Source: a virus
DNA: 59,490 nt
Reading direction: 5' to 3' (one strand)
Virus record (IMG/VR): IMGVR_UViG_3300023093_000001
Span: 1-59,490 of that record
In this document: positions 1 to 59,490 of the stretch, piece after piece
Layout of the letters: every line of letters begins with the position of its first letter
Position numbering within the stretch: the first letter of the stretch is position 1
Notes under the pieces: generated by a model
What the model saw: the letters and a program-made list of their open reading frames with translations, nothing else
Database searches by the model: none
Told to the model about the DNA's origin: nothing
Program-made: the position numbers and the translations under genes

Positions 1-127
1 AGGTCGCCAGAGGGATCGATATCCCCACGAACAACAGTTCCGTTCTCAATCGCGAGCATACGCTCCATAGTAAAGACCTGAACGGTTCCCACTTCGTCTC
101 CCTTCTAGAGCGAACTAAGTTGATATG
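1..127. repeat. Terminal direct repeat, left copy
   Basis: Bases 1-127 are identical to bases 59364-59490. The repeat holds the start of the 57662-59455 fibre gene and the stop of the 105-863 gene. An exact 127-base overlap matches a common assembler k-mer length, so it most likely marks circular closure of the contig. A real terminal redundancy cannot be excluded. Confidence 0.95.
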
Positions 128-863
128 TGTCGCTACTCAACTGAATAACGCTCTCGTAAGTGAGCTCTGCTGTAGTTCCATCCACCATGTGAACGGCCCA
201 GTCTGGACCAGATATAGTGGCAGTTCCATCACCATTGTCGGTGACTCTGAAGACCGCGTGCTCTTCAAATATGGCAAGGAGCTCGGTAACCGTAGGCATG
301 TCGGGGTTTGACGCCGCATTACCATATAGTCGTTCTTCCAGAGCTGAGATAAGCCCCGGGTTGACCTGTGTCGTGTCCACAACGAAGTGGCTAGACGCAA
401 GCGCTCCAGGAACCATCTCGGGTCTGGTAGAAAATTGCCAACTGAAAAGCTCGATTTCAGGTGTGTTGTTGAGCGAGGCGTTGTTCCTCTGAGACGGGGT
501 AGCAAGAGCGTTATACACAAGATGAATCTTGTAGTGCCCGCCGGCTTGCATTGTCCGATATGAGAAGTCGAACGATCTACGCCCCTGCCCAGAGTAAATG
601 TCAGAATATCCGTCATAAGGCTCGAAGGCCTCCGGATAGGTAATGGCATCTACGCTTGCGGCGAAATCACCAAGTGAGATCTGCTGCTCGTGCCCAACGC
701 CATCGATATAGATCAGCTTCTGATCTGCACCTTCCGTCGTCTCCTTGACCGAGACAAGACCACTCCACGAATATCCAATGCCGTTCTTTGTGTAGAAGAC
801 ACCCCGATCAACACCGAACTCGTAGTTGACTTCGCCAGGAGACCCCCAGACTAGTTTGGTCAT
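105..863 (-). CDS. Major tail protein paralog 3
   Basis: This 252-residue protein is the third relative of the tail-tube protein at 3625-4323. All three begin with a K-(L/I)-V-W...GE block and share GVD(R/H)GV(F/L)Y, W(S/N)GL, a FxFSYR segment, (Y/H)KIHL(V/I)Y and an ALEE(R/I)LYG motif near residue 180. This copy is the most diverged and has a beta-rich C-terminal tail of about 60 residues. The ATG follows an AAAGGAG ribosome binding site. It sits between an SGNH esterase and a fibre gene, so it may build a specialised part of the tail rather than the main tube. Family membership is seen in the sequence; the role is inferred. Confidence 0.75.
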   Translation of the reverse strand: MTKLVWGSPGEVNYEFGVDRGVFYTKNGIGYSWSGLVSVKETTEGADQKLIYIDGVGHEQQISLGDFAASVDAITYPEAFEPYDGYSDIYSGQGRRSFDFSYRTMQAGGHYKIHLVYNALATPSQRNNASLNNTPEIELFSWQFSTRPEMVPGALASSHFVVDTTQVNPGLISALEERLYGNAASNPDMPTVTELLAIFEEHAVFRVTDNGDGTATISGPDWAVHMVDGTTAELTYESVIQLSSDTYQLSSL

Positions 864-885
864 GAGGGTCTCCTTTCTTTTTGGA

Positions 886-2250
886 CTAAGCTAGCCCCAT
901 TGTTGTGAGATTGAATAAGCCAAACTCACCGATTTTTGCTGTTAGACTTGCCCCTACGGGAAGACTTCCAACGATAGAGGACACTTGCAGCGAGGTAGTG
1001 CCAGCTGGAACTACATATCGGAACCAATGCAAAGCAGATCCCGAAACAACAGAAAGCCCGCCAATTGGTGTTAGAGTTGGGGTTGTCCCGCCAGCGGCAA
1101 GCAGGCGAAGTCGCACCCCCGCAGTTGGTGAAGGAACAACCCCGCTAGCAGATACAATTTTTGTTCTAGCGCACAGCAGTACCGTGTCACCAGGTGCAAA
1201 ACCGGTAGAAACTGCAAACGACTTAAATTCTCGAAAGTTCGAAGCTGAAGCTGCCGCGACAAAAGCAACTTGCCAGGCAAGGCCTTTAAACTCAGAATCC
1301 GATACAAGCCCTTCTGTCCAGTCCGAAGAAGACGATCCGGAAGTTATCCATGATGTCGGCGTCGGCGATCCAGCACCCAGTAATGGATGAGCTAGAAGAT
1401 TGGCTACGTCTCCGATGTCTATAGTAGCCTTTATTGGCGAATAAGCATAGGACTGAACTTTAGAAGCCATCAACTGAGCCATAGCAATATGCGCCGTTTG
1501 TGACGGGTGCAGTCCATCGCCTGAGTCATAAGCAGCTAAATATTGTCCAGTTAGCGGATCAACCAAAAGTGAGAAGAAATCAATTAGCTCGAATCCTCCG
1601 CGATCATCTGGAAATTCCGCACCATTTCGAGCGTATTCTCTAAGCCAGGCATTCCACTTCAGAGTAGTGGTCAGACGAAGTGCCGTATGCATTGCTCCGC
1701 CACGAGGAGGGATGGTACATAGAATTACCCGAATGCCAGAAGCCCGAAGTGAAGAACAAATAGCCCTAATGTCGCTTTTAAAAGCAGCAAACGCCACGCT
1801 ACCATCACTACCACTTGCTGTGATGTTATTAGTTCCGGCCAAAACAGAAACAATTGATGGCGAGAGAGCGAGAGCATCGTTTATCCTAGCCAGGATTTGG
1901 GCCGAGGTATTGCCAGCAACTCCGGCATTCCCCCGAAAATTGAGACGCTGATCAGTAAGAGCACAGACCATCTGAGGCCAGGCACCACCATATCCAGCAC
2001 CACCAGCCGAAACATCCTGAGCGGTAGATATGGAATCTCCGAATGCTAAGAAGCCACTTCCGGTTGGACGCAACTGGTATAGCGAAGGTAGTCCAGCCAG
2101 AGTTGCCTCAAGGGGTCCTAGTTCAGAATCGATTTCGTTAGACACGGCCGACTTAGTGCTTTCCGAAAGCCCAGCAGGCTCGGTTTGAATAGCCAAAGCA
2201 GACAGTTGTTCGTCTATCTTTTGTTTGGTATAACTTTGAACCTGTCCCAT
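886..2250 (-). CDS. Tail-associated SGNH/GDSL hydrolase
   Basis: This 454-residue protein has the SGNH esterase blocks: FGDSIS near residue 68 (nucleophile Ser), a glycine block NAGVAGNTS, AGTNN (Asn), and DGLHPS near residue 242 (catalytic Asp and His). The first 60 residues look like a helical virion-attachment segment. The last 150 residues are beta-rich and could bind a carbohydrate. Such enzymes in tails usually deacylate host surface polysaccharide during adsorption. It lies between two tail-tube paralogs, which supports a virion location. The ATG has AAGGAAT upstream. The substrate is unknown. Confidence 0.8.
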   Translation of the reverse strand: MGQVQSYTKQKIDEQLSALAIQTEPAGLSESTKSAVSNEIDSELGPLEATLAGLPSLYQLRPTGSGFLAFGDSISTAQDVSAGGAGYGGAWPQMVCALTDQRLNFRGNAGVAGNTSAQILARINDALALSPSIVSVLAGTNNITASGSDGSVAFAAFKSDIRAICSSLRASGIRVILCTIPPRGGAMHTALRLTTTLKWNAWLREYARNGAEFPDDRGGFELIDFFSLLVDPLTGQYLAAYDSGDGLHPSQTAHIAMAQLMASKVQSYAYSPIKATIDIGDVANLLAHPLLGAGSPTPTSWITSGSSSSDWTEGLVSDSEFKGLAWQVAFVAAASASNFREFKSFAVSTGFAPGDTVLLCARTKIVSASGVVPSPTAGVRLRLLAAGGTTPTLTPIGGLSVVSGSALHWFRYVVPAGTTSLQVSSIVGSLPVGASLTAKIGEFGLFNLTTMGLA

Positions 2251-2261
2251 GGCCTTATTCC

Positions 2262-3044
2262 TTAATATGAGATTGAAAAAGTCCCGTCAGGGTTGGAAGT
2301 TACAGCAGAATCATCTAGTGCAAAGACATTACCATCGGTACTGACCCCAAGTCCTTCAGCCGTATATCCACCAACACCATCCTCGGTAATGTTCAAAGGG
2401 AGGTCCGGCGCCGCAAACAACACCAAAAGATCGGAAACACTGATCAGGCTAGGCGCGGAAGTAGTGGTTCCGTATAGAATTTCTTCCAAAGCCTGCATCT
2501 TTTGCGTGCCTGCTTCAATTGAAGAGACTACAAAATGAGAAGTAGGTTTAATTCCCGGAGCAATTGGTGGCCTCGTAGAAATATTCCAACTAAGGCCCAA
2601 AGGGTCGATAGTATTTGAAGTGGAGTTATTATCTCTACCGGAAGGGGCTGCTAGTGCGTTATACACCAAATGAAGTTTATACCCACTATTCAGACCAATT
2701 ACATCATTGCCAATTTTAGATCTATAACTAAATCCAAACGGCTTACGAGGTTGCTGAGTGGCGAAGAGTCCTGCTGCCAGACGTAAATTCCCCTCACATA
2801 GAGCAAACTCAGGTGGTGAAGAGAAAGCTTCCAGAGTGGCGTTGAATTCCTCTGCTGCCGCGACATTGGCATACTTCGTGCCGTCTAAGTAGTAAGGTTG
2901 CGGATCTCCCCCCGAAGGCGCCTCTTTTACCGACTTAAGTCCATTCCACGCCACTCCGGAAAATCCCGGAACGTAAAGAACTCCACGGTCGACACCTGCT
3001 TCAAACGTGCGCTCTCCTGCTGCGCCCCAAACAAGTTTGGCCAT
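2262..3044 (-). CDS. Major tail protein paralog 2
   Basis: This 260-residue relative of the 3625-4323 tail-tube protein shares GERTFEAGVDRGVLY, W(N)GLKSVKE, FGFSYRSKIGND, YKLHLVYNALAAPS and ALEEILYG. It carries an extra C-terminal domain of about 50 residues (NITEDGVGGYTAEG and onward) that the first paralog lacks. It has a strong GGAGG site and lies 8 bp after the chaperone-like gene. In typical siphoviruses the tape measure gene would come here, so a second tail-tube-like gene in this slot is unusual. Confidence 0.8.
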   Translation of the reverse strand: MAKLVWGAAGERTFEAGVDRGVLYVPGFSGVAWNGLKSVKEAPSGGDPQPYYLDGTKYANVAAAEEFNATLEAFSSPPEFALCEGNLRLAAGLFATQQPRKPFGFSYRSKIGNDVIGLNSGYKLHLVYNALAAPSGRDNNSTSNTIDPLGLSWNISTRPPIAPGIKPTSHFVVSSIEAGTQKMQALEEILYGTTTSAPSLISVSDLLVLFAAPDLPLNITEDGVGGYTAEGLGVSTDGNVFALDDSAVTSNPDGTFSISY

Positions 3045-3052
3045 GGCTCCTC

Positions 3053-3601
3053 CTATCCCTTGGTTCCGAGTTCTGCCTGACGCTGCTTGTTGAGCATGCG
3101 GCGAGAAGCTGCCTGATCGCGAGTGCCCATCTTAGAGCGCTTAGCGGGCTTATTCTTCTCGTTACATACCTTGATCAGCGTCAGAAGTTTGTTGAAGTGC
3201 CAGTACTGATACTCTGGAGGGATGTTATGAGCAATCATCCAGTAGTAAACGATCTCTGCAGTGACGATCTCAGAGCTAGGCCTAGCATAGGGGTCCTCAG
3301 TAAACCAAGTAGCCGTCTGCTTCGAGTTAATGTATGCGGCTATCTGAGAGACTTGCTCAGAAGATAGCTTGTTATAGACGTCTTCGGACGGAACCGGAGC
3401 AAGATTCATGCATGAAACATAGCCTCGAGTCTCTTCGTCTGTCCTGGTAGATCCATCTAGGAACGGCTTGTTCCAGATTGACTCCCATTTTGAAAGGGAG
3501 GCCAGAGAGTGCTCTAAGAGCAGAGTTGCACCCGGCGACGTGAAGAAAGTGTTGCTCTCTTCGTCGAAGAGTTTGGCTTCTGGTATCTCTATGGTGAGCA
3601 C
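3053..3601 (-). CDS. Tail assembly chaperone-like protein
   Basis: This 182-residue protein has the layout I know from siphovirus tail assembly chaperones: an N-terminal TIEIPE...FDEE block, LEHSLASLSKWES, a central ITAEI-like stretch (VTAEIVYYWMIAHNIP) and a basic, Arg/Lys/Gln-rich C-terminus. It lies directly after the major tail gene, where the chaperone is expected. I did not find a second ORF clearly joined by a programmed frameshift, so this may be a single-product chaperone. Confidence 0.7.
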   Translation of the reverse strand: MLTIEIPEAKLFDEESNTFFTSPGATLLLEHSLASLSKWESIWNKPFLDGSTRTDEETRGYVSCMNLAPVPSEDVYNKLSSEQVSQIAAYINSKQTATWFTEDPYARPSSEIVTAEIVYYWMIAHNIPPEYQYWHFNKLLTLIKVCNEKNKPAKRSKMGTRDQAASRRMLNKQRQAELGTKG

Positions 3602-3624
3602 TCTCTGGCTCCTTTCTGTTGTGG

Positions 3625-4323
3625 TTACGCGCCGAAGATCGTGACGAACTCGGCGGGGAACGGCATGCGCGGGTCCACGCCACCAACCTCTGGGGTTCCA
3701 GTGCCGGCAGTGCCGTACAGGATTTCCTCGAGGTCTGCGAGGGCGTCAGCGTCCACATCGAGCGAGGAGACGGAGAGATGAGCGGTCGGAGCGTACAGGA
3801 CGCCACCGATCGTGCCAACCTCAACCGCGGTCGTCGAGATCTCCCAGCTGAAGGTCGAAGCCTCCGGGCTATCGTTGACGGTCGCGCGAGCCTTCTCAGA
3901 CGGAGCCGCAAGGCAGCCGTAGATGAGGTGGATCTTGTAGCCGGCGTCCTGACCAACCAGGTCGTTACCGATCTTTGTGCGGTAACTGAACCCGAAGGTC
4001 TCGCGCGCCTGCTGACCGATCTCGACACCGGGGACGATCTCCATGGTGCCGTCTGCGTACCCGAACTCATCGGGGTAGGTGAACGCCTCGATAGTCGCTG
4101 CGAACTCCTCTGCCGAAATGAGGTTCAGGTACTTCATGTTGTCGGCGTACTGAGGCGAGGCCTCGGCGCCAGACGGCGACTCCGTGACAGTGGTCAGACC
4201 ATTCCAGCCATAACCCTTGTTGTAGATGCCGGTCGTCTTGTCTCGACGGTAGAACACGCCGTGGTCAACGCCAGTTTCAAACCGACGCTCTCCAGGACGG
4301 TCCCAAACGATTTTTGGTGCCAT
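3625..4323 (-). CDS. Major tail (tube) protein
   Basis: This 232-residue protein sits directly after the head-completion genes and before the chaperone, the classical position of the major tail protein. It has the shared block set of the three paralogs (PKIVWDRPGERRFETGVD, YGWNGL, FGFSYRTKIGNDL, YKIHLIYG, LEEILYG) and no C-terminal extension. The ATG follows AAGGAGC. It probably polymerises into the tail tube. This is the best candidate for the main tube subunit among the three related genes. Confidence 0.85.
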   Translation of the reverse strand: MAPKIVWDRPGERRFETGVDHGVFYRRDKTTGIYNKGYGWNGLTTVTESPSGAEASPQYADNMKYLNLISAEEFAATIEAFTYPDEFGYADGTMEIVPGVEIGQQARETFGFSYRTKIGNDLVGQDAGYKIHLIYGCLAAPSEKARATVNDSPEASTFSWEISTTAVEVGTIGGVLYAPTAHLSVSSLDVDADALADLEEILYGTAGTGTPEVGGVDPRMPFPAEFVTIFGA

Positions 4324-4337
4324 GTTGTCTTTGCTCC

Positions 4338-4637
4338 TTAGAAGAATGTTTTGTAAACGTAGTGATGCAAGCCATCTGAAACGAAATGCCGAAGTAGTTT
4401 AGACATCGGTAAAAGTGAAAGCTTTCCACGAATATCGGTGTCTGGATCTTCCGCAATTACAGTGACTTGATACCCCAACGTTAGGTTGTAAGGATTATTG
4501 TCGGCGTAATCGACGTACTCTTCATCGATTTCATATACGATGCAGGGAAACGTCATTCGGTCTTCGGCGGGCGGGTCGAAATATACTGTGTCTGTCAGGG
4601 TCTTAAGTAGAGCCTGCAACGACAGTCGTTGTCCCAT
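4338..4637 (-). CDS. Tail terminator / tail completion protein
   Basis: This 99-residue protein lies between the head-closure gene and the major tail gene. It contains LKTLTDTVYFDPP, FPCIVYEIDEE and YQVTVI, matching small tail-terminator proteins of siphoviruses that cap the tail tube and join it to the connector. I chose the ATG at 4637 because GGAGGTG stands 8 bases upstream; a GTG at 4646 is an alternative. It overlaps the upstream gene by 35 bp. Confidence 0.65.
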   Translation of the reverse strand: MGQRLSLQALLKTLTDTVYFDPPAEDRMTFPCIVYEIDEEYVDYADNNPYNLTLGYQVTVIAEDPDTDIRGKLSLLPMSKLLRHFVSDGLHHYVYKTFF

Positions 4638-4947
4638 GGTAGACACCTCCCGGCGTAATGTTGACCCGGGGGCTCACGTACTCAATATCTCTAATGAGCC
4701 AGCGAACCCCCTTCCAACGAATATACCGAATGGCTTCGAAGTTCTCACTGGCGTAAGCATCAGCCATAAGGCTGAAACGATTACCAATGGTGCGGTCGTT
4801 GTTTACCTTGTCCGCCTCCACCTGGGCTCGGGTATTACGCAAGACATCGCCATAGAGCATTCGCTCCGTGATGACATCTACGAACTTACCCGAGCCCGGT
4901 GGACGTTCTACCGACTCGCCGTAACCGACTGCGTCGAAGAACTTCAT
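4603..4947 (-). CDS. Head closure / head-tail joining protein
   Basis: This 114-residue protein lies just after the capsid gene. It has RIGNRF-like and IRYIRWKGVRWLIRDIEY...RVNITPGGVYHG segments, typical of the head-closure (head-tail joining) family that plugs the portal complex after packaging. The function is assigned from position plus family-like sequence. Confidence 0.65.
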   Translation of the reverse strand: MKFFDAVGYGESVERPPGSGKFVDVITERMLYGDVLRNTRAQVEADKVNNDRTIGNRFSLMADAYASENFEAIRYIRWKGVRWLIRDIEYVSPRVNITPGGVYHGTTTVVAGST

Positions 4948-4959
4948 GCCGTCAGATCC

Positions 4960-7038
4960 TTACTCCTCGTACTGGAAGTTCCAGGAGCGAGTGGTGTTCG
5001 GCGCCAGGTAGTGACCCGACTTCGCCTCGACCTCGACCGTGGTGTCCTCCGTGATCACGACGGAGCCGGTGACGACCTCGCCATCGATCGTGTAGTTCAC
5101 ATCGGCGTTGACCGGGATCACGATCGTGTTGGTCGACGGGGTGAAGGTCGGCTGTGCTGCGGTCGCCAGGGTGCCGCTGTCGCGGGTCACGACGATGGCC
5201 GAGTACGGCTTCGTCAGGGCGCCCGACAGACGGGTCTCCATCAGGTACTTCTCCTGGTTGAAGTCGATGTCGAAGTCGTCGAAGAACGCGACCTGACCAC
5301 CAGCGTTGGTACCCGTGGAGTAGTCCGAGAGGTTCACGATGATGCCGAGCAGGCTCGGGTACTCGTTGAACAGCTCGACGGTGACGATGTCCTTCACACG
5401 AAGCGCGGTTGCCAGAGCAGCCTCGGACTCGTACTTGCGACGACCGAACTTGTCCTCCTCGAGGAGGATGTCGACGAGCAGATCATCGCTGGTGAACAGC
5501 GTCGGGTTGCCCGAACCGCGGTAACCGGTGCGCGAGCGGGTGATCTCCTTGACGAGCTCGGCGTTCGAGCTGTTTGCGGCGATCGGCTTCTTGATCGCGT
5601 AGAGGTCATCTTCGTGGTAGATCGAGCGGATGCCGATACCGTCGACCTGACCGGACGGGTCCTTGATCTTGTCCGGGCTGCCGTTGGAGCGACCGTCGCC
5701 GACCAGGATCGCGCGAGCGATTTCCTCGTCGAGCATGAAGCGGATCTCCCACTTGAGCCACACCACGACGTTGAAGTCGGTGATGTCGATGATGTCATCC
5801 CGGTCCAGCTTCTGCTTCTTGTAGACCGTGGTCGGGCTGGTGGTACGCTTGAGCAGCTCGAGGACCTCTTCGGTCTTCCGGTTGCCCTTGACGTAACCCT
5901 TCGCACGAGCCTCGGGGCCGGTGATGTCGAACGTCAGCGACTTGATGCGCGCGTACGGCAGCTTCTTGACGCCGTCGAGAACCTTGGCGACCCACTCGGT
6001 ACGGCGGGCGACGAGCTCGGGAGCCGAAGTCGCGAGCTGTGCGTCGGGGAACAGGCGCTCGATGTCGTTGATGCCGAAGTCGCCGGCGTGCTCGAGGTAG
6101 GAGTCCTTGAGGGAGCCGTACTTCTTGCCGTCTGCCATCAGGGTCTTGAGGTTGTCGTGGCTGAGGGACTCTCCGCCGCCCTGGTTGCCCTGCTTCTGCT
6201 TGGCCTGCTCTTCGAACATGTTCATTGCGTGGGTGAATCCTTCCTGGTATCCCGCGAACGCGGTGTGCTTGAGGGTCTCGTTGTCGAGGTCCTCATCGGT
6301 GTCAGTGTCGGTGTCGCTGTCAGTGTCGCTGTGCGCAGCACTCTTGTCTGCGGCGAGGGCTTCTCCGACGATGATGTCGATTGCTGCCTTCTGGTCGTCC
6401 GTCATTGCGTCGTAGATCTCGCCTACGGCTTTGGTTTCGTTTGCCACGGTGTTTGCTCCTTTGTTATCGGTGCTGGAATCAGCATGTTCGAGGTTCTCCT
6501 TTTTGGATTCTTCCTCGGGTTCTTCTTTGTCACTGCTGATAGCAGCAGGCGAAGGATCGATTACAACATCGTCGTCGGTGGTGATAACACCCTCGTCTTC
6601 GTGAAGCTCGGAACCGTCGCTGTGACTGAAACTGACGTTATCGATGAAAGCGCCAGGATTTGCGCCAGCCATTACCAGGCTGACTTCTCGGATTTCCCCA
6701 TGAACGACATCCTTACGCCCGGGCCCGTTCTTCTTGAGTCCGTTGGCAAAGATGCTGAGCATGTTGATGTCGCCGTGTCGAACTGCTTCTTTTGCGGTCT
6801 GAGCTTTCTCAGAGTCGTTGAAGAAGCCTAGGGCGTAAACCCCATCGGCACGGTTTTCGAGGATTGCGTGCCCGAGAATGTTCTCGGGGCTGTCGACGCC
6901 CTGATGGTGCCACACGAGAGGGATCTGCTTGCCATCGTTATGTGCAAACGCCCCGCCCTTGATGGTCAATCCATCTGAGCAAACAAGATCGTTCTTGGTA
7001 GCATAGCCTCCGAAATCAGGCTGCTTCTTTACTCCCAT
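4960..7038 (-). CDS. Fused capsid maturation protease, scaffold and major capsid protein
   Basis: This 692-residue polypeptide has three parts. Residues 1-150 look like a prohead protease: WHHQG near 43 gives the His, MLSIFAN near 92 the Ser, followed by EVSLVMAGANPGAFI. Residues 150-300 are acidic and helical with an SDTDSDTDTDTD run, which suits an internal scaffold (delta domain). Residues 320-630 look like an HK97-fold capsid protein. The last 50 residues look like an Ig-like decoration domain. An in-frame ribosome binding site and GTG at 6447 would make the scaffold-capsid part alone. Strong GGGAGA site before the ATG. Confidence 0.85.
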   Translation of the reverse strand: MGVKKQPDFGGYATKNDLVCSDGLTIKGGAFAHNDGKQIPLVWHHQGVDSPENILGHAILENRADGVYALGFFNDSEKAQTAKEAVRHGDINMLSIFANGLKKNGPGRKDVVHGEIREVSLVMAGANPGAFIDNVSFSHSDGSELHEDEGVITTDDDVVIDPSPAAISSDKEEPEEESKKENLEHADSSTDNKGANTVANETKAVGEIYDAMTDDQKAAIDIIVGEALAADKSAAHSDTDSDTDTDTDEDLDNETLKHTAFAGYQEGFTHAMNMFEEQAKQKQGNQGGGESLSHDNLKTLMADGKKYGSLKDSYLEHAGDFGINDIERLFPDAQLATSAPELVARRTEWVAKVLDGVKKLPYARIKSLTFDITGPEARAKGYVKGNRKTEEVLELLKRTTSPTTVYKKQKLDRDDIIDITDFNVVVWLKWEIRFMLDEEIARAILVGDGRSNGSPDKIKDPSGQVDGIGIRSIYHEDDLYAIKKPIAANSSNAELVKEITRSRTGYRGSGNPTLFTSDDLLVDILLEEDKFGRRKYESEAALATALRVKDIVTVELFNEYPSLLGIIVNLSDYSTGTNAGGQVAFFDDFDIDFNQEKYLMETRLSGALTKPYSAIVVTRDSGTLATAAQPTFTPSTNTIVIPVNADVNYTIDGEVVTGSVVITEDTTVEVEAKSGHYLAPNTTRSWNFQYEE
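6445..6463 (-). promoter_or_regulatory. Internal in-frame ribosome binding site and GTG start inside the protease-capsid gene
   Basis: On the minus strand AAAGGAG (6457-6463) is followed 9 bases later by GTG (6445-6447), in frame with the capsid. Translation from here would give a 495-residue protein beginning VANETKAVGEIYD, which reads like the natural start of a capsid-scaffold protein. This could supply many capsid subunits per protease. Confidence 0.55.
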
Positions 7039-7080
7039 TTTGAACGGATCTCCCTTCTTGTTAGGTTTTGGATCAGATGG

Positions 7081-8337
7081 TTAGGTTTGACCGTTCGTTG
7101 GCGCCACCCCCGTGTCTGTTGAGTCCGTTGGAAGCTGTTCTCCACCACGCTTATCTACCGGCATGTTGGAGTTTGTCAACGTGTCTGCCTTCGGATCGGG
7201 ATGAGGCTTCCAACCGGCTACCGATCGAATCTCATTCGCCGTAGCGATCTCGTTGCGTGTGAACTTCTCACCGATGTCCGCGATCTGCGACATGGGGAGC
7301 AGCTTCAGTGGGTCACGGAAGAACTCGATTGACTGGAACTGACTGCGAGCAGTCTTAGTCAGGAATCGAGCTTTCATGGCCTGCGTCACCGCGGTCAACA
7401 GAGGTTCGATGGTACGGTTGAAGTAGTTCAGCATCTCTGCCTCACTGGCCGTCCCATTGAAGATCGCTTCCGTAAGCCCCAACTGCGAGTACAACAGCTT
7501 AGTGAGATACTCGATCTGGCCAAGCAGATTGTTCTCCGCCGGCCGGTTCAGCTGGGTGATCCGTTCGGTACCATCCGTATAGGCGATTCCGTACTTAGAG
7601 CCCTTGAGCTGGACCTCGATGTCGTTTCGCCGCTGCTCAGCCTGCTTCCGACGCGCATCAGACTTGATTACGTATGGTAGCTGGATGATCAGATCGAGCT
7701 TGCCCGAACCAGCAGCCTCATCTACAGCGTCCAGGATAGAAAGCTTCCTGATAAGCCGCTGAAGAGTGGAGTTGGGCTGGTTCATCACCTCAAACAGAGG
7801 ATTCTCGACGATGGCAACGACATCTTTTGGAAGGAGCACCTCCTGGATTTCACCGATCCGGTCGTTGTAGACGGCAACACGAACATGTCGAGGACTCCAC
7901 TTAAGGATCTCCCCAACTCGCATCGTGTTGATGTCGTACGACCCGGTAACCTTTGGATTGAGCGATGTGTCGATCGGAACAATAGCAACTACGCCCTTGT
8001 CGAACATGGACCAGAACAAGTTCTGCTTGAACATGCGTCCACCCTGGTCGATGTTAGCTTCCAAAGAAAGACAGTTGTTCAGACCGCTCTGAATTGTCTC
8101 GACGTAGCGTTCATCGTCGTCCAATCGAACATGCTTGATGTCAACCGAAGCGGCATCGATAGCCATTCGAGCATACATCGACGAAACTATCGAACGTTCG
8201 TTCTTGCTGTACGTCTGCGGTCGATCCGGACGGATTGCGTACCCCTGACCATAGCTGGTATAGGGGGCTTCGTTCTCATTCGAGTCTCGATCGTTAAAGG
8301 CGTTCCATGCGTGGTATAGACGATCTGCAAATGCCAT
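7081..8337 (-). CDS. Portal protein
   Basis: This 418-residue protein lies between the large terminase / KGMKWG gene and the protease-capsid gene. It shows features of HK97-type portals: an SSMYARMAIDAASVDIKHV N-terminal block, the PLFEVMNQPNSTLQRLIRKL crown/stem region, QIEYLTKLLYSQLGLTEAIFNG, and a C-terminal TRNEIATANEIRSVAGW wing. The portal forms the DNA entry ring and docks the terminase. GGAGGTG precedes the ATG. The C-terminus is low-complexity and probably disordered. Confidence 0.85.
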   Translation of the reverse strand: MAFADRLYHAWNAFNDRDSNENEAPYTSYGQGYAIRPDRPQTYSKNERSIVSSMYARMAIDAASVDIKHVRLDDDERYVETIQSGLNNCLSLEANIDQGGRMFKQNLFWSMFDKGVVAIVPIDTSLNPKVTGSYDINTMRVGEILKWSPRHVRVAVYNDRIGEIQEVLLPKDVVAIVENPLFEVMNQPNSTLQRLIRKLSILDAVDEAAGSGKLDLIIQLPYVIKSDARRKQAEQRRNDIEVQLKGSKYGIAYTDGTERITQLNRPAENNLLGQIEYLTKLLYSQLGLTEAIFNGTASEAEMLNYFNRTIEPLLTAVTQAMKARFLTKTARSQFQSIEFFRDPLKLLPMSQIADIGEKFTRNEIATANEIRSVAGWKPHPDPKADTLTNSNMPVDKRGGEQLPTDSTDTGVAPTNGQT

Positions 8338-8377
8338 GCGTCACCTCCTCTCTATATGTAGTCATGGGTGAGAGGGG

Positions 8378-9466
8378 CTAGCCCTTTTTGACGGTGCGCT
8401 TTGCCAGGGCGAGGTTGATGATATGGCCGTACGCTCCACCAACAGCCACTACGACCGCTTCCCTGCCAGCTTTAGCTAGAGCGGCATCGTGCTTGTCGTC
8501 CGCCTTCTTGTCGCGGGCGGCTCTAAGAGCGACCTTTGTTGCGGCGGCTCCAGCAGTCCCCTTAGATGACTTATATGCAATTTTAGCGTCTTTGACAGCG
8601 GCCTTATTCTCGCCACTGAACGTACGCTTACGAGCAGCATCGATTGCTGCGGATCGCTCGGCGCTGCCATCTGCGCGAGACTTGCTATTACCCGTTGAAG
8701 TGCGTGCTTTACCAGCGATACCAAGACCATAGTCCATTTGTCGATGGCCCCACTTCATACCCTTCTTGCCGTAATGCTCGAGGAAGTCAGCCTGCTCTTC
8801 ATCGGTCATGTCTGCTCGGTACCCGACGTGCTCGAGGAAGTCTTCCTCAGACAGCATTCCGGACAGATCTACATCTGCCATGCGTTGGCCTTTCTGGGCT
8901 GAATGTGTGAGTGTGTCGGGAGGCAGTGGTTTGTCGCCCATCTTGGTGAAGCCCTTGCTCGGATCGAACGTTAGAGCAAAAATTAGCCGAGATGGAGTGT
9001 CGGCATGTGTCACCGCTTGCGAATCGACCATCTCGGCGTAGTAGTTACCCTTGCCGTCATGTGAAACTTCCGCACTGTAGCGACCAGAAGGTGACGTGCC
9101 GTAAGTCTCTTTGACCGTCTCAGCAAATACCTTATTGGTGAGCTTCTCGTAATCCTTGTAGTACTCTTGGACTTTTGGGTCGCTCTCATCGGAGAAGTCC
9201 TTGATCTTCTTGTACTTCGGATTCGCGTTAAACTTCTCAATGCCGCCATTATTCATCTTGTCTGCGACCTTGTTGTGTACAGCGATATAAGCAGCGGCCC
9301 CGTGCGAGCTTTCCTCCCACTTGGCATCCGCTTTTACCAACTTCTTCTGAGCACCTCGGTCTCCGGCCGCAGCCTTGTCCCGAATAACACCCCACTTCAT
9401 GCCTTTTACACCGGACTGTTCGAGGAATTGATCCTCGGTCATCATTCCGGTCAGAATGTCTGTCAC
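8378..9466 (-). CDS. KGMKWG-motif virion protein, two fused modules
   Basis: This 362-residue protein holds two copies of the module E-x-x-FLE-x-x-G-x-KGMKWG. The first is at the N-terminus (FLEQSGVKGMKWG); the second begins in frame at the ATG at 8881 (MADVDLSGMLSEEDFLEH, then FLEHYGKKGMKWGHR), with AAAGG upstream. The C-terminal 100 residues are Ala/Lys-rich with a small hydrophobic stretch. Proteins with this motif lie beside portals in many phages of Gram-positive hosts, but their function is unclear. I chose GTG at 9466 because it overlaps the terminase stop as GTGA and has GGAGG upstream; 9493 is the longer option. Confidence 0.7.
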   Translation of the reverse strand: MTDILTGMMTEDQFLEQSGVKGMKWGVIRDKAAAGDRGAQKKLVKADAKWEESSHGAAAYIAVHNKVADKMNNGGIEKFNANPKYKKIKDFSDESDPKVQEYYKDYEKLTNKVFAETVKETYGTSPSGRYSAEVSHDGKGNYYAEMVDSQAVTHADTPSRLIFALTFDPSKGFTKMGDKPLPPDTLTHSAQKGQRMADVDLSGMLSEEDFLEHVGYRADMTDEEQADFLEHYGKKGMKWGHRQMDYGLGIAGKARTSTGNSKSRADGSAERSAAIDAARKRTFSGENKAAVKDAKIAYKSSKGTAGAAATKVALRAARDKKADDKHDAALAKAGREAVVVAVGGAYGHIINLALAKRTVKKG

Positions 9467-11208
9467 TCGAACGCCTCCTTGTTTAAGTTCCATGCGATAT
9501 AGGCGTCCATCATGGCTGCCACGTTGTCGATCTTGGCTTCCTGACGCTTCTTGAAGAGCTTTCGGTTACCGTTAGTGTCTTCTAGAACGATACAGTTACC
9601 CATAGCAAACTTCATGAGTTCCTGATCGAATATGAGAGCGCGCTCCTCGCTGAACTTCTTGAGCTCACCTAGCGGAACTGACTCCGACTTAACGCCCTGG
9701 ATGACCTTCTCGATGCCGTAGTCTCCATTCTCACGGATGTACCGTTCGACGAAGGTTCGGGCATTGTAGGGGTCATAACCAAAGGCACGAACATCGAAGC
9801 GAGACCGCTGGATGTAATCATCCAGGTCATCGTAGACCTCCATCATGTCAAGGGTTGTACCCTCGAGGACGTGAAGCGATCCTTCTTTGATGAACTCCTC
9901 ATACTTCTGTCGCATAGCCGGAGCCAGCTTCATCTGTGTAAGGGATGAGATGTAACTTCGAGTCTTGATCCCAAAGCCGCCACCAGGTAGCGGGAAGAGG
10001 AAGGTGAACGCACAGAAGTCATCACCCTGTGAAAGGTCGGCACCCATAGCGCAAGGCATCTGCCAGAACTCGGATCGACGATGCAGCAGAGTCTCATCGT
10101 AAGAGAAGAAGTAAGTAAACCCTTCCATTGGGATTCCGAATCTCTTTGCCATGATGTCGTTGACCGAAGAGGGCACGTTAGCCATACGCTCAACGTCGCG
10201 AGCATAAGTATCGTAGGTCACAGTAAGGTCCATGTTAGGCTGAGCCTTACGCCACATCTCAGGGTTAGTAACTTCCTTGGCGCTATCGAGCTTGTAGTGC
10301 CAGATGGAAGTGTGAGGATCGTAGTACTCGCCCTTGAGGATCTTGGCAAGTTCTATTTTGATCGTGTCGCCTGCGCCGTTACGAACTGTACCCTCGGATG
10401 ACATGGCTACAATAATGTAGTCGTCGATCTTTGATGCGCCCTGCTCTATAGCACCAACAACGTCCTCTCGGACATCGCCAGACAGCCACTCGTCGATGGT
10501 GTTGATCTTGGTACGTAGACCCTGAAGCTTGTCGATGCGCATTGGGCGCACTTCTAACAGAGAGTTCGTAAGGAAATTCTCGATGCCCTTCTTAGTGGCA
10601 ACAAGTTTCTGTCGATCCGCTCGGTTACCCGTGGTGTTCTGAAGTGACCCCATTGTAAGGAACCTGAAGTACGGTCCCTTGGCCCGGGCAATAGCAGTAC
10701 GGAAAGGTGCCATGACCTCTTCGGCTTGTTTCATCGTCGGGGCGGTTGTGATCTGGTGTGTGGTCGAGGTATCGACGTTGAGGAAGTAAGCCTGAATGAA
10801 TTCGGCGTACATCGACTTAGCTGCGCCTCGAGCAACGATCAAGTACTGCTTGTTTCGAAGCCGCATCTTGATCATCTTACGGACGTAGTGCCCGCCGTGG
10901 TTGTCTGGGCTGGGCACGTAGACCGTGCGCTCAACAAACCAGAACCATGCAAGAAGATCTTCAGCCCACAGCTTGAATGAGTCGAGCATGTTGACGTCGG
11001 AACCATCTACGAGGGTTAGCTCGTTTTCGCAGTACTTGATGAAGCCGTCGATTGCTTTACTGTCGTAGTAGTAAAGAGGATTGGCGATGAGCCCATCGAT
11101 GAGGTTCATCTGCTGTTCGACTTCCTGGTTAATAGGAATGTCTCCGCGGATGACGGCATCACGGAACGCCGCGTAGTACTTCGGCGTAGCCGTATTGGAC
11201 AGACTCAT
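9463..11208 (-). CDS. Terminase large subunit
   Basis: This 581-residue protein has a packaging ATPase region with LIVARGAAKSMYAEF (a Walker A-like loop), a downstream TKINTIDEWLSGD block (Walker B-like IDEW), and a C-terminal nuclease-type region with MGADLSQGDDFCA and later acidic residues. It cuts the concatemer and pumps DNA through the portal. I chose the ATG at 11208, six bases after AAGGGGG, over a TTG two codons upstream. Its stop overlaps the next start. Confidence 0.9.
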   Translation of the reverse strand: MSLSNTATPKYYAAFRDAVIRGDIPINQEVEQQMNLIDGLIANPLYYYDSKAIDGFIKYCENELTLVDGSDVNMLDSFKLWAEDLLAWFWFVERTVYVPSPDNHGGHYVRKMIKMRLRNKQYLIVARGAAKSMYAEFIQAYFLNVDTSTTHQITTAPTMKQAEEVMAPFRTAIARAKGPYFRFLTMGSLQNTTGNRADRQKLVATKKGIENFLTNSLLEVRPMRIDKLQGLRTKINTIDEWLSGDVREDVVGAIEQGASKIDDYIIVAMSSEGTVRNGAGDTIKIELAKILKGEYYDPHTSIWHYKLDSAKEVTNPEMWRKAQPNMDLTVTYDTYARDVERMANVPSSVNDIMAKRFGIPMEGFTYFFSYDETLLHRRSEFWQMPCAMGADLSQGDDFCAFTFLFPLPGGGFGIKTRSYISSLTQMKLAPAMRQKYEEFIKEGSLHVLEGTTLDMMEVYDDLDDYIQRSRFDVRAFGYDPYNARTFVERYIRENGDYGIEKVIQGVKSESVPLGELKKFSEERALIFDQELMKFAMGNCIVLEDTNGNRKLFKKRQEAKIDNVAAMMDAYIAWNLNKEAFE

Positions 11209-11226
11209 CGTCAACCCCCTTTCTTG

Positions 11227-11634
11227 TTACAGGCCCTTGAGCAGCTTAGCTACTGCAAGAGCTCCTTCTTTTGCGGTTGGAGACTTGGCGATGGCGACAG
11301 CACCCGCGCCTAGGGAAATGACGGTGCCCGCGGTCTTTAGAACCTTGAGCGTCTTCTCCGTTGTCTCCGCGCCCTTCTTGAACTTGCTCGGGTTTGCCTT
11401 CTTGTACTCTGAGAGGAGCTGGTTTCGCTTGTTCAGCTTGGCCAGATCATCATTGCTCAGATTGTCGACGCCGTTCTTCTTGATACGGGTCTTGATCTTG
11501 TTATACCGAGCAGCATCAGCTGAAGTGTGAGCAGGATTTGAGGATGCTTTACGCACGCCCCACTTCATACCCTTTCTGCCGAAGTGTTCGAAGAAGTCGC
11601 CTTCCGAATACATGTCGGTGAGTAGATCTGTCAT
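11227..11634 (-). CDS. KGMKWG-motif virion-associated protein
   Basis: This 135-residue protein has an N-terminus (MTDLLTDMYSEGDFFEHFGR, then KGMKWGVR) that is nearly the same as the start of the 8378-9466 protein, so the two share a duplicated module. The middle is helical and charged. The C-terminus has a hydrophobic segment (VISLGAGAVAIA) that may be membrane-active. GGAGGCG precedes the ATG. It lies directly upstream of the large terminase. Function unknown. Confidence 0.65.
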   Translation of the reverse strand: MTDLLTDMYSEGDFFEHFGRKGMKWGVRKASSNPAHTSADAARYNKIKTRIKKNGVDNLSNDDLAKLNKRNQLLSEYKKANPSKFKKGAETTEKTLKVLKTAGTVISLGAGAVAIAKSPTAKEGALAVAKLLKGL

Positions 11635-11646
11635 TACGCCTCCTTC

Positions 11647-12216
11647 CTATGCTGCGATCATTAAGTCAACGCCGTACCATGCGCTGCTAGTTCCAGTGTC
11701 GCCCCCACCATTCAAACTTGGATTTCCGTAGTTATACCGAGACCCTGGAACCGATGTTTGCAGTGGCGAAACGGTCTTAGCCGTTGCTAGCGCATTAGCT
11801 ACAGCGGAGTAACTAACATTATTCAACGAATCTCCACTGACAGGCCGAATGAAAATAGCCGCCGCAACGGCTGCCCCATTTACCATGTTGTACGGCGTTG
11901 CAAACAGTAACTCGTTGAACCCAGACACAGCAGGAGTATCTATACCTTGCGCTAGAACAGAGGCACCTGTTGCTCCAGCGAATAAGAAGGATGTAAGAGT
12001 TTGTCCAACTCCTTCTGGTGGCATCCAGAAACGAATCCCTTTAGCCACAACACCCGCCGAGGTTGCTGATAGTAGAGTTGCGAGTATTAGTCCGCCTGGC
12101 TGGGTTGGGTCGGTATTAGTTCCAGATGGCGTTAGCCCTGCATTCGATGGAAAATATGCAGTACCAGCGCTCCTACGCTTAGCTGAAAGGCCTCGCGCGC
12201 GCAACGCCATACTCAT
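11647..12216 (-). CDS. Putative fibre/decoration protein with DUF4082-like beta domain
   Basis: This 189-residue protein has a basic N-terminus, then a beta-rich domain with GIRFWMPPEGVGQTLTSFLF, which resembles the DUF4082 jelly-roll-like domain found in surface proteins. The start ATG overlaps the previous stop (ATGA). It forms a cluster with 12213-12593 and 12603-13223, all fibre-like, placed before the terminase. It may be a head fibre or decoration protein. The assignment is by family resemblance only. Confidence 0.55.
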   Translation of the reverse strand: MSMALRARGLSAKRRSAGTAYFPSNAGLTPSGTNTDPTQPGGLILATLLSATSAGVVAKGIRFWMPPEGVGQTLTSFLFAGATGASVLAQGIDTPAVSGFNELLFATPYNMVNGAAVAAAIFIRPVSGDSLNNVSYSAVANALATAKTVSPLQTSVPGSRYNYGNPSLNGGGDTGTSSAWYGVDLMIAA

Positions 12217-12593
12217 GCCAGATCGCCAACCACTAGCCAGACGTTTGTCGCTTGCTTCCGAATTGACACGGCCGAGTACTGAGCACGTGTCTTAAGAAGG
12301 CTCCCAGCACTGCGAAGTGTAGTCCCTGTGCCAGCCACGATTGTTACCTGACCAGCACCCATCTGAGCAATCTCAATAACCGTCCCAATAGGGAAAGCAA
12401 CCGAAGAGTTCTGAGGGATAGTGACAGATATAGCGCCCGCGTTAGTGCATTCAATCGCCTTGCTCTGGTCGGCTAGGACGGGCGTGTAAGCTGTTCCAGT
12501 CTGAGCGTTAACCGCAACATACCGTGGCGCTTTACCATTAATTGCAGCTGCAACGGCAGCAAAGCCGAGGGCAACCTGATCTTTAAACGCCAC
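12213..12593 (-). CDS. Putative head-fibre-like protein
   Basis: This 126-residue protein starts MAFKDQVALGFAAVAAAING, like its upstream neighbour (MTFKDQVQDLAVRIG). It ends in a beta domain with IECTNAGAISVTIPQNSS, FPIGTVIEIAQMGAG and VWLVVGDL, a pattern often found in phage fibres and spikes. The GTG start has AGGAGGGA upstream. The shared (T/A)FKDQV start suggests that both proteins attach to the same virion site. Confidence 0.55.
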   Translation of the reverse strand: MAFKDQVALGFAAVAAAINGKAPRYVAVNAQTGTAYTPVLADQSKAIECTNAGAISVTIPQNSSVAFPIGTVIEIAQMGAGQVTIVAGTGTTLRSAGSLLKTRAQYSAVSIRKQATNVWLVVGDLA

Positions 12594-12602
12594 TTATCCC
12601 TC

Positions 12603-13223
12603 CTAAACCAGAGCTGCGTTGAACGCGGTAACGAAATCGGCTGCGGGATCGCCGAGCTGGACCAGAGAAACGGAGCCCATGTTGCTGTTGGCCTGAGCTT
12701 TCTGGGTGGTATCGAGCGTCTGTGCTGCATCATAGCGAACACGGAACCCAACAGCAGTGGTGAGAGCTGCAGCTGCAGTTTCATCGTCGGCCATCGCAGC
12801 TTCGAGTTCGGCAAAGGTATCGAGAGATGCTGATGCACCGCCAATAAGATCACTCTTTACAGCAGCACTTGCGGCCGCGATTGCTGCGTTGATCTTGTTA
12901 GCGGAATATGTCGTCCCAGTGGCTGTAGTTGCCGAGCCATCCGCGATAAGCGCTGCAGCAGCTGCACTAGCGGCCGCGTTAGCGACAGCCGTCGACTTTG
13001 TGGATGAATATACGCTCGTTCCTGAAGCGGTGGCATCGTTGATGACTGCACCTGCGCCAGAAAGCGAAGCCTTGACCTCGTTTATTGCTGCGACGATAGT
13101 CGACTTGTCAGTGGTCGTAAGCGATGCTTTAGACCCTACAAGGTTGGCAATTTCAGTACGAATGGTCTTGAACTCTGTACCGATACGAACGGCAAGGTCC
13201 TGCACCTGATCTTTAAATGTCAT
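12603..13223 (-). CDS. Putative fibre protein, Ala-rich repeats
   Basis: This 206-residue protein starts MTFKDQVQDLAVRIGTEFKT. It continues with an Ala/Ser/Thr-rich body (AAASAAAAALIADGSATTATG) and an AELEAAMADDETAAAAL helix, typical of trimeric phage fibre stalks. The ATG overlaps the end of the small gene upstream by position only (3 bp gap). Its shared N-terminus with 12213-12593 suggests a common anchoring segment. Receptor or capsid binding is not shown by sequence. Confidence 0.55.
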   Translation of the reverse strand: MTFKDQVQDLAVRIGTEFKTIRTEIANLVGSKASLTTTDKSTIVAAINEVKASLSGAGAVINDATASGTSVYSSTKSTAVANAAASAAAAALIADGSATTATGTTYSANKINAAIAAASAAVKSDLIGGASASLDTFAELEAAMADDETAAAALTTAVGFRVRYDAAQTLDTTQKAQANSNMGSVSLVQLGDPAADFVTAFNAALV

Positions 13224-13225
13224 AA

Positions 13226-13390
13226 TTATGCCATTCCGTTCTCGAAGTAGAGGCCTAGTGCCATATCGTCATCATAGGCCGGGTGGGGTGTTTCATCGAC
13301 GATATGTGCCTGTAGCGCAGCGGCAGATGATCCACCACCATCCTCATCAGGTCCTAATTCGCCCAAATAACCAATTAGTTCCTTACCCAT
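13226..13390 (-). CDS. Small conserved phage protein, 54 residues
   Basis: This short acidic ORF is read from the ATG at 13390 just after the stop of 13395-13904. It ends with HPAYDDDMALGLYFENGMA, a pattern I have seen in small proteins beside head-tail genes of related phages. No ribosome binding site is strong, so translation is probably coupled. Function unknown. Confidence 0.55.
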   Translation of the reverse strand: MGKELIGYLGELGPDEDGGGSSAAALQAHIVDETPHPAYDDDMALGLYFENGMA

Positions 13391-13394
13391 TTGA

Positions 13395-13904
13395 TCACAC
13401 CGTCTTTCGGAAGATCTCGCCAGTTATGAAGTTGATGCCGACTGAGTCGACAGGAGCTTCTGGCGGGAAATCGGCAAGGCCCGTAAGATCCCAAACAGAA
13501 GCTCGGCCCTGAACAGGACCTGGGATTTCAGGTGTTCCTGGGTACAGAATCGAGAAGTCGTCGGCCACATTGAGGCGCCAAATAAGCTCATCAATCTGCT
13601 TCTGTACGGCTTCCAATCCAAATGAAGAAACAGGAGGATCGAAAAGCATTCGAACACGAAGGTATATGTAGGTCTTTACATCGTTGATCTCCATTTTGTT
13701 CCCAATGAACTGGAACCATGAAGCGTTCTCATCCTCGATCATAAAGCCTTCGACGGGGCCAACTCCGGCCTGGTATAGCGTGGAGAAGGCGGAGTTAATG
13801 TGCGTTGTGATGTCCAAATCGAACGCAGTGAACTCTCGATCAAATCCGAGTAGCTTCTTTGTAGACTGAAGAATACTGTCTTTGACAGCGATTGTTTCCG
13901 GCAT
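13395..13904 (-). CDS. Head-tail connector-like protein
   Basis: This 169-residue protein has TAFDLDITTHINSAFSTLYQAGVGP, TYIYLRVRMLFDPP and LIWRLNVADDF, a set found in small connector-type proteins of actinobacterial and streptococcal phages. GGAGGCGGAG precedes the ATG. Its position upstream of the fibre genes and far from the other connectors is less usual. The connector role is a family-level guess. Confidence 0.55.
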   Translation of the reverse strand: MPETIAVKDSILQSTKKLLGFDREFTAFDLDITTHINSAFSTLYQAGVGPVEGFMIEDENASWFQFIGNKMEINDVKTYIYLRVRMLFDPPVSSFGLEAVQKQIDELIWRLNVADDFSILYPGTPEIPGPVQGRASVWDLTGLADFPPEAPVDSVGINFITGEIFRKTV

Positions 13905-13928
13905 TAACTCCGCCTCCTTAGTGCTTGA

Positions 13929-14009
13929 TTACTGGCAGGACTCGCATTGCAAGTCATCCATGGGGTCGACTGGGATGCTGTAGCCACCGATGTTGTCTTC
14001 GGGCCCCAT
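13929..14009 (-). CDS. Micro-protein, 26 residues, CxxC end
   Basis: A 26-codon ORF starts at an ATG that overlaps the stop of 14009-14473 (TAATG). It ends with YSIPVDPMDDLQCESCQ. The C-x-x-C tail and the coupled start argue that it is translated. I recall very similar micro-proteins in other actinophages, but this could not be checked here. Confidence 0.45.
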   Translation of the reverse strand: MGPEDNIGGYSIPVDPMDDLQCESCQ

Positions 14010-14473
14010 TAGCGGTTTGCCTCCTCGAGGTACACGGCGAACGCTTCCCAGTCTGCCTCTGTGAGGACTGCGTTGGAATCATCAGTCGAATGATTGACAT
14101 ATTCCTTGATCGCGAGGCAGAGGTCCTTGCTCAGACCGGCGCCGGGCTTGAATCCAACCACTTCCTGGATTGCAGCCACGGAAAGGTCGCCCCATTTGCC
14201 GTTTCGGCGAGCGGAGTAGTAGCCACTTGCAGTCAGCTCTTCCTGAATACGCAGCTGAACGCTCGAAGCAGGAGGTGCGAAGGACCAATCGTCACCGCTA
14301 AGCGGGAACGTGATCGACGTCTGGGGTGCGTCCGCGGGAATCTCCACCGGAGGAACAACCTCGGGCGAACCCGGGACGTTGAGCGACGAAAATGTGGGAA
14401 GCTCCTCAACGGGAGGAGTCGGATCGGCCTGAACTGGAGCCGAGTCAAGCGCTTCGTCTGGTTCATACTGCAT
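14009..14473 (-). CDS. Protein with peptidoglycan-binding-like C-terminal domain
   Basis: This 154-residue protein has a Pro/Glu-rich, probably disordered first half. The second half reads VQLRIQEELTASGYYSARRNGKWGDLSVAAIQ, which resembles the short helical peptidoglycan-binding repeat that also occurs in the endolysin at 16344-17363. It may tether a virion component to the wall. Stop and next start overlap. Confidence 0.45.
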   Translation of the reverse strand: MQYEPDEALDSAPVQADPTPPVEELPTFSSLNVPGSPEVVPPVEIPADAPQTSITFPLSGDDWSFAPPASSVQLRIQEELTASGYYSARRNGKWGDLSVAAIQEVVGFKPGAGLSKDLCLAIKEYVNHSTDDSNAVLTEADWEAFAVYLEEANR

Positions 14474-14483
14474 TATTGTCTCC

Positions 14484-14900
14484 TTAGCGACGCCAGGGAA
14501 GAGTATCCCCGGGAGTCCGTTCGACTAAGACGCTAGGAGCTCTCTTTCCTGCGCCAAAGTGGATTGCATTATGCGTCGTGTGTGTTACTGTGATCATGAA
14601 CTCCGGATCCAGAATAACCGGGTCGCCATCAGCAACCTGATCTCTGCTCATGGGGTTCATGTGGTGTACGATGATCTTGTCGAAGATCTCATAGCCCTCC
14701 ACCCCCAAATCACAACCCATATCACGGGCAATAACCTGTTGGCGTGTGTGCTTCCACTCGGTTGAGCGGTAGAAATCTTGATTCATCCATCGTTCACCAC
14801 CGAACGTACGATCACCTAGCTTGCTGTAAAGCGAGAGGTACTCGAACCGCTCTTCAAACGTAAACAATCTAGACAGCTTTGTGTAATTAAGCTCAGTCAT
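14484..14900 (-). CDS. HNH endonuclease
   Basis: This 138-residue protein has an HNH fold pattern: RQQVIARDMGCDLG, then IIVHHMNPMS (HH), then HTTHNAIHFG (the N and final H). HNH nucleases near small and large terminase genes often assist DNA packaging. The overlap with 14893-15225 places it in the packaging operon. A mobile homing role is possible but less likely in this place. Confidence 0.75.
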   Translation of the reverse strand: MTELNYTKLSRLFTFEERFEYLSLYSKLGDRTFGGERWMNQDFYRSTEWKHTRQQVIARDMGCDLGVEGYEIFDKIIVHHMNPMSRDQVADGDPVILDPEFMITVTHTTHNAIHFGAGKRAPSVLVERTPGDTLPWRR

Positions 14901-15225
14901 CTACGCTACCGCCCTTGTACTCGGTTACAACATTAATGACTTGAGCGTAAAGCTCTCTAACATCCTCGCTGGCTGCAATTTGGTCAGTGCGTGCCTTGAG
15001 TAGAAGGTTCTCTTGCTCAAGTTTAGCTAGTTCCAAACCGGCTTGAACAGTTCCTTGCTTAAGGAAATGCGTAAGGAGTTGCGAGGTGGCTTTACCGGAG
15101 GAGATCATTTGCTCTGCTGCATCGTACGACATAGCTATCAGCTGATTGTTACGCTGCTCAGGAGTTCTTGCTGGGGCCCTCTTCTTAGAGGAGTCATCTC
15201 CCGGATTTGCCTGTCGTGCTATCAC
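14893..15225 (-). CDS. Putative terminase small subunit-like protein
   Basis: This 110-residue protein has KKRAPARTPEQRNNQLI, a helical core (AYDAAEQ-type) with SGKATSQLLTHFLKQGT and a long KLEQENLLLKARTDQI helix. This layout is common in the small protein next to phage terminase/HNH genes. GTG start with AGGAGGTG 8 bases upstream. DNA-recognition function is inferred from position. Confidence 0.55.
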   Translation of the reverse strand: MIARQANPGDDSSKKRAPARTPEQRNNQLIAMSYDAAEQMISSGKATSQLLTHFLKQGTVQAGLELAKLEQENLLLKARTDQIAASEDVRELYAQVINVVTEYKGGSVDD

Positions 15226-15243
15226 AGAGTCATCACCTCCTAG

Positions 15244-15627
15244 TTAATTTACATGTGGTCTGTGTGTCCTAATCCACTCGATCGGAATTGTTTCTTCTAT
15301 CTCAACGATGTCGGAAGGGCTTAGATCGGGCGCCTTAGCGTCTTTAGGCCACTGCTGTGAAATGGCTCGAAGAATTCTTGAGATAGCCCCTGTTCTTCGC
15401 TTTTCTCTGTCTTCTAGCGAAGCTATCTTTGTATCTTGCTCGTCGAGACGAGTCCAAGCAGATTGTAATTGCTCAGTGACTCGTGCGTCGATTCTTGCGT
15501 CCAATGCAGTCTTAGCATTGGTTGCTGCGTTCTTGTTTTCGCCTCTACTTTTAAGTAGGACCGCTATAACGGATCCGATGGTCGCAAGCGCACCGAGAAT
15601 TCCGATTACTACCCCCCATGCGTCCAT
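15244..15627 (-). CDS. Membrane-anchored coiled-coil protein
   Basis: This 127-residue protein begins MDAWGVVIGILGALATIGSV, a single N-terminal transmembrane segment. A coiled coil follows (about residues 30-80: ARIDARVTEQLQSAW...LDEQDTKIASLEDREKRR), then an acidic tail. The start overlaps the previous stop (TGATG). It lies two genes after the endolysin, so a lysis role (holin- or spanin-like) is possible but unproven. Confidence 0.6.
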   Translation of the reverse strand: MDAWGVVIGILGALATIGSVIAVLLKSRGENKNAATNAKTALDARIDARVTEQLQSAWTRLDEQDTKIASLEDREKRRTGAISRILRAISQQWPKDAKAPDLSPSDIVEIEETIPIEWIRTHRPHVN

Positions 15628-16118
15628 CAGTCCTCTTCTCTTAACGCTGCAATTCTTGCCGCTTCGATTCTTGCTGCTACTCTTCTGTCTTGCCATTCGG
15701 AACCAAGGAGACTAAGCCTCCAAACAATTGGACATAAGGCAACTGCGGCTACCAGTACCACAAAACCTCTAGAATCCTCACCGACTGCGGTTAGAATAAA
15801 GAGCGCGATGAAGTAACCAACCATCAATCCGAATAGAACTGACTTACCGAAGATCTCGAGCCTCCATTGACTTGGAAAGGCCACACCAATAAAGCAGATA
15901 GCTGCTATGGCCGAAAGCGTGTACGAGAATCCATCCACGAAAGCGTCGGGAAAGAATTCGCTAATCGCAGGGACCCCGAACCTTGCTCCGGAAAACCCAG
16001 CTATGAAGAACAGAGCGTCAATCACTGGATACATGATTCTTTTGAGATTCCGATACTTCCATTCGGCTGGCGGAATTGCACCAGGTGCCCAAATGGAAGC
16101 TAGAAGCAGCTTATGCAT
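15627..16118 (-). CDS. Multi-pass membrane protein near the endolysin
   Basis: This 163-residue protein has about four hydrophobic segments, including FFIAGFSGARFGVPAI, YTLSAIAAICFIGVAF, VLFGLMVGYFIALFILTAV and GFVVLVAAVALCPIVW, and ends in a charged Arg/Ala/Glu helix. It lies one gap after the endolysin and is a candidate holin, competing with 49096-49494. Confidence 0.55.
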   Translation of the reverse strand: MHKLLLASIWAPGAIPPAEWKYRNLKRIMYPVIDALFFIAGFSGARFGVPAISEFFPDAFVDGFSYTLSAIAAICFIGVAFPSQWRLEIFGKSVLFGLMVGYFIALFILTAVGEDSRGFVVLVAAVALCPIVWRLSLLGSEWQDRRVAARIEAARIAALREED

Positions 16119-16343
16119 GGCCTCGCCTTTCTTAAAATTTTGATTCCATCAAGAGGGACTCTCAAGGAAGATGCTTCGCTGCGCGCCGGCACCTGTCGAA
16201 AGGAGAATGGGCTGATGACACCCGTTTTGTTCGCCTTGAGAATCCCACTTGATGTAACCAGGTAGGCAAAAATTGAAAGCTGTGTAATCGCAAGTTTTGT
16301 GTGAGCCCCAATCCCCGCAAGAGACGAGGCCCACACAAAATAC
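16119..16343 (-). other. Short gap between the endolysin and the membrane gene, uncertain ORFs
   Basis: Two overlapping minus-strand frames are open here. One is a 61-codon Cys-containing frame at 16149-16334; the other is a 78-codon frame reaching 16100. Neither has a clear ribosome binding site and their GTG starts are weak. I cannot decide whether either is translated. Confidence 0.3.
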
Positions 16344-17363
16344 TTACTTGATCAGTCGAGCGTTCTCTGCGTTGGCACGCTGGAGAGCAGCCTTCATGTT
16401 AGGGCCGAGACGGTTGTCGCCGGAGTAGCCCCATCGCTTCGTGAGCCAAGATACGATGCTGCCACCGTAGTTCTTGTTCAGGAAGTTCTGAAGACCACCC
16501 TGTGAACCACCTCCCCACTTGTTGTCGAGCTTACCCGTGTAGCCGTTCTGCTTCGCCACCCATTGAAGACCACGCACATCGCCGATGGAACCGACGTTGG
16601 CGATGGTCACGGCGGGATATGACGTAGAAGCAGGAGGTGCAGAAACGAGGGAGTCAGCATACCGCTGGTGTGCGGCTTGCGTCTGACCCTGCCAGTCCCC
16701 GTCGATCAGGCCGGTGTAGCCCCAAGCGCGAAGGAATGTCTGGTACGCCTTGGTTGCCTTGATGGTCTTCAAACCACGCAATCCATCCTCGGGTCCAGCA
16801 TTATACCCGTGCGCATTCATCCACACCTGACGGTTGTACCAGTCCTGGTTGAAGCCAGGTGCCTGATTGGCTGGCGCGGACGGTGCTCCGCCGATCGAAC
16901 CACGGTAGGTCTTGTGCCAGGGCTCGCCGAAGTTGTAGCCCTCGTTCTCGAAGCCGTAGTCCTTGGCGTGATCTCGCATCCAGTTGTCTCGCGCAGTGCC
17001 TCGAGTCATGACACCCTTGTCGGAGCCAGTGTCGCGGATGTCGAGCGAGCGCGGACCGTTGGGGCCGGACTCCTGGTGATTGGACTGTCCGGGAACTGCG
17101 ACGGTGCCGGCGTTGGAGATGCGGTACCAGAGAGTACCTTTCCAGTTCCGGACGTCGTAGGCCTTGCGCCCCTTGAGGTTGGCAGCCGTTACGTAGCGCA
17201 CTCGGAAGATTGCTTCCTGCTCGGCGTCGGTACGAGTACCACTTGTGATTTCGAGGTGGACTCCAGGGAAGGCCTTCTCGAAGTCCGTGTCCATCCGACG
17301 GAAAGCGGCCGCGACGTTCTGTTCGACGCGCTGGCCATTGATGGTCTCGAATACGTAACTCAT
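16344..17363 (-). CDS. Endolysin: M15-type peptidase with C-terminal wall-binding repeats
   Basis: This 339-residue protein has an N-terminal VanY/M15-like metallopeptidase region with SGTRT, a SNHQ block near residue 92, LDIRDTG, and EPWH near residue 144, matching the zinc-ligand pattern. Residues 170-339 hold helical peptidoglycan-binding-like repeats (WMNAHGYN..., WVAKQNGYTGKLDNKWGGGS). It should cut a peptide bond in host peptidoglycan at lysis. It is near the start of the late operon, far from the holin candidate at 49.1 kb. Confidence 0.85.
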   Translation of the reverse strand: MSYVFETINGQRVEQNVAAAFRRMDTDFEKAFPGVHLEITSGTRTDAEQEAIFRVRYVTAANLKGRKAYDVRNWKGTLWYRISNAGTVAVPGQSNHQESGPNGPRSLDIRDTGSDKGVMTRGTARDNWMRDHAKDYGFENEGYNFGEPWHKTYRGSIGGAPSAPANQAPGFNQDWYNRQVWMNAHGYNAGPEDGLRGLKTIKATKAYQTFLRAWGYTGLIDGDWQGQTQAAHQRYADSLVSAPPASTSYPAVTIANVGSIGDVRGLQWVAKQNGYTGKLDNKWGGGSQGGLQNFLNKNYGGSIVSWLTKRWGYSGDNRLGPNMKAALQRANAENARLIK

Positions 17364-17593
17364 TCGCTTGCCTCCTCTACGCCAGTCGATTCGAACACGG
17401 TGTCTTCGAGGCTGACCCCAGAGACGAATACGAGTTCGTCGTTCTCGTCGAGTCCGTAGGCGTCGGGCTTGCCGTCACCATCAAGATCCACGTCGAGCGG
17501 GAGCAGAGGCTTCTCGTTCCCGTCTTTCTTCCACTGAAGAAGAGTGTCGCGCATGGCAACCTTGTCTTCCTCAGGCATGTCTGAGATTTGCAT
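17360..17593 (-). CDS. Small acidic protein with Ca-binding-like DLDGDGKPD loop
   Basis: This 77-residue protein has DVDLDGDGKPDAYG, which resembles an EF-hand/dockerin calcium loop. I chose the ATG at 17593 because AGGAGAAGAACTGATG upstream is a close variant of the start-associated sequence found before many early genes. It overlaps the endolysin start by 4 bp (ATGA), so the two are probably co-translated. Function unknown. Confidence 0.6.
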   Translation of the reverse strand: MQISDMPEEDKVAMRDTLLQWKKDGNEKPLLPLDVDLDGDGKPDAYGLDENDELVFVSGVSLEDTVFESTGVEEASE

Positions 17594-17606
17594 CAGTTCT
17601 TCTCCT
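17591..17606 (-). promoter_or_regulatory. Start-associated sequence variant
   Basis: AGGAGAAGAACTGATG includes the ATG of the 17360-17593 gene. It differs by one base from the early-gene form and is the only good copy in the late region. Confidence 0.6.
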
Positions 17607-17678
17607 AGGCTTTGTGTCTCAACCCCAAGCCTTCCTACCCACTTCACCCCTGGTTAGAAGGGGAATGGTCTAAGAAAA

Positions 17679-17749
17679 TGACCCCCCGGGGCTATTTTTG
17701 GGGGTCAGGCGATACAGGGAGGGGGTGCCTTTTGCGAGACCCCCCTCCC
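17679..17749 (-). terminator. Two adjacent strong hairpins before the late operon
   Basis: One hairpin pairs TGACCCCC with GGGGGTCA (17679-17707); its minus-strand 3' side runs into TCATTTTCTT, which suits intrinsic termination. The second pairs GGGAGGGGG with CCCCCCTCCC (17717-17749). Together they separate the 17755-20703 genes from the endolysin operon. Confidence 0.7.
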
Positions 17750-17754
17750 CCTAT

Positions 17755-18015
17755 CTAAGAATCCTCGGACTCTTGGATATTTACTTTGACTTTCTTGAAG
17801 ATGCCGAGCGTATTCTCTCGAATGATTTCATCGATCGCTTGTTCTCGAGCTTCGTCCTGGTCGAGCTCACTCAACTCGTCACTACTTACTGCTATCCTAG
17901 CCAGGAGGCCGGGGCTGTTGTAGCCATGGGAGAAGTCGAACTCAAACCAATCATCCCATTGTGTTGCTGGATCATAAGGATTGTCAACCGTAGTCAACAT
18001 GTGTAGATCAGTCAT
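17755..18015 (-). CDS. Conserved acidic phage protein
   Basis: This 86-residue protein is MTDLHMLTTVDNPYDPATQW and onward, with FEFDFSHGYNSPGLLARI and a DELSELDQDEA helix. I chose the ATG at 18015 because GAGGTG stands 9 bases upstream; 18027 is an alternative. It follows the polymerase-like gene and ends just before the hairpin pair. Function unknown. Confidence 0.6.
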   Translation of the reverse strand: MTDLHMLTTVDNPYDPATQWDDWFEFDFSHGYNSPGLLARIAVSSDELSELDQDEAREQAIDEIIRENTLGIFKKVKVNIQESEDS

Positions 18016-18036
18016 TAGTTCATTCACCTCTATCCA

Positions 18037-20703
18037 TTAGCTTGTAAGCATTGCACTGTTGAGTGTACTAGTAGGAACGCCTAGTGCACTAGCTACCTCT
18101 GCCTGTGTGTAACCAGCAGCAAGCATACTACTAGCCCTAGCCAGCTTAGCGTCGTTCATGACGGGCCTATCTCTAGGTGTAGCCAGGGACTTGACACTAT
18201 CTAGATCCGCATGGTTGAGGATCTGTACCAGCTTGTTGTTGCTAATAGCACCTGCTTGTATGGCGTTCCACTCACTGGGCGTGATCTCTATGTCCGTGTT
18301 CTTAACACCCATGCGCAAACGCGCTTGAGTAAGAGCCTGAGACTTGATCTTCTGGAGATCTTCTTTCTCCATACCAGGGGTGGCATCCTGTTTCATTCTG
18401 ATCTGGGCGTTTGCTAGCACCTGTGCTTGTCGCTCTAGGGGGGCCTTTTTAAGGGCCTCATTCAGCTTAGCATTGAGGGTGCTGACATCCTTAGCGAAGG
18501 CCGCCTTAGCAGAGGGTGAGTAAGGGATGGTCTTAGTTTCAAGAGCCGACTTTCTTGCACTATTGGCTAGGGACTTGAGTGAGTTAGCATACGTAGCATA
18601 CACTTCCTCAATGGGCTGCCCAGAAGAGAGCGACCTAGCATCCCTAGTTTCAGCCATCTTAGTCGACTGAAACTTCTTGACTACAGTTTGACCCTTCGCA
18701 TTCTCATACGATTCACCCGTGTACTGCCAGACTTTCTCGCCTGTCAGTGGGTCAATAGGGCCACCATCCTTAGCAGCGCGAGGCTTTCTGTTAGCTACGT
18801 CAATTCGAGACGAAGCTTTAGAGATAAGCGTAGACGCGCCACGAGCACCACTTCCCTCAGAAGACTGATATTTCACCTTCAGAGCAGCGATCCCATTGTC
18901 CTTAGCAGATTGCTTATAGTCCAAGTGGTGCTTCTCAGCATCAATGACAACCATTGAGTGGCGTACAGCGGCAGCAAGTTCTCTGTCGTTGGCACCCTTA
19001 ATGGACATGTCAGTGATTAGGTTAGAAATGTCTCCCATTTTAAGCTGCTTGTTGCGGGCGCTCATTTTCGGAGCATCCTTTGGCAGCTTGTAGATCTGAG
19101 GGTCGAAGTTCTCAAGCCCCTTCAAAGCAGGCTGATTCTTCACCTTCTTACTATTGTTCGGAATAACCAGAACAGTGTCGCCATCGAAATCAGCACCAGA
19201 CAACCGAGAGGCTACCTTGGAGTTGATTCCTACAGCATCGACAGCATTCGAAATAAGCCGCTTTGCATCTGGGTTCTTGTTGTTGACAGTCAGCTCAGGG
19301 ATCTCAAACTTACCACCATGAGGATGCCGAATAAGCACAACCTTCTCACCATCACGGTAATTAGGAGCGTAGATTTCGGTGTCCTTGAGTGAAGCTATCG
19401 GCAGGATGACATGACTCTTGGTCCTTGGGAGACCTGAAGCCTTAAGGTGCACCGAAGACGAATCCGCACCATCCGCAAACTTCTCGAGAAGCAACTTGCG
19501 AACCGCAGGATTTGTCAAACCCATGATCTCGTCGTACTCGGCCTTCTTCTCATTGAAGCGAAGACCTAGCTGTTCCTTAGCCAGAGCTGGTGTCTGCTTA
19601 GAAAGGAACTGCGAAGAAAGCTTGCTAGACCAAGTGGACCAGTTACCTTCCTCGTTGACGATGTTGAGAGCCGATACAACCTTCTTGCCATCTGGCGTTG
19701 TACGCTGTCGAATAACAGTTCCGAAAGGGTTTTCCGGATCAGACTTCAGCGGCTTCATAGCATCAAGTTTGTTACCCGTGTTGGACTTGTTCGTATTGAA
19801 GCGAATATCCACACCGTCAGGAAGGTCGTCGGCATACATCGCCATGCCCTTCAAATAGTGCGTACCTCCAACAGCAACTCGAACCTGAGCATAACGGGCA
19901 TTACCCATACTAAGATCTGCGACACCGCGACGAATTTCAATAACACCATCAGCATCAGCTCCACCATCCTCAGCGTACTTCACAGCAACGCGTTTGGGGT
20001 TGACCTGAAGTGGGGGCATTACTGATGTCCAGGATTTACCTGAATCATCCGTCCACGTTGTGATCCCACGAATCTTGTCCTGATTCTTAATTACATCAGG
20101 GAACGTGGTACCTGGAGGCGCGAGAATCTTAGTGTTGGTGAACTGACCAGTACCTACCTGAGGAACCTTGACGTAGAAAGCTTTGTAGCCTTCCTCTTCG
20201 AGGGCAGCGATAGCGGTCTTCATCTTCTGGTTCGTTACACCCAAGTAGTGTTCTGTTCCAGTACCAACATCCAGATATGTTTTCTCAGCAACCTGATCTC
20301 TCAACATCTTCGTGGTGTTAAGCAGCTGGTCGCTACGTTCTTGGATCGCAGGGTTAAGAAGCGCCCTAACGTTCGATTCCCCCTTGAGCCCCATCCGTTC
20401 AGCAATGGCACTATTGGAATATCCCTTGTCCTTGAGTCTCACAGCCATCATCATGTCATCCTTGCGGACAGCATTCTTGGCGACCGACTTCAAAGCTCGA
20501 AGTTGCGTGGTTGAGTTGAGCCCCAAGCCTTTCGCAATATCAGCTTCACTCAGCCCTTGCTTCTTAAGAGTCTCGACATGATCCAGGAAGGATTTGTTCC
20601 TCTGGTTTGGATTCTCACCAGACCCCCAAGGATATCGCCCCGAACGGCGAAGTACGCCCTCATGCATGAGGAACGCTGTTACTGCGTCTAGTTCCTCTTC
20701 CAT
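18037..20703 (-). CDS. Putative single-chain two-barrel RNA polymerase with HTH segments
   Basis: This 888-residue protein carries GADFDGDTVLVIP, with the D-x-D-G-D triad at residues 505-509. This is the magnesium-binding signature of the RNA polymerase beta-prime barrel. Upstream are LKGMAMY (Lys near 285) and NTNKS (Lys near 306), in the order and spacing expected for the partner barrel in single-chain enzymes such as YonO and QDE-1. Helix-turn-helix-like stretches lie at 47-72, 90-116 and near 857-888. The N-terminus (FLMHEG...GRYPWGSG) resembles the FLEH/KGMKWG motif of the virion proteins here. It probably transcribes phage genes, perhaps from the virion. Start 20703 chosen by TGATG overlap. 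Confidence 0.65.
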   Translation of the reverse strand: MEEELDAVTAFLMHEGVLRRSGRYPWGSGENPNQRNKSFLDHVETLKKQGLSEADIAKGLGLNSTTQLRALKSVAKNAVRKDDMMMAVRLKDKGYSNSAIAERMGLKGESNVRALLNPAIQERSDQLLNTTKMLRDQVAEKTYLDVGTGTEHYLGVTNQKMKTAIAALEEEGYKAFYVKVPQVGTGQFTNTKILAPPGTTFPDVIKNQDKIRGITTWTDDSGKSWTSVMPPLQVNPKRVAVKYAEDGGADADGVIEIRRGVADLSMGNARYAQVRVAVGGTHYLKGMAMYADDLPDGVDIRFNTNKSNTGNKLDAMKPLKSDPENPFGTVIRQRTTPDGKKVVSALNIVNEEGNWSTWSSKLSSQFLSKQTPALAKEQLGLRFNEKKAEYDEIMGLTNPAVRKLLLEKFADGADSSSVHLKASGLPRTKSHVILPIASLKDTEIYAPNYRDGEKVVLIRHPHGGKFEIPELTVNNKNPDAKRLISNAVDAVGINSKVASRLSGADFDGDTVLVIPNNSKKVKNQPALKGLENFDPQIYKLPKDAPKMSARNKQLKMGDISNLITDMSIKGANDRELAAAVRHSMVVIDAEKHHLDYKQSAKDNGIAALKVKYQSSEGSGARGASTLISKASSRIDVANRKPRAAKDGGPIDPLTGEKVWQYTGESYENAKGQTVVKKFQSTKMAETRDARSLSSGQPIEEVYATYANSLKSLANSARKSALETKTIPYSPSAKAAFAKDVSTLNAKLNEALKKAPLERQAQVLANAQIRMKQDATPGMEKEDLQKIKSQALTQARLRMGVKNTDIEITPSEWNAIQAGAISNNKLVQILNHADLDSVKSLATPRDRPVMNDAKLARASSMLAAGYTQAEVASALGVPTSTLNSAMLTS

Positions 20704-21260
20704 CAGGATGCCCGAGCCTTCCATTTTTCAATCAGTTCGTCGAATGTGAGAATCTTGTCGATGTAGTGCGTGAGCTCATCCAGTGTTGGAATATACTCAC
20801 GAATTTCATCATTTTGGTAGATGCGAAGAACGATCTCAATTTCATTCGGTTTGAACTGGTACTCGATGAGGAAGAAGCAGGCGTAGATAATGAGCTGATC
20901 GAACTTAGCCTCATTCACACCATTCTTCAAGTCATGAATACGTAGAACGTTGTTGTAGAACGAAATTGCATCTGCCGTGCCGAAAGCATTGTTAGTTGCC
21001 ATCAGCATTACTTCAGTGTCCATCCGAAAACCAATAGCGTCATTGACGTAGGCATTCAGTGTTACATTGTTCTCAGGCATCCTCTGCTTGAGAAAGATTG
21101 CTTCTGCTGCAAATGCATGTAGGCGTGTGCCCATTGCTGCATCCATAGCATTCTGCCAGGACTCGTATAACTTGTCTTCGTCATACCTTACCCAGTGGTA
21201 TTTTGAGGCGGACAGGAAAGCGTGCCTTCCTGCATCACGTGAGTGATCTAACCATTTCAC
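20703..21260 (-). CDS. RecB/Cas4-like PD-(D/E)XK nuclease
   Basis: This 185-residue protein shows the RecB-family nuclease pattern: H48 in GTRLHAF, D97 in GTADAISF, D110-x-K112 in IHDLKNG, and the Q-x-x-x-Y motif at 122-126 (QLIIY). The family degrades or processes DNA ends and often works beside helicases. Here it neighbours a VRR-NUC gene and an SNF2-like helicase, which suggests a recombination or repair module. It overlaps both neighbours. Confidence 0.75.
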   Translation of the reverse strand: MKWLDHSRDAGRHAFLSASKYHWVRYDEDKLYESWQNAMDAAMGTRLHAFAAEAIFLKQRMPENNVTLNAYVNDAIGFRMDTEVMLMATNNAFGTADAISFYNNVLRIHDLKNGVNEAKFDQLIIYACFFLIEYQFKPNEIEIVLRIYQNDEIREYIPTLDELTHYIDKILTFDELIEKWKARAS

Positions 21261-21531
21261 CTATTATCTCCTTTCGATTTTCGGGGCAGATCATCGCCGA
21301 GTAACTCATAGCATTCAGTTCACCAATCCACCATTCCTGGCCAGGCTGGTATTCCTCGTGCTCAGAGCGCTTGACTTCAAGAGCTGCCCACTGGTTCTTG
21401 TAGAGGATAAGCAAGTCAGGAAAACCCAACAGCGTGAAACCCGGCTTTACGAGAACCACACAATCGGTAAGGAGCCCCTCGATCTCTTTCTTGAGATCCG
21501 ACTGGAACGCCGCTTCCAACTTGTTCATCAT
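21235..21531 (-). CDS. VRR-NUC / resolvase-like nuclease
   Basis: This 98-residue protein has GFPDLL near residue 36 and ALEVKR near residue 50, giving the D and E-x-K of the small PD-(D/E)XK fold known as VRR-NUC, a structure-specific nuclease in phages. The ATG follows GAGAGGAATTG. It is the first gene after the iteron-rich stretch and promoter-like element at 21590-21619. Confidence 0.75.
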   Translation of the reverse strand: MMNKLEAAFQSDLKKEIEGLLTDCVVLVKPGFTLLGFPDLLILYKNQWAALEVKRSEHEEYQPGQEWWIGELNAMSYSAMICPENRKEIIGEMVRSLT

Positions 21532-21589
21532 CAATTCCTCTCACAAAAACCAAAGGATGTGTAGAATTCGCAATGCGTACTCTATTCCT

Positions 21590-21619
21590 TCTATTATAAC
21601 CTGTGTTTAACTTGCGTGA
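21590..21619 (-). promoter_or_regulatory. Promoter-like element P8
   Basis: On the minus strand this reads CACGCAAG..., then AAACACAGGTTATAAT, a diverged copy of the element repeated in the 39-49 kb region. It points at the VRR-NUC gene. As with the copy at 48616-48646, a TGATACAAG word lies directly upstream. Confidence 0.55.
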
Positions 21620-21621
21620 AA

Positions 21622-21945
21622 TTGATACAAGGCCTTTCTGAGCTCCGCCCACGCCCACATTTGAATTCGAATTAGCTTGTCATATTGTTGTAACATGTTA
21701 CAATTTTCTAAGAAGTAAGTAGAGAATAAAAGTGGGTTTTTGGGTTTTTTTCGATTTTATACCCCTACATCCCAATGAATACGGGGTTTTTGCTCCGCCC
21801 AATTCTGAACGCGATTGATACAAGACACCCACTTTTGAAACACAGATATGGGCTTTTTGATACAAGCGAGTGATACTCGTCCGGAGCGGCGCCTGACAGA
21901 TAGTCAACCGAAATGCCCATTCTTGTATCACTGCGCTTGTATCAA
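21622..21945. repeat. Iteron-like TTGATACAAG copies
   Basis: Copies start at 21622, 21815 and 21857 on the plus strand and at 21922 (nine of ten bases) and 21936 on the minus strand. Single extra copies lie at 26494-26503 and, with one change, 48647-48656. Confidence 0.75.
21688..21703. promoter_or_regulatory. Perfect 16-bp palindrome, possible operator
   Basis: TTGTAACATGTTACAA is a perfect inverted repeat in the control stretch upstream of the nuclease genes. Palindromes of this size often bind dimeric regulators. No regulator gene is recognised in the window. Confidence 0.45.
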
Positions 21946-21949
21946 TTTG

Positions 21950-22171
21950 CTAAACATACAGCTCAGGGAACGCCGATCGGAGTAATGACAGCACTGTTCT
22001 GTGGTATCGTTTTCCGTTCTTTGTCAGCTGTGCTGTGGGAGTAGCTCCCGTGTCATGTATTCCATGGATATCTCGTGTTCTGACTCTACGAATAACCCCA
22101 TGACTGGCTATCTCGTACCCTGGAAACTCCGGAAGCTCACGCCACTCCAGATTTACTGCACCACCCTTCAC
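21950..22171 (-). CDS. NUMOD4-like protein without a nuclease domain
   Basis: This 73-residue protein has WRELPEFPGYEIASHGVIRR, the NUMOD4 pattern (W-(R/K)-x-(I/L)-x-x-(F/Y)-P-G-Y-x-(I/V)-S-x-x-G) that normally precedes HNH domains in homing endonucleases. No HNH follows. It is one of three such genes in 4 kb. It may be an endonuclease remnant or a DNA-binding regulator. GTG start overlaps the previous stop (GTGA). Confidence 0.6.
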   Translation of the reverse strand: MKGGAVNLEWRELPEFPGYEIASHGVIRRVRTRDIHGIHDTGATPTAQLTKNGKRYHRTVLSLLRSAFPELYV

Positions 22172-22485
22172 CCGAAAGTACCAAACGTCTGGTTAATGAG
22201 AGTTCGGATCCTGAACGAATGTCTTCCACCCTCATCGTCCCTCAACCGCAGAACTCCGGAAGCATTCTCAACACGCAAGAACTTTCCTGTGCTTAGTTGA
22301 AAGACCTCACCATGAATGCTGATTTGGTAGTCACTGAATCCCGGAATAGCTTTTGGCTCGGGCGCAGTGACAGCCCCACATGTACAGTTGAACCGCTGAT
22401 CGAAGTTCTCCCACACACGACACTCAGCAGTGTGTCCCTGCTTGTCTAGAAAGGGCCTCTCTACCCCATCTCCTTTGTAGCCCAC
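22168..22485 (-). CDS. NUMOD4-like protein with Cys-containing N-terminus
   Basis: This 105-residue protein has an N-terminal block with H-x-x-x-C and CTCG (possible zinc site). Then IPGFSDYQISIHGEVFQL follows, a NUMOD4 variant, with no HNH. The GTG start is weak; AAAGGAG lies just inside the gene, so a later start is possible. It sits between the helicase and another NUMOD4-like gene. Confidence 0.55.
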   Translation of the reverse strand: MGYKGDGVERPFLDKQGHTAECRVWENFDQRFNCTCGAVTAPEPKAIPGFSDYQISIHGEVFQLSTGKFLRVENASGVLRLRDDEGGRHSFRIRTLINQTFGTFG

Positions 22486-23756
22486 TAAGCGGCCATCCTC
22501 TCGTAGTAGTCCACATCTGGCACAGGAGTGAATTCCTTGACCAGACTCTTTTCGTTGAAGTTCTTCTTCGTTACCACTGCCTTCCAGATACTCTTGTCGA
22601 TCACGGTGTCACTTCTCAGCACGTAGTAGTACAGATCGAAATATGGTGTGTTGATCCGATCGATACGTCCTTGGCACTGCTCGAAGATCTTGTAGCTGTA
22701 GTTCAGGGAATAGAACACTACTGCATCAGTTGTCGTGCAATTCCATCCCTCAGCTCCTGCTGTGTACTGAACAAGATAGAGCCACGCATCTCCTTCAGGG
22801 AGTTGTTGATGCTTATGACCGTTCCACTCGGCCGTAACAACCCCGAGTGTTCCTGCAAGGGTACGTAAAGCGTCGAGCTCATAGTTGAAATTATAGAAGA
22901 CAATGAGTTTCTTGTGCTTCTCCAGTTTCTCCATAACAACTCCGAGTCGATCAGGATCAGAGTTGACCACCTGACGAGCCACACGATACAGCTCGGCAAT
23001 ATCACGTATTGGCCGCTCCTCCAGATAATTCCATCGGTCCTTCCAGACTCGATCGAAATTCTCCTGAGAATGTTTGACAGTAACCTGGAATACGTGCCTT
23101 GTTGTATGACGAGCGAACTCCATGTCAACCAATATCCGCATACGTAGATTCGCCAAGTGACGGGTCTCCACGTAATGATCCACCTTCGGAAACTGGGTGA
23201 AACTCGAGTAAACGACATGACGCCGAAGGAATTCCGTACGGTTCTTATAGAAACCGTTGGCCACAAGGACGGGAATATAGTCCATCCAATTGTCCCCAGG
23301 GGTCGCTGACAGCATGATCCATCGATTGTTCCGAGCAATCTTGAGAAAGGCCTTAACCCATGCTCCACTTCCAACCAAGCGTTGCTCATCAAATATGAAG
23401 AAGGCATCCTTTACCTCCGTGTACTCGAGGAGGTTGTTCCAGGAATCAACTTCAAGTTTAATTCCACTGATGCTATTATCGCGTACCCTTGTAATAAGGA
23501 AAGGAAGAGCTTCCGCTTCCCAATCTCTGTCATCACGTTTTTTTGCTGTAGTGATAATGTAGATATCTTTTGGGTCATTTGGTTCCCTCGTATCACCCCG
23601 ACCGTTAATACGGAGCGTTCCCCTTGCTTCTTTCTCGTAGAAGTATGCGAGGGCTGTTCTTGTCTTTCCACTTCCAACACCACCTTTCAGTATGCAGCCA
23701 TTGTGCATCTTACCCACAGCCTCAAGTTGATGAGGATACAGGTCAATGCTAGCCAT
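22485..23756 (-). CDS. SNF2/DEAD-like superfamily 2 helicase
   Basis: This 423-residue helicase has motif I GGVGSGKT at 25-32, motif II DEQR at 123-126, motif III SAT (LSATPG near 150) and motif VI QCQGRIDR in the C-terminal half. The DEQR box and the VQYTAGAEGWN segment are as in phage SNF2-like helicases. It probably translocates on DNA in recombination or replication restart with the nearby nucleases. It overlaps the upstream gene by 8 bp. Confidence 0.85.
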   Translation of the reverse strand: MASIDLYPHQLEAVGKMHNGCILKGGVGSGKTRTALAYFYEKEARGTLRINGRGDTREPNDPKDIYIITTAKKRDDRDWEAEALPFLITRVRDNSISGIKLEVDSWNNLLEYTEVKDAFFIFDEQRLVGSGAWVKAFLKIARNNRWIMLSATPGDNWMDYIPVLVANGFYKNRTEFLRRHVVYSSFTQFPKVDHYVETRHLANLRMRILVDMEFARHTTRHVFQVTVKHSQENFDRVWKDRWNYLEERPIRDIAELYRVARQVVNSDPDRLGVVMEKLEKHKKLIVFYNFNYELDALRTLAGTLGVVTAEWNGHKHQQLPEGDAWLYLVQYTAGAEGWNCTTTDAVVFYSLNYSYKIFEQCQGRIDRINTPYFDLYYYVLRSDTVIDKSIWKAVVTKKNFNEKSLVKEFTPVPDVDYYERMAA

Positions 23757-24039
23757 TCAGTATTGCTCTTAGCTGTTCGGGAGTTAGTGCCTTGTATTCC
23801 TTGATGATCGCTTCCATTCGCTCGACCATCTTGTCCAGCATGAAAGTGGCTGTTTCACACTGGACCCAAAGAGGATCAAATGCAGAAGCCTCTTTTGTAA
23901 CACGCTGCGCCAGCTTCAAATCCAGCTCTAACTGGTATCGAATTGTGTTATAAGGACCTTCCTCTTCTTGCCTAGTGAGGAAGAACCCCAGTGGAGCCTT
24001 CAATACCTCGGTCAGAGGTACTGTTTTTGGTGGTAGCAT
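23749..24039 (-). CDS. Small helical protein, unknown
   Basis: This 96-residue protein has an N-terminal MLPPKTVPLTEVL and a long charged helix. I chose ATG 24039 for its TAATG overlap with the upstream stop and GGAAG site. It lies directly before the helicase and could be a partner, but nothing in the sequence proves it. Confidence 0.6.
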   Translation of the reverse strand: MLPPKTVPLTEVLKAPLGFFLTRQEEEGPYNTIRYQLELDLKLAQRVTKEASAFDPLWVQCETATFMLDKMVERMEAIIKEYKALTPEQLRAILNG

Positions 24040-24407
24040 TACACTTCCTTCCATAGTTCTGTTCTAGCCGTCTCTAGGGCGGCACCCAGCGCTGGTGATA
24101 TGAATCGAATTTCCGACCGTTCATCGTCCGTAGCGTCTGCCCAAGTGGCGATGACGATCCCGATGTGGCGACTTGTCCCTTGATACCACATCCGGTTCCG
24201 CTCCACGACCTCCTTGGCGCGCTTCATCTGAGCACGACCGAACGCTAGATCGATGAACTTGTACTTCCGGTTGCTCTTATCCCTTCGGACTGCTAAGAAC
24301 AGTGTTCCAGGGAAATCGATGTTGAACCCCGCACGCCAGTCTCCCAGTATGGGAGTGAGACGGAAGCGAGAACTCTTCATACCCTTGTGCCGAATATGCA
24401 CTCTCAT
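24039..24407 (-). CDS. Conserved basic protein, unknown
   Basis: This 122-residue protein is rich in Arg and aromatic residues (HIRHKGMKSSRFRLTP, FNIDFPGTLFLAVRRD). The ATG overlaps the previous stop (ATGA). The basic surface suggests nucleic acid binding. I do not recognise the family. Confidence 0.6.
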   Translation of the reverse strand: MRVHIRHKGMKSSRFRLTPILGDWRAGFNIDFPGTLFLAVRRDKSNRKYKFIDLAFGRAQMKRAKEVVERNRMWYQGTSRHIGIVIATWADATDDERSEIRFISPALGAALETARTELWKEV

Positions 24408-24637
24408 AGTTTCTTCTCCATCGCGAGCTCAAAGCACTTTGGGCAGATCTTACTTGCACCCTGCACGTCAGATAGTTTGCTAAAAGGACTTGGCACATAC
24501 CCACAAAGGGCGATCAAAATGGTAGTTTCCCGTTTGAACCACCGCTTGAGATCACCTTTCTTGTAGGCATGCTTGAGGCCCTTATAGACGCTCCCCTGGT
24601 CCGTTGCCATGAGCAGATCGCTCTCTAATGTTACCAT
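24404..24637 (-). CDS. Small putative zinc protein
   Basis: This 77-residue protein has ALCGYVPSP and, 20 residues later, CPKCFELA, giving a C-G...C-x-x-C pattern like short zinc-ribbon proteins (DUF3039-like) of actinobacteria and their phages. GGGAGGTAG precedes the ATG. It overlaps the upstream gene by 56 bp. Confidence 0.55.
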   Translation of the reverse strand: MVTLESDLLMATDQGSVYKGLKHAYKKGDLKRWFKRETTILIALCGYVPSPFSKLSDVQGASKICPKCFELAMEKKL

Positions 24638-24857
24638 TTACTACCTCCCTTAGTGTTTCACCAAATCCGTTGTATAACATCTCTACTTCCTCGATCCCAT
24701 CGAAGTCCTTTTCAGCGCTCTTTAGAGCCTCTAGGAGCTCGTAATCGATGTGGAGCCCGTCCCCCGCATGAAATGCCGTTAGAATGCCCGCTAGGGCCCT
24801 CTCAGGGGACATTGTGCGGGGTTCAGTATACCCCACAGCCTCCTCATAGGTAGTCAC
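24582..24857 (-). CDS. Small acidic protein, unknown
   Basis: This 91-residue protein contains SPERALAGILTAFHAGDGLHIDYELLEALKSA-type helices. GTG start with GGGAG upstream, two bases after the 2H phosphoesterase stop. The C-terminus overlaps the next gene. Function unknown. Confidence 0.5.
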   Translation of the reverse strand: MTTYEEAVGYTEPRTMSPERALAGILTAFHAGDGLHIDYELLEALKSAEKDFDGIEEVEMLYNGFGETLREVVNGNIRERSAHGNGPGERL

Positions 24858-24859
24858 AT

Positions 24860-25435
24860 CTACTCCCAGCTCTTCTTGAAGCCATAATCGATCGTGTCAT
24901 GCAGCGGGTAGATATGGAACTGCTCGTTACTCAGCACTTCCTGCCAGTAGAGAGCCTTCTCCGCCTTGACGTAGGCCAGCGTTACATGCGCCTTGTACTC
25001 TGGGAAAGTATTGACGTGCGGCAGATATGACAGGCGAGCATGCGCATCCCTGAGCAGCGTGTGCTCCACCTCCACGACGATCGCAGAGTAGGGCTTACCC
25101 TCAGTGTGGAATATCGACACCTTCTGAGGATCCAGCCACATCGGAGCAGCCCAACCCTTCAAGACACCGTCGATCGCCTCTTTGTTGTACCCGGCTTTCA
25201 ACAGACCATAGAGCAAGGTAATATGCGCCTCGCCCGTAACGTCCCCTGCAACCCACCCCTCCGACGGGTCGTTCGATGCGTAGAGGTCCTCCGGATCCAG
25301 ATGGAAGGAACGCCCCTGACCGAACAGCTCGAAGGGCTCAACCGGAAGCATGACTGCGCCCAGCTCGTTCACGTCGATACTCAGTCCTTCCATGACCCAG
25401 TCGAACTCGTGAATGCTTTTGGTTAGTTGTACCAT
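24860..25435 (-). CDS. 2H phosphoesterase-like protein
   Basis: This 191-residue protein has two H-x-T motifs, H71-I-T73 (AHITLLYG) and H150-V-T152 (AHVTLAYV), spaced as in the 2H phosphoesterase fold (LigT/AKAP-type). The family hydrolyses cyclic phosphates or 2'-5'/3'-5' links in RNA and nucleotides. Phage members include the anti-CBASS enzyme Acb1, which destroys cyclic nucleotide alarm signals. Anti-defence is therefore an attractive guess, RNA end repair the main alternative. The start overlaps the upstream stop inside a GGAGAAAACTGATG start sequence. Confidence 0.7.
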   Translation of the reverse strand: MVQLTKSIHEFDWVMEGLSIDVNELGAVMLPVEPFELFGQGRSFHLDPEDLYASNDPSEGWVAGDVTGEAHITLLYGLLKAGYNKEAIDGVLKGWAAPMWLDPQKVSIFHTEGKPYSAIVVEVEHTLLRDAHARLSYLPHVNTFPEYKAHVTLAYVKAEKALYWQEVLSNEQFHIYPLHDTIDYGFKKSWE

Positions 25436-25446
25436 CAGTTTTCTCC
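25433..25446 (-). promoter_or_regulatory. Start-associated sequence variant
   Basis: GGAGAAAACTGATG includes the ATG of the 2H phosphoesterase and doubles as the last codons and stop of the upstream gene. It is one A shorter than the common form. Confidence 0.6.
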
Positions 25447-25707
25447 AAATGTTGATTGGACTAATTTGTCCAGACTGCGATTTGTGGATTCGGTTTTTCC
25501 GTTTTTTCTCTTCTTCGTTAGGTAAATAAGGGGTTTGCCAGGAACTCTCTCAAACGGCAATATCATCCGTCTAAGCTTCAGATGGATCACGTGGCCGTAC
25601 TGATTGATCCAATAACCGGGGAAGTTCTTAATCTGCCGCCAAGTACTATCCCACGGAACTAAATCGCCATTGTTTTGTTCAACCACTTCCACAGTCTGCG
25701 ATACCAC
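25435..25707 (-). CDS. NUMOD4-like protein without a nuclease domain
   Basis: This 90-residue protein has STWRQIKNFPGYWINQYGHVIHL, the clearest NUMOD4 pattern of the three (shown here as WRQI, FPGYWINQYG). A basic segment and SLDKLVQSTFGEN follow. No HNH is present. The GTG start has no good spacing to AGAAAGG, so a slightly later start is possible. It overlaps the upstream gene by 49 bp. Confidence 0.55.
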   Translation of the reverse strand: MVSQTVEVVEQNNGDLVPWDSTWRQIKNFPGYWINQYGHVIHLKLRRMILPFERVPGKPLIYLTKKRKNGKTESTNRSLDKLVQSTFGEN

Positions 25708-26090
25708 CTTTCTGGTTTTGTGGTGATGTAATAATCGAGGGTGTATGCCTGCATGGCGTCACGGAATGCCTCATCCTGGGCACGCTTGTACCGGTAGAAT
25801 GGGCTAGCCTCGAACAGAGAATTGATGTCCGGGTACAAGACCTTGAGTTGAGCAGAATTTTCCTTGAACGCAGCTTTCATCTGTTCTACCGTCATGCCGC
25901 CCATAAACGGTTCAATGAGATACGTCCAGGTAAGCGACGGGTACTCCGAGTGGTATGTTGGATAGAACTGTGCTTTAGTCAGGTACTGGTGGCCCAAGCA
26001 CCGATCACACTTCCAGACTATGAAGTTGTACGCAGAGCTCTGCCGGGAGATCCGGAAGAAATGCTTCTGGTGGGGTAAGCAGGGGAACAT
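25659..26090 (-). CDS. Conserved phage protein with CxxC
   Basis: This 143-residue protein has IVWKCDRCLG near residue 26, a possible half zinc site, then many aromatic residues. I chose ATG 26090: GGAGG precedes it and it overlaps the upstream stop (TGATG). Function unknown. Confidence 0.6.
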   Translation of the reverse strand: MFPCLPHQKHFFRISRQSSAYNFIVWKCDRCLGHQYLTKAQFYPTYHSEYPSLTWTYLIEPFMGGMTVEQMKAAFKENSAQLKVLYPDINSLFEASPFYRYKRAQDEAFRDAMQAYTLDYYITTKPERWYRRLWKWLNKTMAI

Positions 26091-26476
26091 CACGCCTCCA
26101 TCGAAGTGATAACAGGGACTTTGTCGTAGACCTGCCACAAGACGGGTTCTCCAACCTCGTCTTTCAGAACAACATTGCCCCAGATGTTAGGCATAGAATC
26201 TATCCAGGAAGACAGTTTGTTCCACTCAGACGCCTCCATCTCCACGTAATCCGACTTGGAAATGTTGAAGGTCGCAGCCAGGATGATTCCGCCGTCGACA
26301 TAGCCCTCTCTGGGAATAAGATCCTCGGCAGTTCCCATGCGGACTGCGTCATCAGGATCTTTTTGCTCGTCAAACCAAAAACCACCGGCCGACGCATTGA
26401 ATTTGAAGTAGGTTTGGGAATCGAAGGCTGGGTCAAACCCAAAAGACATCATTCGATCCCATGTGTTTTCGATCAT
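26090..26476 (-). CDS. Conserved acidic protein, unknown
   Basis: This 128-residue protein starts MIENTWDRMMSFGFDPAFDS and holds WNKLSSWIDSMPNIWGNVVL. An exact AAGGAGAAAAACTGATG start sequence precedes it. It opens the operon after the structured stretch at 26491-26854. Function unknown. Confidence 0.6.
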   Translation of the reverse strand: MIENTWDRMMSFGFDPAFDSQTYFKFNASAGGFWFDEQKDPDDAVRMGTAEDLIPREGYVDGGIILAATFNISKSDYVEMEASEWNKLSSWIDSMPNIWGNVVLKDEVGEPVLWQVYDKVPVITSMEA

Positions 26477-26490
26477 CAGTTTTTCTCCTT
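26474..26490 (-). promoter_or_regulatory. Start-associated sequence
   Basis: Exact copy of AAGGAGAAAAACTGATG, ending in the ATG of the 26090-26476 gene. A TTGATACAAG word follows at 26494-26503, directly upstream in transcription. Confidence 0.75.
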
Positions 26491-26854
26491 AAATTGATAC
26501 AAGAGGTAAATCTATAAGCAAGGTGGAACGGGAGCATGGAAGGTGTAAGACCCATACCATGCTCCCGTCTTGCCAAAATGATCGATATGGGTGGGTAGCG
26601 AGCCCTCCTATATGAACGTATTCAGCAACTTAACCTCTACTAGGACGTAAATACACAGGGACTTTTGCGCCGTGGAATCCCAGCTCCTGTCTATCTCAAC
26701 AGGTGTATGTGTAGTACAGTCACGATGGGCGCATGCCGGCCAAGGGCTTATCCTTGTTAAAAGACGGCTTGCGTTGTCGTTTAATTCCTAGCTTAACTAA
26801 AGCTGGAACCCACCCGCTCAGAGCCTAAGACCTATTTATAGACGCTCTGTCGTC
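26491..26854. other. Non-coding structured stretch
   Basis: No credible ORF lies in this stretch of about 360 bases. It holds a 12-bp-stem hairpin (26528-26568), a TTGATACAAG copy, a small CCTGT/ACAGG hairpin, and a cloverleaf-like fold at its far end (26757-26858). It may carry a leader or a small RNA. Confidence 0.5.
26528..26568. terminator. Strong hairpin, 12-bp stem
   Basis: ACGGGAGCATGG pairs with CCATGCTCCCGT across a 17-base loop. No U-tract follows on the minus strand, so this may be an RNA stabiliser or processing site rather than a classic intrinsic terminator. Confidence 0.5.
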
Positions 26855-26858
26855 TTAA
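26757..26858 (-). ncRNA. Candidate structured RNA, three-stem fold
   Basis: On the minus strand a closing stem (AAGACG with CGTCTT) encloses two hairpins: CAGAGC/GCTCTG and TTCC-AGCTT with AAGCT-A-GGAA. The 3' side ends in CTTTT. The fold starts at the stop of the DUF3310 gene. It could be a terminator with extra arms or a small stable RNA. Prediction by eye only. Confidence 0.35.
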
Positions 26859-28045
26859 TTCAGTGATTCATCCAGCTCGTAGTAGCCCGCAAACTCCGGA
26901 TGCTTCTTCTTAACGTGGTTCTCCATCTTGGACCAAAACGTGACAACATAACATTCGCCGCACTGGACCTGGGAATTTTTCTTGGTTCGATTCCGCTTGT
27001 ACCACTTGAATCGAACCAACGACTTCTCCTTCTCACCTTCGCTGTCCTGAGCGTCTGCCTGTCGGACCCGCATGCGATCCTGGTCGTAGACATAGTACTC
27101 AGTCCCGTGGATCCGATCAGCGTGTGCGGCAAGTCCCTCGTGTGCTACGAAGTTCCCACAGGCAGAACACTCGAAATGACTGGTATCCGGGTCCCACCAG
27201 TAGCAGACAATACGCGCCTGCTGGTCGAGGTAGACAGTTGGCCCGAATTTCAGGCCGACGCTGTGTTCCACCACGTCCGAAAGCTCACTAACACCTTCCT
27301 TAACGCGCTTGATCTCGCGTGCCAGATATGCCTGAGCCTTCTCTAGGTCCTCGATGTGCTTAGACTTGTCCTTCTTGCCGGCTCGTGAGATGTACTTCAC
27401 GACGTTACCCGAGCAATATGACAGCTGCTTGTCCAGGATGTAATCCCAGACCTCGATCTCGCCGTCCGTGTAGTGGGCGGGATGTTGGACCATGTCCTTG
27501 ACCGCAGCATCTGCCATCTGAGCTATCGTGATCTGTTCGGACGTTGTGTTGATGACACCATGCTGCGTGGTCTTGTCTGCAGCAGCCCGACGTACAGCCC
27601 TCTCAGCTGCTTCATGGTAAGCATCGCCCATTTTGACGAAGTCCTGAACTACTGCCTCTTCAGCCGTCTTGGCTTCGGTGGTTTCGGCCGTGTAAAAGAA
27701 GACGTTCTTGTTCTTCAAATGCTTGATGAGATTCTTTGCTTCGCCATCCGTCAGACCGAAGTCGGTAAGCGTGTCGTACACCACCGACTGCTCTTGCTGA
27801 TCTACTGCTGCCATCTCTTTTTTCTCCTTTAGTGGTAGTGCGGGTGCATATACGTCTTTGAATACCTCTTGCGCAGCGAAGGGCGAGTCCAACGCCATCT
27901 CATGAGAAATTGCTTTGAGATTTTTTTCACGCATCTGCTCGTAGGAAATACCAGGACACCATGCCATCCACATGGGGTCGAACCTGGATCTAATACTCCA
28001 GTGATGTCCGGGGTGAACCGAACTGTTCTCACATCTTGCTATCAT
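26855..28045 (-). CDS. DUF3310 protein with two C2H2-like zinc fingers
   Basis: This 396-residue protein has an unknown N-terminal 77 residues. The DUF3310 pattern follows near 187-248 (HPAHY...IEVWDYI...CSGNVVKYISRAGKKD...EDLEKA-x-x-YL), found in phage nucleotide-metabolism-type proteins of unclear activity. Two fingers end the protein: C293-x-x-C296...H308-x4-H313 and C362-x-x-C365...H377-x4-H382. I trimmed the longer frame to ATG 28045, which has an AAGGAGAAAAAACTGATG sequence. A second, in-frame start at 27814 has its own AAAGGAG. Confidence 0.7.
   Translation of the reverse strand: MIARCENSSVHPGHHWSIRSRFDPMWMAWCPGISYEQMREKNLKAISHEMALDSPFAAQEVFKDVYAPALPLKEKKEMAAVDQQEQSVVYDTLTDFGLTDGEAKNLIKHLKNKNVFFYTAETTEAKTAEEAVVQDFVKMGDAYHEAAERAVRRAAADKTTQHGVINTTSEQITIAQMADAAVKDMVQHPAHYTDGEIEVWDYILDKQLSYCSGNVVKYISRAGKKDKSKHIEDLEKAQAYLAREIKRVKEGVSELSDVVEHSVGLKFGPTVYLDQQARIVCYWWDPDTSHFECSACGNFVAHEGLAAHADRIHGTEYYVYDQDRMRVRQADAQDSEGEKEKSLVRFKWYKRNRTKKNSQVQCGECYVVTFWSKMENHVKKKHPEFAGYYELDESLN
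27812..27830 (-). promoter_or_regulatory. Internal in-frame ribosome binding site and ATG
   Basis: CTAAAGGAGAAAAAAGAG precedes an ATG at 27814 in frame with the DUF3310 gene. A 319-residue product lacking the first 77 residues would be made. The site matches the early-gene start sequence apart from the last bases. Confidence 0.5.
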
Positions 28046-28060
28046 CAGTTTTTTCTCCTT
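28043..28060 (-). promoter_or_regulatory. Start-associated sequence
   Basis: AAGGAGAAAAAACTGATG, the common form with one extra A, precedes the DUF3310 gene and fixes its start at 28045. Confidence 0.7.
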
Positions 28061-28091
28061 TGGAAATACAGCTCGCAAACCCCAGCGAAAA

Positions 28092-28177
28092 GGCCGGGGT
28101 TATGACACGTACAAGCGTTGCAGTGAATACAGGCATTACCCAGTACCACATGCGACTCGTGTATTACAACCCCGGCC
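28092..28177 (-). terminator. Long GC-clamped stem, terminator or leader RNA
   Basis: GGCCGGGGTT pairs with AACCCCGGCC across about 66 bases, and an inner ACACG/CGTGT stem extends it. On the minus strand it is followed by TTTTCGC, which suits termination after the 28185-28352 gene. The large loop is unusual for a simple terminator. Confidence 0.55.
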
Positions 28178-28184
28178 AATTTCA

Positions 28185-28352
28185 TTAGTCTTCTCTTTCT
28201 CCAAACAGAATTCCCTGGTTCTGCATCTCGGTCACTGCGTCCTGAGCCACTTGCCCAGTGATACCCGCTGCCGCAAGTCCCGCATACACCTTGAAGAGAG
28301 TGTCATCACTGTGCGATATGCGTTCCGGCTGCTTTCCTCTGTCGCGTCCCAT
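28185..28352 (-). CDS. Small protein, 55 residues
   Basis: A short ORF (MGRDRGKQPERISHSDDTLF and onward, ending LFGERED) starts at an ATG overlapping the upstream stop (TAATG). Helical, with AGLAAAGITGQVAQDAV. Coupled translation and lack of frame damage support it. Function unknown. Confidence 0.55.
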   Translation of the reverse strand: MGRDRGKQPERISHSDDTLFKVYAGLAAAGITGQVAQDAVTEMQNQGILFGERED

Positions 28353-28606
28353 TACGCTTCCAGCCCAATTATTAGCTCTGTCTCCAGGAATTGAGTAAGA
28401 GATTCCTTATAGCCGAACTTCTTGTACTTGACCATAAGATCCTCGAGATGCCCATAGCAGACAGATACACCACCAATAGTGAAATTGGCAATCTTTCCGT
28501 CGTCATAACGAGCATCGATCTGGTGAAACACGCACAACTGAATGGAGTCGCCATGAGAAGTCTCAAGTGCAATAAGACCACCTCTTGCCGGACGTTTCAG
28601 CGTCAC
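28352..28606 (-). CDS. Small protein, unknown
   Basis: This 84-residue protein starts at a GTG (28606) overlapping the upstream stop as GTGA. It contains ETSHGDSIQLCVFHQIDARY and a C-terminal LTQFLETELIIGLEA helix. A longer frame to 28750 exists but would overlap the zinc-finger gene by more than 140 bp. Confidence 0.55.
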   Translation of the reverse strand: MTLKRPARGGLIALETSHGDSIQLCVFHQIDARYDDGKIANFTIGGVSVCYGHLEDLMVKYKKFGYKESLTQFLETELIIGLEA

Positions 28607-29079
28607 GAGGCATCCATTCCGAGAATATGAGCGTAGGCGTAGTGCTCCTGGTAGCGCTTGTGTCCCAGGCGGAACTTCCCGCAATAGCACTGCTTGATAC
28701 CCAGAGGCCATGTCAAAGGAAGTGGAACAGCCGGAACCCAGGCGCCCCATGCGTTCTGCACTTCGACGTCATACATGTCCTTGATGATGGTTGCGTCTGG
28801 CTTCATGCGAACGAAAGCGACCTCCGCACCATCCTCGACCAGCTCAGGAAATGCCTCGGTCAGGATTCCCGGGTCGTTATCGGGCACCTTGTCGACCTTC
28901 ACACTAGGACTAGAAGTCAAGACGGCTTCAGGAATGCCGAGAGTGAGATGATTGCACTCACACCGAATATAAACTTCTTCGCGAGTGTCGGGGTTCCAGA
29001 CGAGGTTAGCGACCCCATCGCAGTTACTGTGCTTTCCCGCAACACACTCAGGACATAGATCAATCGGTACTGGTGACAT
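28603..29079 (-). CDS. Zinc-binding protein, C4- and C2H2-like sites
   Basis: This 158-residue protein has CPECVAGKHSNCDG...CECNH near the N-terminus, a possible zinc site, and CYCGKFRLGHKRYQEHYAYAH near the C-terminus, a C-x-C...H-x-x-x-x-H finger. GAGGAGGAAGAGG precedes the ATG. It may bind nucleic acid. It is the third finger-type protein in this region. Confidence 0.6.
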   Translation of the reverse strand: MSPVPIDLCPECVAGKHSNCDGVANLVWNPDTREEVYIRCECNHLTLGIPEAVLTSSPSVKVDKVPDNDPGILTEAFPELVEDGAEVAFVRMKPDATIIKDMYDVEVQNAWGAWVPAVPLPLTWPLGIKQCYCGKFRLGHKRYQEHYAYAHILGMDAS

Positions 29080-29767
29080 CCTCTTCCTCCTCTTCGATCA
29101 CGATTTCCGGATGGGTATCCTTGTCGATCGCCGTATGCCAGACGCGCTCCTCTTCCTGAGGCGTCTCACCCACGAGCCAGTAGGTCTTACCGCCATCCTC
29201 AGAGAGGGCCTTGCTGTTGCGGATGTTCTGCCACATGTCGGTCTCGATGCCGTAGTCGGCTCCCGGCTTGAAATCCCATTCCTCTGGGTCATTCGTGAGG
29301 CCGTAGAGGTTGTTCATCGACAGAAGGTCCTTGACCATCATGACAGCCAGCTCATGAGATGCCCCCGAGTGGCCCTTGTACTCAGCGAATGCCTGGACCG
29401 TGTGGACCAGGTGCTCGACGAACTCAGGATCCTCGTTGGGGAAATAGGACAGCTCTCGGGTTGCGTGAGCGACCAGCTTGGAGACCCCATGGTCAACCTC
29501 GAGGTACTCACCTGCGAGTGCCTCCGGCTTAAAAACGAGGAAGGTTCCCTCGTCATCGATGAGTCCGACCGTGTCGCCGACCTTCATATCCCTCGGACCC
29601 CACATGGTCGGGATCTGGACGTACTCACGAGGATCCTTGTTCGAGGCGGCAATATAGCTGGAACCGGCGCCCACCCACTTGCAGATCTCCATCGCGTTGT
29701 CACGTCCGCCCTCGAAGGTGATGGCGAGAATGTGGGTGTTGCGCTTCTTGTAAGTCTTAATGGTCAT
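29060..29767 (-). CDS. Conserved early phage protein, unknown
   Basis: This 235-residue protein has an N-terminal small beta domain (VQIPTMWGPRDMKVGDTVGL) and a C-terminal helical domain (HELAVMMVKDLLSMNNLYGLTNDPEEW). A very acidic tail ends it. A start-associated sequence precedes the ATG. I know similar proteins in other actinophages only as hypothetical. Confidence 0.6.
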   Translation of the reverse strand: MTIKTYKKRNTHILAITFEGGRDNAMEICKWVGAGSSYIAASNKDPREYVQIPTMWGPRDMKVGDTVGLIDDEGTFLVFKPEALAGEYLEVDHGVSKLVAHATRELSYFPNEDPEFVEHLVHTVQAFAEYKGHSGASHELAVMMVKDLLSMNNLYGLTNDPEEWDFKPGADYGIETDMWQNIRNSKALSEDGGKTYWLVGETPQEEERVWHTAIDKDTHPEIVIEEEEEDVTSTD

Positions 29768-29891
29768 CAGTTTTTCTCCTGTGTTTCGGTTGTGGTTTGA
29801 TGCGGGTGTCAGCGGAGCCCCGCCAGTCGTTAAGCCACGCCAAGAATGTGACTAACAGGAACAGGGCCCCGCCAAGAAGCACTTCGAGCAT
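29757..29891 (-). CDS. Small single-pass membrane protein, 44 residues
   Basis: The ORF MLEVLLGGALFLLVTFLAWL and onward has one N-terminal transmembrane helix and a basic tail. The ATG lies three bases after the stop of 29895-30179, so translation may be coupled. It overlaps the next gene by 11 bp. Confidence 0.5.
   Translation of the reverse strand: MLEVLLGGALFLLVTFLAWLNDWRGSADTRIKPQPKHRRKTDDH
29765..29780 (-). promoter_or_regulatory. Start-associated sequence
   Basis: AGGAGAAAAACTGATG ends in the ATG of the 29060-29767 gene and lies inside the end of the small membrane-protein ORF. Confidence 0.7.
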
Positions 29892-29894
29892 GGG

Positions 29895-30179
29895 TTATGC
29901 GAAACCCTTGAAGTCTGCTTCTTTGGTGACATAGAGGTCTTCGCCTTCGACCAGGACGAGAACATCTCCGACTCGAGCGACACGGATACCCAGGTGGGGG
30001 ATGTGCAGCTGGATCTTGTGGTCCGACTCGTCACCGTTTGCTGCGACATGGACGACAGCCGTTGCGTTCTTGGCGTACTTCGAAGCCCAGCCCGTGAGCT
30101 CGACGTAGTTCTTCTCGGTGACACGTACCCCACGGGTATACTTGTCGCCACCTTTGAGCTTGCGTGTTTTGATAGCCAT
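29895..30179 (-). CDS. Small beta-rich protein, unknown
   Basis: This 94-residue protein is MAIKTRKLKGGDKYTRGVRV and onward, with alternating hydrophobic strands (IQLHIPHLGIRVARVGDVLVLVEGEDLYV). AAGGAGT precedes the ATG. It may be a small barrel. Function unknown. Confidence 0.6.
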   Translation of the reverse strand: MAIKTRKLKGGDKYTRGVRVTEKNYVELTGWASKYAKNATAVVHVAANGDESDHKIQLHIPHLGIRVARVGDVLVLVEGEDLYVTKEADFKGFA

Positions 30180-30210
30180 GATTACTCCTTGTTTGATGGA
30201 TATGACAAAA

Positions 30211-30238
30211 GGGGGCCTAGCCGTATCGCCAGACCCCC
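30211..30238 (-). terminator. Hairpin terminator
   Basis: GGGGG pairs with CCCCC with further partial pairing inside. On the minus strand the stem is followed by TTTTGTC. It lies between the 36-residue membrane-protein gene and 29895-30179. Confidence 0.6.
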
Positions 30239-30256
30239 GGTACTATTCGTTCTGTG

Positions 30257-30367
30257 TTACTTTTTGTCTTCTTTGTGCACTGTGGATGCAATCGAGGAGC
30301 CGAAGGCCACGCCAACAAGCATGATGACGGCACCTACGATCAGTGCTGCGACAACTACCCACTCCAT
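30257..30367 (-). CDS. Small single-pass membrane protein, 36 residues
   Basis: The ORF MEWVVVAALIVGAVIMLVGV and onward is one transmembrane helix with a lysine-rich end. The ATG overlaps the stop of the SSB-like gene (TAATG). It is followed by a terminator. Confidence 0.5.
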   Translation of the reverse strand: MEWVVVAALIVGAVIMLVGVAFGSSIASTVHKEDKK

Positions 30368-30921
30368 TAGAAGGGCTCCTCTGCCGGCGTGTAGTCGCGA
30401 TTGCTCAGAGCACTCGAGGCCTCCGGGATATCGGAGTACATCATCTCAAGCTCGTCCTCCTCGATGGTCATGAAGAGGGTCTTGACCGAGACAGCGACGC
30501 CTTCCTTGCCGTTCATCTCCCACCAGTACGGCGAGAGGATCAGGTCGACGAGCTCGTTGTTGTCCTTGTCGCGCTTGATCTGAGCGAGGTCGAGAGCGTT
30601 TGCCTCATCCTCACCCAGAGTTGTGCGACCACGACTCGTCACAAGGACCAGACGCGGAGGGCGGCCCTTGAAGTTGACCTTGACCTTGAGGATATCCTGA
30701 GGCTCCTGCCCCTCCTCCTTGATCGGCAGGGTCTTGACGTTGAGTCCCATGGAGGCAAGCGCCTCGGCGTCATGCGGCTCGAGGAAGATCGTGAAGTAGC
30801 GCTCACCATTCAAGTTGAACTTCTCCACCTTGCCGCCGAAGTTACGCCAACGGATCTTCGCGTGCTTGATCGTGTAGTCCGGGATCCACGGCTTCTTCTG
30901 CTGCTGCGGTGCGGGTGTCAT
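30367..30921 (-). CDS. Putative ssDNA-binding protein
   Basis: This 184-residue protein has AKIRWRNFGGKVEKFNLNGE, YFTIFL, GLNVKTLP and VKVNFKGRPPRLVLVTSRGR, then an acidic C-terminal region. I recognise this as the family often placed beside phage polymerases and described as ssDNA-binding. It lies two genes after the replisome polyprotein. AAGGAGAAAAAAGATG fixes the start. The family link is from memory. Confidence 0.6.
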   Translation of the reverse strand: MTPAPQQQKKPWIPDYTIKHAKIRWRNFGGKVEKFNLNGERYFTIFLEPHDAEALASMGLNVKTLPIKEEGQEPQDILKVKVNFKGRPPRLVLVTSRGRTTLGEDEANALDLAQIKRDKDNNELVDLILSPYWWEMNGKEGVAVSVKTLFMTIEEDELEMMYSDIPEASSALSNRDYTPAEEPF

Positions 30922-31129
30922 CTTTTTTCTCCTTGTTTGTCATTACTTCTTCTGCTCGGGCCCGGTCAAGAAACATGACCTGCAGCCCAATCAGATCTTC
31001 TTTGATTAGTTCCAGCAGAACGGCATCTGCTTGGATGGATATGGTTGCGTGACCACTGTCGGTGTCGACGAGAGCCGTACCAACTGCCGTGTGTCCTGGC
31101 AGATATACCGGGACCCAGAGATCAGCCAC
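30842..31129 (-). CDS. Small protein overlapping the SSB-like gene
   Basis: This 95-residue protein is MADLWVPVYLPGHTAVGTAL and onward. The first 55 residues look folded (beta then helix). The last 27 residues are read in another frame through the start of the next gene, an 80-bp overlap. The KEKKDD near the end comes from the next gene's ribosome binding site. Confidence 0.55.
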   Translation of the reverse strand: MADLWVPVYLPGHTAVGTALVDTDSGHATISIQADAVLLELIKEDLIGLQVMFLDRARAEEVMTNKEKKDDTRTAAAEEAVDPGLHDQAREDPLA

Positions 31130-31505
31130 GGCGACGATCGGCTTTCTTCTGATAGCGGTCTGCCATCTTCTTCCAACGTGCCGCCGAGCGACTTGTACCG
31201 TCCGCCTGCTGGAGGTACCAGTCCCGCTCTTCCTTTAAGTCCTTGGCCATATGGACGTCGGTGTAGACCGAACCGAGCTCTTTCTGAAGCTCTGCGTTGG
31301 TGGCATCAGCCTGACCGTAGAGTGTCTTAGACATTCCGGTATAGAGCTCGCTCGTTTCTTTGGCGCCCTTAGCCTGGGCTTCGAGCTCGGCCTTGGTTGC
31401 GCGAAAGCTTTTTTTTCGCATGTGTCTGGGCTTGTATCCTTTCGGGACATCAACTGGACCACCGTCACCTAAGACGATGCGCCAGAATTCATCTGTTTTT
31501 GTCAT
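31122..31505 (-). CDS. Coiled-coil protein next to the replisome gene
   Basis: This 127-residue protein is highly charged and helical from residue 30 on (KSFRATKAELEAQAKGAKE..., ELQKELGSVYTDVHMAKDLK). AAGGAGAAAAGATG precedes it. It could bind DNA or a replisome part; unknown. Confidence 0.55.
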   Translation of the reverse strand: MTKTDEFWRIVLGDGGPVDVPKGYKPRHMRKKSFRATKAELEAQAKGAKETSELYTGMSKTLYGQADATNAELQKELGSVYTDVHMAKDLKEERDWYLQQADGTSRSAARWKKMADRYQKKADRRRG

Positions 31506-31514
31506 CTTTTCTCC

Positions 31515-34500
31515 TTATGAAACGAACGCCTCGAAGTCTCCGAATGCGCGAATGGAGTCGGCTGCCGCATCCACCATCTTCTGGTAGTACGTGTAGTCGA
31601 CCAGATCGTGCTTACCCATCTTGTCCACGAACTCACTCTCTAGCCAGCGGTAGCCCTTACTTCCTGTGACCGCGAAGTTCTTCTCACCATCCCGACGAAT
31701 AAGAGTTCCACCCTCGGAAGTAACCGGAACGAAGCGTCCGATCTTACCGACGAACTGGCGATGCTCTTCATCAAGTGCCAGGTTGGGGTCATCGTTGTCG
31801 TTACCGGTGTAATCGATGTAGATGGCTCCCTTCTGGACCTGCTTGGTCTCACCGAGATCGCTGAACTGCTGCTGCTCGTGGCTGAAGAGCGTCTTGAAGA
31901 CTACCGGGTGCTTGAACTCAGCTCCAGTTGCCTCCCACGTACCGATCTTCTTCTCATCCGCAGCCCAAACGTACTTAGCGATGAATACGGCATCGTTGAC
32001 CAACGCCATCTTCTCGTAAGTAGCCTCGTGCTCGAACTCGTAGCCGTACCTGGCACCGAACTCCATGACCTCCTGGATGATCTCCGGTGTTGCGTTGGGG
32101 ATCTTGATCGAGTCGGTCTTGATATGAATGACGTCGTACTTTCCGTCCAGCACGTGATTCTTCAGATCGATCATGAACAGCGCGCCACGCTTGGCCACGA
32201 TGTTGTCGACGTTCTTTGGATCACGGAACATGTTGTCGAACGACGCCGAGGTAAGCCCATAGACGATGTTGATAACGATCTTGAGCGCGTAGGACAGGGC
32301 CTTGAGCTGCTCGTCTTGCTTCTCAGGATCGAAATATACGCCGTCAAGGAAAGGCTGCAGACGACCGTTGAGGACAGTACGCATCGTGTCGAAGTCCTTG
32401 CGCTTGATCGCCACACGAGCAGCCTTGAGGTCGCTGAAGGCCTGGGTATATGGCCCAAAGAGATCCAGCTGCTCGATCGACGACGGGTGCATTGACGCAA
32501 TATCCAAGACCGCGACGTTATGGTAGATGCCTGGCTTGGCAAATACATAGCCACCCTCGCTCGGGTTCTCCCCACGATAGGTCGAGACGTTCTTCTTGGT
32601 CTCGGGGTTGTACTCGTAGGTATAGCCCGGGAAGTCCTGAGACAGGTCCCGATATACGAACTTATCCTGAGGTTTGCGGTCATCGCCGAATACGATCTTG
32701 GCGGTGTGCTGCTGCGTGGAGGCATTCATCGACAGACCACTTAGCTCAGCAAGAATCTGCCGTGCTACATAATCCTGCTTGCGCTCGTTGAATACAGCCT
32801 CAGTCCCAAGAACGTCGTTGACACAGTACTCGACGATCTCTGCCCACTTGTCCTCTGGGACGGGGGTATCCCAGTCGTACTGGTTCTCGACGTGATGCAG
32901 CCCCAGCTCGATTTCCCACTTCTTCAACGACTGCTTGACAGACAGGTAGTCGAAGATATCGGTGTAGCTCAGGTTGTAAGCAGCACCGAAGTACGCGTTG
33001 GTGTTCCGATCGGACTCGATCAGACGCTTCGACAGGTTGTACAACTGGATGTTGCTGTAACCAAGCGACGCTGCGTACAGGATATGGTTGTCATACCTGC
33101 GGCAGTTGTAGCCAACGAGAAGCATCGTGAAGAGCTCTTCCACAGCCTGAGCCGTGGGGTTGATCATACGAACGACTTCTGCATCACCTTCGAACTTCCA
33201 GCAGATGACGAAAAGGTTCGGGAAGACCTCGACGTCAAAGAAGGTGAGCCTTGAATCCTGACCGTATTCGTCCGGAGCGCCCGCCTCCCCTGCGTTCTCA
33301 GATGCCAGCTTCATGTCCATCACGATCTTGAGACTCGTCAACCCCTGATGGGTCGAGTTGTTCGCGAACGCCATGAGCTTAGGCCGCATGTCCGAGACGT
33401 CGTAGATGAGTTCCTTGTTCTCATAGGCCTCTTGGAGAATATGGTGGATGAAGTCGATGTTGGACTTGGTCCCCGGATGGATCTCCTTCCGCAAGGCCCG
33501 CTGAATAAGGTCGCGCAGACCCTTTTCAGACTTGATTGTCTGTTGGCTAATCAATGTTTTCTCCTTTAGCGGTAGACCACTACTTATAGGGGCGACCGGT
33601 ACGTTGTTACATCTGGTGAGTCGACGCCTAAGAGATGAGTCTCCGGTGTATACTTTGACCTCGACTCCAGGCTCGAAGAGACGTCTGAGCTCTGTGGGAT
33701 CTCCTCCTTCATAGGTGTAATGTAGGTGGATCCCTCCACCGCTTTTACTAAACTCCGCGTAAGTCGCCGGCCACTGTGACGCCGCTTCCAGATTGCGCCC
33801 TGGATCCTTGTTGCCATCATCGTCCGTAAGGTCGAAATCAATGACAATATGGTTAAGAGGAACTTTAACAAAGTGCTCCTTGCTCGTATCTATGTCCTTT
33901 AGGACGGTTGAGACGACTTCGTTGGGTTTAGGATCGTAAGGCTTCCCATCACGCATCTTGGGAGCATCGGTCCACCACAATATAGGGTTGCCATCTTTGT
34001 TAGTGTACTGCGCGGGTTGTGTTGCCATCTCTTTGTCAAATATGGACTCGGTGGAATCCAGTACGAGACTGAAGACCATTTCGTCCTTGACCGTTTGTGT
34101 CTTGAACCGATCAGCCGAGAAACCTGAATACCATGAGCGAACTCTGGTACCGTCTGGCATCTCATGTCGATCTTCGAAGTTGTCAAAGTAATTGCCAAAT
34201 TCCTCACGGAACTTGTACTGAGCAATCTTGTACGGCACGCCGGTCTCCTCAACAAACTCCTTGTAGAGCTTGTATGCCTGAACGAGACTGATCCCGTCCT
34301 GGCTTGAGAATATGTCGTAGTGCGCTTCGATGAAGTTGTAGAACACGTCGGTCTTGAGCATCATGTCGATCGGGCGATACGAGGCGTAGAAGTCACGCCC
34401 CATGTTGCGATATACCTGCAGGCAATGCCAGGCGATCGCTCCGAGCTCAAACTTGATCTGCGATATAAGCGTCTGGTACTTACGCGGTGGAATCTTCTCA

Positions 34501-35393
34501 CCTGTCGGATGAACGTCAATGAGTCGCCGAAGAATACCAGACTTGGCATCTGTAATATGCACCGGCTTGTTCGTACCCATGAACAGAAATGCATTCACAT
34601 GCATCTTGTACGCGGGCTTGTTCTTCTCATTGATGAGCATGTCCTCGTGGGAAATGATCGAGTTCAGCTTGGTGTTGTCCTCGATCTTACTGAGGTCTCC
34701 ATCATGCTGAATTGCCACTAGCGGGTTGTGCCTGAACGCTTCTGTAGCAAACAGATTGTTGTTACCACCCAAGGCCTTCGCCTCGAATACCCCAACGTAG
34801 CCATCGAACAGCCACTGAATGAGGTTGATAACAGTACCCTTACCCGTACCAGGTCCTCCGTATAGCACGCAGAACTTCTGAATATCCTTCGCGTCCCCAG
34901 CGACAATCGCACCAATAGCCCATTCGAGCTTAGCTCGCTCGTCCGGGCTGTAGAGAATAGACATCATCTCATCGTAAGCTACTGTCGTCCCCTCTTCCAG
35001 AGGATATGGTAGTCGCTGGGACCTATAGTCTTCCTTGCTAACCTCTGTATTACTGAAGGTAAGCTCCTCGTCCAATTGCTTGTACGAATCACTTAGGTGT
35101 CCCATGTAATTGCGGAATTGAAGCCAACTGTTGGACGAGAAATTCCCCAGCAGCTTCCGGTGAACCTCAAAGGCTTGGGTCGTGACTTCCCACGCGGATA
35201 GCTCCTGATCAACAAGACGTTGCACGTCGAACTCGTCCTGAGACCACATGCCTTGATTCTCGTCCCATACAGCATAGAACGATTTAGCACGGATCATCAG
35301 ATCTTTAGAACGTGTGACTCGGAAGTCAGGATATACCGTTACAGTTCCCTTCTTACCACCATCGTCAACCTCCTTTATTTGATAGAAATCCAT
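31515..35393 (-). CDS. Replisome polyprotein: SF3 helicase, AEP primase and family B DNA polymerase
   Basis: This 1292-residue protein joins three enzymes. An SF3/D5-like helicase has Walker A GGPGTGKG near residue 178. An archaeo-eukaryotic primase (PrimPol type) has D-x-D in IVIDFDL near 517 and SGGGIHLHY near 549. A 3'-5' exonuclease plus family B polymerase has FFDVEVF near 716, motif A LDIASMHPSS near 961, motif B KIVINIVYG near 1036 and motif C HIKTDSIKI near 1089. Motif C has KTDS in place of DTDS. An in-frame AAAGGAG with TTG at 33554 could yield the exonuclease-polymerase alone. This one gene should unwind, prime and copy the genome. Confidence 0.85.
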   Translation of the reverse strand: MDFYQIKEVDDGGKKGTVTVYPDFRVTRSKDLMIRAKSFYAVWDENQGMWSQDEFDVQRLVDQELSAWEVTTQAFEVHRKLLGNFSSNSWLQFRNYMGHLSDSYKQLDEELTFSNTEVSKEDYRSQRLPYPLEEGTTVAYDEMMSILYSPDERAKLEWAIGAIVAGDAKDIQKFCVLYGGPGTGKGTVINLIQWLFDGYVGVFEAKALGGNNNLFATEAFRHNPLVAIQHDGDLSKIEDNTKLNSIISHEDMLINEKNKPAYKMHVNAFLFMGTNKPVHITDAKSGILRRLIDVHPTGEKIPPRKYQTLISQIKFELGAIAWHCLQVYRNMGRDFYASYRPIDMMLKTDVFYNFIEAHYDIFSSQDGISLVQAYKLYKEFVEETGVPYKIAQYKFREEFGNYFDNFEDRHEMPDGTRVRSWYSGFSADRFKTQTVKDEMVFSLVLDSTESIFDKEMATQPAQYTNKDGNPILWWTDAPKMRDGKPYDPKPNEVVSTVLKDIDTSKEHFVKVPLNHIVIDFDLTDDDGNKDPGRNLEAASQWPATYAEFSKSGGGIHLHYTYEGGDPTELRRLFEPGVEVKVYTGDSSLRRRLTRCNNVPVAPISSGLPLKEKTLISQQTIKSEKGLRDLIQRALRKEIHPGTKSNIDFIHHILQEAYENKELIYDVSDMRPKLMAFANNSTHQGLTSLKIVMDMKLASENAGEAGAPDEYGQDSRLTFFDVEVFPNLFVICWKFEGDAEVVRMINPTAQAVEELFTMLLVGYNCRRYDNHILYAASLGYSNIQLYNLSKRLIESDRNTNAYFGAAYNLSYTDIFDYLSVKQSLKKWEIELGLHHVENQYDWDTPVPEDKWAEIVEYCVNDVLGTEAVFNERKQDYVARQILAELSGLSMNASTQQHTAKIVFGDDRKPQDKFVYRDLSQDFPGYTYEYNPETKKNVSTYRGENPSEGGYVFAKPGIYHNVAVLDIASMHPSSIEQLDLFGPYTQAFSDLKAARVAIKRKDFDTMRTVLNGRLQPFLDGVYFDPEKQDEQLKALSYALKIVINIVYGLTSASFDNMFRDPKNVDNIVAKRGALFMIDLKNHVLDGKYDVIHIKTDSIKIPNATPEIIQEVMEFGARYGYEFEHEATYEKMALVNDAVFIAKYVWAADEKKIGTWEATGAEFKHPVVFKTLFSHEQQQFSDLGETKQVQKGAIYIDYTGNDNDDPNLALDEEHRQFVGKIGRFVPVTSEGGTLIRRDGEKNFAVTGSKGYRWLESEFVDKMGKHDLVDYTYYQKMVDAAADSIRAFGDFEAFVS
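33552..33570 (-). promoter_or_regulatory. Internal in-frame ribosome binding site and TTG in the replisome gene
   Basis: CTAAAGGAGAAAACATTG puts a TTG (33554) five bases after AAAGGAG..., in frame at the primase-polymerase boundary (LPLKEKTLISQQ). A 679-residue exonuclease-polymerase would result. TTG is a weak start, and the LPLK residues may simply be conserved protein sequence. Confidence 0.35.
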
Positions 35394-35405
35394 TTACCCA
35401 CCCCC

Positions 35406-35951
35406 TTAAGGCTCATTGTTTTCAAGCAGATACGCTGCCAACTGATACCAGATTTCAACTTTTCTCTGATCTTCCCTCGGATCTCTCAAAGGAAATAGGC
35501 CTCCACGACCATCGGCAGAATACGTTCGGTTGATTAGGCGATCGAGAATTATGTCCACATCGACGTTGTAGTCTTCAGTGAACTCTTCATCGACATAAGG
35601 GCGAAGCCCTAGATTGTCAATAAGCACCCAGAACCACTCAAAGGGGTCCTCAGATGCCTCGAAAGCCGCTCTCCGACTGAGCGCGACCAGCATTTCAAGC
35701 ATGGAACATCCTTCTTCCAGCCATAGCTGATCGCGCTCAATCGACATCTCTTCGAGGAAATCCTCTCGGAGCTCCCGCCCGTCTTCTACCCGATTGTCAT
35801 CATTATGGACAAACCATGTGAACTCTTTTCGATAGAGCGCTACGGCTAGTTGCCAATATGATCGTGCAGGGTTCCGGTTTTGAAGTGGCCCTATGTTCTT
35901 ATAGAGCCAATCTAGATACCGTGCATCCAGTGTTCGGTCATCACTCGTCAT
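35406..35951 (-). CDS. Conserved phage protein upstream of the replisome gene
   Basis: This 181-residue, mainly helical acidic protein has YWQLAVALYRKEFTWFVHND, DGRELREDFLEEM and PFEWFWVLIDNLGL. I have seen this pattern in hypothetical proteins near phage polymerases. GAGGAGTA precedes the ATG; it overlaps the upstream gene by 11 bp. Confidence 0.6.
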   Translation of the reverse strand: MTSDDRTLDARYLDWLYKNIGPLQNRNPARSYWQLAVALYRKEFTWFVHNDDNRVEDGRELREDFLEEMSIERDQLWLEEGCSMLEMLVALSRRAAFEASEDPFEWFWVLIDNLGLRPYVDEEFTEDYNVDVDIILDRLINRTYSADGRGGLFPLRDPREDQRKVEIWYQLAAYLLENNEP

Positions 35952-36759
35952 TACTCCTCATACGACCTACACGACGTCCGTTGCCTTCACCAGAGGTAAC
36001 CCCGTGGACTACCTCGCTGAAGTTTCGATCGTCCCTGGTGATCTCGTAGTCGGTCGTCATCTTCTCGTTGCGGACGTAGACGATATCTTTGTCCTCGCTC
36101 TTGAAGCCCCACCGGTGAAGGTTGGCCGCACCAACGACAGTGTCGACGTCGAAAATGATGTGCGATGCATCATCCGCAAGCACGTCATCGTCAGCCCAGT
36201 ACGTGAGCGTGATCTGATCGTAGTTCGTCTCGTTGAGCATCCACTCGGCTGCATCGATGACGTACGGGCGATCGAAACTCCGAGGAGCGTCCACCCAAGA
36301 CTCGTCTCCGATGTCTTCTGGGTCAGGCTGCGGGTTGTCGAAGATGTTGCCCTCTTGGATGTTGACATCATCGTGATCTTCAGTACCTCGAGCAGGGTCT
36401 CCCGCCTCAATGCCGTCGCCCATCTGAATCAGCTCCTCTGTTGTAGGAACTCTTCCATGGGCTCGACGAAAGGCATCCGAGTCAGTTTCTGATTCTTCAT
36501 CGGCGTAGCCCTGAGTCTCGATGATCCGCTCTGCGACCGCCGCGATTACCGGGTCGACCGGAGTCACGTTGTACTTCGGCTTGAGGTCGGTGAGTTCGGG
36601 CTTTGGCACACCGTTCTTACGATATGCCTCCTTGACCGACTCAATCTCTGTGTCGGCGATCTGCTTGAAGTGCTTCTTGAAGACGAGATATCCGATACCG
36701 AATCCGGCACCAACACCCACGACTCCAACTCCTGCTGTGATGAGTAGTTGCTTGTTCAT
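35941..36759 (-). CDS. Membrane-anchored phage protein
   Basis: This 272-residue protein has one N-terminal transmembrane segment (LLITAGVGVVGVGAGFGIGYLVF), then a charged helix, an acidic linker (residues 90-150) and a C-terminal domain with PYVIDAAEWMLNETNYDQITLTYW and DKDIVYVRNEKMTTDYEITRDD. It belongs to a run of membrane genes at 35.9-49 kb. AAGGAGAG precedes the ATG. Confidence 0.6.
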   Translation of the reverse strand: MNKQLLITAGVGVVGVGAGFGIGYLVFKKHFKQIADTEIESVKEAYRKNGVPKPELTDLKPKYNVTPVDPVIAAVAERIIETQGYADEESETDSDAFRRAHGRVPTTEELIQMGDGIEAGDPARGTEDHDDVNIQEGNIFDNPQPDPEDIGDESWVDAPRSFDRPYVIDAAEWMLNETNYDQITLTYWADDDVLADDASHIIFDVDTVVGAANLHRWGFKSEDKDIVYVRNEKMTTDYEITRDDRNFSEVVHGVTSGEGNGRRVGRMRSNDE

Positions 36760-37026
36760 CTACTTGCTCTCCTTCGGGGTACGGCTCTGGCGCCGGGGCT
36801 TGTTCTGCTCGTGCAACTTTCGACGAAGCTCCTGCATTTTCTCGTTCTCTTGGAACGGGCGCTCGGTCAGATGCGGCTTCGGAACGTACTTCGGCTTGGT
36901 CTTCGTCGAAACCGTCTCGCCAACCACAACGGGGTCCGTGGTGGTCTCGGTGACTGGCACGGCACGGCGCCACGATCCGGGCTTGGGTCGCTCTTCAGGG
37001 GTGGGGTCTACTTCGTTGTTGCTCAT
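36760..37026 (-). CDS. Basic, Pro-rich small protein
   Basis: This 88-residue protein is rich in Pro, Lys, Arg and Thr, probably disordered at the start with a basic helix at the end (EKMQELRRKLHEQNK). It lies between two membrane-protein genes. Function unknown. Confidence 0.55.
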   Translation of the reverse strand: MSNNEVDPTPEERPKPGSWRRAVPVTETTTDPVVVGETVSTKTKPKYVPKPHLTERPFQENEKMQELRRKLHEQNKPRRQSRTPKESK

Positions 37027-37072
37027 CAGGTACTTCTCCTTTGTGGCCAGAGCCGTTAAATATGGGTTGGGG

Positions 37073-37987
37073 TTACAGCTTGGAGTTGATCTCTCCGTCG
37101 ACGTTGAAGTCCAGCAGGATGCCGTCCGTCTCGCCGTTCAGGAACTGCTTCTTGGCCTGCGAGTTGACCGGGTTCTCCCAGCCAAAGTCGATGTAGCCGT
37201 CCTTGCTTTCCGGAAGATCGCGGTGAAGCCATCCAACGACCTGGCCGGCGGGAACCTCGGGAATGCCAAGCCAACTATATACCTCGTTGAGGTAGACGTA
37301 GCCACGAGCTTCGAGTCGATCGTTAGCCCAGTTCTGCATGTTCTTCAGGAACAGGAAGTTGAGCTCTCGTTTGGACCGCTCATAGTTCTTGTTGGACGGA
37401 TCGAACCACTGGACGTAGGGCGAGAGGCCTTCGCCAGTGAAGATCTTGACCTTGGTCTTCTTGCCGTCCTCATCCTCGACCACCTCGGTGCTGATGCCGT
37501 ATCGAATATCGGCTTCTTTGTCGGCACCGATGGCCTCGATGACACGCTGGCGATACGCGTTGAGTGCACTCTCAGCAGACTTGACCGCGGCTACGAGAGC
37601 AACCTGACGCTTCTGCGCAAGTCCCTGTCCGGCGATGATGGAAATGGACGAAGCCAGCGCAAGCGACACGCCAGGACCGTAGAGCTTGACCAGATCCAGA
37701 CCCGTGTGGAGGTACAGGTAGGCAAGGTCCTTCTGACGATCCTTCGGCGATGCGTATTCACCAGCTGCAGACTTCTCCGAGATGACGACCTTGCCCATCT
37801 CGTGGTTGTCCACCAGCGGCTCGAGCTTAAGGGTTGCCCGAGCGACCAGAACGGTAGCTGCCAAGTTACCCACAACACCGACTGCCGTGAGGATCTGGGG
37901 CGAATATCGGCTAACCCGACCTGCCACCAGCTGCACCTTCGGCCCACCAACAACGGCGAGCTTTCCAGCGATTGATGCGAAATTCAT
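37073..37987 (-). CDS. DUF6353-like membrane protein 1
   Basis: This 304-residue protein has hydrophobic segments ILTAVGVVGNLAATVLVARA and YGPGVSLALASSISIIAGQG. A soluble part follows with ALNAYRQRVIEAIGADKEAD, LFLKNMQNWANDRLEARGYV and LNEVYSWLGIPEVPAGQVVGW. It matches the layout of the other such protein at 43334-44119. The family is known to me only as uncharacterised (DUF6353). It should sit in the inner membrane with a large cytosolic domain. Confidence 0.6.
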   Translation of the reverse strand: MNFASIAGKLAVVGGPKVQLVAGRVSRYSPQILTAVGVVGNLAATVLVARATLKLEPLVDNHEMGKVVISEKSAAGEYASPKDRQKDLAYLYLHTGLDLVKLYGPGVSLALASSISIIAGQGLAQKRQVALVAAVKSAESALNAYRQRVIEAIGADKEADIRYGISTEVVEDEDGKKTKVKIFTGEGLSPYVQWFDPSNKNYERSKRELNFLFLKNMQNWANDRLEARGYVYLNEVYSWLGIPEVPAGQVVGWLHRDLPESKDGYIDFGWENPVNSQAKKQFLNGETDGILLDFNVDGEINSKL

Positions 37988-38226
37988 TTCATTCTCCTTG
38001 TGTTGACTACTTGTTCGTAGATTCGTTCAACGTCGACTGGAATATGAGCTTCCACTGTGTAATCGACGTAGTCTTCACCCGTGTAAAACGTCAAGGTAAC
38101 AAGTCTCTTCGGAAAGAGACCCGTGGTTCCGCTCTTGGCTACGGCCTTGACCCAGCCCCCGAAAGGGATAAAATCACCGACTCGAATTAGCTTGGCGGGC
38201 ACCACGACTGACCTGACGTTATCCAT
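37984..38226 (-). CDS. Small SH3-like beta protein
   Basis: This 80-residue protein has VRVGDFIPFGGWVKAVA and RLVTLTFYTGEDYVDYTVEA, a small beta-barrel pattern shared with 38261-38455, 38455-38634 and 44716-44898. It overlaps the membrane gene start by 4 bp. Function unknown. Confidence 0.55.
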   Translation of the reverse strand: MDNVRSVVVPAKLIRVGDFIPFGGWVKAVAKSGTTGLFPKRLVTLTFYTGEDYVDYTVEAHIPVDVERIYEQVVNTRRMK

Positions 38227-38260
38227 TAGTGGATGTGTTCCTTGAGGTACTGCATTGGAG

Positions 38261-38455
38261 CTACTCCTTCATTTCGTGGTAGATCCCATTGAAGAACTGG
38301 ACTTCCTCACCGTTCTCGAACCAGACGTTGGTACGACCATCGCCCATGTCATCGACGCTAGTAATGGGTGAGCCTGAATATGGTGTTCCCGGAACGTTCT
38401 TGATGACGTCCCCGACCTCGAACTCCTCCGGCTTCTTGGCAATACGCTCTGCCAT
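38261..38455 (-). CDS. Small SH3-like beta protein
   Basis: This 64-residue protein has FEVGDVIKNVPGTPYSGSPI, then VWFENGEEVQF. The (V)GD-V...V-x-F-x-N/G-G pattern suggests the same fold as its neighbours. The start overlaps the upstream stop (TAATG). Confidence 0.55.
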   Translation of the reverse strand: MAERIAKKPEEFEVGDVIKNVPGTPYSGSPITSVDDMGDGRTNVWFENGEEVQFFNGIYHEMKE

Positions 38456-38634
38456 TAGAACCTACCTCCTTGATCCATGATCAGCTCGTACGTCTTCTCC
38501 GGCGTGATGACCTTGCCATTCGCGAAGGTGATCTCGACGTAATCGCGGTTTTGCTTGCGCACGCTCTTAACCGTGCCGTACTCGGGACTGTAGTCGCCCA
38601 CAGCCACCTCCTCGGCTGGAATTGGAAGTGCCAT
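38455..38634 (-). CDS. Small SH3-like beta protein, 59 residues
   Basis: The ORF MALPIPAEEVAVGDYSPEYG and onward has TVKSVRKQNRDYVEITFANG. The start and stop both overlap neighbours as TAATG, so it is part of a tightly coupled operon. Confidence 0.55.
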   Translation of the reverse strand: MALPIPAEEVAVGDYSPEYGTVKSVRKQNRDYVEITFANGKVITPEKTYELIMDQGGRF

Positions 38635-38837
38635 TACTTGTGTCCGCCTCTCTTACGCTTCTTACGACGCTCGACTGCCTTACGGTGAGCAAGGACTGCA
38701 CGCTCTCTACTGCGCTCATCCATGCCCGGAAGGGCCTCGTACGTCATCTTGATCTGCTCGCTAGCCCCCTGCGCGGCCTCACCCAAAGCTCTGGCAGCCC
38801 GGATGGTCTCCTGATAACGATCCTCTGGCGACTGCAT
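38634..38837 (-). CDS. Small basic helical protein
   Basis: This 67-residue protein ends in a very basic run (HRKAVERRKKRKRGGHK). The first half is helical (AARALGEAAQGASEQIKMTY). It may bind nucleic acid or the membrane face. Function unknown. Confidence 0.55.
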   Translation of the reverse strand: MQSPEDRYQETIRAARALGEAAQGASEQIKMTYEALPGMDERSRERAVLAHRKAVERRKKRKRGGHK

Positions 38838-39460
38838 TACGGCAGCTCGATCGGCGGCGGGAAGATAAGCGCGTAACCGGGGAACTGCCCACCAACACGC
38901 TTGATGTCGGTGTAGCCCATGTTTACCCAGCCGAACTTCTCGTCGATGAAGTTGCCGGTGATTCCAAGAGCAGACTTCAGGTCTGCCACAGATGCCTGCC
39001 CATATGCCTCGATGAGGTTACCGACCTTGTCCATGACCTCCTGTGCATCTCCTCTGGACTCGACGACGAACTCACTGACAACGTCGCTCGGGATGTTCGA
39101 TACGGCCTTGGGCTGGACTGCGGCCTTAGGGGTTGCTCCGCCACCGTTAGCATAGGGAGTGTATCCTCGAGTACTTACTGATCTGGACGAATATCCCTGC
39201 GCTGTGCCTCCGAAGAGCGTCCGACGAAGAGCAGACTCTCCCACGTCGAATATGAGGTCCTTCACACGAGGCAAGATGACCTCCATCAGGACGTACTGAC
39301 CGACGCTAGCGCCATCCTCACCCTTGAAGTTCTCCGCGATACGGCGTCCGAGAGGCTTCTTACGCTGAACTGCACCACCCTCGATGACCTTTTCGACTAC
39401 TTTTTCGTCCTCAGGCCCATCCGCTTTGTCCTGATTACTGTTGCTGGCGTAACTTGTCAT
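38837..39460 (-). CDS. Conserved early phage protein
   Basis: This 207-residue protein has RRIAENFKGEDGASVGQYVLMEVILPRVKDLI, a Ser/Gly-rich linker, then VVSEFVVESRGDAQEVMDKVGNLIEAYGQASVADL and a C-terminal GWVNMGYTDIKRVGGQFPGYAL (segments listed piecewise). I know this layout from many phages, always as hypothetical. The AEN...SVG...YVL block may be an amphipathic helix. Confidence 0.6.
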   Translation of the reverse strand: MTSYASNSNQDKADGPEDEKVVEKVIEGGAVQRKKPLGRRIAENFKGEDGASVGQYVLMEVILPRVKDLIFDVGESALRRTLFGGTAQGYSSRSVSTRGYTPYANGGGATPKAAVQPKAVSNIPSDVVSEFVVESRGDAQEVMDKVGNLIEAYGQASVADLKSALGITGNFIDEKFGWVNMGYTDIKRVGGQFPGYALIFPPPIELP

Positions 39461-39493
39461 GAATATGCTCTAATCTCTTAAATGTCGGCAAAA

Positions 39494-39518
39494 CCTATAA
39501 GCCGTGGATGGCTTATAG
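39494..39518 (-). terminator. Hairpin terminator
   Basis: CTATAAGCC pairs with GGCTTATAG around GTGGAT; the minus-strand 3' side runs into GTTTTGCC. It lies just after the 39529-39867 gene. Confidence 0.6.
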
Positions 39519-39528
39519 ATCTCTTATG

Positions 39529-39867
39529 CTAGGACTCGGTGGGCTCGTCCTTCTGCCCCTCGGCGATGTCCGTGACGGTATCGGCGTAGCCGTCCTTGAA
39601 GGTGGTCTTACCCTCGGAGACGTCTTTGCCGAGCTTGACACCGCCCTTGAAGCCGTCGACGGTGGACTGGATCATGCGCTCGATGTAACCACCGGCTGCG
39701 TCACCCGCGACTGCTGCGAGAGTGACTCCACCGACGCCGACGAGGATCTTGCTGGCGAGCTTCATGCCGACCGGGGTGGTTGCCGTGATGACATTCCCGA
39801 CGACTGCTCCAGCACCGAGTGAGGTGGCGGCGCCTGCGACGAGCTTGATAACTGGTACGATGTTCAT
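39529..39867 (-). CDS. Small membrane protein
   Basis: This 112-residue protein is Gly/Ala/Val-rich with two or three hydrophobic segments (VIKLVAGAATSLGAGAVVGN, ILVGVGGVTLAAVAGDAAGG). A soluble acidic tail follows. It is driven by the promoter-like element at 39963-39992 and uses an AAGGAGAAAAAACAG ribosome site. Confidence 0.6.
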   Translation of the reverse strand: MNIVPVIKLVAGAATSLGAGAVVGNVITATTPVGMKLASKILVGVGGVTLAAVAGDAAGGYIERMIQSTVDGFKGGVKLGKDVSEGKTTFKDGYADTVTDIAEGQKDEPTES

Positions 39868-39962
39868 CTGTTTTTTCTCCTTGTTGTGGTTTGAGGCATA
39901 AGTGAAACCGCTTGTACATTAATGAGTACAAATTGCTAGAAGTCAATAAGTCCTTCTACGGG

Positions 39963-39992
39963 TTCACTATAAGCTGTGTAATTCGTGCGAGG
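39963..39992 (-). promoter_or_regulatory. Promoter-like element P1
   Basis: The minus strand reads CTCGCACGAATTACAC, then AGCTTATAGTGAAC. It points at the 39529-39867 gene. Between it and the gene lies the inverted repeat TTGTAC/GTACAA. Confidence 0.65.
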
Positions 39993-39993
39993 G

Positions 39994-40290
39994 TTAGACC
40001 TGGGCGATACCAGGCTCGCCGTACTTGGTGGTGACGGTGCGTTGGAGGAACAAGATCTTGCCGACGGTCGGCATGTGCAGCCCCTTGGTTCGAGCCTCGT
40101 AGTCCTTGAGGAACTCCTCACGGCCTTCAGGTGTGTCGATCCGAGCGCTGTTCATGTTGGGCATCCAGACACCCCATTCGACGGTTCCATCGGGCCACTG
40201 GATGCCGTACTCGATCTCTTTCATGGTCTTACCCTTCTGGTAATCCTTGTTCGAGTAGGGGTTCTTTGGTGCAGTCGGAAGTGTTGTCAT
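39994..40290 (-). CDS. Conserved small phage protein
   Basis: This 98-residue protein has EIEYGIQWPDGTVEWGVWMP and a C-terminal KILFLQRTVTTKYGEP. Exact AAGGAGAAAAACTGATG before the gene. I know similar proteins only as hypothetical. The stop is directly followed by a promoter-like element for the next gene. Confidence 0.55.
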   Translation of the reverse strand: MTTLPTAPKNPYSNKDYQKGKTMKEIEYGIQWPDGTVEWGVWMPNMNSARIDTPEGREEFLKDYEARTKGLHMPTVGKILFLQRTVTTKYGEPGIAQV

Positions 40291-40304
40291 CAGTTTTTCT
40301 CCTT
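40288..40304 (-). promoter_or_regulatory. Start-associated sequence
   Basis: Exact AAGGAGAAAAACTGATG before the 39994-40290 gene. Confidence 0.75.
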
Positions 40305-40324
40305 TTGAAATATGAGTTGAAAGA

Positions 40325-40410
40325 GGGGTGGTGGCGGAAGCAGTTGAGGAAAGGGCTCCACTGCTGGCGATTTCCTAGAGGCGAAAATTCGAATCCGCAC
40401 GCCACCACCC
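40325..40410. other. Structured element, 11-bp closing stem, tRNA-like end
   Basis: GGGTGGTGGCG pairs perfectly with CGCCACCACCC. Inside, AGCAGT pairs with ACTGCT, and on the plus strand TTCGAATCC resembles a tRNA T-loop, but the T-stem does not pair. It may be a decayed tRNA-like element or a complex terminator after 40422-41153. Confidence 0.45.
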
Positions 40411-40421
40411 GCTCAGTTGCT

Positions 40422-41153
40422 TCAGATCAGTTCGTCCCGGGGGGAATCGGAACCAGTCTGAAGCGCCTCCGGCGGTGACACCCGATCCGGAGGAGTTGTT
40501 GAGGCATCGTTCTGACCCATGTAGGAATCGACCGTCTGAGGCTTCTGGTTGCGCTCAGCCATCTCCTGCTTGTACCGAAGGAACTCGGCGTACTCAGGGT
40601 CGATCTGCGCAGCCGACTGCTTGACGACGTTGGGCTGAGTCCGCTGATGGTCCTCGTCGAACTCCGTGCCGCGAACATCGTTGCGAGCTTCACGACGAGT
40701 CTCGGGCTGCTTCTTGGTCTGGTATCCCTGCATCGAGGGGTGGTTCTGAAGAGTCTCCGGAACGTTGCCCTGAGATTGCTGAGCCTCACCATCGGCAACG
40801 ATATCCTTCGGAAGGATGGACTTGATGAACTCGAGAGCGTAGTCCTTGTCCGAGAAGATCTCCATGAAGAGCGTGGAATATGCTTCGGTGGTTCGGAACT
40901 CATCGAAGAGGTCCTGTCCGTAGACGTTCTTCTTGACGAACTTACGCTCGGGAGTCTGAACGCCGTAGGCCGTAGCAAGCAGCTTGTTGAAGGTGTCCAT
41001 CAGCTGGTTCTGGTCTCGCGAAGCACCGATGACGACGAGGTCGCGACGGATGTTGAACTCCATTGCTTCTGCCTTGGTGATGTTGAACCAGGCGGTCATC
41101 TGAGCCGGCTCTCCGGTCATCTCGTCGATGTAGTTGATTACTTTTTCGAGCAT
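40422..41153 (-). CDS. Putative chaperone-like early protein
   Basis: This 243-residue protein starts MLEKVINYIDEMTGEPAQMT, then AWFNITKAEAMEF, AYGVQTPERKFVK, FRTTEAYSTLFMEIFSDKDY and ALEFIKSILP. This reminds me of a tail-assembly-chaperone-like family with EEF..TEAYSELF blocks. The second half is Gln/Pro-rich and disordered. Its place in the early region, 37 kb from the tail genes, is odd. The family link is tentative. Confidence 0.5.
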   Translation of the reverse strand: MLEKVINYIDEMTGEPAQMTAWFNITKAEAMEFNIRRDLVVIGASRDQNQLMDTFNKLLATAYGVQTPERKFVKKNVYGQDLFDEFRTTEAYSTLFMEIFSDKDYALEFIKSILPKDIVADGEAQQSQGNVPETLQNHPSMQGYQTKKQPETRREARNDVRGTEFDEDHQRTQPNVVKQSAAQIDPEYAEFLRYKQEMAERNQKPQTVDSYMGQNDASTTPPDRVSPPEALQTGSDSPRDELI

Positions 41154-41392
41154 TAGTTAGTCCTTCTATTGTTGAAATTGTGCGAATGAACGCTGGCCTG
41201 TGCATCGAGCAAGGCCAAGCTATGGATGAAATGCCCACGACAATACTGGATGTATGCCTCCTTAAAGAGGTGTTCGTTATCCAGCTCGTAGTGTGTCAGA
41301 TCGTGGGCAGCGGTGTAGCCAAGTGCAATTTGACGCTTCCGTTCCTTACGAATAAGGTAACGAAGATACCGCTGCAAAAGACGGTATGGCAT
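41153..41392 (-). CDS. Small basic-aromatic protein
   Basis: This 79-residue protein has RYLRYLIRKERKRQIALGYT and AAHDLTHYELDNEHLFKEAY. GGAGGG precedes the ATG. The next gene starts in its stop (TAATG). Function unknown. Confidence 0.55.
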   Translation of the reverse strand: MPYRLLQRYLRYLIRKERKRQIALGYTAAHDLTHYELDNEHLFKEAYIQYCRGHFIHSLALLDAQASVHSHNFNNRRTN

Positions 41393-41407
41393 TATCCCTC
41401 CAAAAGG

Positions 41408-41453
41408 AAAACCTGAAAGCTATGAGCGGGTTAGGCAAATAGCTTTCAGGTTT
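41408..41453. terminator. Hairpin terminator, long stem
   Basis: AAACCTGAAAGCTAT pairs with ATAGCTTTCAGGTTT. The minus-strand 3' side ends in TTTTCCTTTT, so it ends the 41496-41651 transcript and lies before 41153-41392. Confidence 0.7.
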
Positions 41454-41495
41454 AATTTCCGTATTTCTTTGTGGTTGATGTGAGTTAGTACAGGA

Positions 41496-41651
41496 CTACT
41501 CGGCGTCGAGTTCCACTTCCTCGGAAGGCTGCGCTGCAGCGAAGACGAGTGCTCCGGCGATGATGAGGCCGGTAGCAGCCGCTCCGATGATGAGCGCCTT
41601 CTTGAGGATGATGGACTTGTTCGACTTGAGTGAGGTGATGTTTTTGGTCAT
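41496..41651 (-). CDS. Small single-pass membrane protein, 51 residues
   Basis: The ORF MTKNITSLKSNKSIILKKAL and onward has a basic N-terminus, a transmembrane helix (IIGAAATGLIIAGALVFAAA) and an acidic end. Its own promoter-like element (41680-41710) and terminator make it a one-gene unit. Confidence 0.6.
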   Translation of the reverse strand: MTKNITSLKSNKSIILKKALIIGAAATGLIIAGALVFAAAQPSEEVELDAE

Positions 41652-41679
41652 TTCATTTCCTTTTCAGAGTGGGACGGGT

Positions 41680-41710
41680 GTCACTATAACCCTTGTAATT
41701 CTTGCGAAGG
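41680..41710 (-). promoter_or_regulatory. Promoter-like element P2
   Basis: Minus strand: CTTCGCAAGAATTACAAG, then GGTTATAGTGACACC. It ends about 25 bases before the 41496-41651 ATG, leaving a short leader with AAAAGGAAA. Confidence 0.7.
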
Positions 41711-41711
41711 C

Positions 41712-41996
41712 TTACGGTGCGAGCTTGATCTTGTGGGGCTGTGGAAGTGGCACCGGGTGCGTGTATTCGCATTTCGGATCCGACTCATACCAGAAATGAA
41801 CGTACTCGTCCCGGCGCTCGGAATACCTGATGCAAGTGCATTTGCGGACGCTTGTCTCCTGGATGTGACCTTCCAAACTGATCTCTACCATATCCCCCTC
41901 CGCAACCCGTTCGCCGATCTTGTCCGCCATGTCGTGGAGATCACTCTGGACTTCCCGCGGTAGTTCTTTACTTAGTGCCGCCACTGGTTCTCTCAC
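41712..41996 (-). CDS. Small protein, unknown
   Basis: This 94-residue protein has VQSDLHDMADKIGERVAEGD and VEISLEGHIQETSVRKCTCI. The GTG at 41996 was chosen as the start nearest the upstream gene; the ribosome site is weak. It ends next to a promoter-like element. Confidence 0.5.
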   Translation of the reverse strand: MREPVAALSKELPREVQSDLHDMADKIGERVAEGDMVEISLEGHIQETSVRKCTCIRYSERRDEYVHFWYESDPKCEYTHPVPLPQPHKIKLAP

Positions 41997-42150
41997 TTTC
42001 TTTAGGCCAAACTTTGAGGGTGGGGATTCCGTCCTCATTCGATGCGAAATGCCATTGCTTGTCGATATCCATGCTGTCAACGTGATGTCTAGGCATCTGA
42101 CACTCGATTCCGTCATCCGAAACGAAGTCGCACTGGAAAAGGTGAGCCAT
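41968..42150 (-). CDS. Small Cys/His protein
   Basis: This 60-residue protein (MAHLFQCDFVSDDGIECQMP, then RHHVDS) has C7, C17 and nearby His residues, a possible small zinc site. The start overlaps the upstream stop. Confidence 0.5.
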   Translation of the reverse strand: MAHLFQCDFVSDDGIECQMPRHHVDSMDIDKQWHFASNEDGIPTLKVWPKESERTSGGTK

Positions 42151-42362
42151 TATCCGATCACTCTCTGTAGAACTTCTACGGTCTTACGCAGCGTTCGAAT
42201 ATCCGCCTGCTGCTTGAGGATGATACCGAGCGCCAGCCCTCCAACTACGAGAGTGACGTTACGGCGGTTGAATATGGACTCCGCCTTCTCAGCGACATCC
42301 ACGAGAGTCTCTCCGTCGATCTTGTGGTGACGAGAGCCCTTACCGAGCGTGATGGTAACCAT
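42150..42362 (-). CDS. Small membrane protein
   Basis: This 70-residue protein has a helix (VTLVVGGLALGIILKQ) that may be membrane-bound, followed by a short coiled coil (ADIRTLRKTVEVLQRV). Function unknown. Confidence 0.55.
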   Translation of the reverse strand: MVTITLGKGSRHHKIDGETLVDVAEKAESIFNRRNVTLVVGGLALGIILKQQADIRTLRKTVEVLQRVIG

Positions 42363-42556
42363 CAGCGACGACCTTTCGACTTAGTGCCTAGGATCCCCGG
42401 ACCTCTTTTTGAGTTTGGATTGAAAGATGTTGTCCAGTTACTGACAAGAGCTTCGTCAGTCTTTTCAGCCTCCATAACCAGATCCCGTGCTAGGTCCTGA
42501 ACCCGCTTATAAAGCTCTGAGTCAGTCGACTCGAGACTCATCGTCAGCTTGATCAT
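42362..42556 (-). CDS. Small helical protein, 64 residues
   Basis: The protein MIKLTMSLESTDSELYKRVQ and onward has a helical first half and a basic, Gly/Lys-rich end. I chose ATG 42556 because GGAGGTGGAGA precedes it; the longer frame would sit inside the upstream gene. Confidence 0.55.
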   Translation of the reverse strand: MIKLTMSLESTDSELYKRVQDLARDLVMEAEKTDEALVSNWTTSFNPNSKRGPGILGTKSKGRR

Positions 42557-43046
42557 TCTCCACCTCCAAAATGAGCTCGTCCGGGTCGCCGTAGAGCATG
42601 TCCCGGAGTTCCTGAATGGGTTCACGCGACTCCCAGAGACCGTCTGCCAGCTTTGGGACGTCGTGCCATTCGCCAAGCCTTTCACCCTGACGGTCCACCC
42701 ACTGGAATATCCATTCTTTGATGTACTCTGGTGTGGTATTGCCCGAGGTCAGTTCGTCGTACCGCGCGGCAGGGAAACGTACCGCACCGATCTCCGGGAA
42801 AAGCTCCTTGAGGACCGGCTCGCAGACGTCGGATGCACGGGTCAGCTGGTGGGTGAAGAGGCTGTCTCCGGTCATCCAGTCGAGGATGTTGTAGAGGCCG
42901 CCCACTCCGTCATGAGATACCAGACGACCTGTGGTGATCGACAGAATATCGCCGATGGCAATGCTTTTGTACTGAGTGTTTGCCTCGTCGACAACGGCTT
43001 GCACTTCCTTGACTTGCTCGAAGAAGGATTTCTCCTGATCAGTCAT
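42522..43046 (-). CDS. Conserved phage protein of the TGRL...LFTHQL family
   Basis: This 174-residue protein has IAIGDILSITTGRLVSHDGV, GLYNILDWMTGDSLFTHQLT, then an acidic C-terminal half. This pattern is common in phages of many hosts (DUF7736-like in my memory) and has no known role. It overlaps both neighbours. Confidence 0.6.
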   Translation of the reverse strand: MTDQEKSFFEQVKEVQAVVDEANTQYKSIAIGDILSITTGRLVSHDGVGGLYNILDWMTGDSLFTHQLTRASDVCEPVLKELFPEIGAVRFPAARYDELTSGNTTPEYIKEWIFQWVDRQGERLGEWHDVPKLADGLWESREPIQELRDMLYGDPDELILEVENDQADDESRVD

Positions 43047-43212
43047 TACTCACCTCATCCACGCTGTAGCTCATGTAGACGAGCTCGGGAGACGGATCGA
43101 TTGAAGATTGCCTGTCTTTTACCGCCCATATCGCCTGGTGGCCGACGACATCTGCCATGTCGAGTGGTTTGTCCGTTTCAATTTCGATCGTAATGCTAAG
43201 TTTCTTTTTCAT
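43039..43212 (-). CDS. Small protein, 57 residues
   Basis: The ORF MKKKLSITIEIETDKPLDMA and onward ends YMSYSVDEVSND. It has an exact AAGGAGAAAAACTGATG before its ATG and overlaps the next gene by 8 bp. Probably a small beta-alpha fold. Function unknown. Confidence 0.6.
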   Translation of the reverse strand: MKKKLSITIEIETDKPLDMADVVGHQAIWAVKDRQSSIDPSPELVYMSYSVDEVSND

Positions 43213-43226
43213 CAGTTTTTCTCCTT
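43210..43226 (-). promoter_or_regulatory. Start-associated sequence
   Basis: Exact AAGGAGAAAAACTGATG before the 43039-43212 gene. Confidence 0.75.
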
Positions 43227-43242
43227 GTTAAATATGCGTAGG

Positions 43243-43279
43243 CGGGAAGCCCAGAGCTAGCTAGTACCTGGGCTTCCCG
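43243..43279. terminator. Hairpin, 12-bp stem
   Basis: CGGGAAGCCCAG pairs with CTGGGCTTCCCG around a 13-base loop. It stands between the DUF6353-like gene and the 43212 start sequence, so it probably ends the upstream message. Confidence 0.6.
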
Positions 43280-43333
43280 TAAAGCAACGCGTTAGTCGCA
43301 ATCAACGCAGTGTGCAGGCCCTCTGCACTCTCT

Positions 43334-44119
43334 TCATTGAAACCCTTTCCAGTAGTTACCCAGCGGCTTCCTCAAGAAGGAAATCACGATCGCGGGCTCG
43401 TCCTGGTCGGACATCTGAGTTGAGTAGTCGAGTTCAACCGGCGACTCAGGGGTCCATCCGACTTCCTCACCCGAATCGATCGGAGCGAGGCCGATGGCGA
43501 TATAGAACTCGTTCAACGATGCGTACTCCTGGTTCAGAATACGGAAGTTGATGTCGTTCACCGCCTTGTCTACCAACTGCTTCGTCGATTTGAAGTAGCG
43601 GCCGGTGTACTTGTCGTAGAACAGCTGGTCGCCGTTCCCAACCATGATTACTTCGCGGGTTGAGACCGGATCCTTCTCGATTGTTTCCCGAGCGATGTCG
43701 TCACGCACCTTGCGGTCCTTTGCCGGAGCCTCAGCCGCCATGCGCTCCTGGTACTCACGAGCAGCCGCTTCGCCGATACTGATCACGGAGATCAGAGCCG
43801 CGTTACGACGCATGTTTATCGACTGGGCACCGATGATGGCTCCGATCGTGATGATCTCCAGTCCCAGAGCTGGAATATAGTCCTTCCAGACCAGCTTGAT
43901 GACTTCGCGCTTGGTGAGTGGAACGTCCACCCAACCTTCTTCGTGATCGGCGTTCTTCTCGACGAAGGCGCTGTCCAACTTGAAGGTCGCCCGGGGCGTT
44001 GCCTTGACCGCCAGAATTGCAGATCCGACGGAGCCCGCCACACCGAGTCCGGTGAGGATGGTTGATGAGTTCCGCTTGAGCAGAGGCGCTACCCCGCGGA
44101 CGATTGTTGCGATATCCAT
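43334..44119 (-). CDS. DUF6353-like membrane protein 2
   Basis: This 261-residue protein has TILTGLGVAGSVGSAILAVKATP, then YIPALGLEIITIGAIIGAQSINMRRNAALIS (written here as parts), two hydrophobic stretches. The soluble C-terminus includes RILNQEYASLNEFYIAIGL, which matches the LNEVYSWLGI block of 37073-37987. The paired genes look like distant duplicates. Function unknown. Confidence 0.6.
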   Translation of the reverse strand: MDIATIVRGVAPLLKRNSSTILTGLGVAGSVGSAILAVKATPRATFKLDSAFVEKNADHEEGWVDVPLTKREVIKLVWKDYIPALGLEIITIGAIIGAQSINMRRNAALISVISIGEAAAREYQERMAAEAPAKDRKVRDDIARETIEKDPVSTREVIMVGNGDQLFYDKYTGRYFKSTKQLVDKAVNDINFRILNQEYASLNEFYIAIGLAPIDSGEEVGWTPESPVELDYSTQMSDQDEPAIVISFLRKPLGNYWKGFQ

Positions 44120-44127
44120 GTGTTTCC

Positions 44128-44361
44128 TTAGCGGTGAGTTGCGGTGTGGTGCTTGGCCGGCGCGTAGATATAGGTTGTGAGGTCGGCGTCATACCTCATG
44201 TTCTTCTTGAGATTCCGCATGCGAAGCTTGTGACGACGGTCTGCGAAATATGCCGAGAAGAGATCGGCGATGAAGTGACGGAAGATGACGATCAGCAGTG
44301 CGGCCCAGAGGACGGCCGAGAGCGGAACTGCGATCTGCCATGGAATGGTGTCGAGTGGCAT
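44128..44361 (-). CDS. Small membrane protein
   Basis: This 77-residue protein is MPLDTIPWQIAVPLSAVLWA and onward, with one transmembrane helix and a basic tail. I trimmed the longer frame to the ATG inside AAGGAGAAAAACTGATG. P3 drives it. Confidence 0.6.
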   Translation of the reverse strand: MPLDTIPWQIAVPLSAVLWAALLIVIFRHFIADLFSAYFADRRHKLRMRNLKKNMRYDADLTTYIYAPAKHHTATHR

Positions 44362-44375
44362 CAGTTTTTCTCCTT
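44359..44375 (-). promoter_or_regulatory. Start-associated sequence
   Basis: Exact AAGGAGAAAAACTGATG before the 44128-44361 gene. Confidence 0.75.
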
Positions 44376-44454
44376 TGTGTGTATTGTTGGGCATAAAGCG
44401 AACCGCATGTAACTGTGTCAGTTCACAGTCCGAATTAACGGGACCGTCATACAT

Positions 44455-44490
44455 GGGTTCACTATAAGCTATGTTTTTCTTGCGGGGGTT
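44455..44490 (-). promoter_or_regulatory. Promoter-like element P3
   Basis: Minus strand: CCCGCAAGAAAAACATAG, then CTTATAGTGAACC. It points at 44128-44361. The inverted repeat ACTGTG/CACAGT lies between it and the gene. Confidence 0.6.
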
Positions 44491-44716
44491 AGTCGAGCTC
44501 TTTTAGCTTGGTGGTAAGCATCACGCCGATCGTTACGGCCGCCCAGTACAAGAATATGCACAGCGGAATAGCCACCCACCAGGTCCACCCGCCAAGCAGA
44601 TAGCCTAGGTAGTTGGCCGCGAATACGAGAGCGAGGATGGCAGCACAGAACCACACTATGATTACCAGTATTCCGATGATCGCCAGGGTTTCTAGTGTCT
44701 TGTGCTTCTTAGCCAT
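44489..44716 (-). CDS. Small membrane protein, two segments
   Basis: This 75-residue protein has LAIIGILVIIVWFCAAILAL and WWVAIPLCIFLYWAAVTIGV, probably two transmembrane helices with a positive N-terminus. Part of the membrane gene run. Function unknown. Confidence 0.6.
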   Translation of the reverse strand: MAKKHKTLETLAIIGILVIIVWFCAAILALVFAANYLGYLLGGWTWWVAIPLCIFLYWAAVTIGVMLTTKLKELD

Positions 44717-44898
44717 TACTCGATCTCTCGAATATATAGTCGAATGGAGGGCACGAACTTGGCGTCGAGTCGGACATAAGACACACGGCTCCCAGGACTT
44801 GAAGGCTCACAGACTCCGACAACGTAGTCCTCCAGCTCCTCGGTACGGTCATTGTAAAAGCCGACGACCGTACCGACTTTGAGTGTTACCTCATCCAT
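44716..44898 (-). CDS. Small SH3-like beta protein
   Basis: This 60-residue protein has LKVGTVVGFYNDRTEELEDY and VVGVCEPSSPGSRVSYVRLD. The pattern matches the three small barrel-like proteins at 37984-38634. The ATG overlaps the upstream stop (TGATG). Confidence 0.55.
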   Translation of the reverse strand: MDEVTLKVGTVVGFYNDRTEELEDYVVGVCEPSSPGSRVSYVRLDAKFVPSIRLYIREIE

Positions 44899-45023
44899 CA
44901 GTGCTTGCGCATCTCGCGGACGAAGACCCAGATGAGCCAGAAGCCGGCGGTGATGATGGTCATGATGGCGTCGAAGAGAAAGCTTCCGAAGCCGTACTTC
45001 TTGCGGTAAATGATTGTAGCCAT
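44898..45023 (-). CDS. Small single-pass membrane protein, 41 residues
   Basis: The ORF MATIIYRKKYGFGSFLFDAI and onward has the helix IMTIITAGFWLIWVFV and a basic end. AAAGGAG precedes the ATG and the stop overlaps the next start. Confidence 0.55.
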   Translation of the reverse strand: MATIIYRKKYGFGSFLFDAIMTIITAGFWLIWVFVREMRKH

Positions 45024-45058
45024 GGTATTTCTCCTTTGTTAGTGGTTTTTGGTTGGTA

Positions 45059-45289
45059 TTACATGTGGGTTTTAGTGTATGATCTGATTTTGTACTTGGG
45101 TGGAAGTATCCAATCTTCTTTTTTCTGATCGTATACCCCTTCAGTCACTGGTTTTGCGATCACTCGATACTCAACGCAGTGAAGCTTAATGACGTAGATG
45201 TTCCACTCAGAAGACAAGCCTTCATCGTCAAAGACATCGAGGCTTGAGCATGAATGAGCGAGAAGATGGTCGATCGTTAGCATTTTCAT
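45059..45289 (-). CDS. Small protein, unknown
   Basis: This 76-residue protein is MKMLTIDHLLAHSCSSLDVF and onward, with beta-rich middle (WNIYVIKLHCVEYRVIA). GAAAGG precedes the ATG. It lies directly after the tRNA-like gene. Confidence 0.55.
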   Translation of the reverse strand: MKMLTIDHLLAHSCSSLDVFDDEGLSSEWNIYVIKLHCVEYRVIAKPVTEGVYDQKKEDWILPPKYKIRSYTKTHM

Positions 45290-45310
45290 GCCTTTCTTTA
45301 TAGTTGGTTT

Positions 45311-45381
45311 GTGGCCCAGCGAGACTCGAACTCACGTTTTGATCAAAATCGATCAGGTTCTACCAGTTAAACTATGGGCCT
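45311..45381 (-). tRNA. Degenerate tRNA, isotype uncertain
   Basis: On the minus strand the acceptor (AGGCCCA with TGGGCCA, last pair mismatched), D-arm (GTTT...GAAC with a GG loop) and T-arm (GTGAG TTCGAGT CTCGC) are clear. The anticodon arm TGATC-GATTTT-GATCA has only a six-base loop, so the anticodon (perhaps TTT) cannot be assigned. It may be a decayed or non-canonical tRNA. Confidence 0.6.
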
Positions 45382-45389
45382 GGTACTAA

Positions 45390-46976
45390 TTAGTTGTTAC
45401 GGTGACGCTTGAAAATGAAGGCGAGAGCGCCCGCACAAATCAAAGCGATCGCTGCGTAGAAGAACCACGCGGCTTCCACTCCCGTTGAGGCAAGAATATC
45501 AGCCTTCTGGACAGCTACCGGAGTAACTGTCTGAGTGGGTTCGGGGCTTGCCGGAGTCACCACGGGAGTCGTGACAACCGGCGGGTCAGTCGGAACGACC
45601 ACAACAGGCGGCTTGGCGTACTTCAGGTCGAAGCAGTCGCCGTGAGCCGCAACGAGAGTCGCTCCGTCACCTTTGGCATAGGACGAACCAGTCTGCCAGT
45701 GGATGGAAGTGATCTTGTTGTGGGGGTAGGCAGCAGCGATCTCAGCGATGGTCTTGCCGAGGAATACATTTTTGCTGCCGACGTTCGCAACCGATGCCTG
45801 AGTGACATCGTGATCGGTGATGGAGAGGGAGTTGTAACCACCCAGTCCGTCGCCAGTCAGGTCCACAACGAACCGGAAGAAGATGCCGTTTCCGACAACG
45901 TCCTTATCGGTCCAGTTGATGCCGGTGAAGCCCTGCAGGTTGCCGTTGGTCGGGTAACCGAACTCCACCGGAGTCTTGTCACCCTGGCTCACGAACGACT
46001 TACCGTCTGCAATGTCCGCAGGAGCATGGTCATCCGACTCGGTGTAAGCACCACCGACGAACGTGCACTTCTCGCTTGCAACCGGAGGAGCGACGTAGCA
46101 AGGCGCCGAAGCATCCTCACTCTGTGTCACACCAGTTGCAGGAAGAACAACGAGCGTCTGCTTGAGCATCCCAACGACCTTGGTTCCCTTGGGATACTTC
46201 GGATCGAAACCGGGGCCAACCTTCTGTACGGTTGCAACGTACGTACCCGGTCCAGTGTAGGCCTTGTCCAGGTAGACACGAGCGCCATCCAGCTCCCACC
46301 CGTTCGGGTTCTGAGCAGGTGTTCCCTTGGTGAACGGGATGTAGCCGTCGGTGTCACAAGTGGGTCCTGTGACGGGCAACGGGCCGATCTCGATCGTAGT
46401 GACGGTGCAGGCGGGAGTGGTGAAGACGTTGTAGAGCTGACCAGAAGCCGGCCAGGACTCGTCTCCTCCGTTGAGAACACCCTTGGTCACCAGAGCGGTC
46501 GTCTTCGCGTCATCGGCGTAGAGATCGAACTGGTAGGTCGTCCCACACTTGACCCCGAAGGAATCGAACTGGTGAACGTCCGTAGAGGTGGTCAGGCCGT
46601 CGTGCACGAGCTTCTGGGGGAACTTAGGCTGCAAGTTGAGCGCCGCCTCCCAGAGGACCCCATGATACGTCACGACCGGAGCGACTACGACGGGTGCCGT
46701 TTTCTGCTCCACGACCGGCTCCGTGGACTCCGGCGTAGCCTCTGTGAGTTGGGGTGAAACCTGGGTGTCGCTCGTCGTAGAGGACGGACCAGGCGTGCTG
46801 AATGCCTCCTCGGCGACCTCGACTGTAGTCGTCTGCTCGACGGTAGGGGTCTCGGTGACGACCTGCTCCGCTGTACTTGGCGTGCCGACCTCGTCTGCTG
46901 TGGCGGGGCCGGCCAGTGCTAAACCCCCGAACCCGAGGGCCAATACTAGTGGTACACTTGCAAAGATCTTTTTCAT
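45390..46976 (-). CDS. Phage-encoded cell-wall-anchored surface protein (sortase substrate)
   Basis: This 528-residue protein has a signal peptide (MKKIFASVPLVLALGFGGLA, cut near ALAGPATA). A Thr/Val/Pro/Glu-rich stalk follows to about residue 110, then two beta-rich Cys-containing domains (about 115-290 and 300-455), and a Pro/Thr/Val-rich spacer. A sorting signal ends it: LASTG near 494, a hydrophobic helix, and the tail KRHRNN. LAxTG is the motif of class E sortases in high-GC actinobacteria. Host sortase should link it to peptidoglycan on the outside. An AAGGAGAAAAACTGATG start suggests early expression. Confidence 0.85.
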   Translation of the reverse strand: MKKIFASVPLVLALGFGGLALAGPATADEVGTPSTAEQVVTETPTVEQTTTVEVAEEAFSTPGPSSTTSDTQVSPQLTEATPESTEPVVEQKTAPVVVAPVVTYHGVLWEAALNLQPKFPQKLVHDGLTTSTDVHQFDSFGVKCGTTYQFDLYADDAKTTALVTKGVLNGGDESWPASGQLYNVFTTPACTVTTIEIGPLPVTGPTCDTDGYIPFTKGTPAQNPNGWELDGARVYLDKAYTGPGTYVATVQKVGPGFDPKYPKGTKVVGMLKQTLVVLPATGVTQSEDASAPCYVAPPVASEKCTFVGGAYTESDDHAPADIADGKSFVSQGDKTPVEFGYPTNGNLQGFTGINWTDKDVVGNGIFFRFVVDLTGDGLGGYNSLSITDHDVTQASVANVGSKNVFLGKTIAEIAAAYPHNKITSIHWQTGSSYAKGDGATLVAAHGDCFDLKYAKPPVVVVPTDPPVVTTPVVTPASPEPTQTVTPVAVQKADILASTGVEAAWFFYAAIALICAGALAFIFKRHRNN

Positions 46977-46990
46977 CAGTTTTTCTCCTT
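46974..46990 (-). promoter_or_regulatory. Start-associated sequence
   Basis: Exact AAGGAGAAAAACTGATG before the surface-protein gene. Confidence 0.75.
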
Positions 46991-47000
46991 GTTTGTTGTG

Positions 47001-47318
47001 TTACGGTTGAGTGGAAGTTACTTCTTGAAGAGCCAGGCCCATGAACTTGAGGATGGGAGATCCAGGGCTTCTCCGAAGATGGGTGATTCGGCACCAGCGC
47101 TGAGTTTCGATCACGGACATCCAAGAGTAATCCTCATCGGTAAGGCCCTCAATGCTCTTTGACATAATGTTGTCCTCAAAGAGAACGATCATCCCATCCT
47201 TGAGATTTTCACCGTAGACGATGTCTTCTGTTTTCGGATTCATGACAAACGTTCTGTCAACGAGGTCGGCCGGGATTTCGAGGAGGCTCATTTCTTCTTC
47301 AAGCTCAGTTTCAGTCAT
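47001..47318 (-). CDS. Small acidic protein, unknown
   Basis: This 105-residue protein is MTETELEEEMSLLEIPADLV and onward, with YGENLKDGMIVLFEDNIMSK. I trimmed the frame to the ATG inside AAGGAGAAAAACTGATG. It is the first gene in the unit that includes the surface protein, driven by P4. Confidence 0.6.
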   Translation of the reverse strand: MTETELEEEMSLLEIPADLVDRTFVMNPKTEDIVYGENLKDGMIVLFEDNIMSKSIEGLTDEDYSWMSVIETQRWCRITHLRRSPGSPILKFMGLALQEVTSTQP

Positions 47319-47332
47319 CAGTTTTTCTCCTT
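47316..47332 (-). promoter_or_regulatory. Start-associated sequence
   Basis: Exact AAGGAGAAAAACTGATG before the 47001-47318 gene; two such genes follow in a row here. Confidence 0.75.
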
Positions 47333-47449
47333 GTTTGGGTGTCAGAATGCAAAAAAGTAATAACACGTGGGTTGCTATGCTAGTCTTCCTTTAATGGCGA
47401 TTCGAGGCTTTGAATCGTTCAGAGTAGCGCCATGGTGAGATGGCATACG

Positions 47450-47482
47450 TGTCACTATAAGCGGTGTAATTCTTGCGAGGGT
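47450..47482 (-). promoter_or_regulatory. Promoter-like element P4
   Basis: Minus strand: CTCGCAAGAATTACAC, then CGCTTATAGTGACACG. It probably drives 47001-47318 and the surface protein. The leader between is about 130 bases and contains a GATTC/GAATC inverted repeat. Confidence 0.7.
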
Positions 47483-47483
47483 T

Positions 47484-47735
47484 CTAATCCAGGTTGTTTT
47501 CGCGGAATATGAGGTAAGCGTCGATATCTCTGGCGAGTTCTGGATCCATGTCCAAAGCGCCATGAGCGGCGTACTGAGCCATCAAAGTCCGAGTCATGAT
47601 CTTCGACCAAGAGGACATTCGACGGCGATAGTCCTCCAGTCGGTTGATCTTGGCCTGCTGGTCGGCGATAACGGCAGTCGCAACCGGAATATAGATGAAT
47701 GCGGCAACTACTACGATGGTTTTGAGCTTATCCAT
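47484..47735 (-). CDS. Small membrane-anchored protein
   Basis: This 83-residue protein has TIVVVAAFIYIPVATAVIAD as a single N-terminal transmembrane segment, then a charged helix. AAGGAGATCTAATG shows a strong site overlapping the upstream stop. Confidence 0.6.
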   Translation of the reverse strand: MDKLKTIVVVAAFIYIPVATAVIADQQAKINRLEDYRRRMSSWSKIMTRTLMAQYAAHGALDMDPELARDIDAYLIFRENNLD

Positions 47736-47932
47736 TAGATCTCCTTAATCTCAAGATACGGGTAGTCCTCGCGGAACTGTCGTTCGGGCATAATCTGCCA
47801 CTTCCAATGGTTCGCGATCGAAGAGAATACGACCCATCCAATATTGGCATTCATCACCACGTAGCCGTAGCCACAGATGATACCCAAAGTGTGAGCATTA
47901 GACGGGGTAATTCGGTATGCGTATTCGTGCAA
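47735..47932 (-). CDS. Small protein with TTG start
   Basis: This 65-residue protein (LGIICGYGYVVMNANIGWVV core) starts at a TTG with AGGAG about 10 bases upstream. The two hydrophobic stretches may be membrane-associated. Start uncertain. Confidence 0.5.
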   Translation of the reverse strand: MHEYAYRITPSNAHTLGIICGYGYVVMNANIGWVVFSSIANHWKWQIMPERQFREDYPYLEIKEI

Positions 47933-47954
47933 GATATGGCTCCTAAAATGAAAA

Positions 47955-47982
47955 CCTAAAGCCCGGGTTAGGGGCTGTTAGG
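47955..47982 (-). terminator. Hairpin terminator
   Basis: CCTAA..GCCC pairs with GGGGC..TTAGG; the minus-strand side continues TTTTCATTTT. It separates 47988-48152 from 47735-47932. Confidence 0.55.
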
Positions 47983-47987
47983 TGAGA

Positions 47988-48152
47988 CTACTTTACGTTG
48001 ATAAAGGCTTTTTCGGGGAGGACGAATATGTTCTCTTCGATAAGACGCTTCTTCTCCTTGTGCTTGGTGATCTGTCCGTCGATGATGCGGGGGACATAGT
48101 AGCAAGCCATTGAGATGGCGACGTTAACGAGGAGCTTCTGAGTCGAGTTCAT
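47988..48152 (-). CDS. Small protein, 54 residues
   Basis: The protein MNSTQKLLVNVAISMACYYV and onward has a short hydrophobic segment and a charged helix (TKHKEKKRLIEEN). ATG 48152 chosen because AAGGAATCTC precedes it and P5 lies just upstream; the longer frame would run through the promoter. Confidence 0.6.
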   Translation of the reverse strand: MNSTQKLLVNVAISMACYYVPRIIDGQITKHKEKKRLIEENIFVLPEKAFINVK

Positions 48153-48174
48153 GAGATTCCTTAGGTTAGTGTGG

Positions 48175-48206
48175 GTGTCACTATAGCCTGTGTAATTCAT
48201 GCGATT
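48175..48206 (-). promoter_or_regulatory. Promoter-like element P5
   Basis: Minus strand: ATCGCATGAATTACAC, then GGCTATAGTGACACCC. It lies about 22 bases before the 48152 start. The preceding gene ends with the terminator at 48247-48292. Confidence 0.7.
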
Positions 48207-48246
48207 GTTTTGCCAAATATCCAACCCGGGGAATTTTTCAGATTGC

Positions 48247-48292
48247 AAAACCTAAATCCTTTGTGGGATTACCGTGAGGATTTAGGTTTTTT
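48247..48292. terminator. Hairpin terminator
   Basis: AAAACCTAAATCCT pairs with AGGATTTAGGTTTT; T-runs flank both sides, so it can work in either direction. It follows the 48296-48592 stop directly. Confidence 0.75.
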
Positions 48293-48295
48293 GAC

Positions 48296-48592
48296 CTACA
48301 GTTTGATCAGATAGTCAGATGTCATTTCTTCTTCGGTGATGGCGAGGCTTCCACCATTCACTTCGATCAAGGTGTTGATGAGCTTGGCGAAGTTACTGTA
48401 AGCGGCCTGCTCTTCTTCAGTCCAAGTAATAAACAGAGGCTCTACGCCGGTCCATTGCTGGCCGGTTTTGCGCATGTGAAGTTTCTGGGCTTCGAAGAAC
48501 GCGGATTGCGCTCGATTGTAATTCGCAGCAAGGTCATCGTCGAGAACGAGGTGAAGTTGGCTGCCACACCAAGAGTAAGTTGATTGAGTCAT
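48296..48592 (-). CDS. Small protein, one-gene unit
   Basis: This 98-residue protein is MTQSTYSWCGSQLHLVLDDD and onward, helical with an acidic end. ATG 48592 chosen for AAGGAATC upstream. It has its own promoter-like element (P6) and terminator. Function unknown. Confidence 0.6.
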   Translation of the reverse strand: MTQSTYSWCGSQLHLVLDDDLAANYNRAQSAFFEAQKLHMRKTGQQWTGVEPLFITWTEEEQAAYSNFAKLINTLIEVNGGSLAITEEEMTSDYLIKL

Positions 48593-48615
48593 TGTATGAT
48601 TCCTTTTCAGAGTGG

Positions 48616-48646
48616 GTGTCATTATAACCCGTGTAAACTCTGCGAA
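48616..48646 (-). promoter_or_regulatory. Promoter-like element P6
   Basis: Minus strand: TTCGCAGAGTTTACAC, then GGGTTATAATGACACC, with a perfect TATAAT. A GTGATACAAG word lies just upstream (48647-48656), as at P8. Confidence 0.7.
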
Positions 48647-48666
48647 AGTGATACAAGAGGCAAAAA

Positions 48667-48705
48667 CTAAAAGCCATGTTTCCCGTGAGGGTTGATGGCT
48701 TTTAG
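48667..48705 (-). terminator. Hairpin terminator
   Basis: CTAAAAGCCAT pairs with ATGGCTTTTAG; minus-strand 3' side continues TTTTTGCC. It ends the 48736-49038 unit. Confidence 0.7.
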
Positions 48706-48735
48706 CTTAGATACTGCTGTTAAGTTGTAGTGTGT

Positions 48736-49038
48736 TTAGCGGATGAGCTTGGGTAGGAAGCTGAACGCTTTCGATGTGATGACGTTGAGCTGTTCGTGTC
48801 GGGTGATCATCAGGATACTGAGAATAGTCAGACCGCCATTCAGGAGCGTATCTGCGGACGGCTTGAACGCCGAAGACTTTTTGTCTTGGTGTTGTAGGTC
48901 GCACACAGTTTTGAGCTGCTGGATGAGGACTTCGTATTCTGTAGTACCCGGAGTGGTGTTTCCGAGTTCGGACAGGATGGCGTTTCTTACATCAGTAAGC
49001 GTAGAGGTTTCTGCGTCAATCTTTTTGGCAAATAGCAC
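48736..49038 (-). CDS. Small protein with hydrophobic C-terminal segment
   Basis: This 100-residue protein has a helical N-terminal half (TSTLTDVRNAILSELG) and a hydrophobic LLNGGLTILSILMIT segment. GTG start with GAAAGG upstream. It is the first gene after the late operon and a one-gene unit with P7 and a terminator. Confidence 0.6.
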   Translation of the reverse strand: MLFAKKIDAETSTLTDVRNAILSELGNTTPGTTEYEVLIQQLKTVCDLQHQDKKSSAFKPSADTLLNGGLTILSILMITRHEQLNVITSKAFSFLPKLIR

Positions 49039-49056
49039 GCGAGTTTCCTTTCAGAG

Positions 49057-49087
49057 GTGTCACTATAACGCGTGTATTTACTGCGAG
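49057..49087 (-). promoter_or_regulatory. Promoter-like element P7
   Basis: Minus strand: CTCGCAGTAAATACAC, then GCGTTATAGTGACACC, about 20 bases before the 49038 GTG. It lies immediately after the last late gene, so late and early transcription meet here. Confidence 0.7.
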
Positions 49088-49095
49088 GCCGCCAT

Positions 49096-49494
49096 TTACG
49101 GGTTTACCTGGATCGTGACACTCTTCTTCTTGGCGAGCTCTTCCGGCGTGATGTTCGGCAATGCGAGCTTGCTCAGAACGACACTATCGCCCTGAATGTG
49201 CGCATCCAGCGAACCATCCGCGCCGTTCTTCTGGAAGTTGCTGTTCGAGATCCCCAGAGTGACGCCGAGGAAGGTCGAAACGAGCCCGATGCCACCGACG
49301 ACCTGAGCAACGAAAGCCCAGCCGAAGAGAAGTGCACCGCCAGAATATAGCGTGGCCAAGGCCGGTGCCAGGATCAGCACGAGCCATTTGATGTTGTTGT
49401 ACGCCTTGCTCGAGAGCACGAGGCCGGTCGAGGTGGTGTACGGAGTGTCCACAGCTTCGTGCTTCGGACCCTCATCAGGGGTGTTGTTTGTCAT
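49096..49494 (-). CDS. Putative holin
   Basis: This 132-residue protein has two hydrophobic segments (WLVLILAPALATLYSGGALL and FVAQVVGGIGLVSTFLGVTL) after AYNNIK, the layout of a holin family common in actinophages. A C-terminal soluble tail follows. ATG 49494 has AAAGGAG. It is the last gene of the late operon, after the tail genes. Its pores would release the endolysin, though that gene lies at the opposite end of the operon. Confidence 0.65.
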   Translation of the reverse strand: MTNNTPDEGPKHEAVDTPYTTSTGLVLSSKAYNNIKWLVLILAPALATLYSGGALLFGWAFVAQVVGGIGLVSTFLGVTLGISNSNFQKNGADGSLDAHIQGDSVVLSKLALPNITPEELAKKKSVTIQVNP

Positions 49495-49508
49495 TTCATT
49501 CTCCTTTG

Positions 49509-50324
49509 TTAGCCGCCACGTTTCCATACACCAGCGTCCTTAACGAACACGGATATGGCTGTCCATACGCCGGCGACCTTGACGTATGGCACTGTTCTTT
49601 TCCAAGCCCCAAGGTACTTCGTCCACATACCCGAGAGAGTACGTACGACAGCTGCACCTGAGGCAGATGAATATCCTTCCGCAGACCCGTTGTGGGCATA
49701 CACGACGAATCGGTATTGCTTGCCTGGGGTAAGGCCCGTGACGATGCGCGAAGTGTTGTTCACCTGCGAAACGTCCGTATAGGCGCCTGTGCCCTCGGCA
49801 TTGGGCCAGTATCGGAGCAAATATGAATCGATCCCTGCTCCGCCATTGTCTGCAGAACCCGCCCAGGACACCACTACGGACGTCGGAAGGACCGACGAGA
49901 ATGTGGGTGTTCCTGGAGGAGAGGCTTTCTTTGGAATCCTGGGGAATCCGCCCAAATATGCTGTCTGGACGTTGTTATGCCACCCAGAGACTGTCTGCCT
50001 AAGGGTTACACCACCTTGATTACCTGCGGCATCGTGCCCAACGCCAAGATCCACAGCCTGATCCCAACGAAGTCCATTCTGCGGGACTCCGGAGGGCAGG
50101 GTGCCAGTACGTTGTGTCTGACCAACACCGTCGATTGCGGCTGTGTGAGCTCCCTGGTTGTTTGAGAATGATCCGGTACTACCACTAGGACCATTCCAAC
50201 AGGTAGCACTCACGCGAATAACCGAGTAGTTACCTGCCTGCGACTGAGCCACAAGATCGGCGCCCTCGGCGTACACGGTGGATGGTGAACTACCTGTAAA
50301 TGCAATCCTAGTGGTTTGGGCCAT
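49509..50324 (-). CDS. Tail protein with fibronectin type III domain
   Basis: This 271-residue protein has an N-terminal beta region. An FN3 domain follows near 135-230 (PGTPTFSSVLPTSVVVSWAG, then TGLTPGKQYRFVVYA). The C-terminus repeats a W-x-x-x...VxV motif (GVWTAISVFVKDAGVWKRGG). Such proteins bind surface sugars at the tail tip. Starts in the TAATG overlap. Confidence 0.75.
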   Translation of the reverse strand: MAQTTRIAFTGSSPSTVYAEGADLVAQSQAGNYSVIRVSATCWNGPSGSTGSFSNNQGAHTAAIDGVGQTQRTGTLPSGVPQNGLRWDQAVDLGVGHDAAGNQGGVTLRQTVSGWHNNVQTAYLGGFPRIPKKASPPGTPTFSSVLPTSVVVSWAGSADNGGAGIDSYLLRYWPNAEGTGAYTDVSQVNNTSRIVTGLTPGKQYRFVVYAHNGSAEGYSSASGAAVVRTLSGMWTKYLGAWKRTVPYVKVAGVWTAISVFVKDAGVWKRGG

Positions 50325-50569
50325 TAGGTCAGAATCTTCAGATAAATATCACCATCAGCGCCAACTGCATTGTCTGGGTCGGCCGTACCTTTCGTGATAC
50401 CAGCAGCTGCTTGATACCCTAGGTGGCCAGTAGGCTGAGAAAGAAGCACCTGAGCTACGAAATCTCTGGTGCGGTTGATCTCTCGAGCCCCCCATTTGAC
50501 CTTGCCGTCTTCACCGGTGTCTGGGACTAGCGGATAGTTCGCATCGGTTGCGTCGTCTCCAACAGCCAT
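50324..50569 (-). CDS. Small tail-associated protein
   Basis: This 81-residue protein has VKWGAREINRTRDFVAQVLL and LGYQAAAGITKGTADPDNAV. It lies between two tail proteins with a coupled stop-start. It is likely a small baseplate or fibre-joining part. Confidence 0.55.
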   Translation of the reverse strand: MAVGDDATDANYPLVPDTGEDGKVKWGAREINRTRDFVAQVLLSQPTGHLGYQAAAGITKGTADPDNAVGADGDIYLKILT

Positions 50570-50583
50570 GTGTTAGCCCCTTT

Positions 50584-51993
50584 CTAGGACGTAGACCACA
50601 CGCCTGGTGCATCCTGCCAGACCTGAGAGTTCTCCCAAGCCAGCCAAGATCCAGGTGTGATGAATCGTTTGATGGTAAGCGTCGGATATGCGCTCTCGCC
50701 TGACTCGTCTGCCGTAAATATCTGCTCCGTGACAAGCATCTGGTTAGTTAGACCAGTACTGTTACGCATCTCAACGAGATCGCCCAGATCGTAGTCTCTA
50801 CGGTACTTGTAGGGACTCAACTGAGTGATCTTGCCGTCAAAGGCAGATATAGAACGGTTCTTAGCTAGCTCTTGTGTGCCCTTCTGAGCAAGCGCAGCAT
50901 CCATTGCCGCACTCTCAGCAGCCTCCAACGCAGACGAAGCTGTTACAGCCGCATCGATGTTGGTCTTGTCAGCGGCAACCAATCCGCCTGCAGTTACCTG
51001 AGCGGTCGTGAACGCAGTAATAAGAGCAGCCTCACCAGTGGCGAAGCGTTTCTTATCAATCAACTTCTTCATCGCGTCCTTCTGCGGGTCTAGCGCTGCA
51101 GGTAGGGCGATGGCTTTGTTGATAGCCGTTTCTTGTACTGTTGAGAGGGTGTTGGTACGGTCTGCGTACTGAATATCGGTTGCACTGACATAAAGCACAC
51201 GGCGTCCGAAGCCAGTTGTGGTATCGCTTGCGCCATCGCCGTAGACGGTGACATTACGGTCGATACCAACGACAACGGCAACGTTCTTGGACTTGGCCAC
51301 CGAAGTGAGCTCTGACACGCTCTGCAGTGAGTCCAGATCCTCCGAGAATATGACTGGAGGAAGGACCGTCTGAGAGCTTGTACGGTCGTTGCCCTTGTAG
51401 ACATCGAAGTACAACTTGCTGGTGTCCAGCCCCTTGTAGAGGCGGAACCCCAGGTCAAATATGTCTGCGAGCTCCTTCATCACGTCGTACAGAGGTCCAT
51501 AAGGGCGCTCAATCGTGTAGATGGTGTCGTCAAACGGAATGTTGCCGGCTGCGTGTAAGCTGCCTACCTCAAGTAAAGGAATGGCATCCACAGGGAGCGC
51601 TGATCCAGAACGACAAGCGTAATCGAACAGCGCTCCCATGATTTCATGAGCCTTACCAGTCTCCGACCAAGTGTTTGGTTGGGTCCCCTTCTTCGGATAT
51701 GAGAGAGTTGTGCGGTCGTTAGTGACGTCCGTGACTTCCTTACCCGTGAGCTCAATCTTCTTGCTACCATCATCAGCCTCAGCGTCACTGACAGTTTCGA
51801 TCTTCATCACACGTTCTGACTCCGACAGACCCAGCAACGTACCCGCGGGAAGCAGGTTACGATTCTGTGTGGTCGAGGCCATGATGATCTGAATATCGCC
51901 GTTATCCTGCTGACGCTCAGTCCAGATAAAGGACTCGTACCCTTCGACAAGCTCCGTGCGCCTAAGAAGGCCATCGAGCGTGTACAACTCCAT
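50584..51993 (-). CDS. ReqiPepy6 Gp37-like minor tail protein
   Basis: This 469-residue protein starts MELYTLDGLLRRTELVEGYE and has FIWTERQQDNGDIQI, matching the Gp37-like tail family known from Rhodococcus phage ReqiPepy6. It probably forms the tail-tip hub after the distal tail protein. ATG 51993 has GGAGGG and overlaps the upstream stop (TAATG). Confidence 0.75.
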   Translation of the reverse strand: MELYTLDGLLRRTELVEGYESFIWTERQQDNGDIQIIMASTTQNRNLLPAGTLLGLSESERVMKIETVSDAEADDGSKKIELTGKEVTDVTNDRTTLSYPKKGTQPNTWSETGKAHEIMGALFDYACRSGSALPVDAIPLLEVGSLHAAGNIPFDDTIYTIERPYGPLYDVMKELADIFDLGFRLYKGLDTSKLYFDVYKGNDRTSSQTVLPPVIFSEDLDSLQSVSELTSVAKSKNVAVVVGIDRNVTVYGDGASDTTTGFGRRVLYVSATDIQYADRTNTLSTVQETAINKAIALPAALDPQKDAMKKLIDKKRFATGEAALITAFTTAQVTAGGLVAADKTNIDAAVTASSALEAAESAAMDAALAQKGTQELAKNRSISAFDGKITQLSPYKYRRDYDLGDLVEMRNSTGLTNQMLVTEQIFTADESGESAYPTLTIKRFITPGSWLAWENSQVWQDAPGVWSTS

Positions 51994-52814
51994 TAAAGCC
52001 CTCCGTATTTGTTGGCGTAGGTAAATGTAAAGGGCACTGCTCCACCTGTTGCCGCCACACGAAGTTTGTTCACCCCCGGATAGAGGTTCAACCACTGTGA
52101 ATATGGCGAGATTCCGTACAAGACCGACCCCGTGGCGCCACCCCGTGTGAGACGAGCACTCTTGTTGAGGTTGACACTATTGATCTCCAGAATATCGCCG
52201 TTTTGCAGCGGGAAGACAAAGTCCTGTGTCTGGACTGAATCATCTGGAAGTCGGTTGATGATGCTGAAACCACCCATATCCCGGTTAGGTAGGATGCGAA
52301 ACAGTCCACCGGTCTCGATCGATCCATCGTAGGTTCTCTGCAGTTCGGTAGTGCCCGAAGTTGTGTTACCCCCGAACTGCAGAGTGTCTAGACCAACGAA
52401 GCTGGATTTGGCACAGAGGATGGAGATTGTTGCGTTTGGATCCTTGGTGAAGAGGGGCGCGTTCATCTTCTCAACGCGCCCCACAATTTCAACCGTCGGC
52501 ATGTCATCCGAGTAGAACCGCAAGCGCACCTGCGACTTAGGCATGAAGAAGCCGTAAAGACGGTCCCTCAGCTTCTTAATCGTAGTGTTGGCGTAGTCTG
52601 GCTGGTACCCCAGTTGAAGGATGATGTTACGCTTGACGCGTTTTGAGGATTGCTCCTGCTCATCATCCTGGTTCGCCATACTCGAGTATACGAGCGTGGC
52701 GTCAACTGGGTCCAAACCATCCACATTTTGAATGTACAGACCCTCCGTCGGATCGAACATCGGAAGAGACAGTACGAGTCCGCGATCTGTTCGCACTTCA
52801 ATGAGATTGATCAC
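51993..52814 (-). CDS. Distal tail-like (Dit) protein
   Basis: This 273-residue protein has VDATLVYSSMANQDDEQEQS, RNIILQLGYQPDYANTTIKK and VRLRFYSDDMPTVEIVGRVE, typical of siphovirus distal tail proteins with an N-terminal tail-hub ring and a C-terminal beta domain. GTG start overlaps the tape measure stop (GTGA). Confidence 0.75.
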   Translation of the reverse strand: MINLIEVRTDRGLVLSLPMFDPTEGLYIQNVDGLDPVDATLVYSSMANQDDEQEQSSKRVKRNIILQLGYQPDYANTTIKKLRDRLYGFFMPKSQVRLRFYSDDMPTVEIVGRVEKMNAPLFTKDPNATISILCAKSSFVGLDTLQFGGNTTSGTTELQRTYDGSIETGGLFRILPNRDMGGFSIINRLPDDSVQTQDFVFPLQNGDILEINSVNLNKSARLTRGGATGSVLYGISPYSQWLNLYPGVNKLRVAATGGAVPFTFTYANKYGGL

Positions 52815-55800
52815 TTACTCAACTCCTCCTTAAGGATCGACATCTGGTTCTTGTTCTGACGGTAGATCTCTGCCGCAGGGAGAGCGACTGGCGAGTAGTT
52901 GTTCTGAGTCATGTTGACCTCAGTCGAAGGACCGGAGCCCTCTGCAACTGCCTGCTGGTACTCCCCGTACTTGTTGGCAATCTCGTTCGCTCGAGCAGTA
53001 GCTGTATCGACGGAAATAGACTTCGACCCAACAATCCCACTGATTAGACCAGCATCCTTCTTGAGCCCCGAGAGATCCAAGACAGGTCGAATTGTAGGTG
53101 CCGTGTCCATCCCAAGCGACATCTCGTTACCAGCCTGTGCCATAGCCTTCTTCAAGGAAGATACGGCTGCATCGCCAAGGTCCGTTGCGGAACGCTCGAC
53201 GAACTTGGTGCGGTTGGTAATACCAACTCCAACACCTTCTCCAGTGTACTCACCGAGTTCTGTGGTCACCTTTGATGGGGAGTTGATGCCTAGCAGCTTC
53301 TTGATCGCCGGGGCAATGTTGGCTACCAACTTCTGAGCCGCAGCAATTACTCTGCCTACGCCCTTAGTCAGTCCACCAGTCATACCTTCAACGATTGCCG
53401 AAGCCACGTTGAGCCCCGCATCCTGCAACTCGCCACTCTTCCTACGAATGGTGCTAGCGATACCGTTGACAAAGTCAATGATAAGATTAGCGCCTGCTGT
53501 AAGAAGCCTTGGGATCGCTTTACCGATTCCCTCGAGGAGGTTGACAATGATGTCAGTACCCTTCTCAATTACCTTGCCGATGTTCTTAGCGATACCATCG
53601 AGAATTCCGATGATAATCTTCATGCCGGCATCCACCAGAAGTGGAATAAGGACAATCAGCGCCTCTACCAACTTAGTGACCAGTAGTACGATTGCCTCGA
53701 TGGCCGGCGGAATGATTGCCACGATTGCTGCTATGAGAGCCAGCAACAGTACCGTAATGGTCTCCAGGATCTGAGGACCGGCGGAAGCAATCACCTTGAG
53801 GATCTCGATCATACCGAGGCCGATTTGCTGCGCCACGTAGGGAATAAGACCGGCAAGACCCGTAACTGCCGCGATAAGCACTGTGATAGCTGCTCCACCG
53901 GCGATAGAAAGGGCTGTCAATCCAACAGCAAGAGCTGCAACGCCAATACCCGCAGCCAACACACCGACGCCCAGAAGGGCAATGGCGATGCCCAAGCCGA
54001 CAAGGCCTGGGATGGCTGGAATAAGAGCGATTCCGGCGATAGCAAGGGTGGCGAGAACTAGAGCCAAGGCTCCGAGCCCAGTCCAGATAGTTTCCCAAGA
54101 CAAAGAGCCAAGGAAAGCCAGGATTGGTGCCAATACCGTAAGAGCTGCTGCAGCAACAACCAAAGCCGCAGCTCCAGGAAGAGCCGCAACCATAGCGGTA
54201 AGTCCCACTGCCAGGATAAGAAGTGTCCCACCAAGCAAGACCATTGCCCGACCAATATCATCCCAGTTTAGAGTAGCAAATATCTTGAGCACCCCCGCCA
54301 TGACAGCAAGGCCTACAGATGCCACAACTAGGGCGGCTGCACCAGGAAGAGCCGCAACCATAAGCGTCAAACCCACAGCGAGAATCGCCAAGGTCGAACC
54401 CAAGGTAGCCATAGCTCGACCAATATCATCCCAACTAAGTGTCGAGAAGATCTTGAGTGCGGCAGCGATGATGAGAATGCCAACCGATGCAATTACCAGA
54501 GCAGCAGACCCAGGCAACGTCCCAGCCATAAGCGTAAGGCCTACAGCGAGAATTGCAAGCGTCGCTCCGAGAGTAGCCATAGCCCTGCCAATGTCATCCC
54601 AACTCATTGTCGCGAAGAGCTTGAGGGCTCCCGCAATGATGATCAGTCCGACAGAAGCGATAACCAGCGCGGCCGACCCCAATATAGCTCCGGGGCCTGC
54701 TTTGGACAGCAACAGCATTGCTCCGGATACAATCGCTAGTGCTGCACCCATCCCGACAAGACCCTTGATCAGATCCTCTGTAGGAATAGCCGCCAATATA
54801 GCGATTGCAGCTGCAAATATGGTCATTCCGGTCGCCAGCAAGATCAGCGCAGCACCAAGCACAGTCAGTTTGACTGCATCACTGGTACTGAACATCTTGT
54901 CGAAAGCGGCCATAACAGCACCGAGTTGGGTGAACATGACCGTGATCGCACCGAGGGCAATAGCCAACTTGCCGACATCGATGAAGGACAACGCAACTAC
55001 AGACAGCGTAAGAACACCAACTGCAGCTGCGATCGTGAGAAGCGTCTTAGCCTTGATCTGACCCTGCATCGCAGTAAGAGTATCGGTAAGCCCACCAAAT
55101 ACATTCTTGATGGAATCAACAATACCCCCGCCAGGATTGAGAGACTTGAGCGTGCCTTTCATCTTGTCGATGAACTTGAATATCAGCACGCCGATGCCCG
55201 CAAGGAGACCCGTGTCAATGAGAGACATGACAGAATCGAAGTTACCACTCGAGAACGAACTAGCAATAGCCGGTCCGATACCCTTGAGTGCGTCTCCGAT
55301 CTTCTGGGCAAGTGGCGCAAAGAATGCCGCAACTGCCTCAACGACGACAATAAGTCCGTGGAAACCGGACTTGATCCCATCGATGATGCTCCCCAGAGGC
55401 TGCATCCGCTCTTTAAGCGAGTCAATCCATCCGCCGAAGCCAGACTTAGCGACGTCTCCAGAGGCACCAATCAGATCAAATATAGCCCCGACCAGATTCT
55501 TAAGGAACCCTAGAGCAAACTTAATCCCATTACCAACCACAGTGAAGAACTTACTAAAGCCCTCACCCTTCTTGATTGCCTCGTCAACGCGAACAAGGAA
55601 GTCGCCAACCTTAGCCGTGAATTCGAGAATGCCGCCAGAACCCTTACCTGCGAAGCCCAACACATCGAACAGCATTGTGCCGAAGGCCTTGATGATCTGC
55701 CAACCAATATCGAGGACTGCGAAGAACCCCTTGGCCGTACGACCGATCTGATCGAGCGCTTCCTTACCGGGCTGCAAGCTCTCCACAAAGACTTGAATCT

Positions 55801-57070
55801 GCTTGGTGATGTCGGCGAGCTGCTTACCCGTAACCGGAGGAAATACCTCCTGGAACGCCTTAGCGATAGGGCCAAGGATCGACATTAGGATCTTAAACGC
55901 CGAGGATATGGCGCTGATTGCAGCAGCCCTACCCCCATTGTCAGACCAGTCCTGAAGAACCTTGTTGCGGGCGTCAGACGCGGCACCGATCATCCCACCA
56001 AGAGTATTGTTGACGGTGGTGAACAGATCGGTAGCCTCGTTGAAGTCACCGATGATGATCTTAAACGACTGCGACCAGCCAGATCCAACAGCTTCCTGCA
56101 TGGTGCCGATCAACTGGGTCCACGTACGAACCTTAGTTGCGGCCTCTTCTGCAGTCTTCTGTTGCTGTTTGAAACTTGCGATCGTAGCGTCAGAGAGTCC
56201 GAGAGACGCCATAGTGGCATCATCCATGTCCCCAGCCATGATCTTCAGGTAGTTGCTCATGACATCCGCGGACAGCCAGTTCTGCTCAAGCGAGGAATTG
56301 AAGTCCTTACCTGCGGAAGTGGCCGTAGCGGTTCCGTTAGAGAAGGTTCCCATGGCGTCAGCGATCTCGATGAGCCCGTTCTGCATGTTCTTGTTACCCA
56401 TACCGGCATTAGTCAGAGACTTCCAGTCCATAAGACGGACCGTACCCGCGGACATCGCCTGAGACAGCTGATACGCTGCGCCTGCTGCATTTGCCGCAGA
56501 AACACCCGAAGCTGCTGCCTCGTTGGAGAACCCCTTGATGTTCGCGACGGCATCTTCGATCTTCATACCAGCGTTGGTGAACAGACCGATGTTCTTGGTC
56601 ATGTCACCGAAGTTGTAGATCGTCTTGTCGGCGTAGGTGTTCAACTCATCGAGGGCGCCAGTGACGTCCTGAAGCTTAGTACCATACTTAGACGTGTTCG
56701 CCAAGATAGTCTGGATCGAACCCATGGTGAGCTCATACTCGTCCAGACCAGCCTTGACCGGGTCGATCGTAAGCGAGGAGATAATCCTCTGACCGGCGTC
56801 TACTGCCTTGTTGACGATGTTGGAGAGGGCTGTGATGCCGATTGTTGCCAGGGCGATGAACTTCCCCGACACAACCTCGACCCCGCTCCCAATTCCATCG
56901 AGCGAGAACCTTTTACCAGCAGCGTCTACCTCTTCGAGGCCCTTGGTTGCGCCTTCCATCTTCAGGCTCTGCTTGAGCTTGTCAAGTCCGTCGATTGCCG
57001 GCTTGAGGCCCTTGTCGAGACCCGAGTTGTCAAATCGCATTCCTACGACGCGTTCTTCAATGCTGGGCAT
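52811..57070 (-). CDS. Tape measure protein
   Basis: This 1419-residue protein is the longest in the genome and directly precedes the distal tail gene, so it sets tail length. The N-terminal half is helical with ALNTYADKTIYNFGDMTKN, characteristic of phage tape measure domains. Residues about 810-960 hold three good and one weak copy of a 56-residue repeat (SWDDIGRAM...LAILAVGLTLM). Many hydrophobic segments could insert into the host membrane. ATG 57070 chosen for TAATG overlap and GGAAGG. Confidence 0.9.
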   Translation of the reverse strand: MPSIEERVVGMRFDNSGLDKGLKPAIDGLDKLKQSLKMEGATKGLEEVDAAGKRFSLDGIGSGVEVVSGKFIALATIGITALSNIVNKAVDAGQRIISSLTIDPVKAGLDEYELTMGSIQTILANTSKYGTKLQDVTGALDELNTYADKTIYNFGDMTKNIGLFTNAGMKIEDAVANIKGFSNEAAASGVSAANAAGAAYQLSQAMSAGTVRLMDWKSLTNAGMGNKNMQNGLIEIADAMGTFSNGTATATSAGKDFNSSLEQNWLSADVMSNYLKIMAGDMDDATMASLGLSDATIASFKQQQKTAEEAATKVRTWTQLIGTMQEAVGSGWSQSFKIIIGDFNEATDLFTTVNNTLGGMIGAASDARNKVLQDWSDNGGRAAAISAISSAFKILMSILGPIAKAFQEVFPPVTGKQLADITKQIQVFVESLQPGKEALDQIGRTAKGFFAVLDIGWQIIKAFGTMLFDVLGFAGKGSGGILEFTAKVGDFLVRVDEAIKKGEGFSKFFTVVGNGIKFALGFLKNLVGAIFDLIGASGDVAKSGFGGWIDSLKERMQPLGSIIDGIKSGFHGLIVVVEAVAAFFAPLAQKIGDALKGIGPAIASSFSSGNFDSVMSLIDTGLLAGIGVLIFKFIDKMKGTLKSLNPGGGIVDSIKNVFGGLTDTLTAMQGQIKAKTLLTIAAAVGVLTLSVVALSFIDVGKLAIALGAITVMFTQLGAVMAAFDKMFSTSDAVKLTVLGAALILLATGMTIFAAAIAILAAIPTEDLIKGLVGMGAALAIVSGAMLLLSKAGPGAILGSAALVIASVGLIIIAGALKLFATMSWDDIGRAMATLGATLAILAVGLTLMAGTLPGSAALVIASVGILIIAAALKIFSTLSWDDIGRAMATLGSTLAILAVGLTLMVAALPGAAALVVASVGLAVMAGVLKIFATLNWDDIGRAMVLLGGTLLILAVGLTAMVAALPGAAALVVAAAALTVLAPILAFLGSLSWETIWTGLGALALVLATLAIAGIALIPAIPGLVGLGIAIALLGVGVLAAGIGVAALAVGLTALSIAGGAAITVLIAAVTGLAGLIPYVAQQIGLGMIEILKVIASAGPQILETITVLLLALIAAIVAIIPPAIEAIVLLVTKLVEALIVLIPLLVDAGMKIIIGILDGIAKNIGKVIEKGTDIIVNLLEGIGKAIPRLLTAGANLIIDFVNGIASTIRRKSGELQDAGLNVASAIVEGMTGGLTKGVGRVIAAAQKLVANIAPAIKKLLGINSPSKVTTELGEYTGEGVGVGITNRTKFVERSATDLGDAAVSSLKKAMAQAGNEMSLGMDTAPTIRPVLDLSGLKKDAGLISGIVGSKSISVDTATARANEIANKYGEYQQAVAEGSGPSTEVNMTQNNYSPVALPAAEIYRQNKNQMSILKEELSK

Positions 57071-57447
57071 TAAGGTTTCACCGCCTTCCACACCTCGTTA
57101 GAGATTCTGTCAAATATGGGTCTGATTGCGGGGTTGATGAAGTCTTGCCCCTTGACGTACCCACCTTGGCGAGTTCCGTGGCCGTACTGAAGCATTACGA
57201 CAACCGGAAAGCCATTCTCAGTGTCGGTGTTTGTCCAGGCGATGGTGACGCCGCCACGGTCTTTGACTATCTTGTAGCCCCATGACGACGCACCAACACC
57301 TGAACGAACGGGAGTAGCTGAACGGAGAGCTTCTACGCCCTCCTTAGCGAGCGCATCAAGCCCTTTGTACATGTCTCCGGAGCCAAGTCGCTTAAGCCAC
57401 TTCTCGGTTTCATTCCAGTTACCTGTAACAGTGAACCTAACACCCAC
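57070..57447 (-). CDS. HK97 gp10-like tail completion protein
   Basis: This 125-residue protein has ATPVRSGVGASSWGYKI, LQYGHGTRQGGYVKGQDFIN and a C-terminal IFDRISNEVWKAV, matching the HK97 gp10 family of head-tail/tail completion proteins. The typical place is before the tail tube gene; here it lies just before the tape measure gene. GTG start with GGGAG upstream. Confidence 0.7.
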   Translation of the reverse strand: MGVRFTVTGNWNETEKWLKRLGSGDMYKGLDALAKEGVEALRSATPVRSGVGASSWGYKIVKDRGGVTIAWTNTDTENGFPVVVMLQYGHGTRQGGYVKGQDFINPAIRPIFDRISNEVWKAVKP

Positions 57448-57468
57448 GGTTTGCTCCCATTTTGATTG

Positions 57469-57651
57469 TTACACGTTGGCGGGTGGAAGCTCCACCGGAT
57501 CGGGATCGGGCACGAATTCGTACATTTCATCAAATGCCGAGGTTGTAAGAATGGCACCTACCATTCCGTTTTCGTCCTTGACCCGCACCATATCTATGCC
57601 CATATCCACGAATGGTTCCGCAGAGTAGAGCCTTTTACTTTTATATGCCAT
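57469..57651 (-). CDS. Small protein between fibre and tail-completion genes
   Basis: This 60-residue protein is MAYKSKRLYSAEPFVDMGID and onward, with VRVKDENGMVGAILTTSAFD. GAAAGG precedes the ATG. It might be a small tail chaperone, but nothing shows that. Confidence 0.55.
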   Translation of the reverse strand: MAYKSKRLYSAEPFVDMGIDMVRVKDENGMVGAILTTSAFDEMYEFVPDPDPVELPPANV

Positions 57652-57661
57652 AGTTTTCCTT

Positions 57662-59455
57662 TCACGGACGGCGCGAATCGTCGCCCATTTCCATAGCGTT
57701 TCTTGCAGTCGGATATGATACTCCGTTTAGAGAAAACCACTGGTTCACTCCAGCGTTCGCATAGATCGAGTTTGGTGGTTTTCCGTTAACGGCGTTTATA
57801 TCGTATGGAACCGAGACGTCAGCGCGGCCATTGGCGCCATTCGAAGCCACCAAATGAATTTGTCGATACCTAGATCGCCACTTTCTAGGAATAAATAGCA
57901 TTGACGCGCCGATTGTCCCGGCATTGTATAGTCCTCGTAGGAAGACGATTCCATCGGGGGTCTTCAACATTGCAGGATTGGACCAAATAGTTCCGTTCGG
58001 ATCGTATCTTGCCCATCCGGTAAAGAAGATTAAGCCAGTAATCCATCCAGTAGTGTTTGGGCCAGGGATTGGAACTTCTTTAAAGTTCGAAAGAGAAGCC
58101 CGATAGAAGGCCCCCAGAGCGACTCCGATGTTCAGTATCTTACCAAACCCACCAGCGCCATTTAGCCCAGCTGCCAACCGACCGAAAGCATACACATTGT
58201 AGCACCACATTGGTTGATGCGTTGCAAGAACACCGTTTGGATAGGTATTACTTCCAGCAGCCATATCAATGATCGTTTGATTTGCGGCCGTCGCAGAAGA
58301 AGTGCTAATTATACCCTCAAATAGGGTAACACCATCTACATCTAAAGTATATCCAACCCGACTAACTCTCGTAGGGGAACATCCGGGAAAGGTCCAACTA
58401 ATAGTTGAGCTAGTAGTCGCTGGCCCTGCCTGCCAAACGGTCCAAGGTGACGAAAGGGTTAAGGGGACAAAAGTGCCATATCCAGCAGCTCGAAACACAA
58501 CATCGTCTAATGCAACCCAACTAGTATTCCCACTACCATTTACAATACCACCCCATCGTACTGTTCCATCGTCAGCGCAAACGTAGATAGTGCCGTTTCC
58601 ACCACCTGCCGAAACGGCAAATATCTGATCAAATTCCGGTCGCATAGCAATAGGTAGTGTTCCAAAAATACTACCAACAGGAACCGCAGCATTAGCATTA
58701 CCGACCAAACCACCAAGACTGACAATTCCAGTCGATGACATGGTTGCCTGAAACGTACCATTACCTAGAACTGTCCCGGGGCCAAACAATGTTGCTTGTT
58801 CCCCATATTCGCCAAATACATCATTAGCGCCATAGCTTCCGTAAGTCGCCCAGGGTGGATTTAAAGCAATATCCCACTGAGGCAGAAACGTTGGTCGTGT
58901 GGCCAAATCGGGGCCAATGACATACCAAGTATTTCCGGATCGACCCACTAAAACCGAACTTCCTGCTTTAAATTCCATATCAGCAGTACTATTCGTAAAG
59001 TGAACATCATTAATTACGGTGCCATCAGTGAGCGTAACTGTGGGCAATCCAAAGAACCACCCCGCCGATATCGTGCCCTTTCGTAATCCACCCGAAAGAG
59101 CTAGCGACTCAGCAGTGATTGCCTTTGTCGAGTTCACCCCAGCCAAGGCCTCAGCCTGGGTTGCAAGCTGAACGAGTCCTCGGCGATCGTTGGTAGCGGT
59201 CAGAGCCGCAAGACCCGAGGGGGTGACAGCACGTACAGTGTCGGTACCAGTAGTTACCTCAACGTTAGTTGCAAGCTCCACCAGCCCGGAAACATCCGTT
59301 GTAGCCGCGATGGGGTACACCTTGCCCGCATTGTACGTGCTGCCGTCGTGACGAGTGAGAATAAGGTCGCCAGAGGGATCGATATCCCCACGAACAACAG
59401 TTCCGTTCTCAATCGCGAGCATACGCTCCATAGTAAAGACCTGAACGGTTCCCAC
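57662..59455 (-). CDS. Tail fibre-like protein
   Basis: This 597-residue protein has two N-terminal fibre repeats, SGLVELATNVEVTTGTDTVR and RGLVQLATQAEALAGVNSTK, each ending in a (R/K)A(V/I)T block. This is the phage tail-fibre repeat pattern. The rest is beta-rich without recognised enzyme motifs and should hold the receptor-binding part. GTG start with GAAGGGAGA. The gene crosses the assembly junction: its first codons lie in the repeated 127 bases. Confidence 0.75.
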   Translation of the reverse strand: MGTVQVFTMERMLAIENGTVVRGDIDPSGDLILTRHDGSTYNAGKVYPIAATTDVSGLVELATNVEVTTGTDTVRAVTPSGLAALTATNDRRGLVQLATQAEALAGVNSTKAITAESLALSGGLRKGTISAGWFFGLPTVTLTDGTVINDVHFTNSTADMEFKAGSSVLVGRSGNTWYVIGPDLATRPTFLPQWDIALNPPWATYGSYGANDVFGEYGEQATLFGPGTVLGNGTFQATMSSTGIVSLGGLVGNANAAVPVGSIFGTLPIAMRPEFDQIFAVSAGGGNGTIYVCADDGTVRWGGIVNGSGNTSWVALDDVVFRAAGYGTFVPLTLSSPWTVWQAGPATTSSTISWTFPGCSPTRVSRVGYTLDVDGVTLFEGIISTSSATAANQTIIDMAAGSNTYPNGVLATHQPMWCYNVYAFGRLAAGLNGAGGFGKILNIGVALGAFYRASLSNFKEVPIPGPNTTGWITGLIFFTGWARYDPNGTIWSNPAMLKTPDGIVFLRGLYNAGTIGASMLFIPRKWRSRYRQIHLVASNGANGRADVSVPYDINAVNGKPPNSIYANAGVNQWFSLNGVSYPTARNAMEMGDDSRRP

Positions 59456-59490
59456 TTCGTCTCCCTTCTAGAGCGAACTAAGTTGATATG
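59364..59490. repeat. Terminal direct repeat, right copy
   Basis: Identical to bases 1-127. The 57662-59455 gene reads continuously through this copy, and the 105-863 gene continues from the left copy, so the two ends join without loss of frame. Confidence 0.95.

Follow-up and report, generated by a model that had tools for sequence, protein, structure and literature searches.

The polymerase gene and its neighbours

The window, that is, the whole 59,490-nt stretch of DNA analysed here, is an IMG/VR virus record holding a siphophage genome, whose annotated genes lie on the minus strand in the order tail, early small genes, replicase, helicase, VRR nuclease, exonuclease, polymerase, PHROG 4303, lysis, terminase and head. 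The polymerase ORF (18037..20724, minus strand) comprises 895 aa when counted from the upstream ATG at 20724, with an alternative start, Met8, at 20703, and is assigned to the single-chain two-barrel RNA polymerases from its PHROG 4291 match, its fold match and an invariant Asp triad. The ATG of Met8 overlaps the stop of the Cas4/RecB-type exonuclease gene (20703..21260, minus strand; identified from PHROG 3953 and synteny) in the form ATGA, and Met8 is plausibly the true start of the polymerase. An earlier note on this DNA had proposed the ORF as 18037-20703, which is real and begins at this Met8; its residue numbers, Asp 505/507/509 and Lys 285/306, are exact from Met8 and become 512/514/516 and 292/313 from the longer start, whose numbering is used below. 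The ORF is not a chance reading frame, because the PHROG 4291 profile matches it end to end, over residues 17-892 (E=0, 1297 bits), and because tblastn finds homologues, each below 60% identity, in 250 phage records of GenBank.

Directly downstream of the polymerase lies a 90-aa ORF of PHROG 4303 (17755..18027, minus strand), which carries a DNP..W..D signature and adjoins the polymerase gene in phages from Actinobacteria to Lactococcus. At 93 of 98 loci an ORF of at least 50 aa directly follows the polymerase, nearly always with the DNP motif. The model of the PHROG 4303 protein is confident, yet a structural search with it gave no match. Since PHROG 4303 occurs in 250 phage records, the same number as the polymerase, it was considered as a partner subunit of the enzyme and rejected, as the exonuclease shows an equal count of 250 and the strict co-occurrence is that of lineage core genes. 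A GC-rich element at ~17682-17704 (minus strand) resembles one found downstream of PHROG 4303 at 81 of 112 loci (GTCTT..AAAATTCTCCGGGGG); considered as a late promoter, this conserved element was reread as a likely cos site. A small ORF at 17360-17647 (minus strand) contains a DVDLDGDGKPDAYGLDENDE stretch that is similar to a calcium-binding loop. The lineage of Lactococcus phage 1706 shares both the gene order and the polymerase (gp75), and the large replicase of the window (31515-35393, minus strand) is a homologue of 1706 GP55, which has been published as a helicase-primase-PolB 'four-in-one' enzyme (PMC12205980). Among the late genes, a repeat at 8747-8788, 9389-9430 and 11557-11598 encodes a KGMKWG-like peptide in several proteins, and is present in the phage genome Bilo too (L160 2285-2346, 2837-2898). 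The two ends of the window, 1-127 and 59364-59490, are an identical 127-nt direct repeat, as would result from assembling a genome that is circular or terminally redundant.

Family, fold and HTH units of the polymerase

The library name of PHROG 4291 is 'RNA-dependent RNA polymerase', a name that rests on similarity with no assay behind it, and homologues in GenBank are called either RNA-dependent RNA polymerase or HTH protein. The phages that bear them infect Arthrobacter, Gordonia, Streptomyces, Lactococcus, Microbacterium, Curtobacterium, Rhodococcus and other hosts. Matches in IMG/VR number at least 507 stretches, and a further search of genome contigs returned 138 with polymerase matches, including isolates of Hungatella, Blautia and Faecalibacterium. 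In an alignment of 232 full-length homologues, with identity down to 43%, D512, D514, D516 and K292 are invariant in 232/232 and K313 is kept in 230/232. The three Asp residues, whose lack of conservation had been named beforehand as a possible refutation of the polymerase assignment, thus form an invariant triad within the DFDGD metal motif (residues 512-516; 19177..19191, minus strand). The earlier remark that such an enzyme had not been described in this form stands for the combination, a two-barrel polymerase with HTHs, for which neither a description nor activity data were found in the open-licence papers searched, but not for the gene family, which is already known from PHROG 4291 and GenBank; the promoter-like motif described below is apparently unreported as well.

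A single-sequence search of the PDB with the polymerase gave nothing useful, and a wider alignment was needed. An AlphaFold model built from 59 relatives (mean pLDDT 82.6) matches solved two-barrel polymerases in a Foldseek search of the PDB, with QDE-1 best (E=3e-10), followed by P74 gp62 (6e-8) and maize RDR2 (8e-7), all at probability 1.00, and by cellular largest subunits at about 0.01; at the level of the overall fold, this agrees with the prediction of double-psi barrels. Whole-chain TM-scores of these matches are low (0.29-0.35), as expected because the domains are placed differently. The first barrel region, which carries Lys292 and Lys313, spans residues ~240-358 (19651..20007, minus strand), as judged from model strands, the fold match and the YonO alignment, and the second, with DFDGD, spans residues ~430-523 (19156..19437, minus strand), as judged from the model, the fold match and conservation; the limits of both are estimates. 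Beyond the barrels, a set of helices at residues 555-606 (18907..19062, minus strand; MG..SNLITDM...HSMVVIDAEKHHLDY) stands out by its conservation and aligns with IGEYSNNIT of YonO, and may correspond to the bridge-helix region.

The likeness to YonO of the Bacillus phage SPbeta emerges at the level of profiles, whereas a single-sequence comparison gave nothing useful and there is no BLAST-level similarity. Against a YonO-family profile, a small set of four sequences only, hhalign reports 82.5% probability (E 1e-5) for a match that is co-linear over the core and across both barrel regions, and in which K292 (LKGM) lines up with WVKGLL of YonO and DFDGD with its DNDGD. Control profiles remained far lower, 40 column-shuffled ones reaching at most 1.1% and a reversed one 0.0. 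Masking of DFDGD lowers the match to 0.6%, and hence its statistical weight rests largely on that motif. Both enzymes are single-chain, with two barrel regions and co-linear Lys and Asp motifs, and both are encoded by phage genes near a late-gene boundary. YonO transcribes late genes, and the paper describing it left its own promoter, and any need for extra factors, to be determined (PMC5467207); the window polymerase differs in its HTH units and in the early promoter-like motif of its phage.

Three HTH-like units are predicted at residues ~45-80, 88-123 and 858-892. The two N-terminal ones (residues 45-123; 20356..20592, minus strand), with putative recognition helices TTQLRA and ESNVRALL, are indicated by family matches, by model helices and by R76 and R120, which lie in or beside these helices and, among the first 73 relatives, show a conservation of at least 95%. 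The C-terminal unit (residues 858-892; 18049..18153, minus strand) reaches 25.2 bits with Pfam HTH_23, above the curated cut-off of 24.6. HTH_23 matches two stretches of the polymerase, the best at 867-888; HTH protein families of Pfam and PHROG match at residues 86-115 and 853-888 and, weakly, at 47-71, and the AlphaFold model places helices at 39-55/60-66/72-99, 104-123 and 858-894. The three HTH-like stretches noticed in the earlier note are supported by these results, as is its overall interpretation of a single-chain phage RNA polymerase with HTH segments. Among the other core proteins of the lineage that were scanned, with Pfam covering part of the core, none carries an HTH.

A promoter-like motif of the early genes

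A repeat search detected a 38-nt repeat seven times in the window, nine times in the phage genome Circum and five times in Bilo, with a common core. Phages of the lineage carry multiple copies of a directional 27-bp motif, TCGCA-N4-TTACA-N5-TATAATGA, and in all 69 records scanned it is confined to one strand per record. The window has seven copies, all on the coding (minus) strand, at 49060..49086, 48619..48645, 48178..48204, 47452..47478, 44459..44485 (with 3 mismatches), 41681..41707 and 39964..39990, and after each an ORF starts within ~90 nt, some of these ORFs being small and uncertain. Scanned with up to 3 mismatches, the pattern TCGCRNNNNTTACANNGNNTATARTGA matches 22 of 24 lineage records, from 1 to 26 times each and always on a single strand, while a reversed control pattern matches none of the 24. 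Motif discovery in some Firmicutes phages at first gave T-rich, terminator-like words. Clostridia-type phages carry the motif in a TATWATGG form, and the Lactococcus members differ in having variants without TCGC, those of P162 and CHPC971 keeping an identical TTACA-N5-TATA spacing in motif discovery and relaxed scans. An apparent link between the loss of TCGC and a changed HTH2 in P162 was set aside, as it concerns one lineage only.

TATAAT is the host -10 consensus. The motif contains such a -10-like box, TATAAT or TATAGT, on which the sites had been selected. When 119 sites were picked by the downstream core alone, their logo still showed TCGCA at -31 to -27 with 80-91% per base. A sigma70-type TTGACA placed 16-18 bp upstream of TATAAT is no more frequent at these 119 sites than in shuffles, the mean match to it being 2.35/6 compared with 2.46. 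The motif does not conform to a canonical host promoter; it belongs to the phage lineage and marks early genes. No mention of such a promoter was found in the open-licence papers searched on Arthrobacter, Microbacterium, Gordonia, Rhodococcus and Streptomyces phages, and the motif may have been described elsewhere.

In 12 genomes, some of them mapped only in part, the stretch from the tail genes to the replicase holds nearly all copies, and none was found between terminase (TerL) and TMP. One copy also precedes the nuclease-polymerase operon in Circum, G001, G002 and G004 (by 89-117 nt) and in Bilo (by 271 nt); P162 and Secretariat each have one copy further downstream, and the G009 genome ends within the early block. 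In the window, no full copy occurs upstream of its own polymerase operon. In two lysogen genomes most matches are concentrated in the prophage: 5 of 6 in the 5.7 Mb of G058 and 5 of 7 in the 6.6 Mb of G062 fall within ~3 kb, with one and two matches elsewhere, respectively. Each cluster shares contig and strand with the prophage polymerase and sits 24-30 kb upstream of it.

When IMG/VR was scanned with the exact motif, blind to the polymerase, and 45 contigs of at least 25 kb from a sample of the matches were checked, motif and enzyme co-occurred almost completely in the large contigs: among the matches listed, the polymerase is present in 22 of 23 contigs of at least 40 kb, and in 8 of 22 of 25-40 kb. 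The 15 motif-bearing contigs without it all lack the adjacent exonuclease too, and 8 carry the lineage replicase, a pattern to be expected from truncated contigs of the same lineage, with a few unassigned.

Proposed promoter recognition by the polymerase and competing explanations

Taken as a whole, the evidence points to a sigma-independent phage polymerase that probably reads the 27-bp early promoter with its own HTHs. Encoded by a large siphophage lineage, the enzyme would be a single-chain, two-barrel, DNA-dependent RNA polymerase with an active site formed by two barrels, the Asp triad on one and Lys292 and Lys313 on the partner, and would itself catalyse RNA synthesis on a DNA template. 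Its N- and C-terminal HTH units would read the TCGCA, TTACA and TATAATGA blocks in place of the host RNA polymerase, so that no sigma factor would be needed, and the enzyme would transcribe the block of early genes as well as, in some of the phages, the operon that encodes it. Direct recognition is favoured because the motif is non-canonical, lineage-bound and early, and because the polymerase is the sole HTH protein among the core proteins scanned. Common descent also explains the co-occurrence of motif and enzyme, since the polymerase, the exonuclease and PHROG 4303, each in 250 records, all behave like core genes. The earlier note had proposed the HTHs as built-in promoter-reading domains; a lineage-specific early promoter-like motif that they may read now backs this idea, and its link to the enzyme is one that we infer from sequence. 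Single-chain two-barrel phage polymerases with early promoter motifs of their own are also known from Thermus phages, namely gp64/gp96 of P23-45 (PMC10770324) and gp62 of P74 (PDB), the latter being the best phage fold match of the window polymerase. These Thermus phage proteins belong to a different sequence family, and gp96 is fused to the tape measure; ChIP-seq and the mapping of start sites connected the promoter motifs there, described as AT-rich and GC-rich, with the enzymes (PMC10770324).

The strongest competitor, which we nevertheless consider unlikely, is a real polymerase that acts late, as YonO does in driving late genes (PMC5467207), the early motif being used by the host RNA polymerase, either by itself or together with a phage factor. 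The presence of TATAAT means that the host polymerase could use the sites, and the polymerase gene stands at the lysis/terminase boundary, much as yonO does relative to the late genes of SPbeta. Against this, there is no sigma70 -35 element at the right spacing, the two upstream blocks of the motif are conserved across hosts, matches in the two host genomes are mostly confined to the prophage, no other HTH protein was found among the core proteins scanned, and the region downstream of the polymerase yielded no repeated late promoter, the conserved element there resembling a cos site.

Two further explanations are improbable to a similar degree. The motif might be the operator of a repressor or other regulator, overlapping host promoters, which would suit its several intergenic copies and the fact that some relatives are prophages; it is, however, directional, non-palindromic and confined to a single strand, and in lytic phages it is present as well and followed by early ORFs. 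The protein might instead be a true RNA-dependent RNA polymerase, as annotated in PHROG 4291, in keeping with QDE-1 as the best fold match and with a weak Pfam RdRP match. QDE-1 and cellular RNA-dependent RNA polymerases (PMC1750930) share with it the DxDGD and, as predicted, two barrels in one chain. The Pfam RdRP score, however, is 16.4 bits, under a cut-off of 23.8, and the window polymerase differs from QDE-1 in its N- and C-terminal HTH DNA-binding units and in its setting in a dsDNA phage with a promoter-like motif; moreover, QDE-1 has been solved with a DNA template (7y7r), and the fold therefore does not fix the template. Least probable of all is a DNA-binding or structural protein derived from a polymerase but inactive, for although the 1706 homologue is labelled structural in a note of the GenBank record of ReqiPoco6, a label absent from the current record of 1706, all catalytic residues are retained across the 232 relatives down to 43% identity.

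If the sigma-independent polymerase does read the early motif, the source of the first enzyme molecules has to be considered, as one promoter seems to serve both the early genes and the polymerase operon, and the enzyme may thus be carried in the virion or first made by the host polymerase. Packaging in the virion might solve this start-up problem, and the ReqiPoco6 note on the 1706 homologue would fit with it. A fuller scheme, in which a virion-delivered, sigma-independent polymerase starts the infection in hosts from Streptomyces to Lactococcus and Clostridia, and in which the three motif blocks, spaced by roughly one helical turn, would each be faced by one of its three HTHs, is put forward tentatively and seems rather doubtful as a whole. 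As the case of YonO illustrates (PMC5467207), single-chain two-barrel polymerases raise the question of how promoters are found without sigma, and a compact enzyme with HTHs of its own and a sharp candidate promoter in isolated, culturable phages of Arthrobacter, Streptomyces, Gordonia and Lactococcus makes it directly testable. If true, the proposed function would also mean a corrected annotation for a family that occurs in 250 phage records and in hundreds of metagenomic contigs.

Two other features of the early and replication region may be recorded. Two paralogous DUF6353 proteins, encoded at 37073-37987 and 43334-44119 (minus strand), are conserved in the lineage. A translation-start leader, AAGGAGAAAAACTGATGA, is repeated at 26467, 29758, 40281, 43203, 46967, 47309 and other positions (minus strand), and its conservation exceeds what a ribosome-binding site needs.
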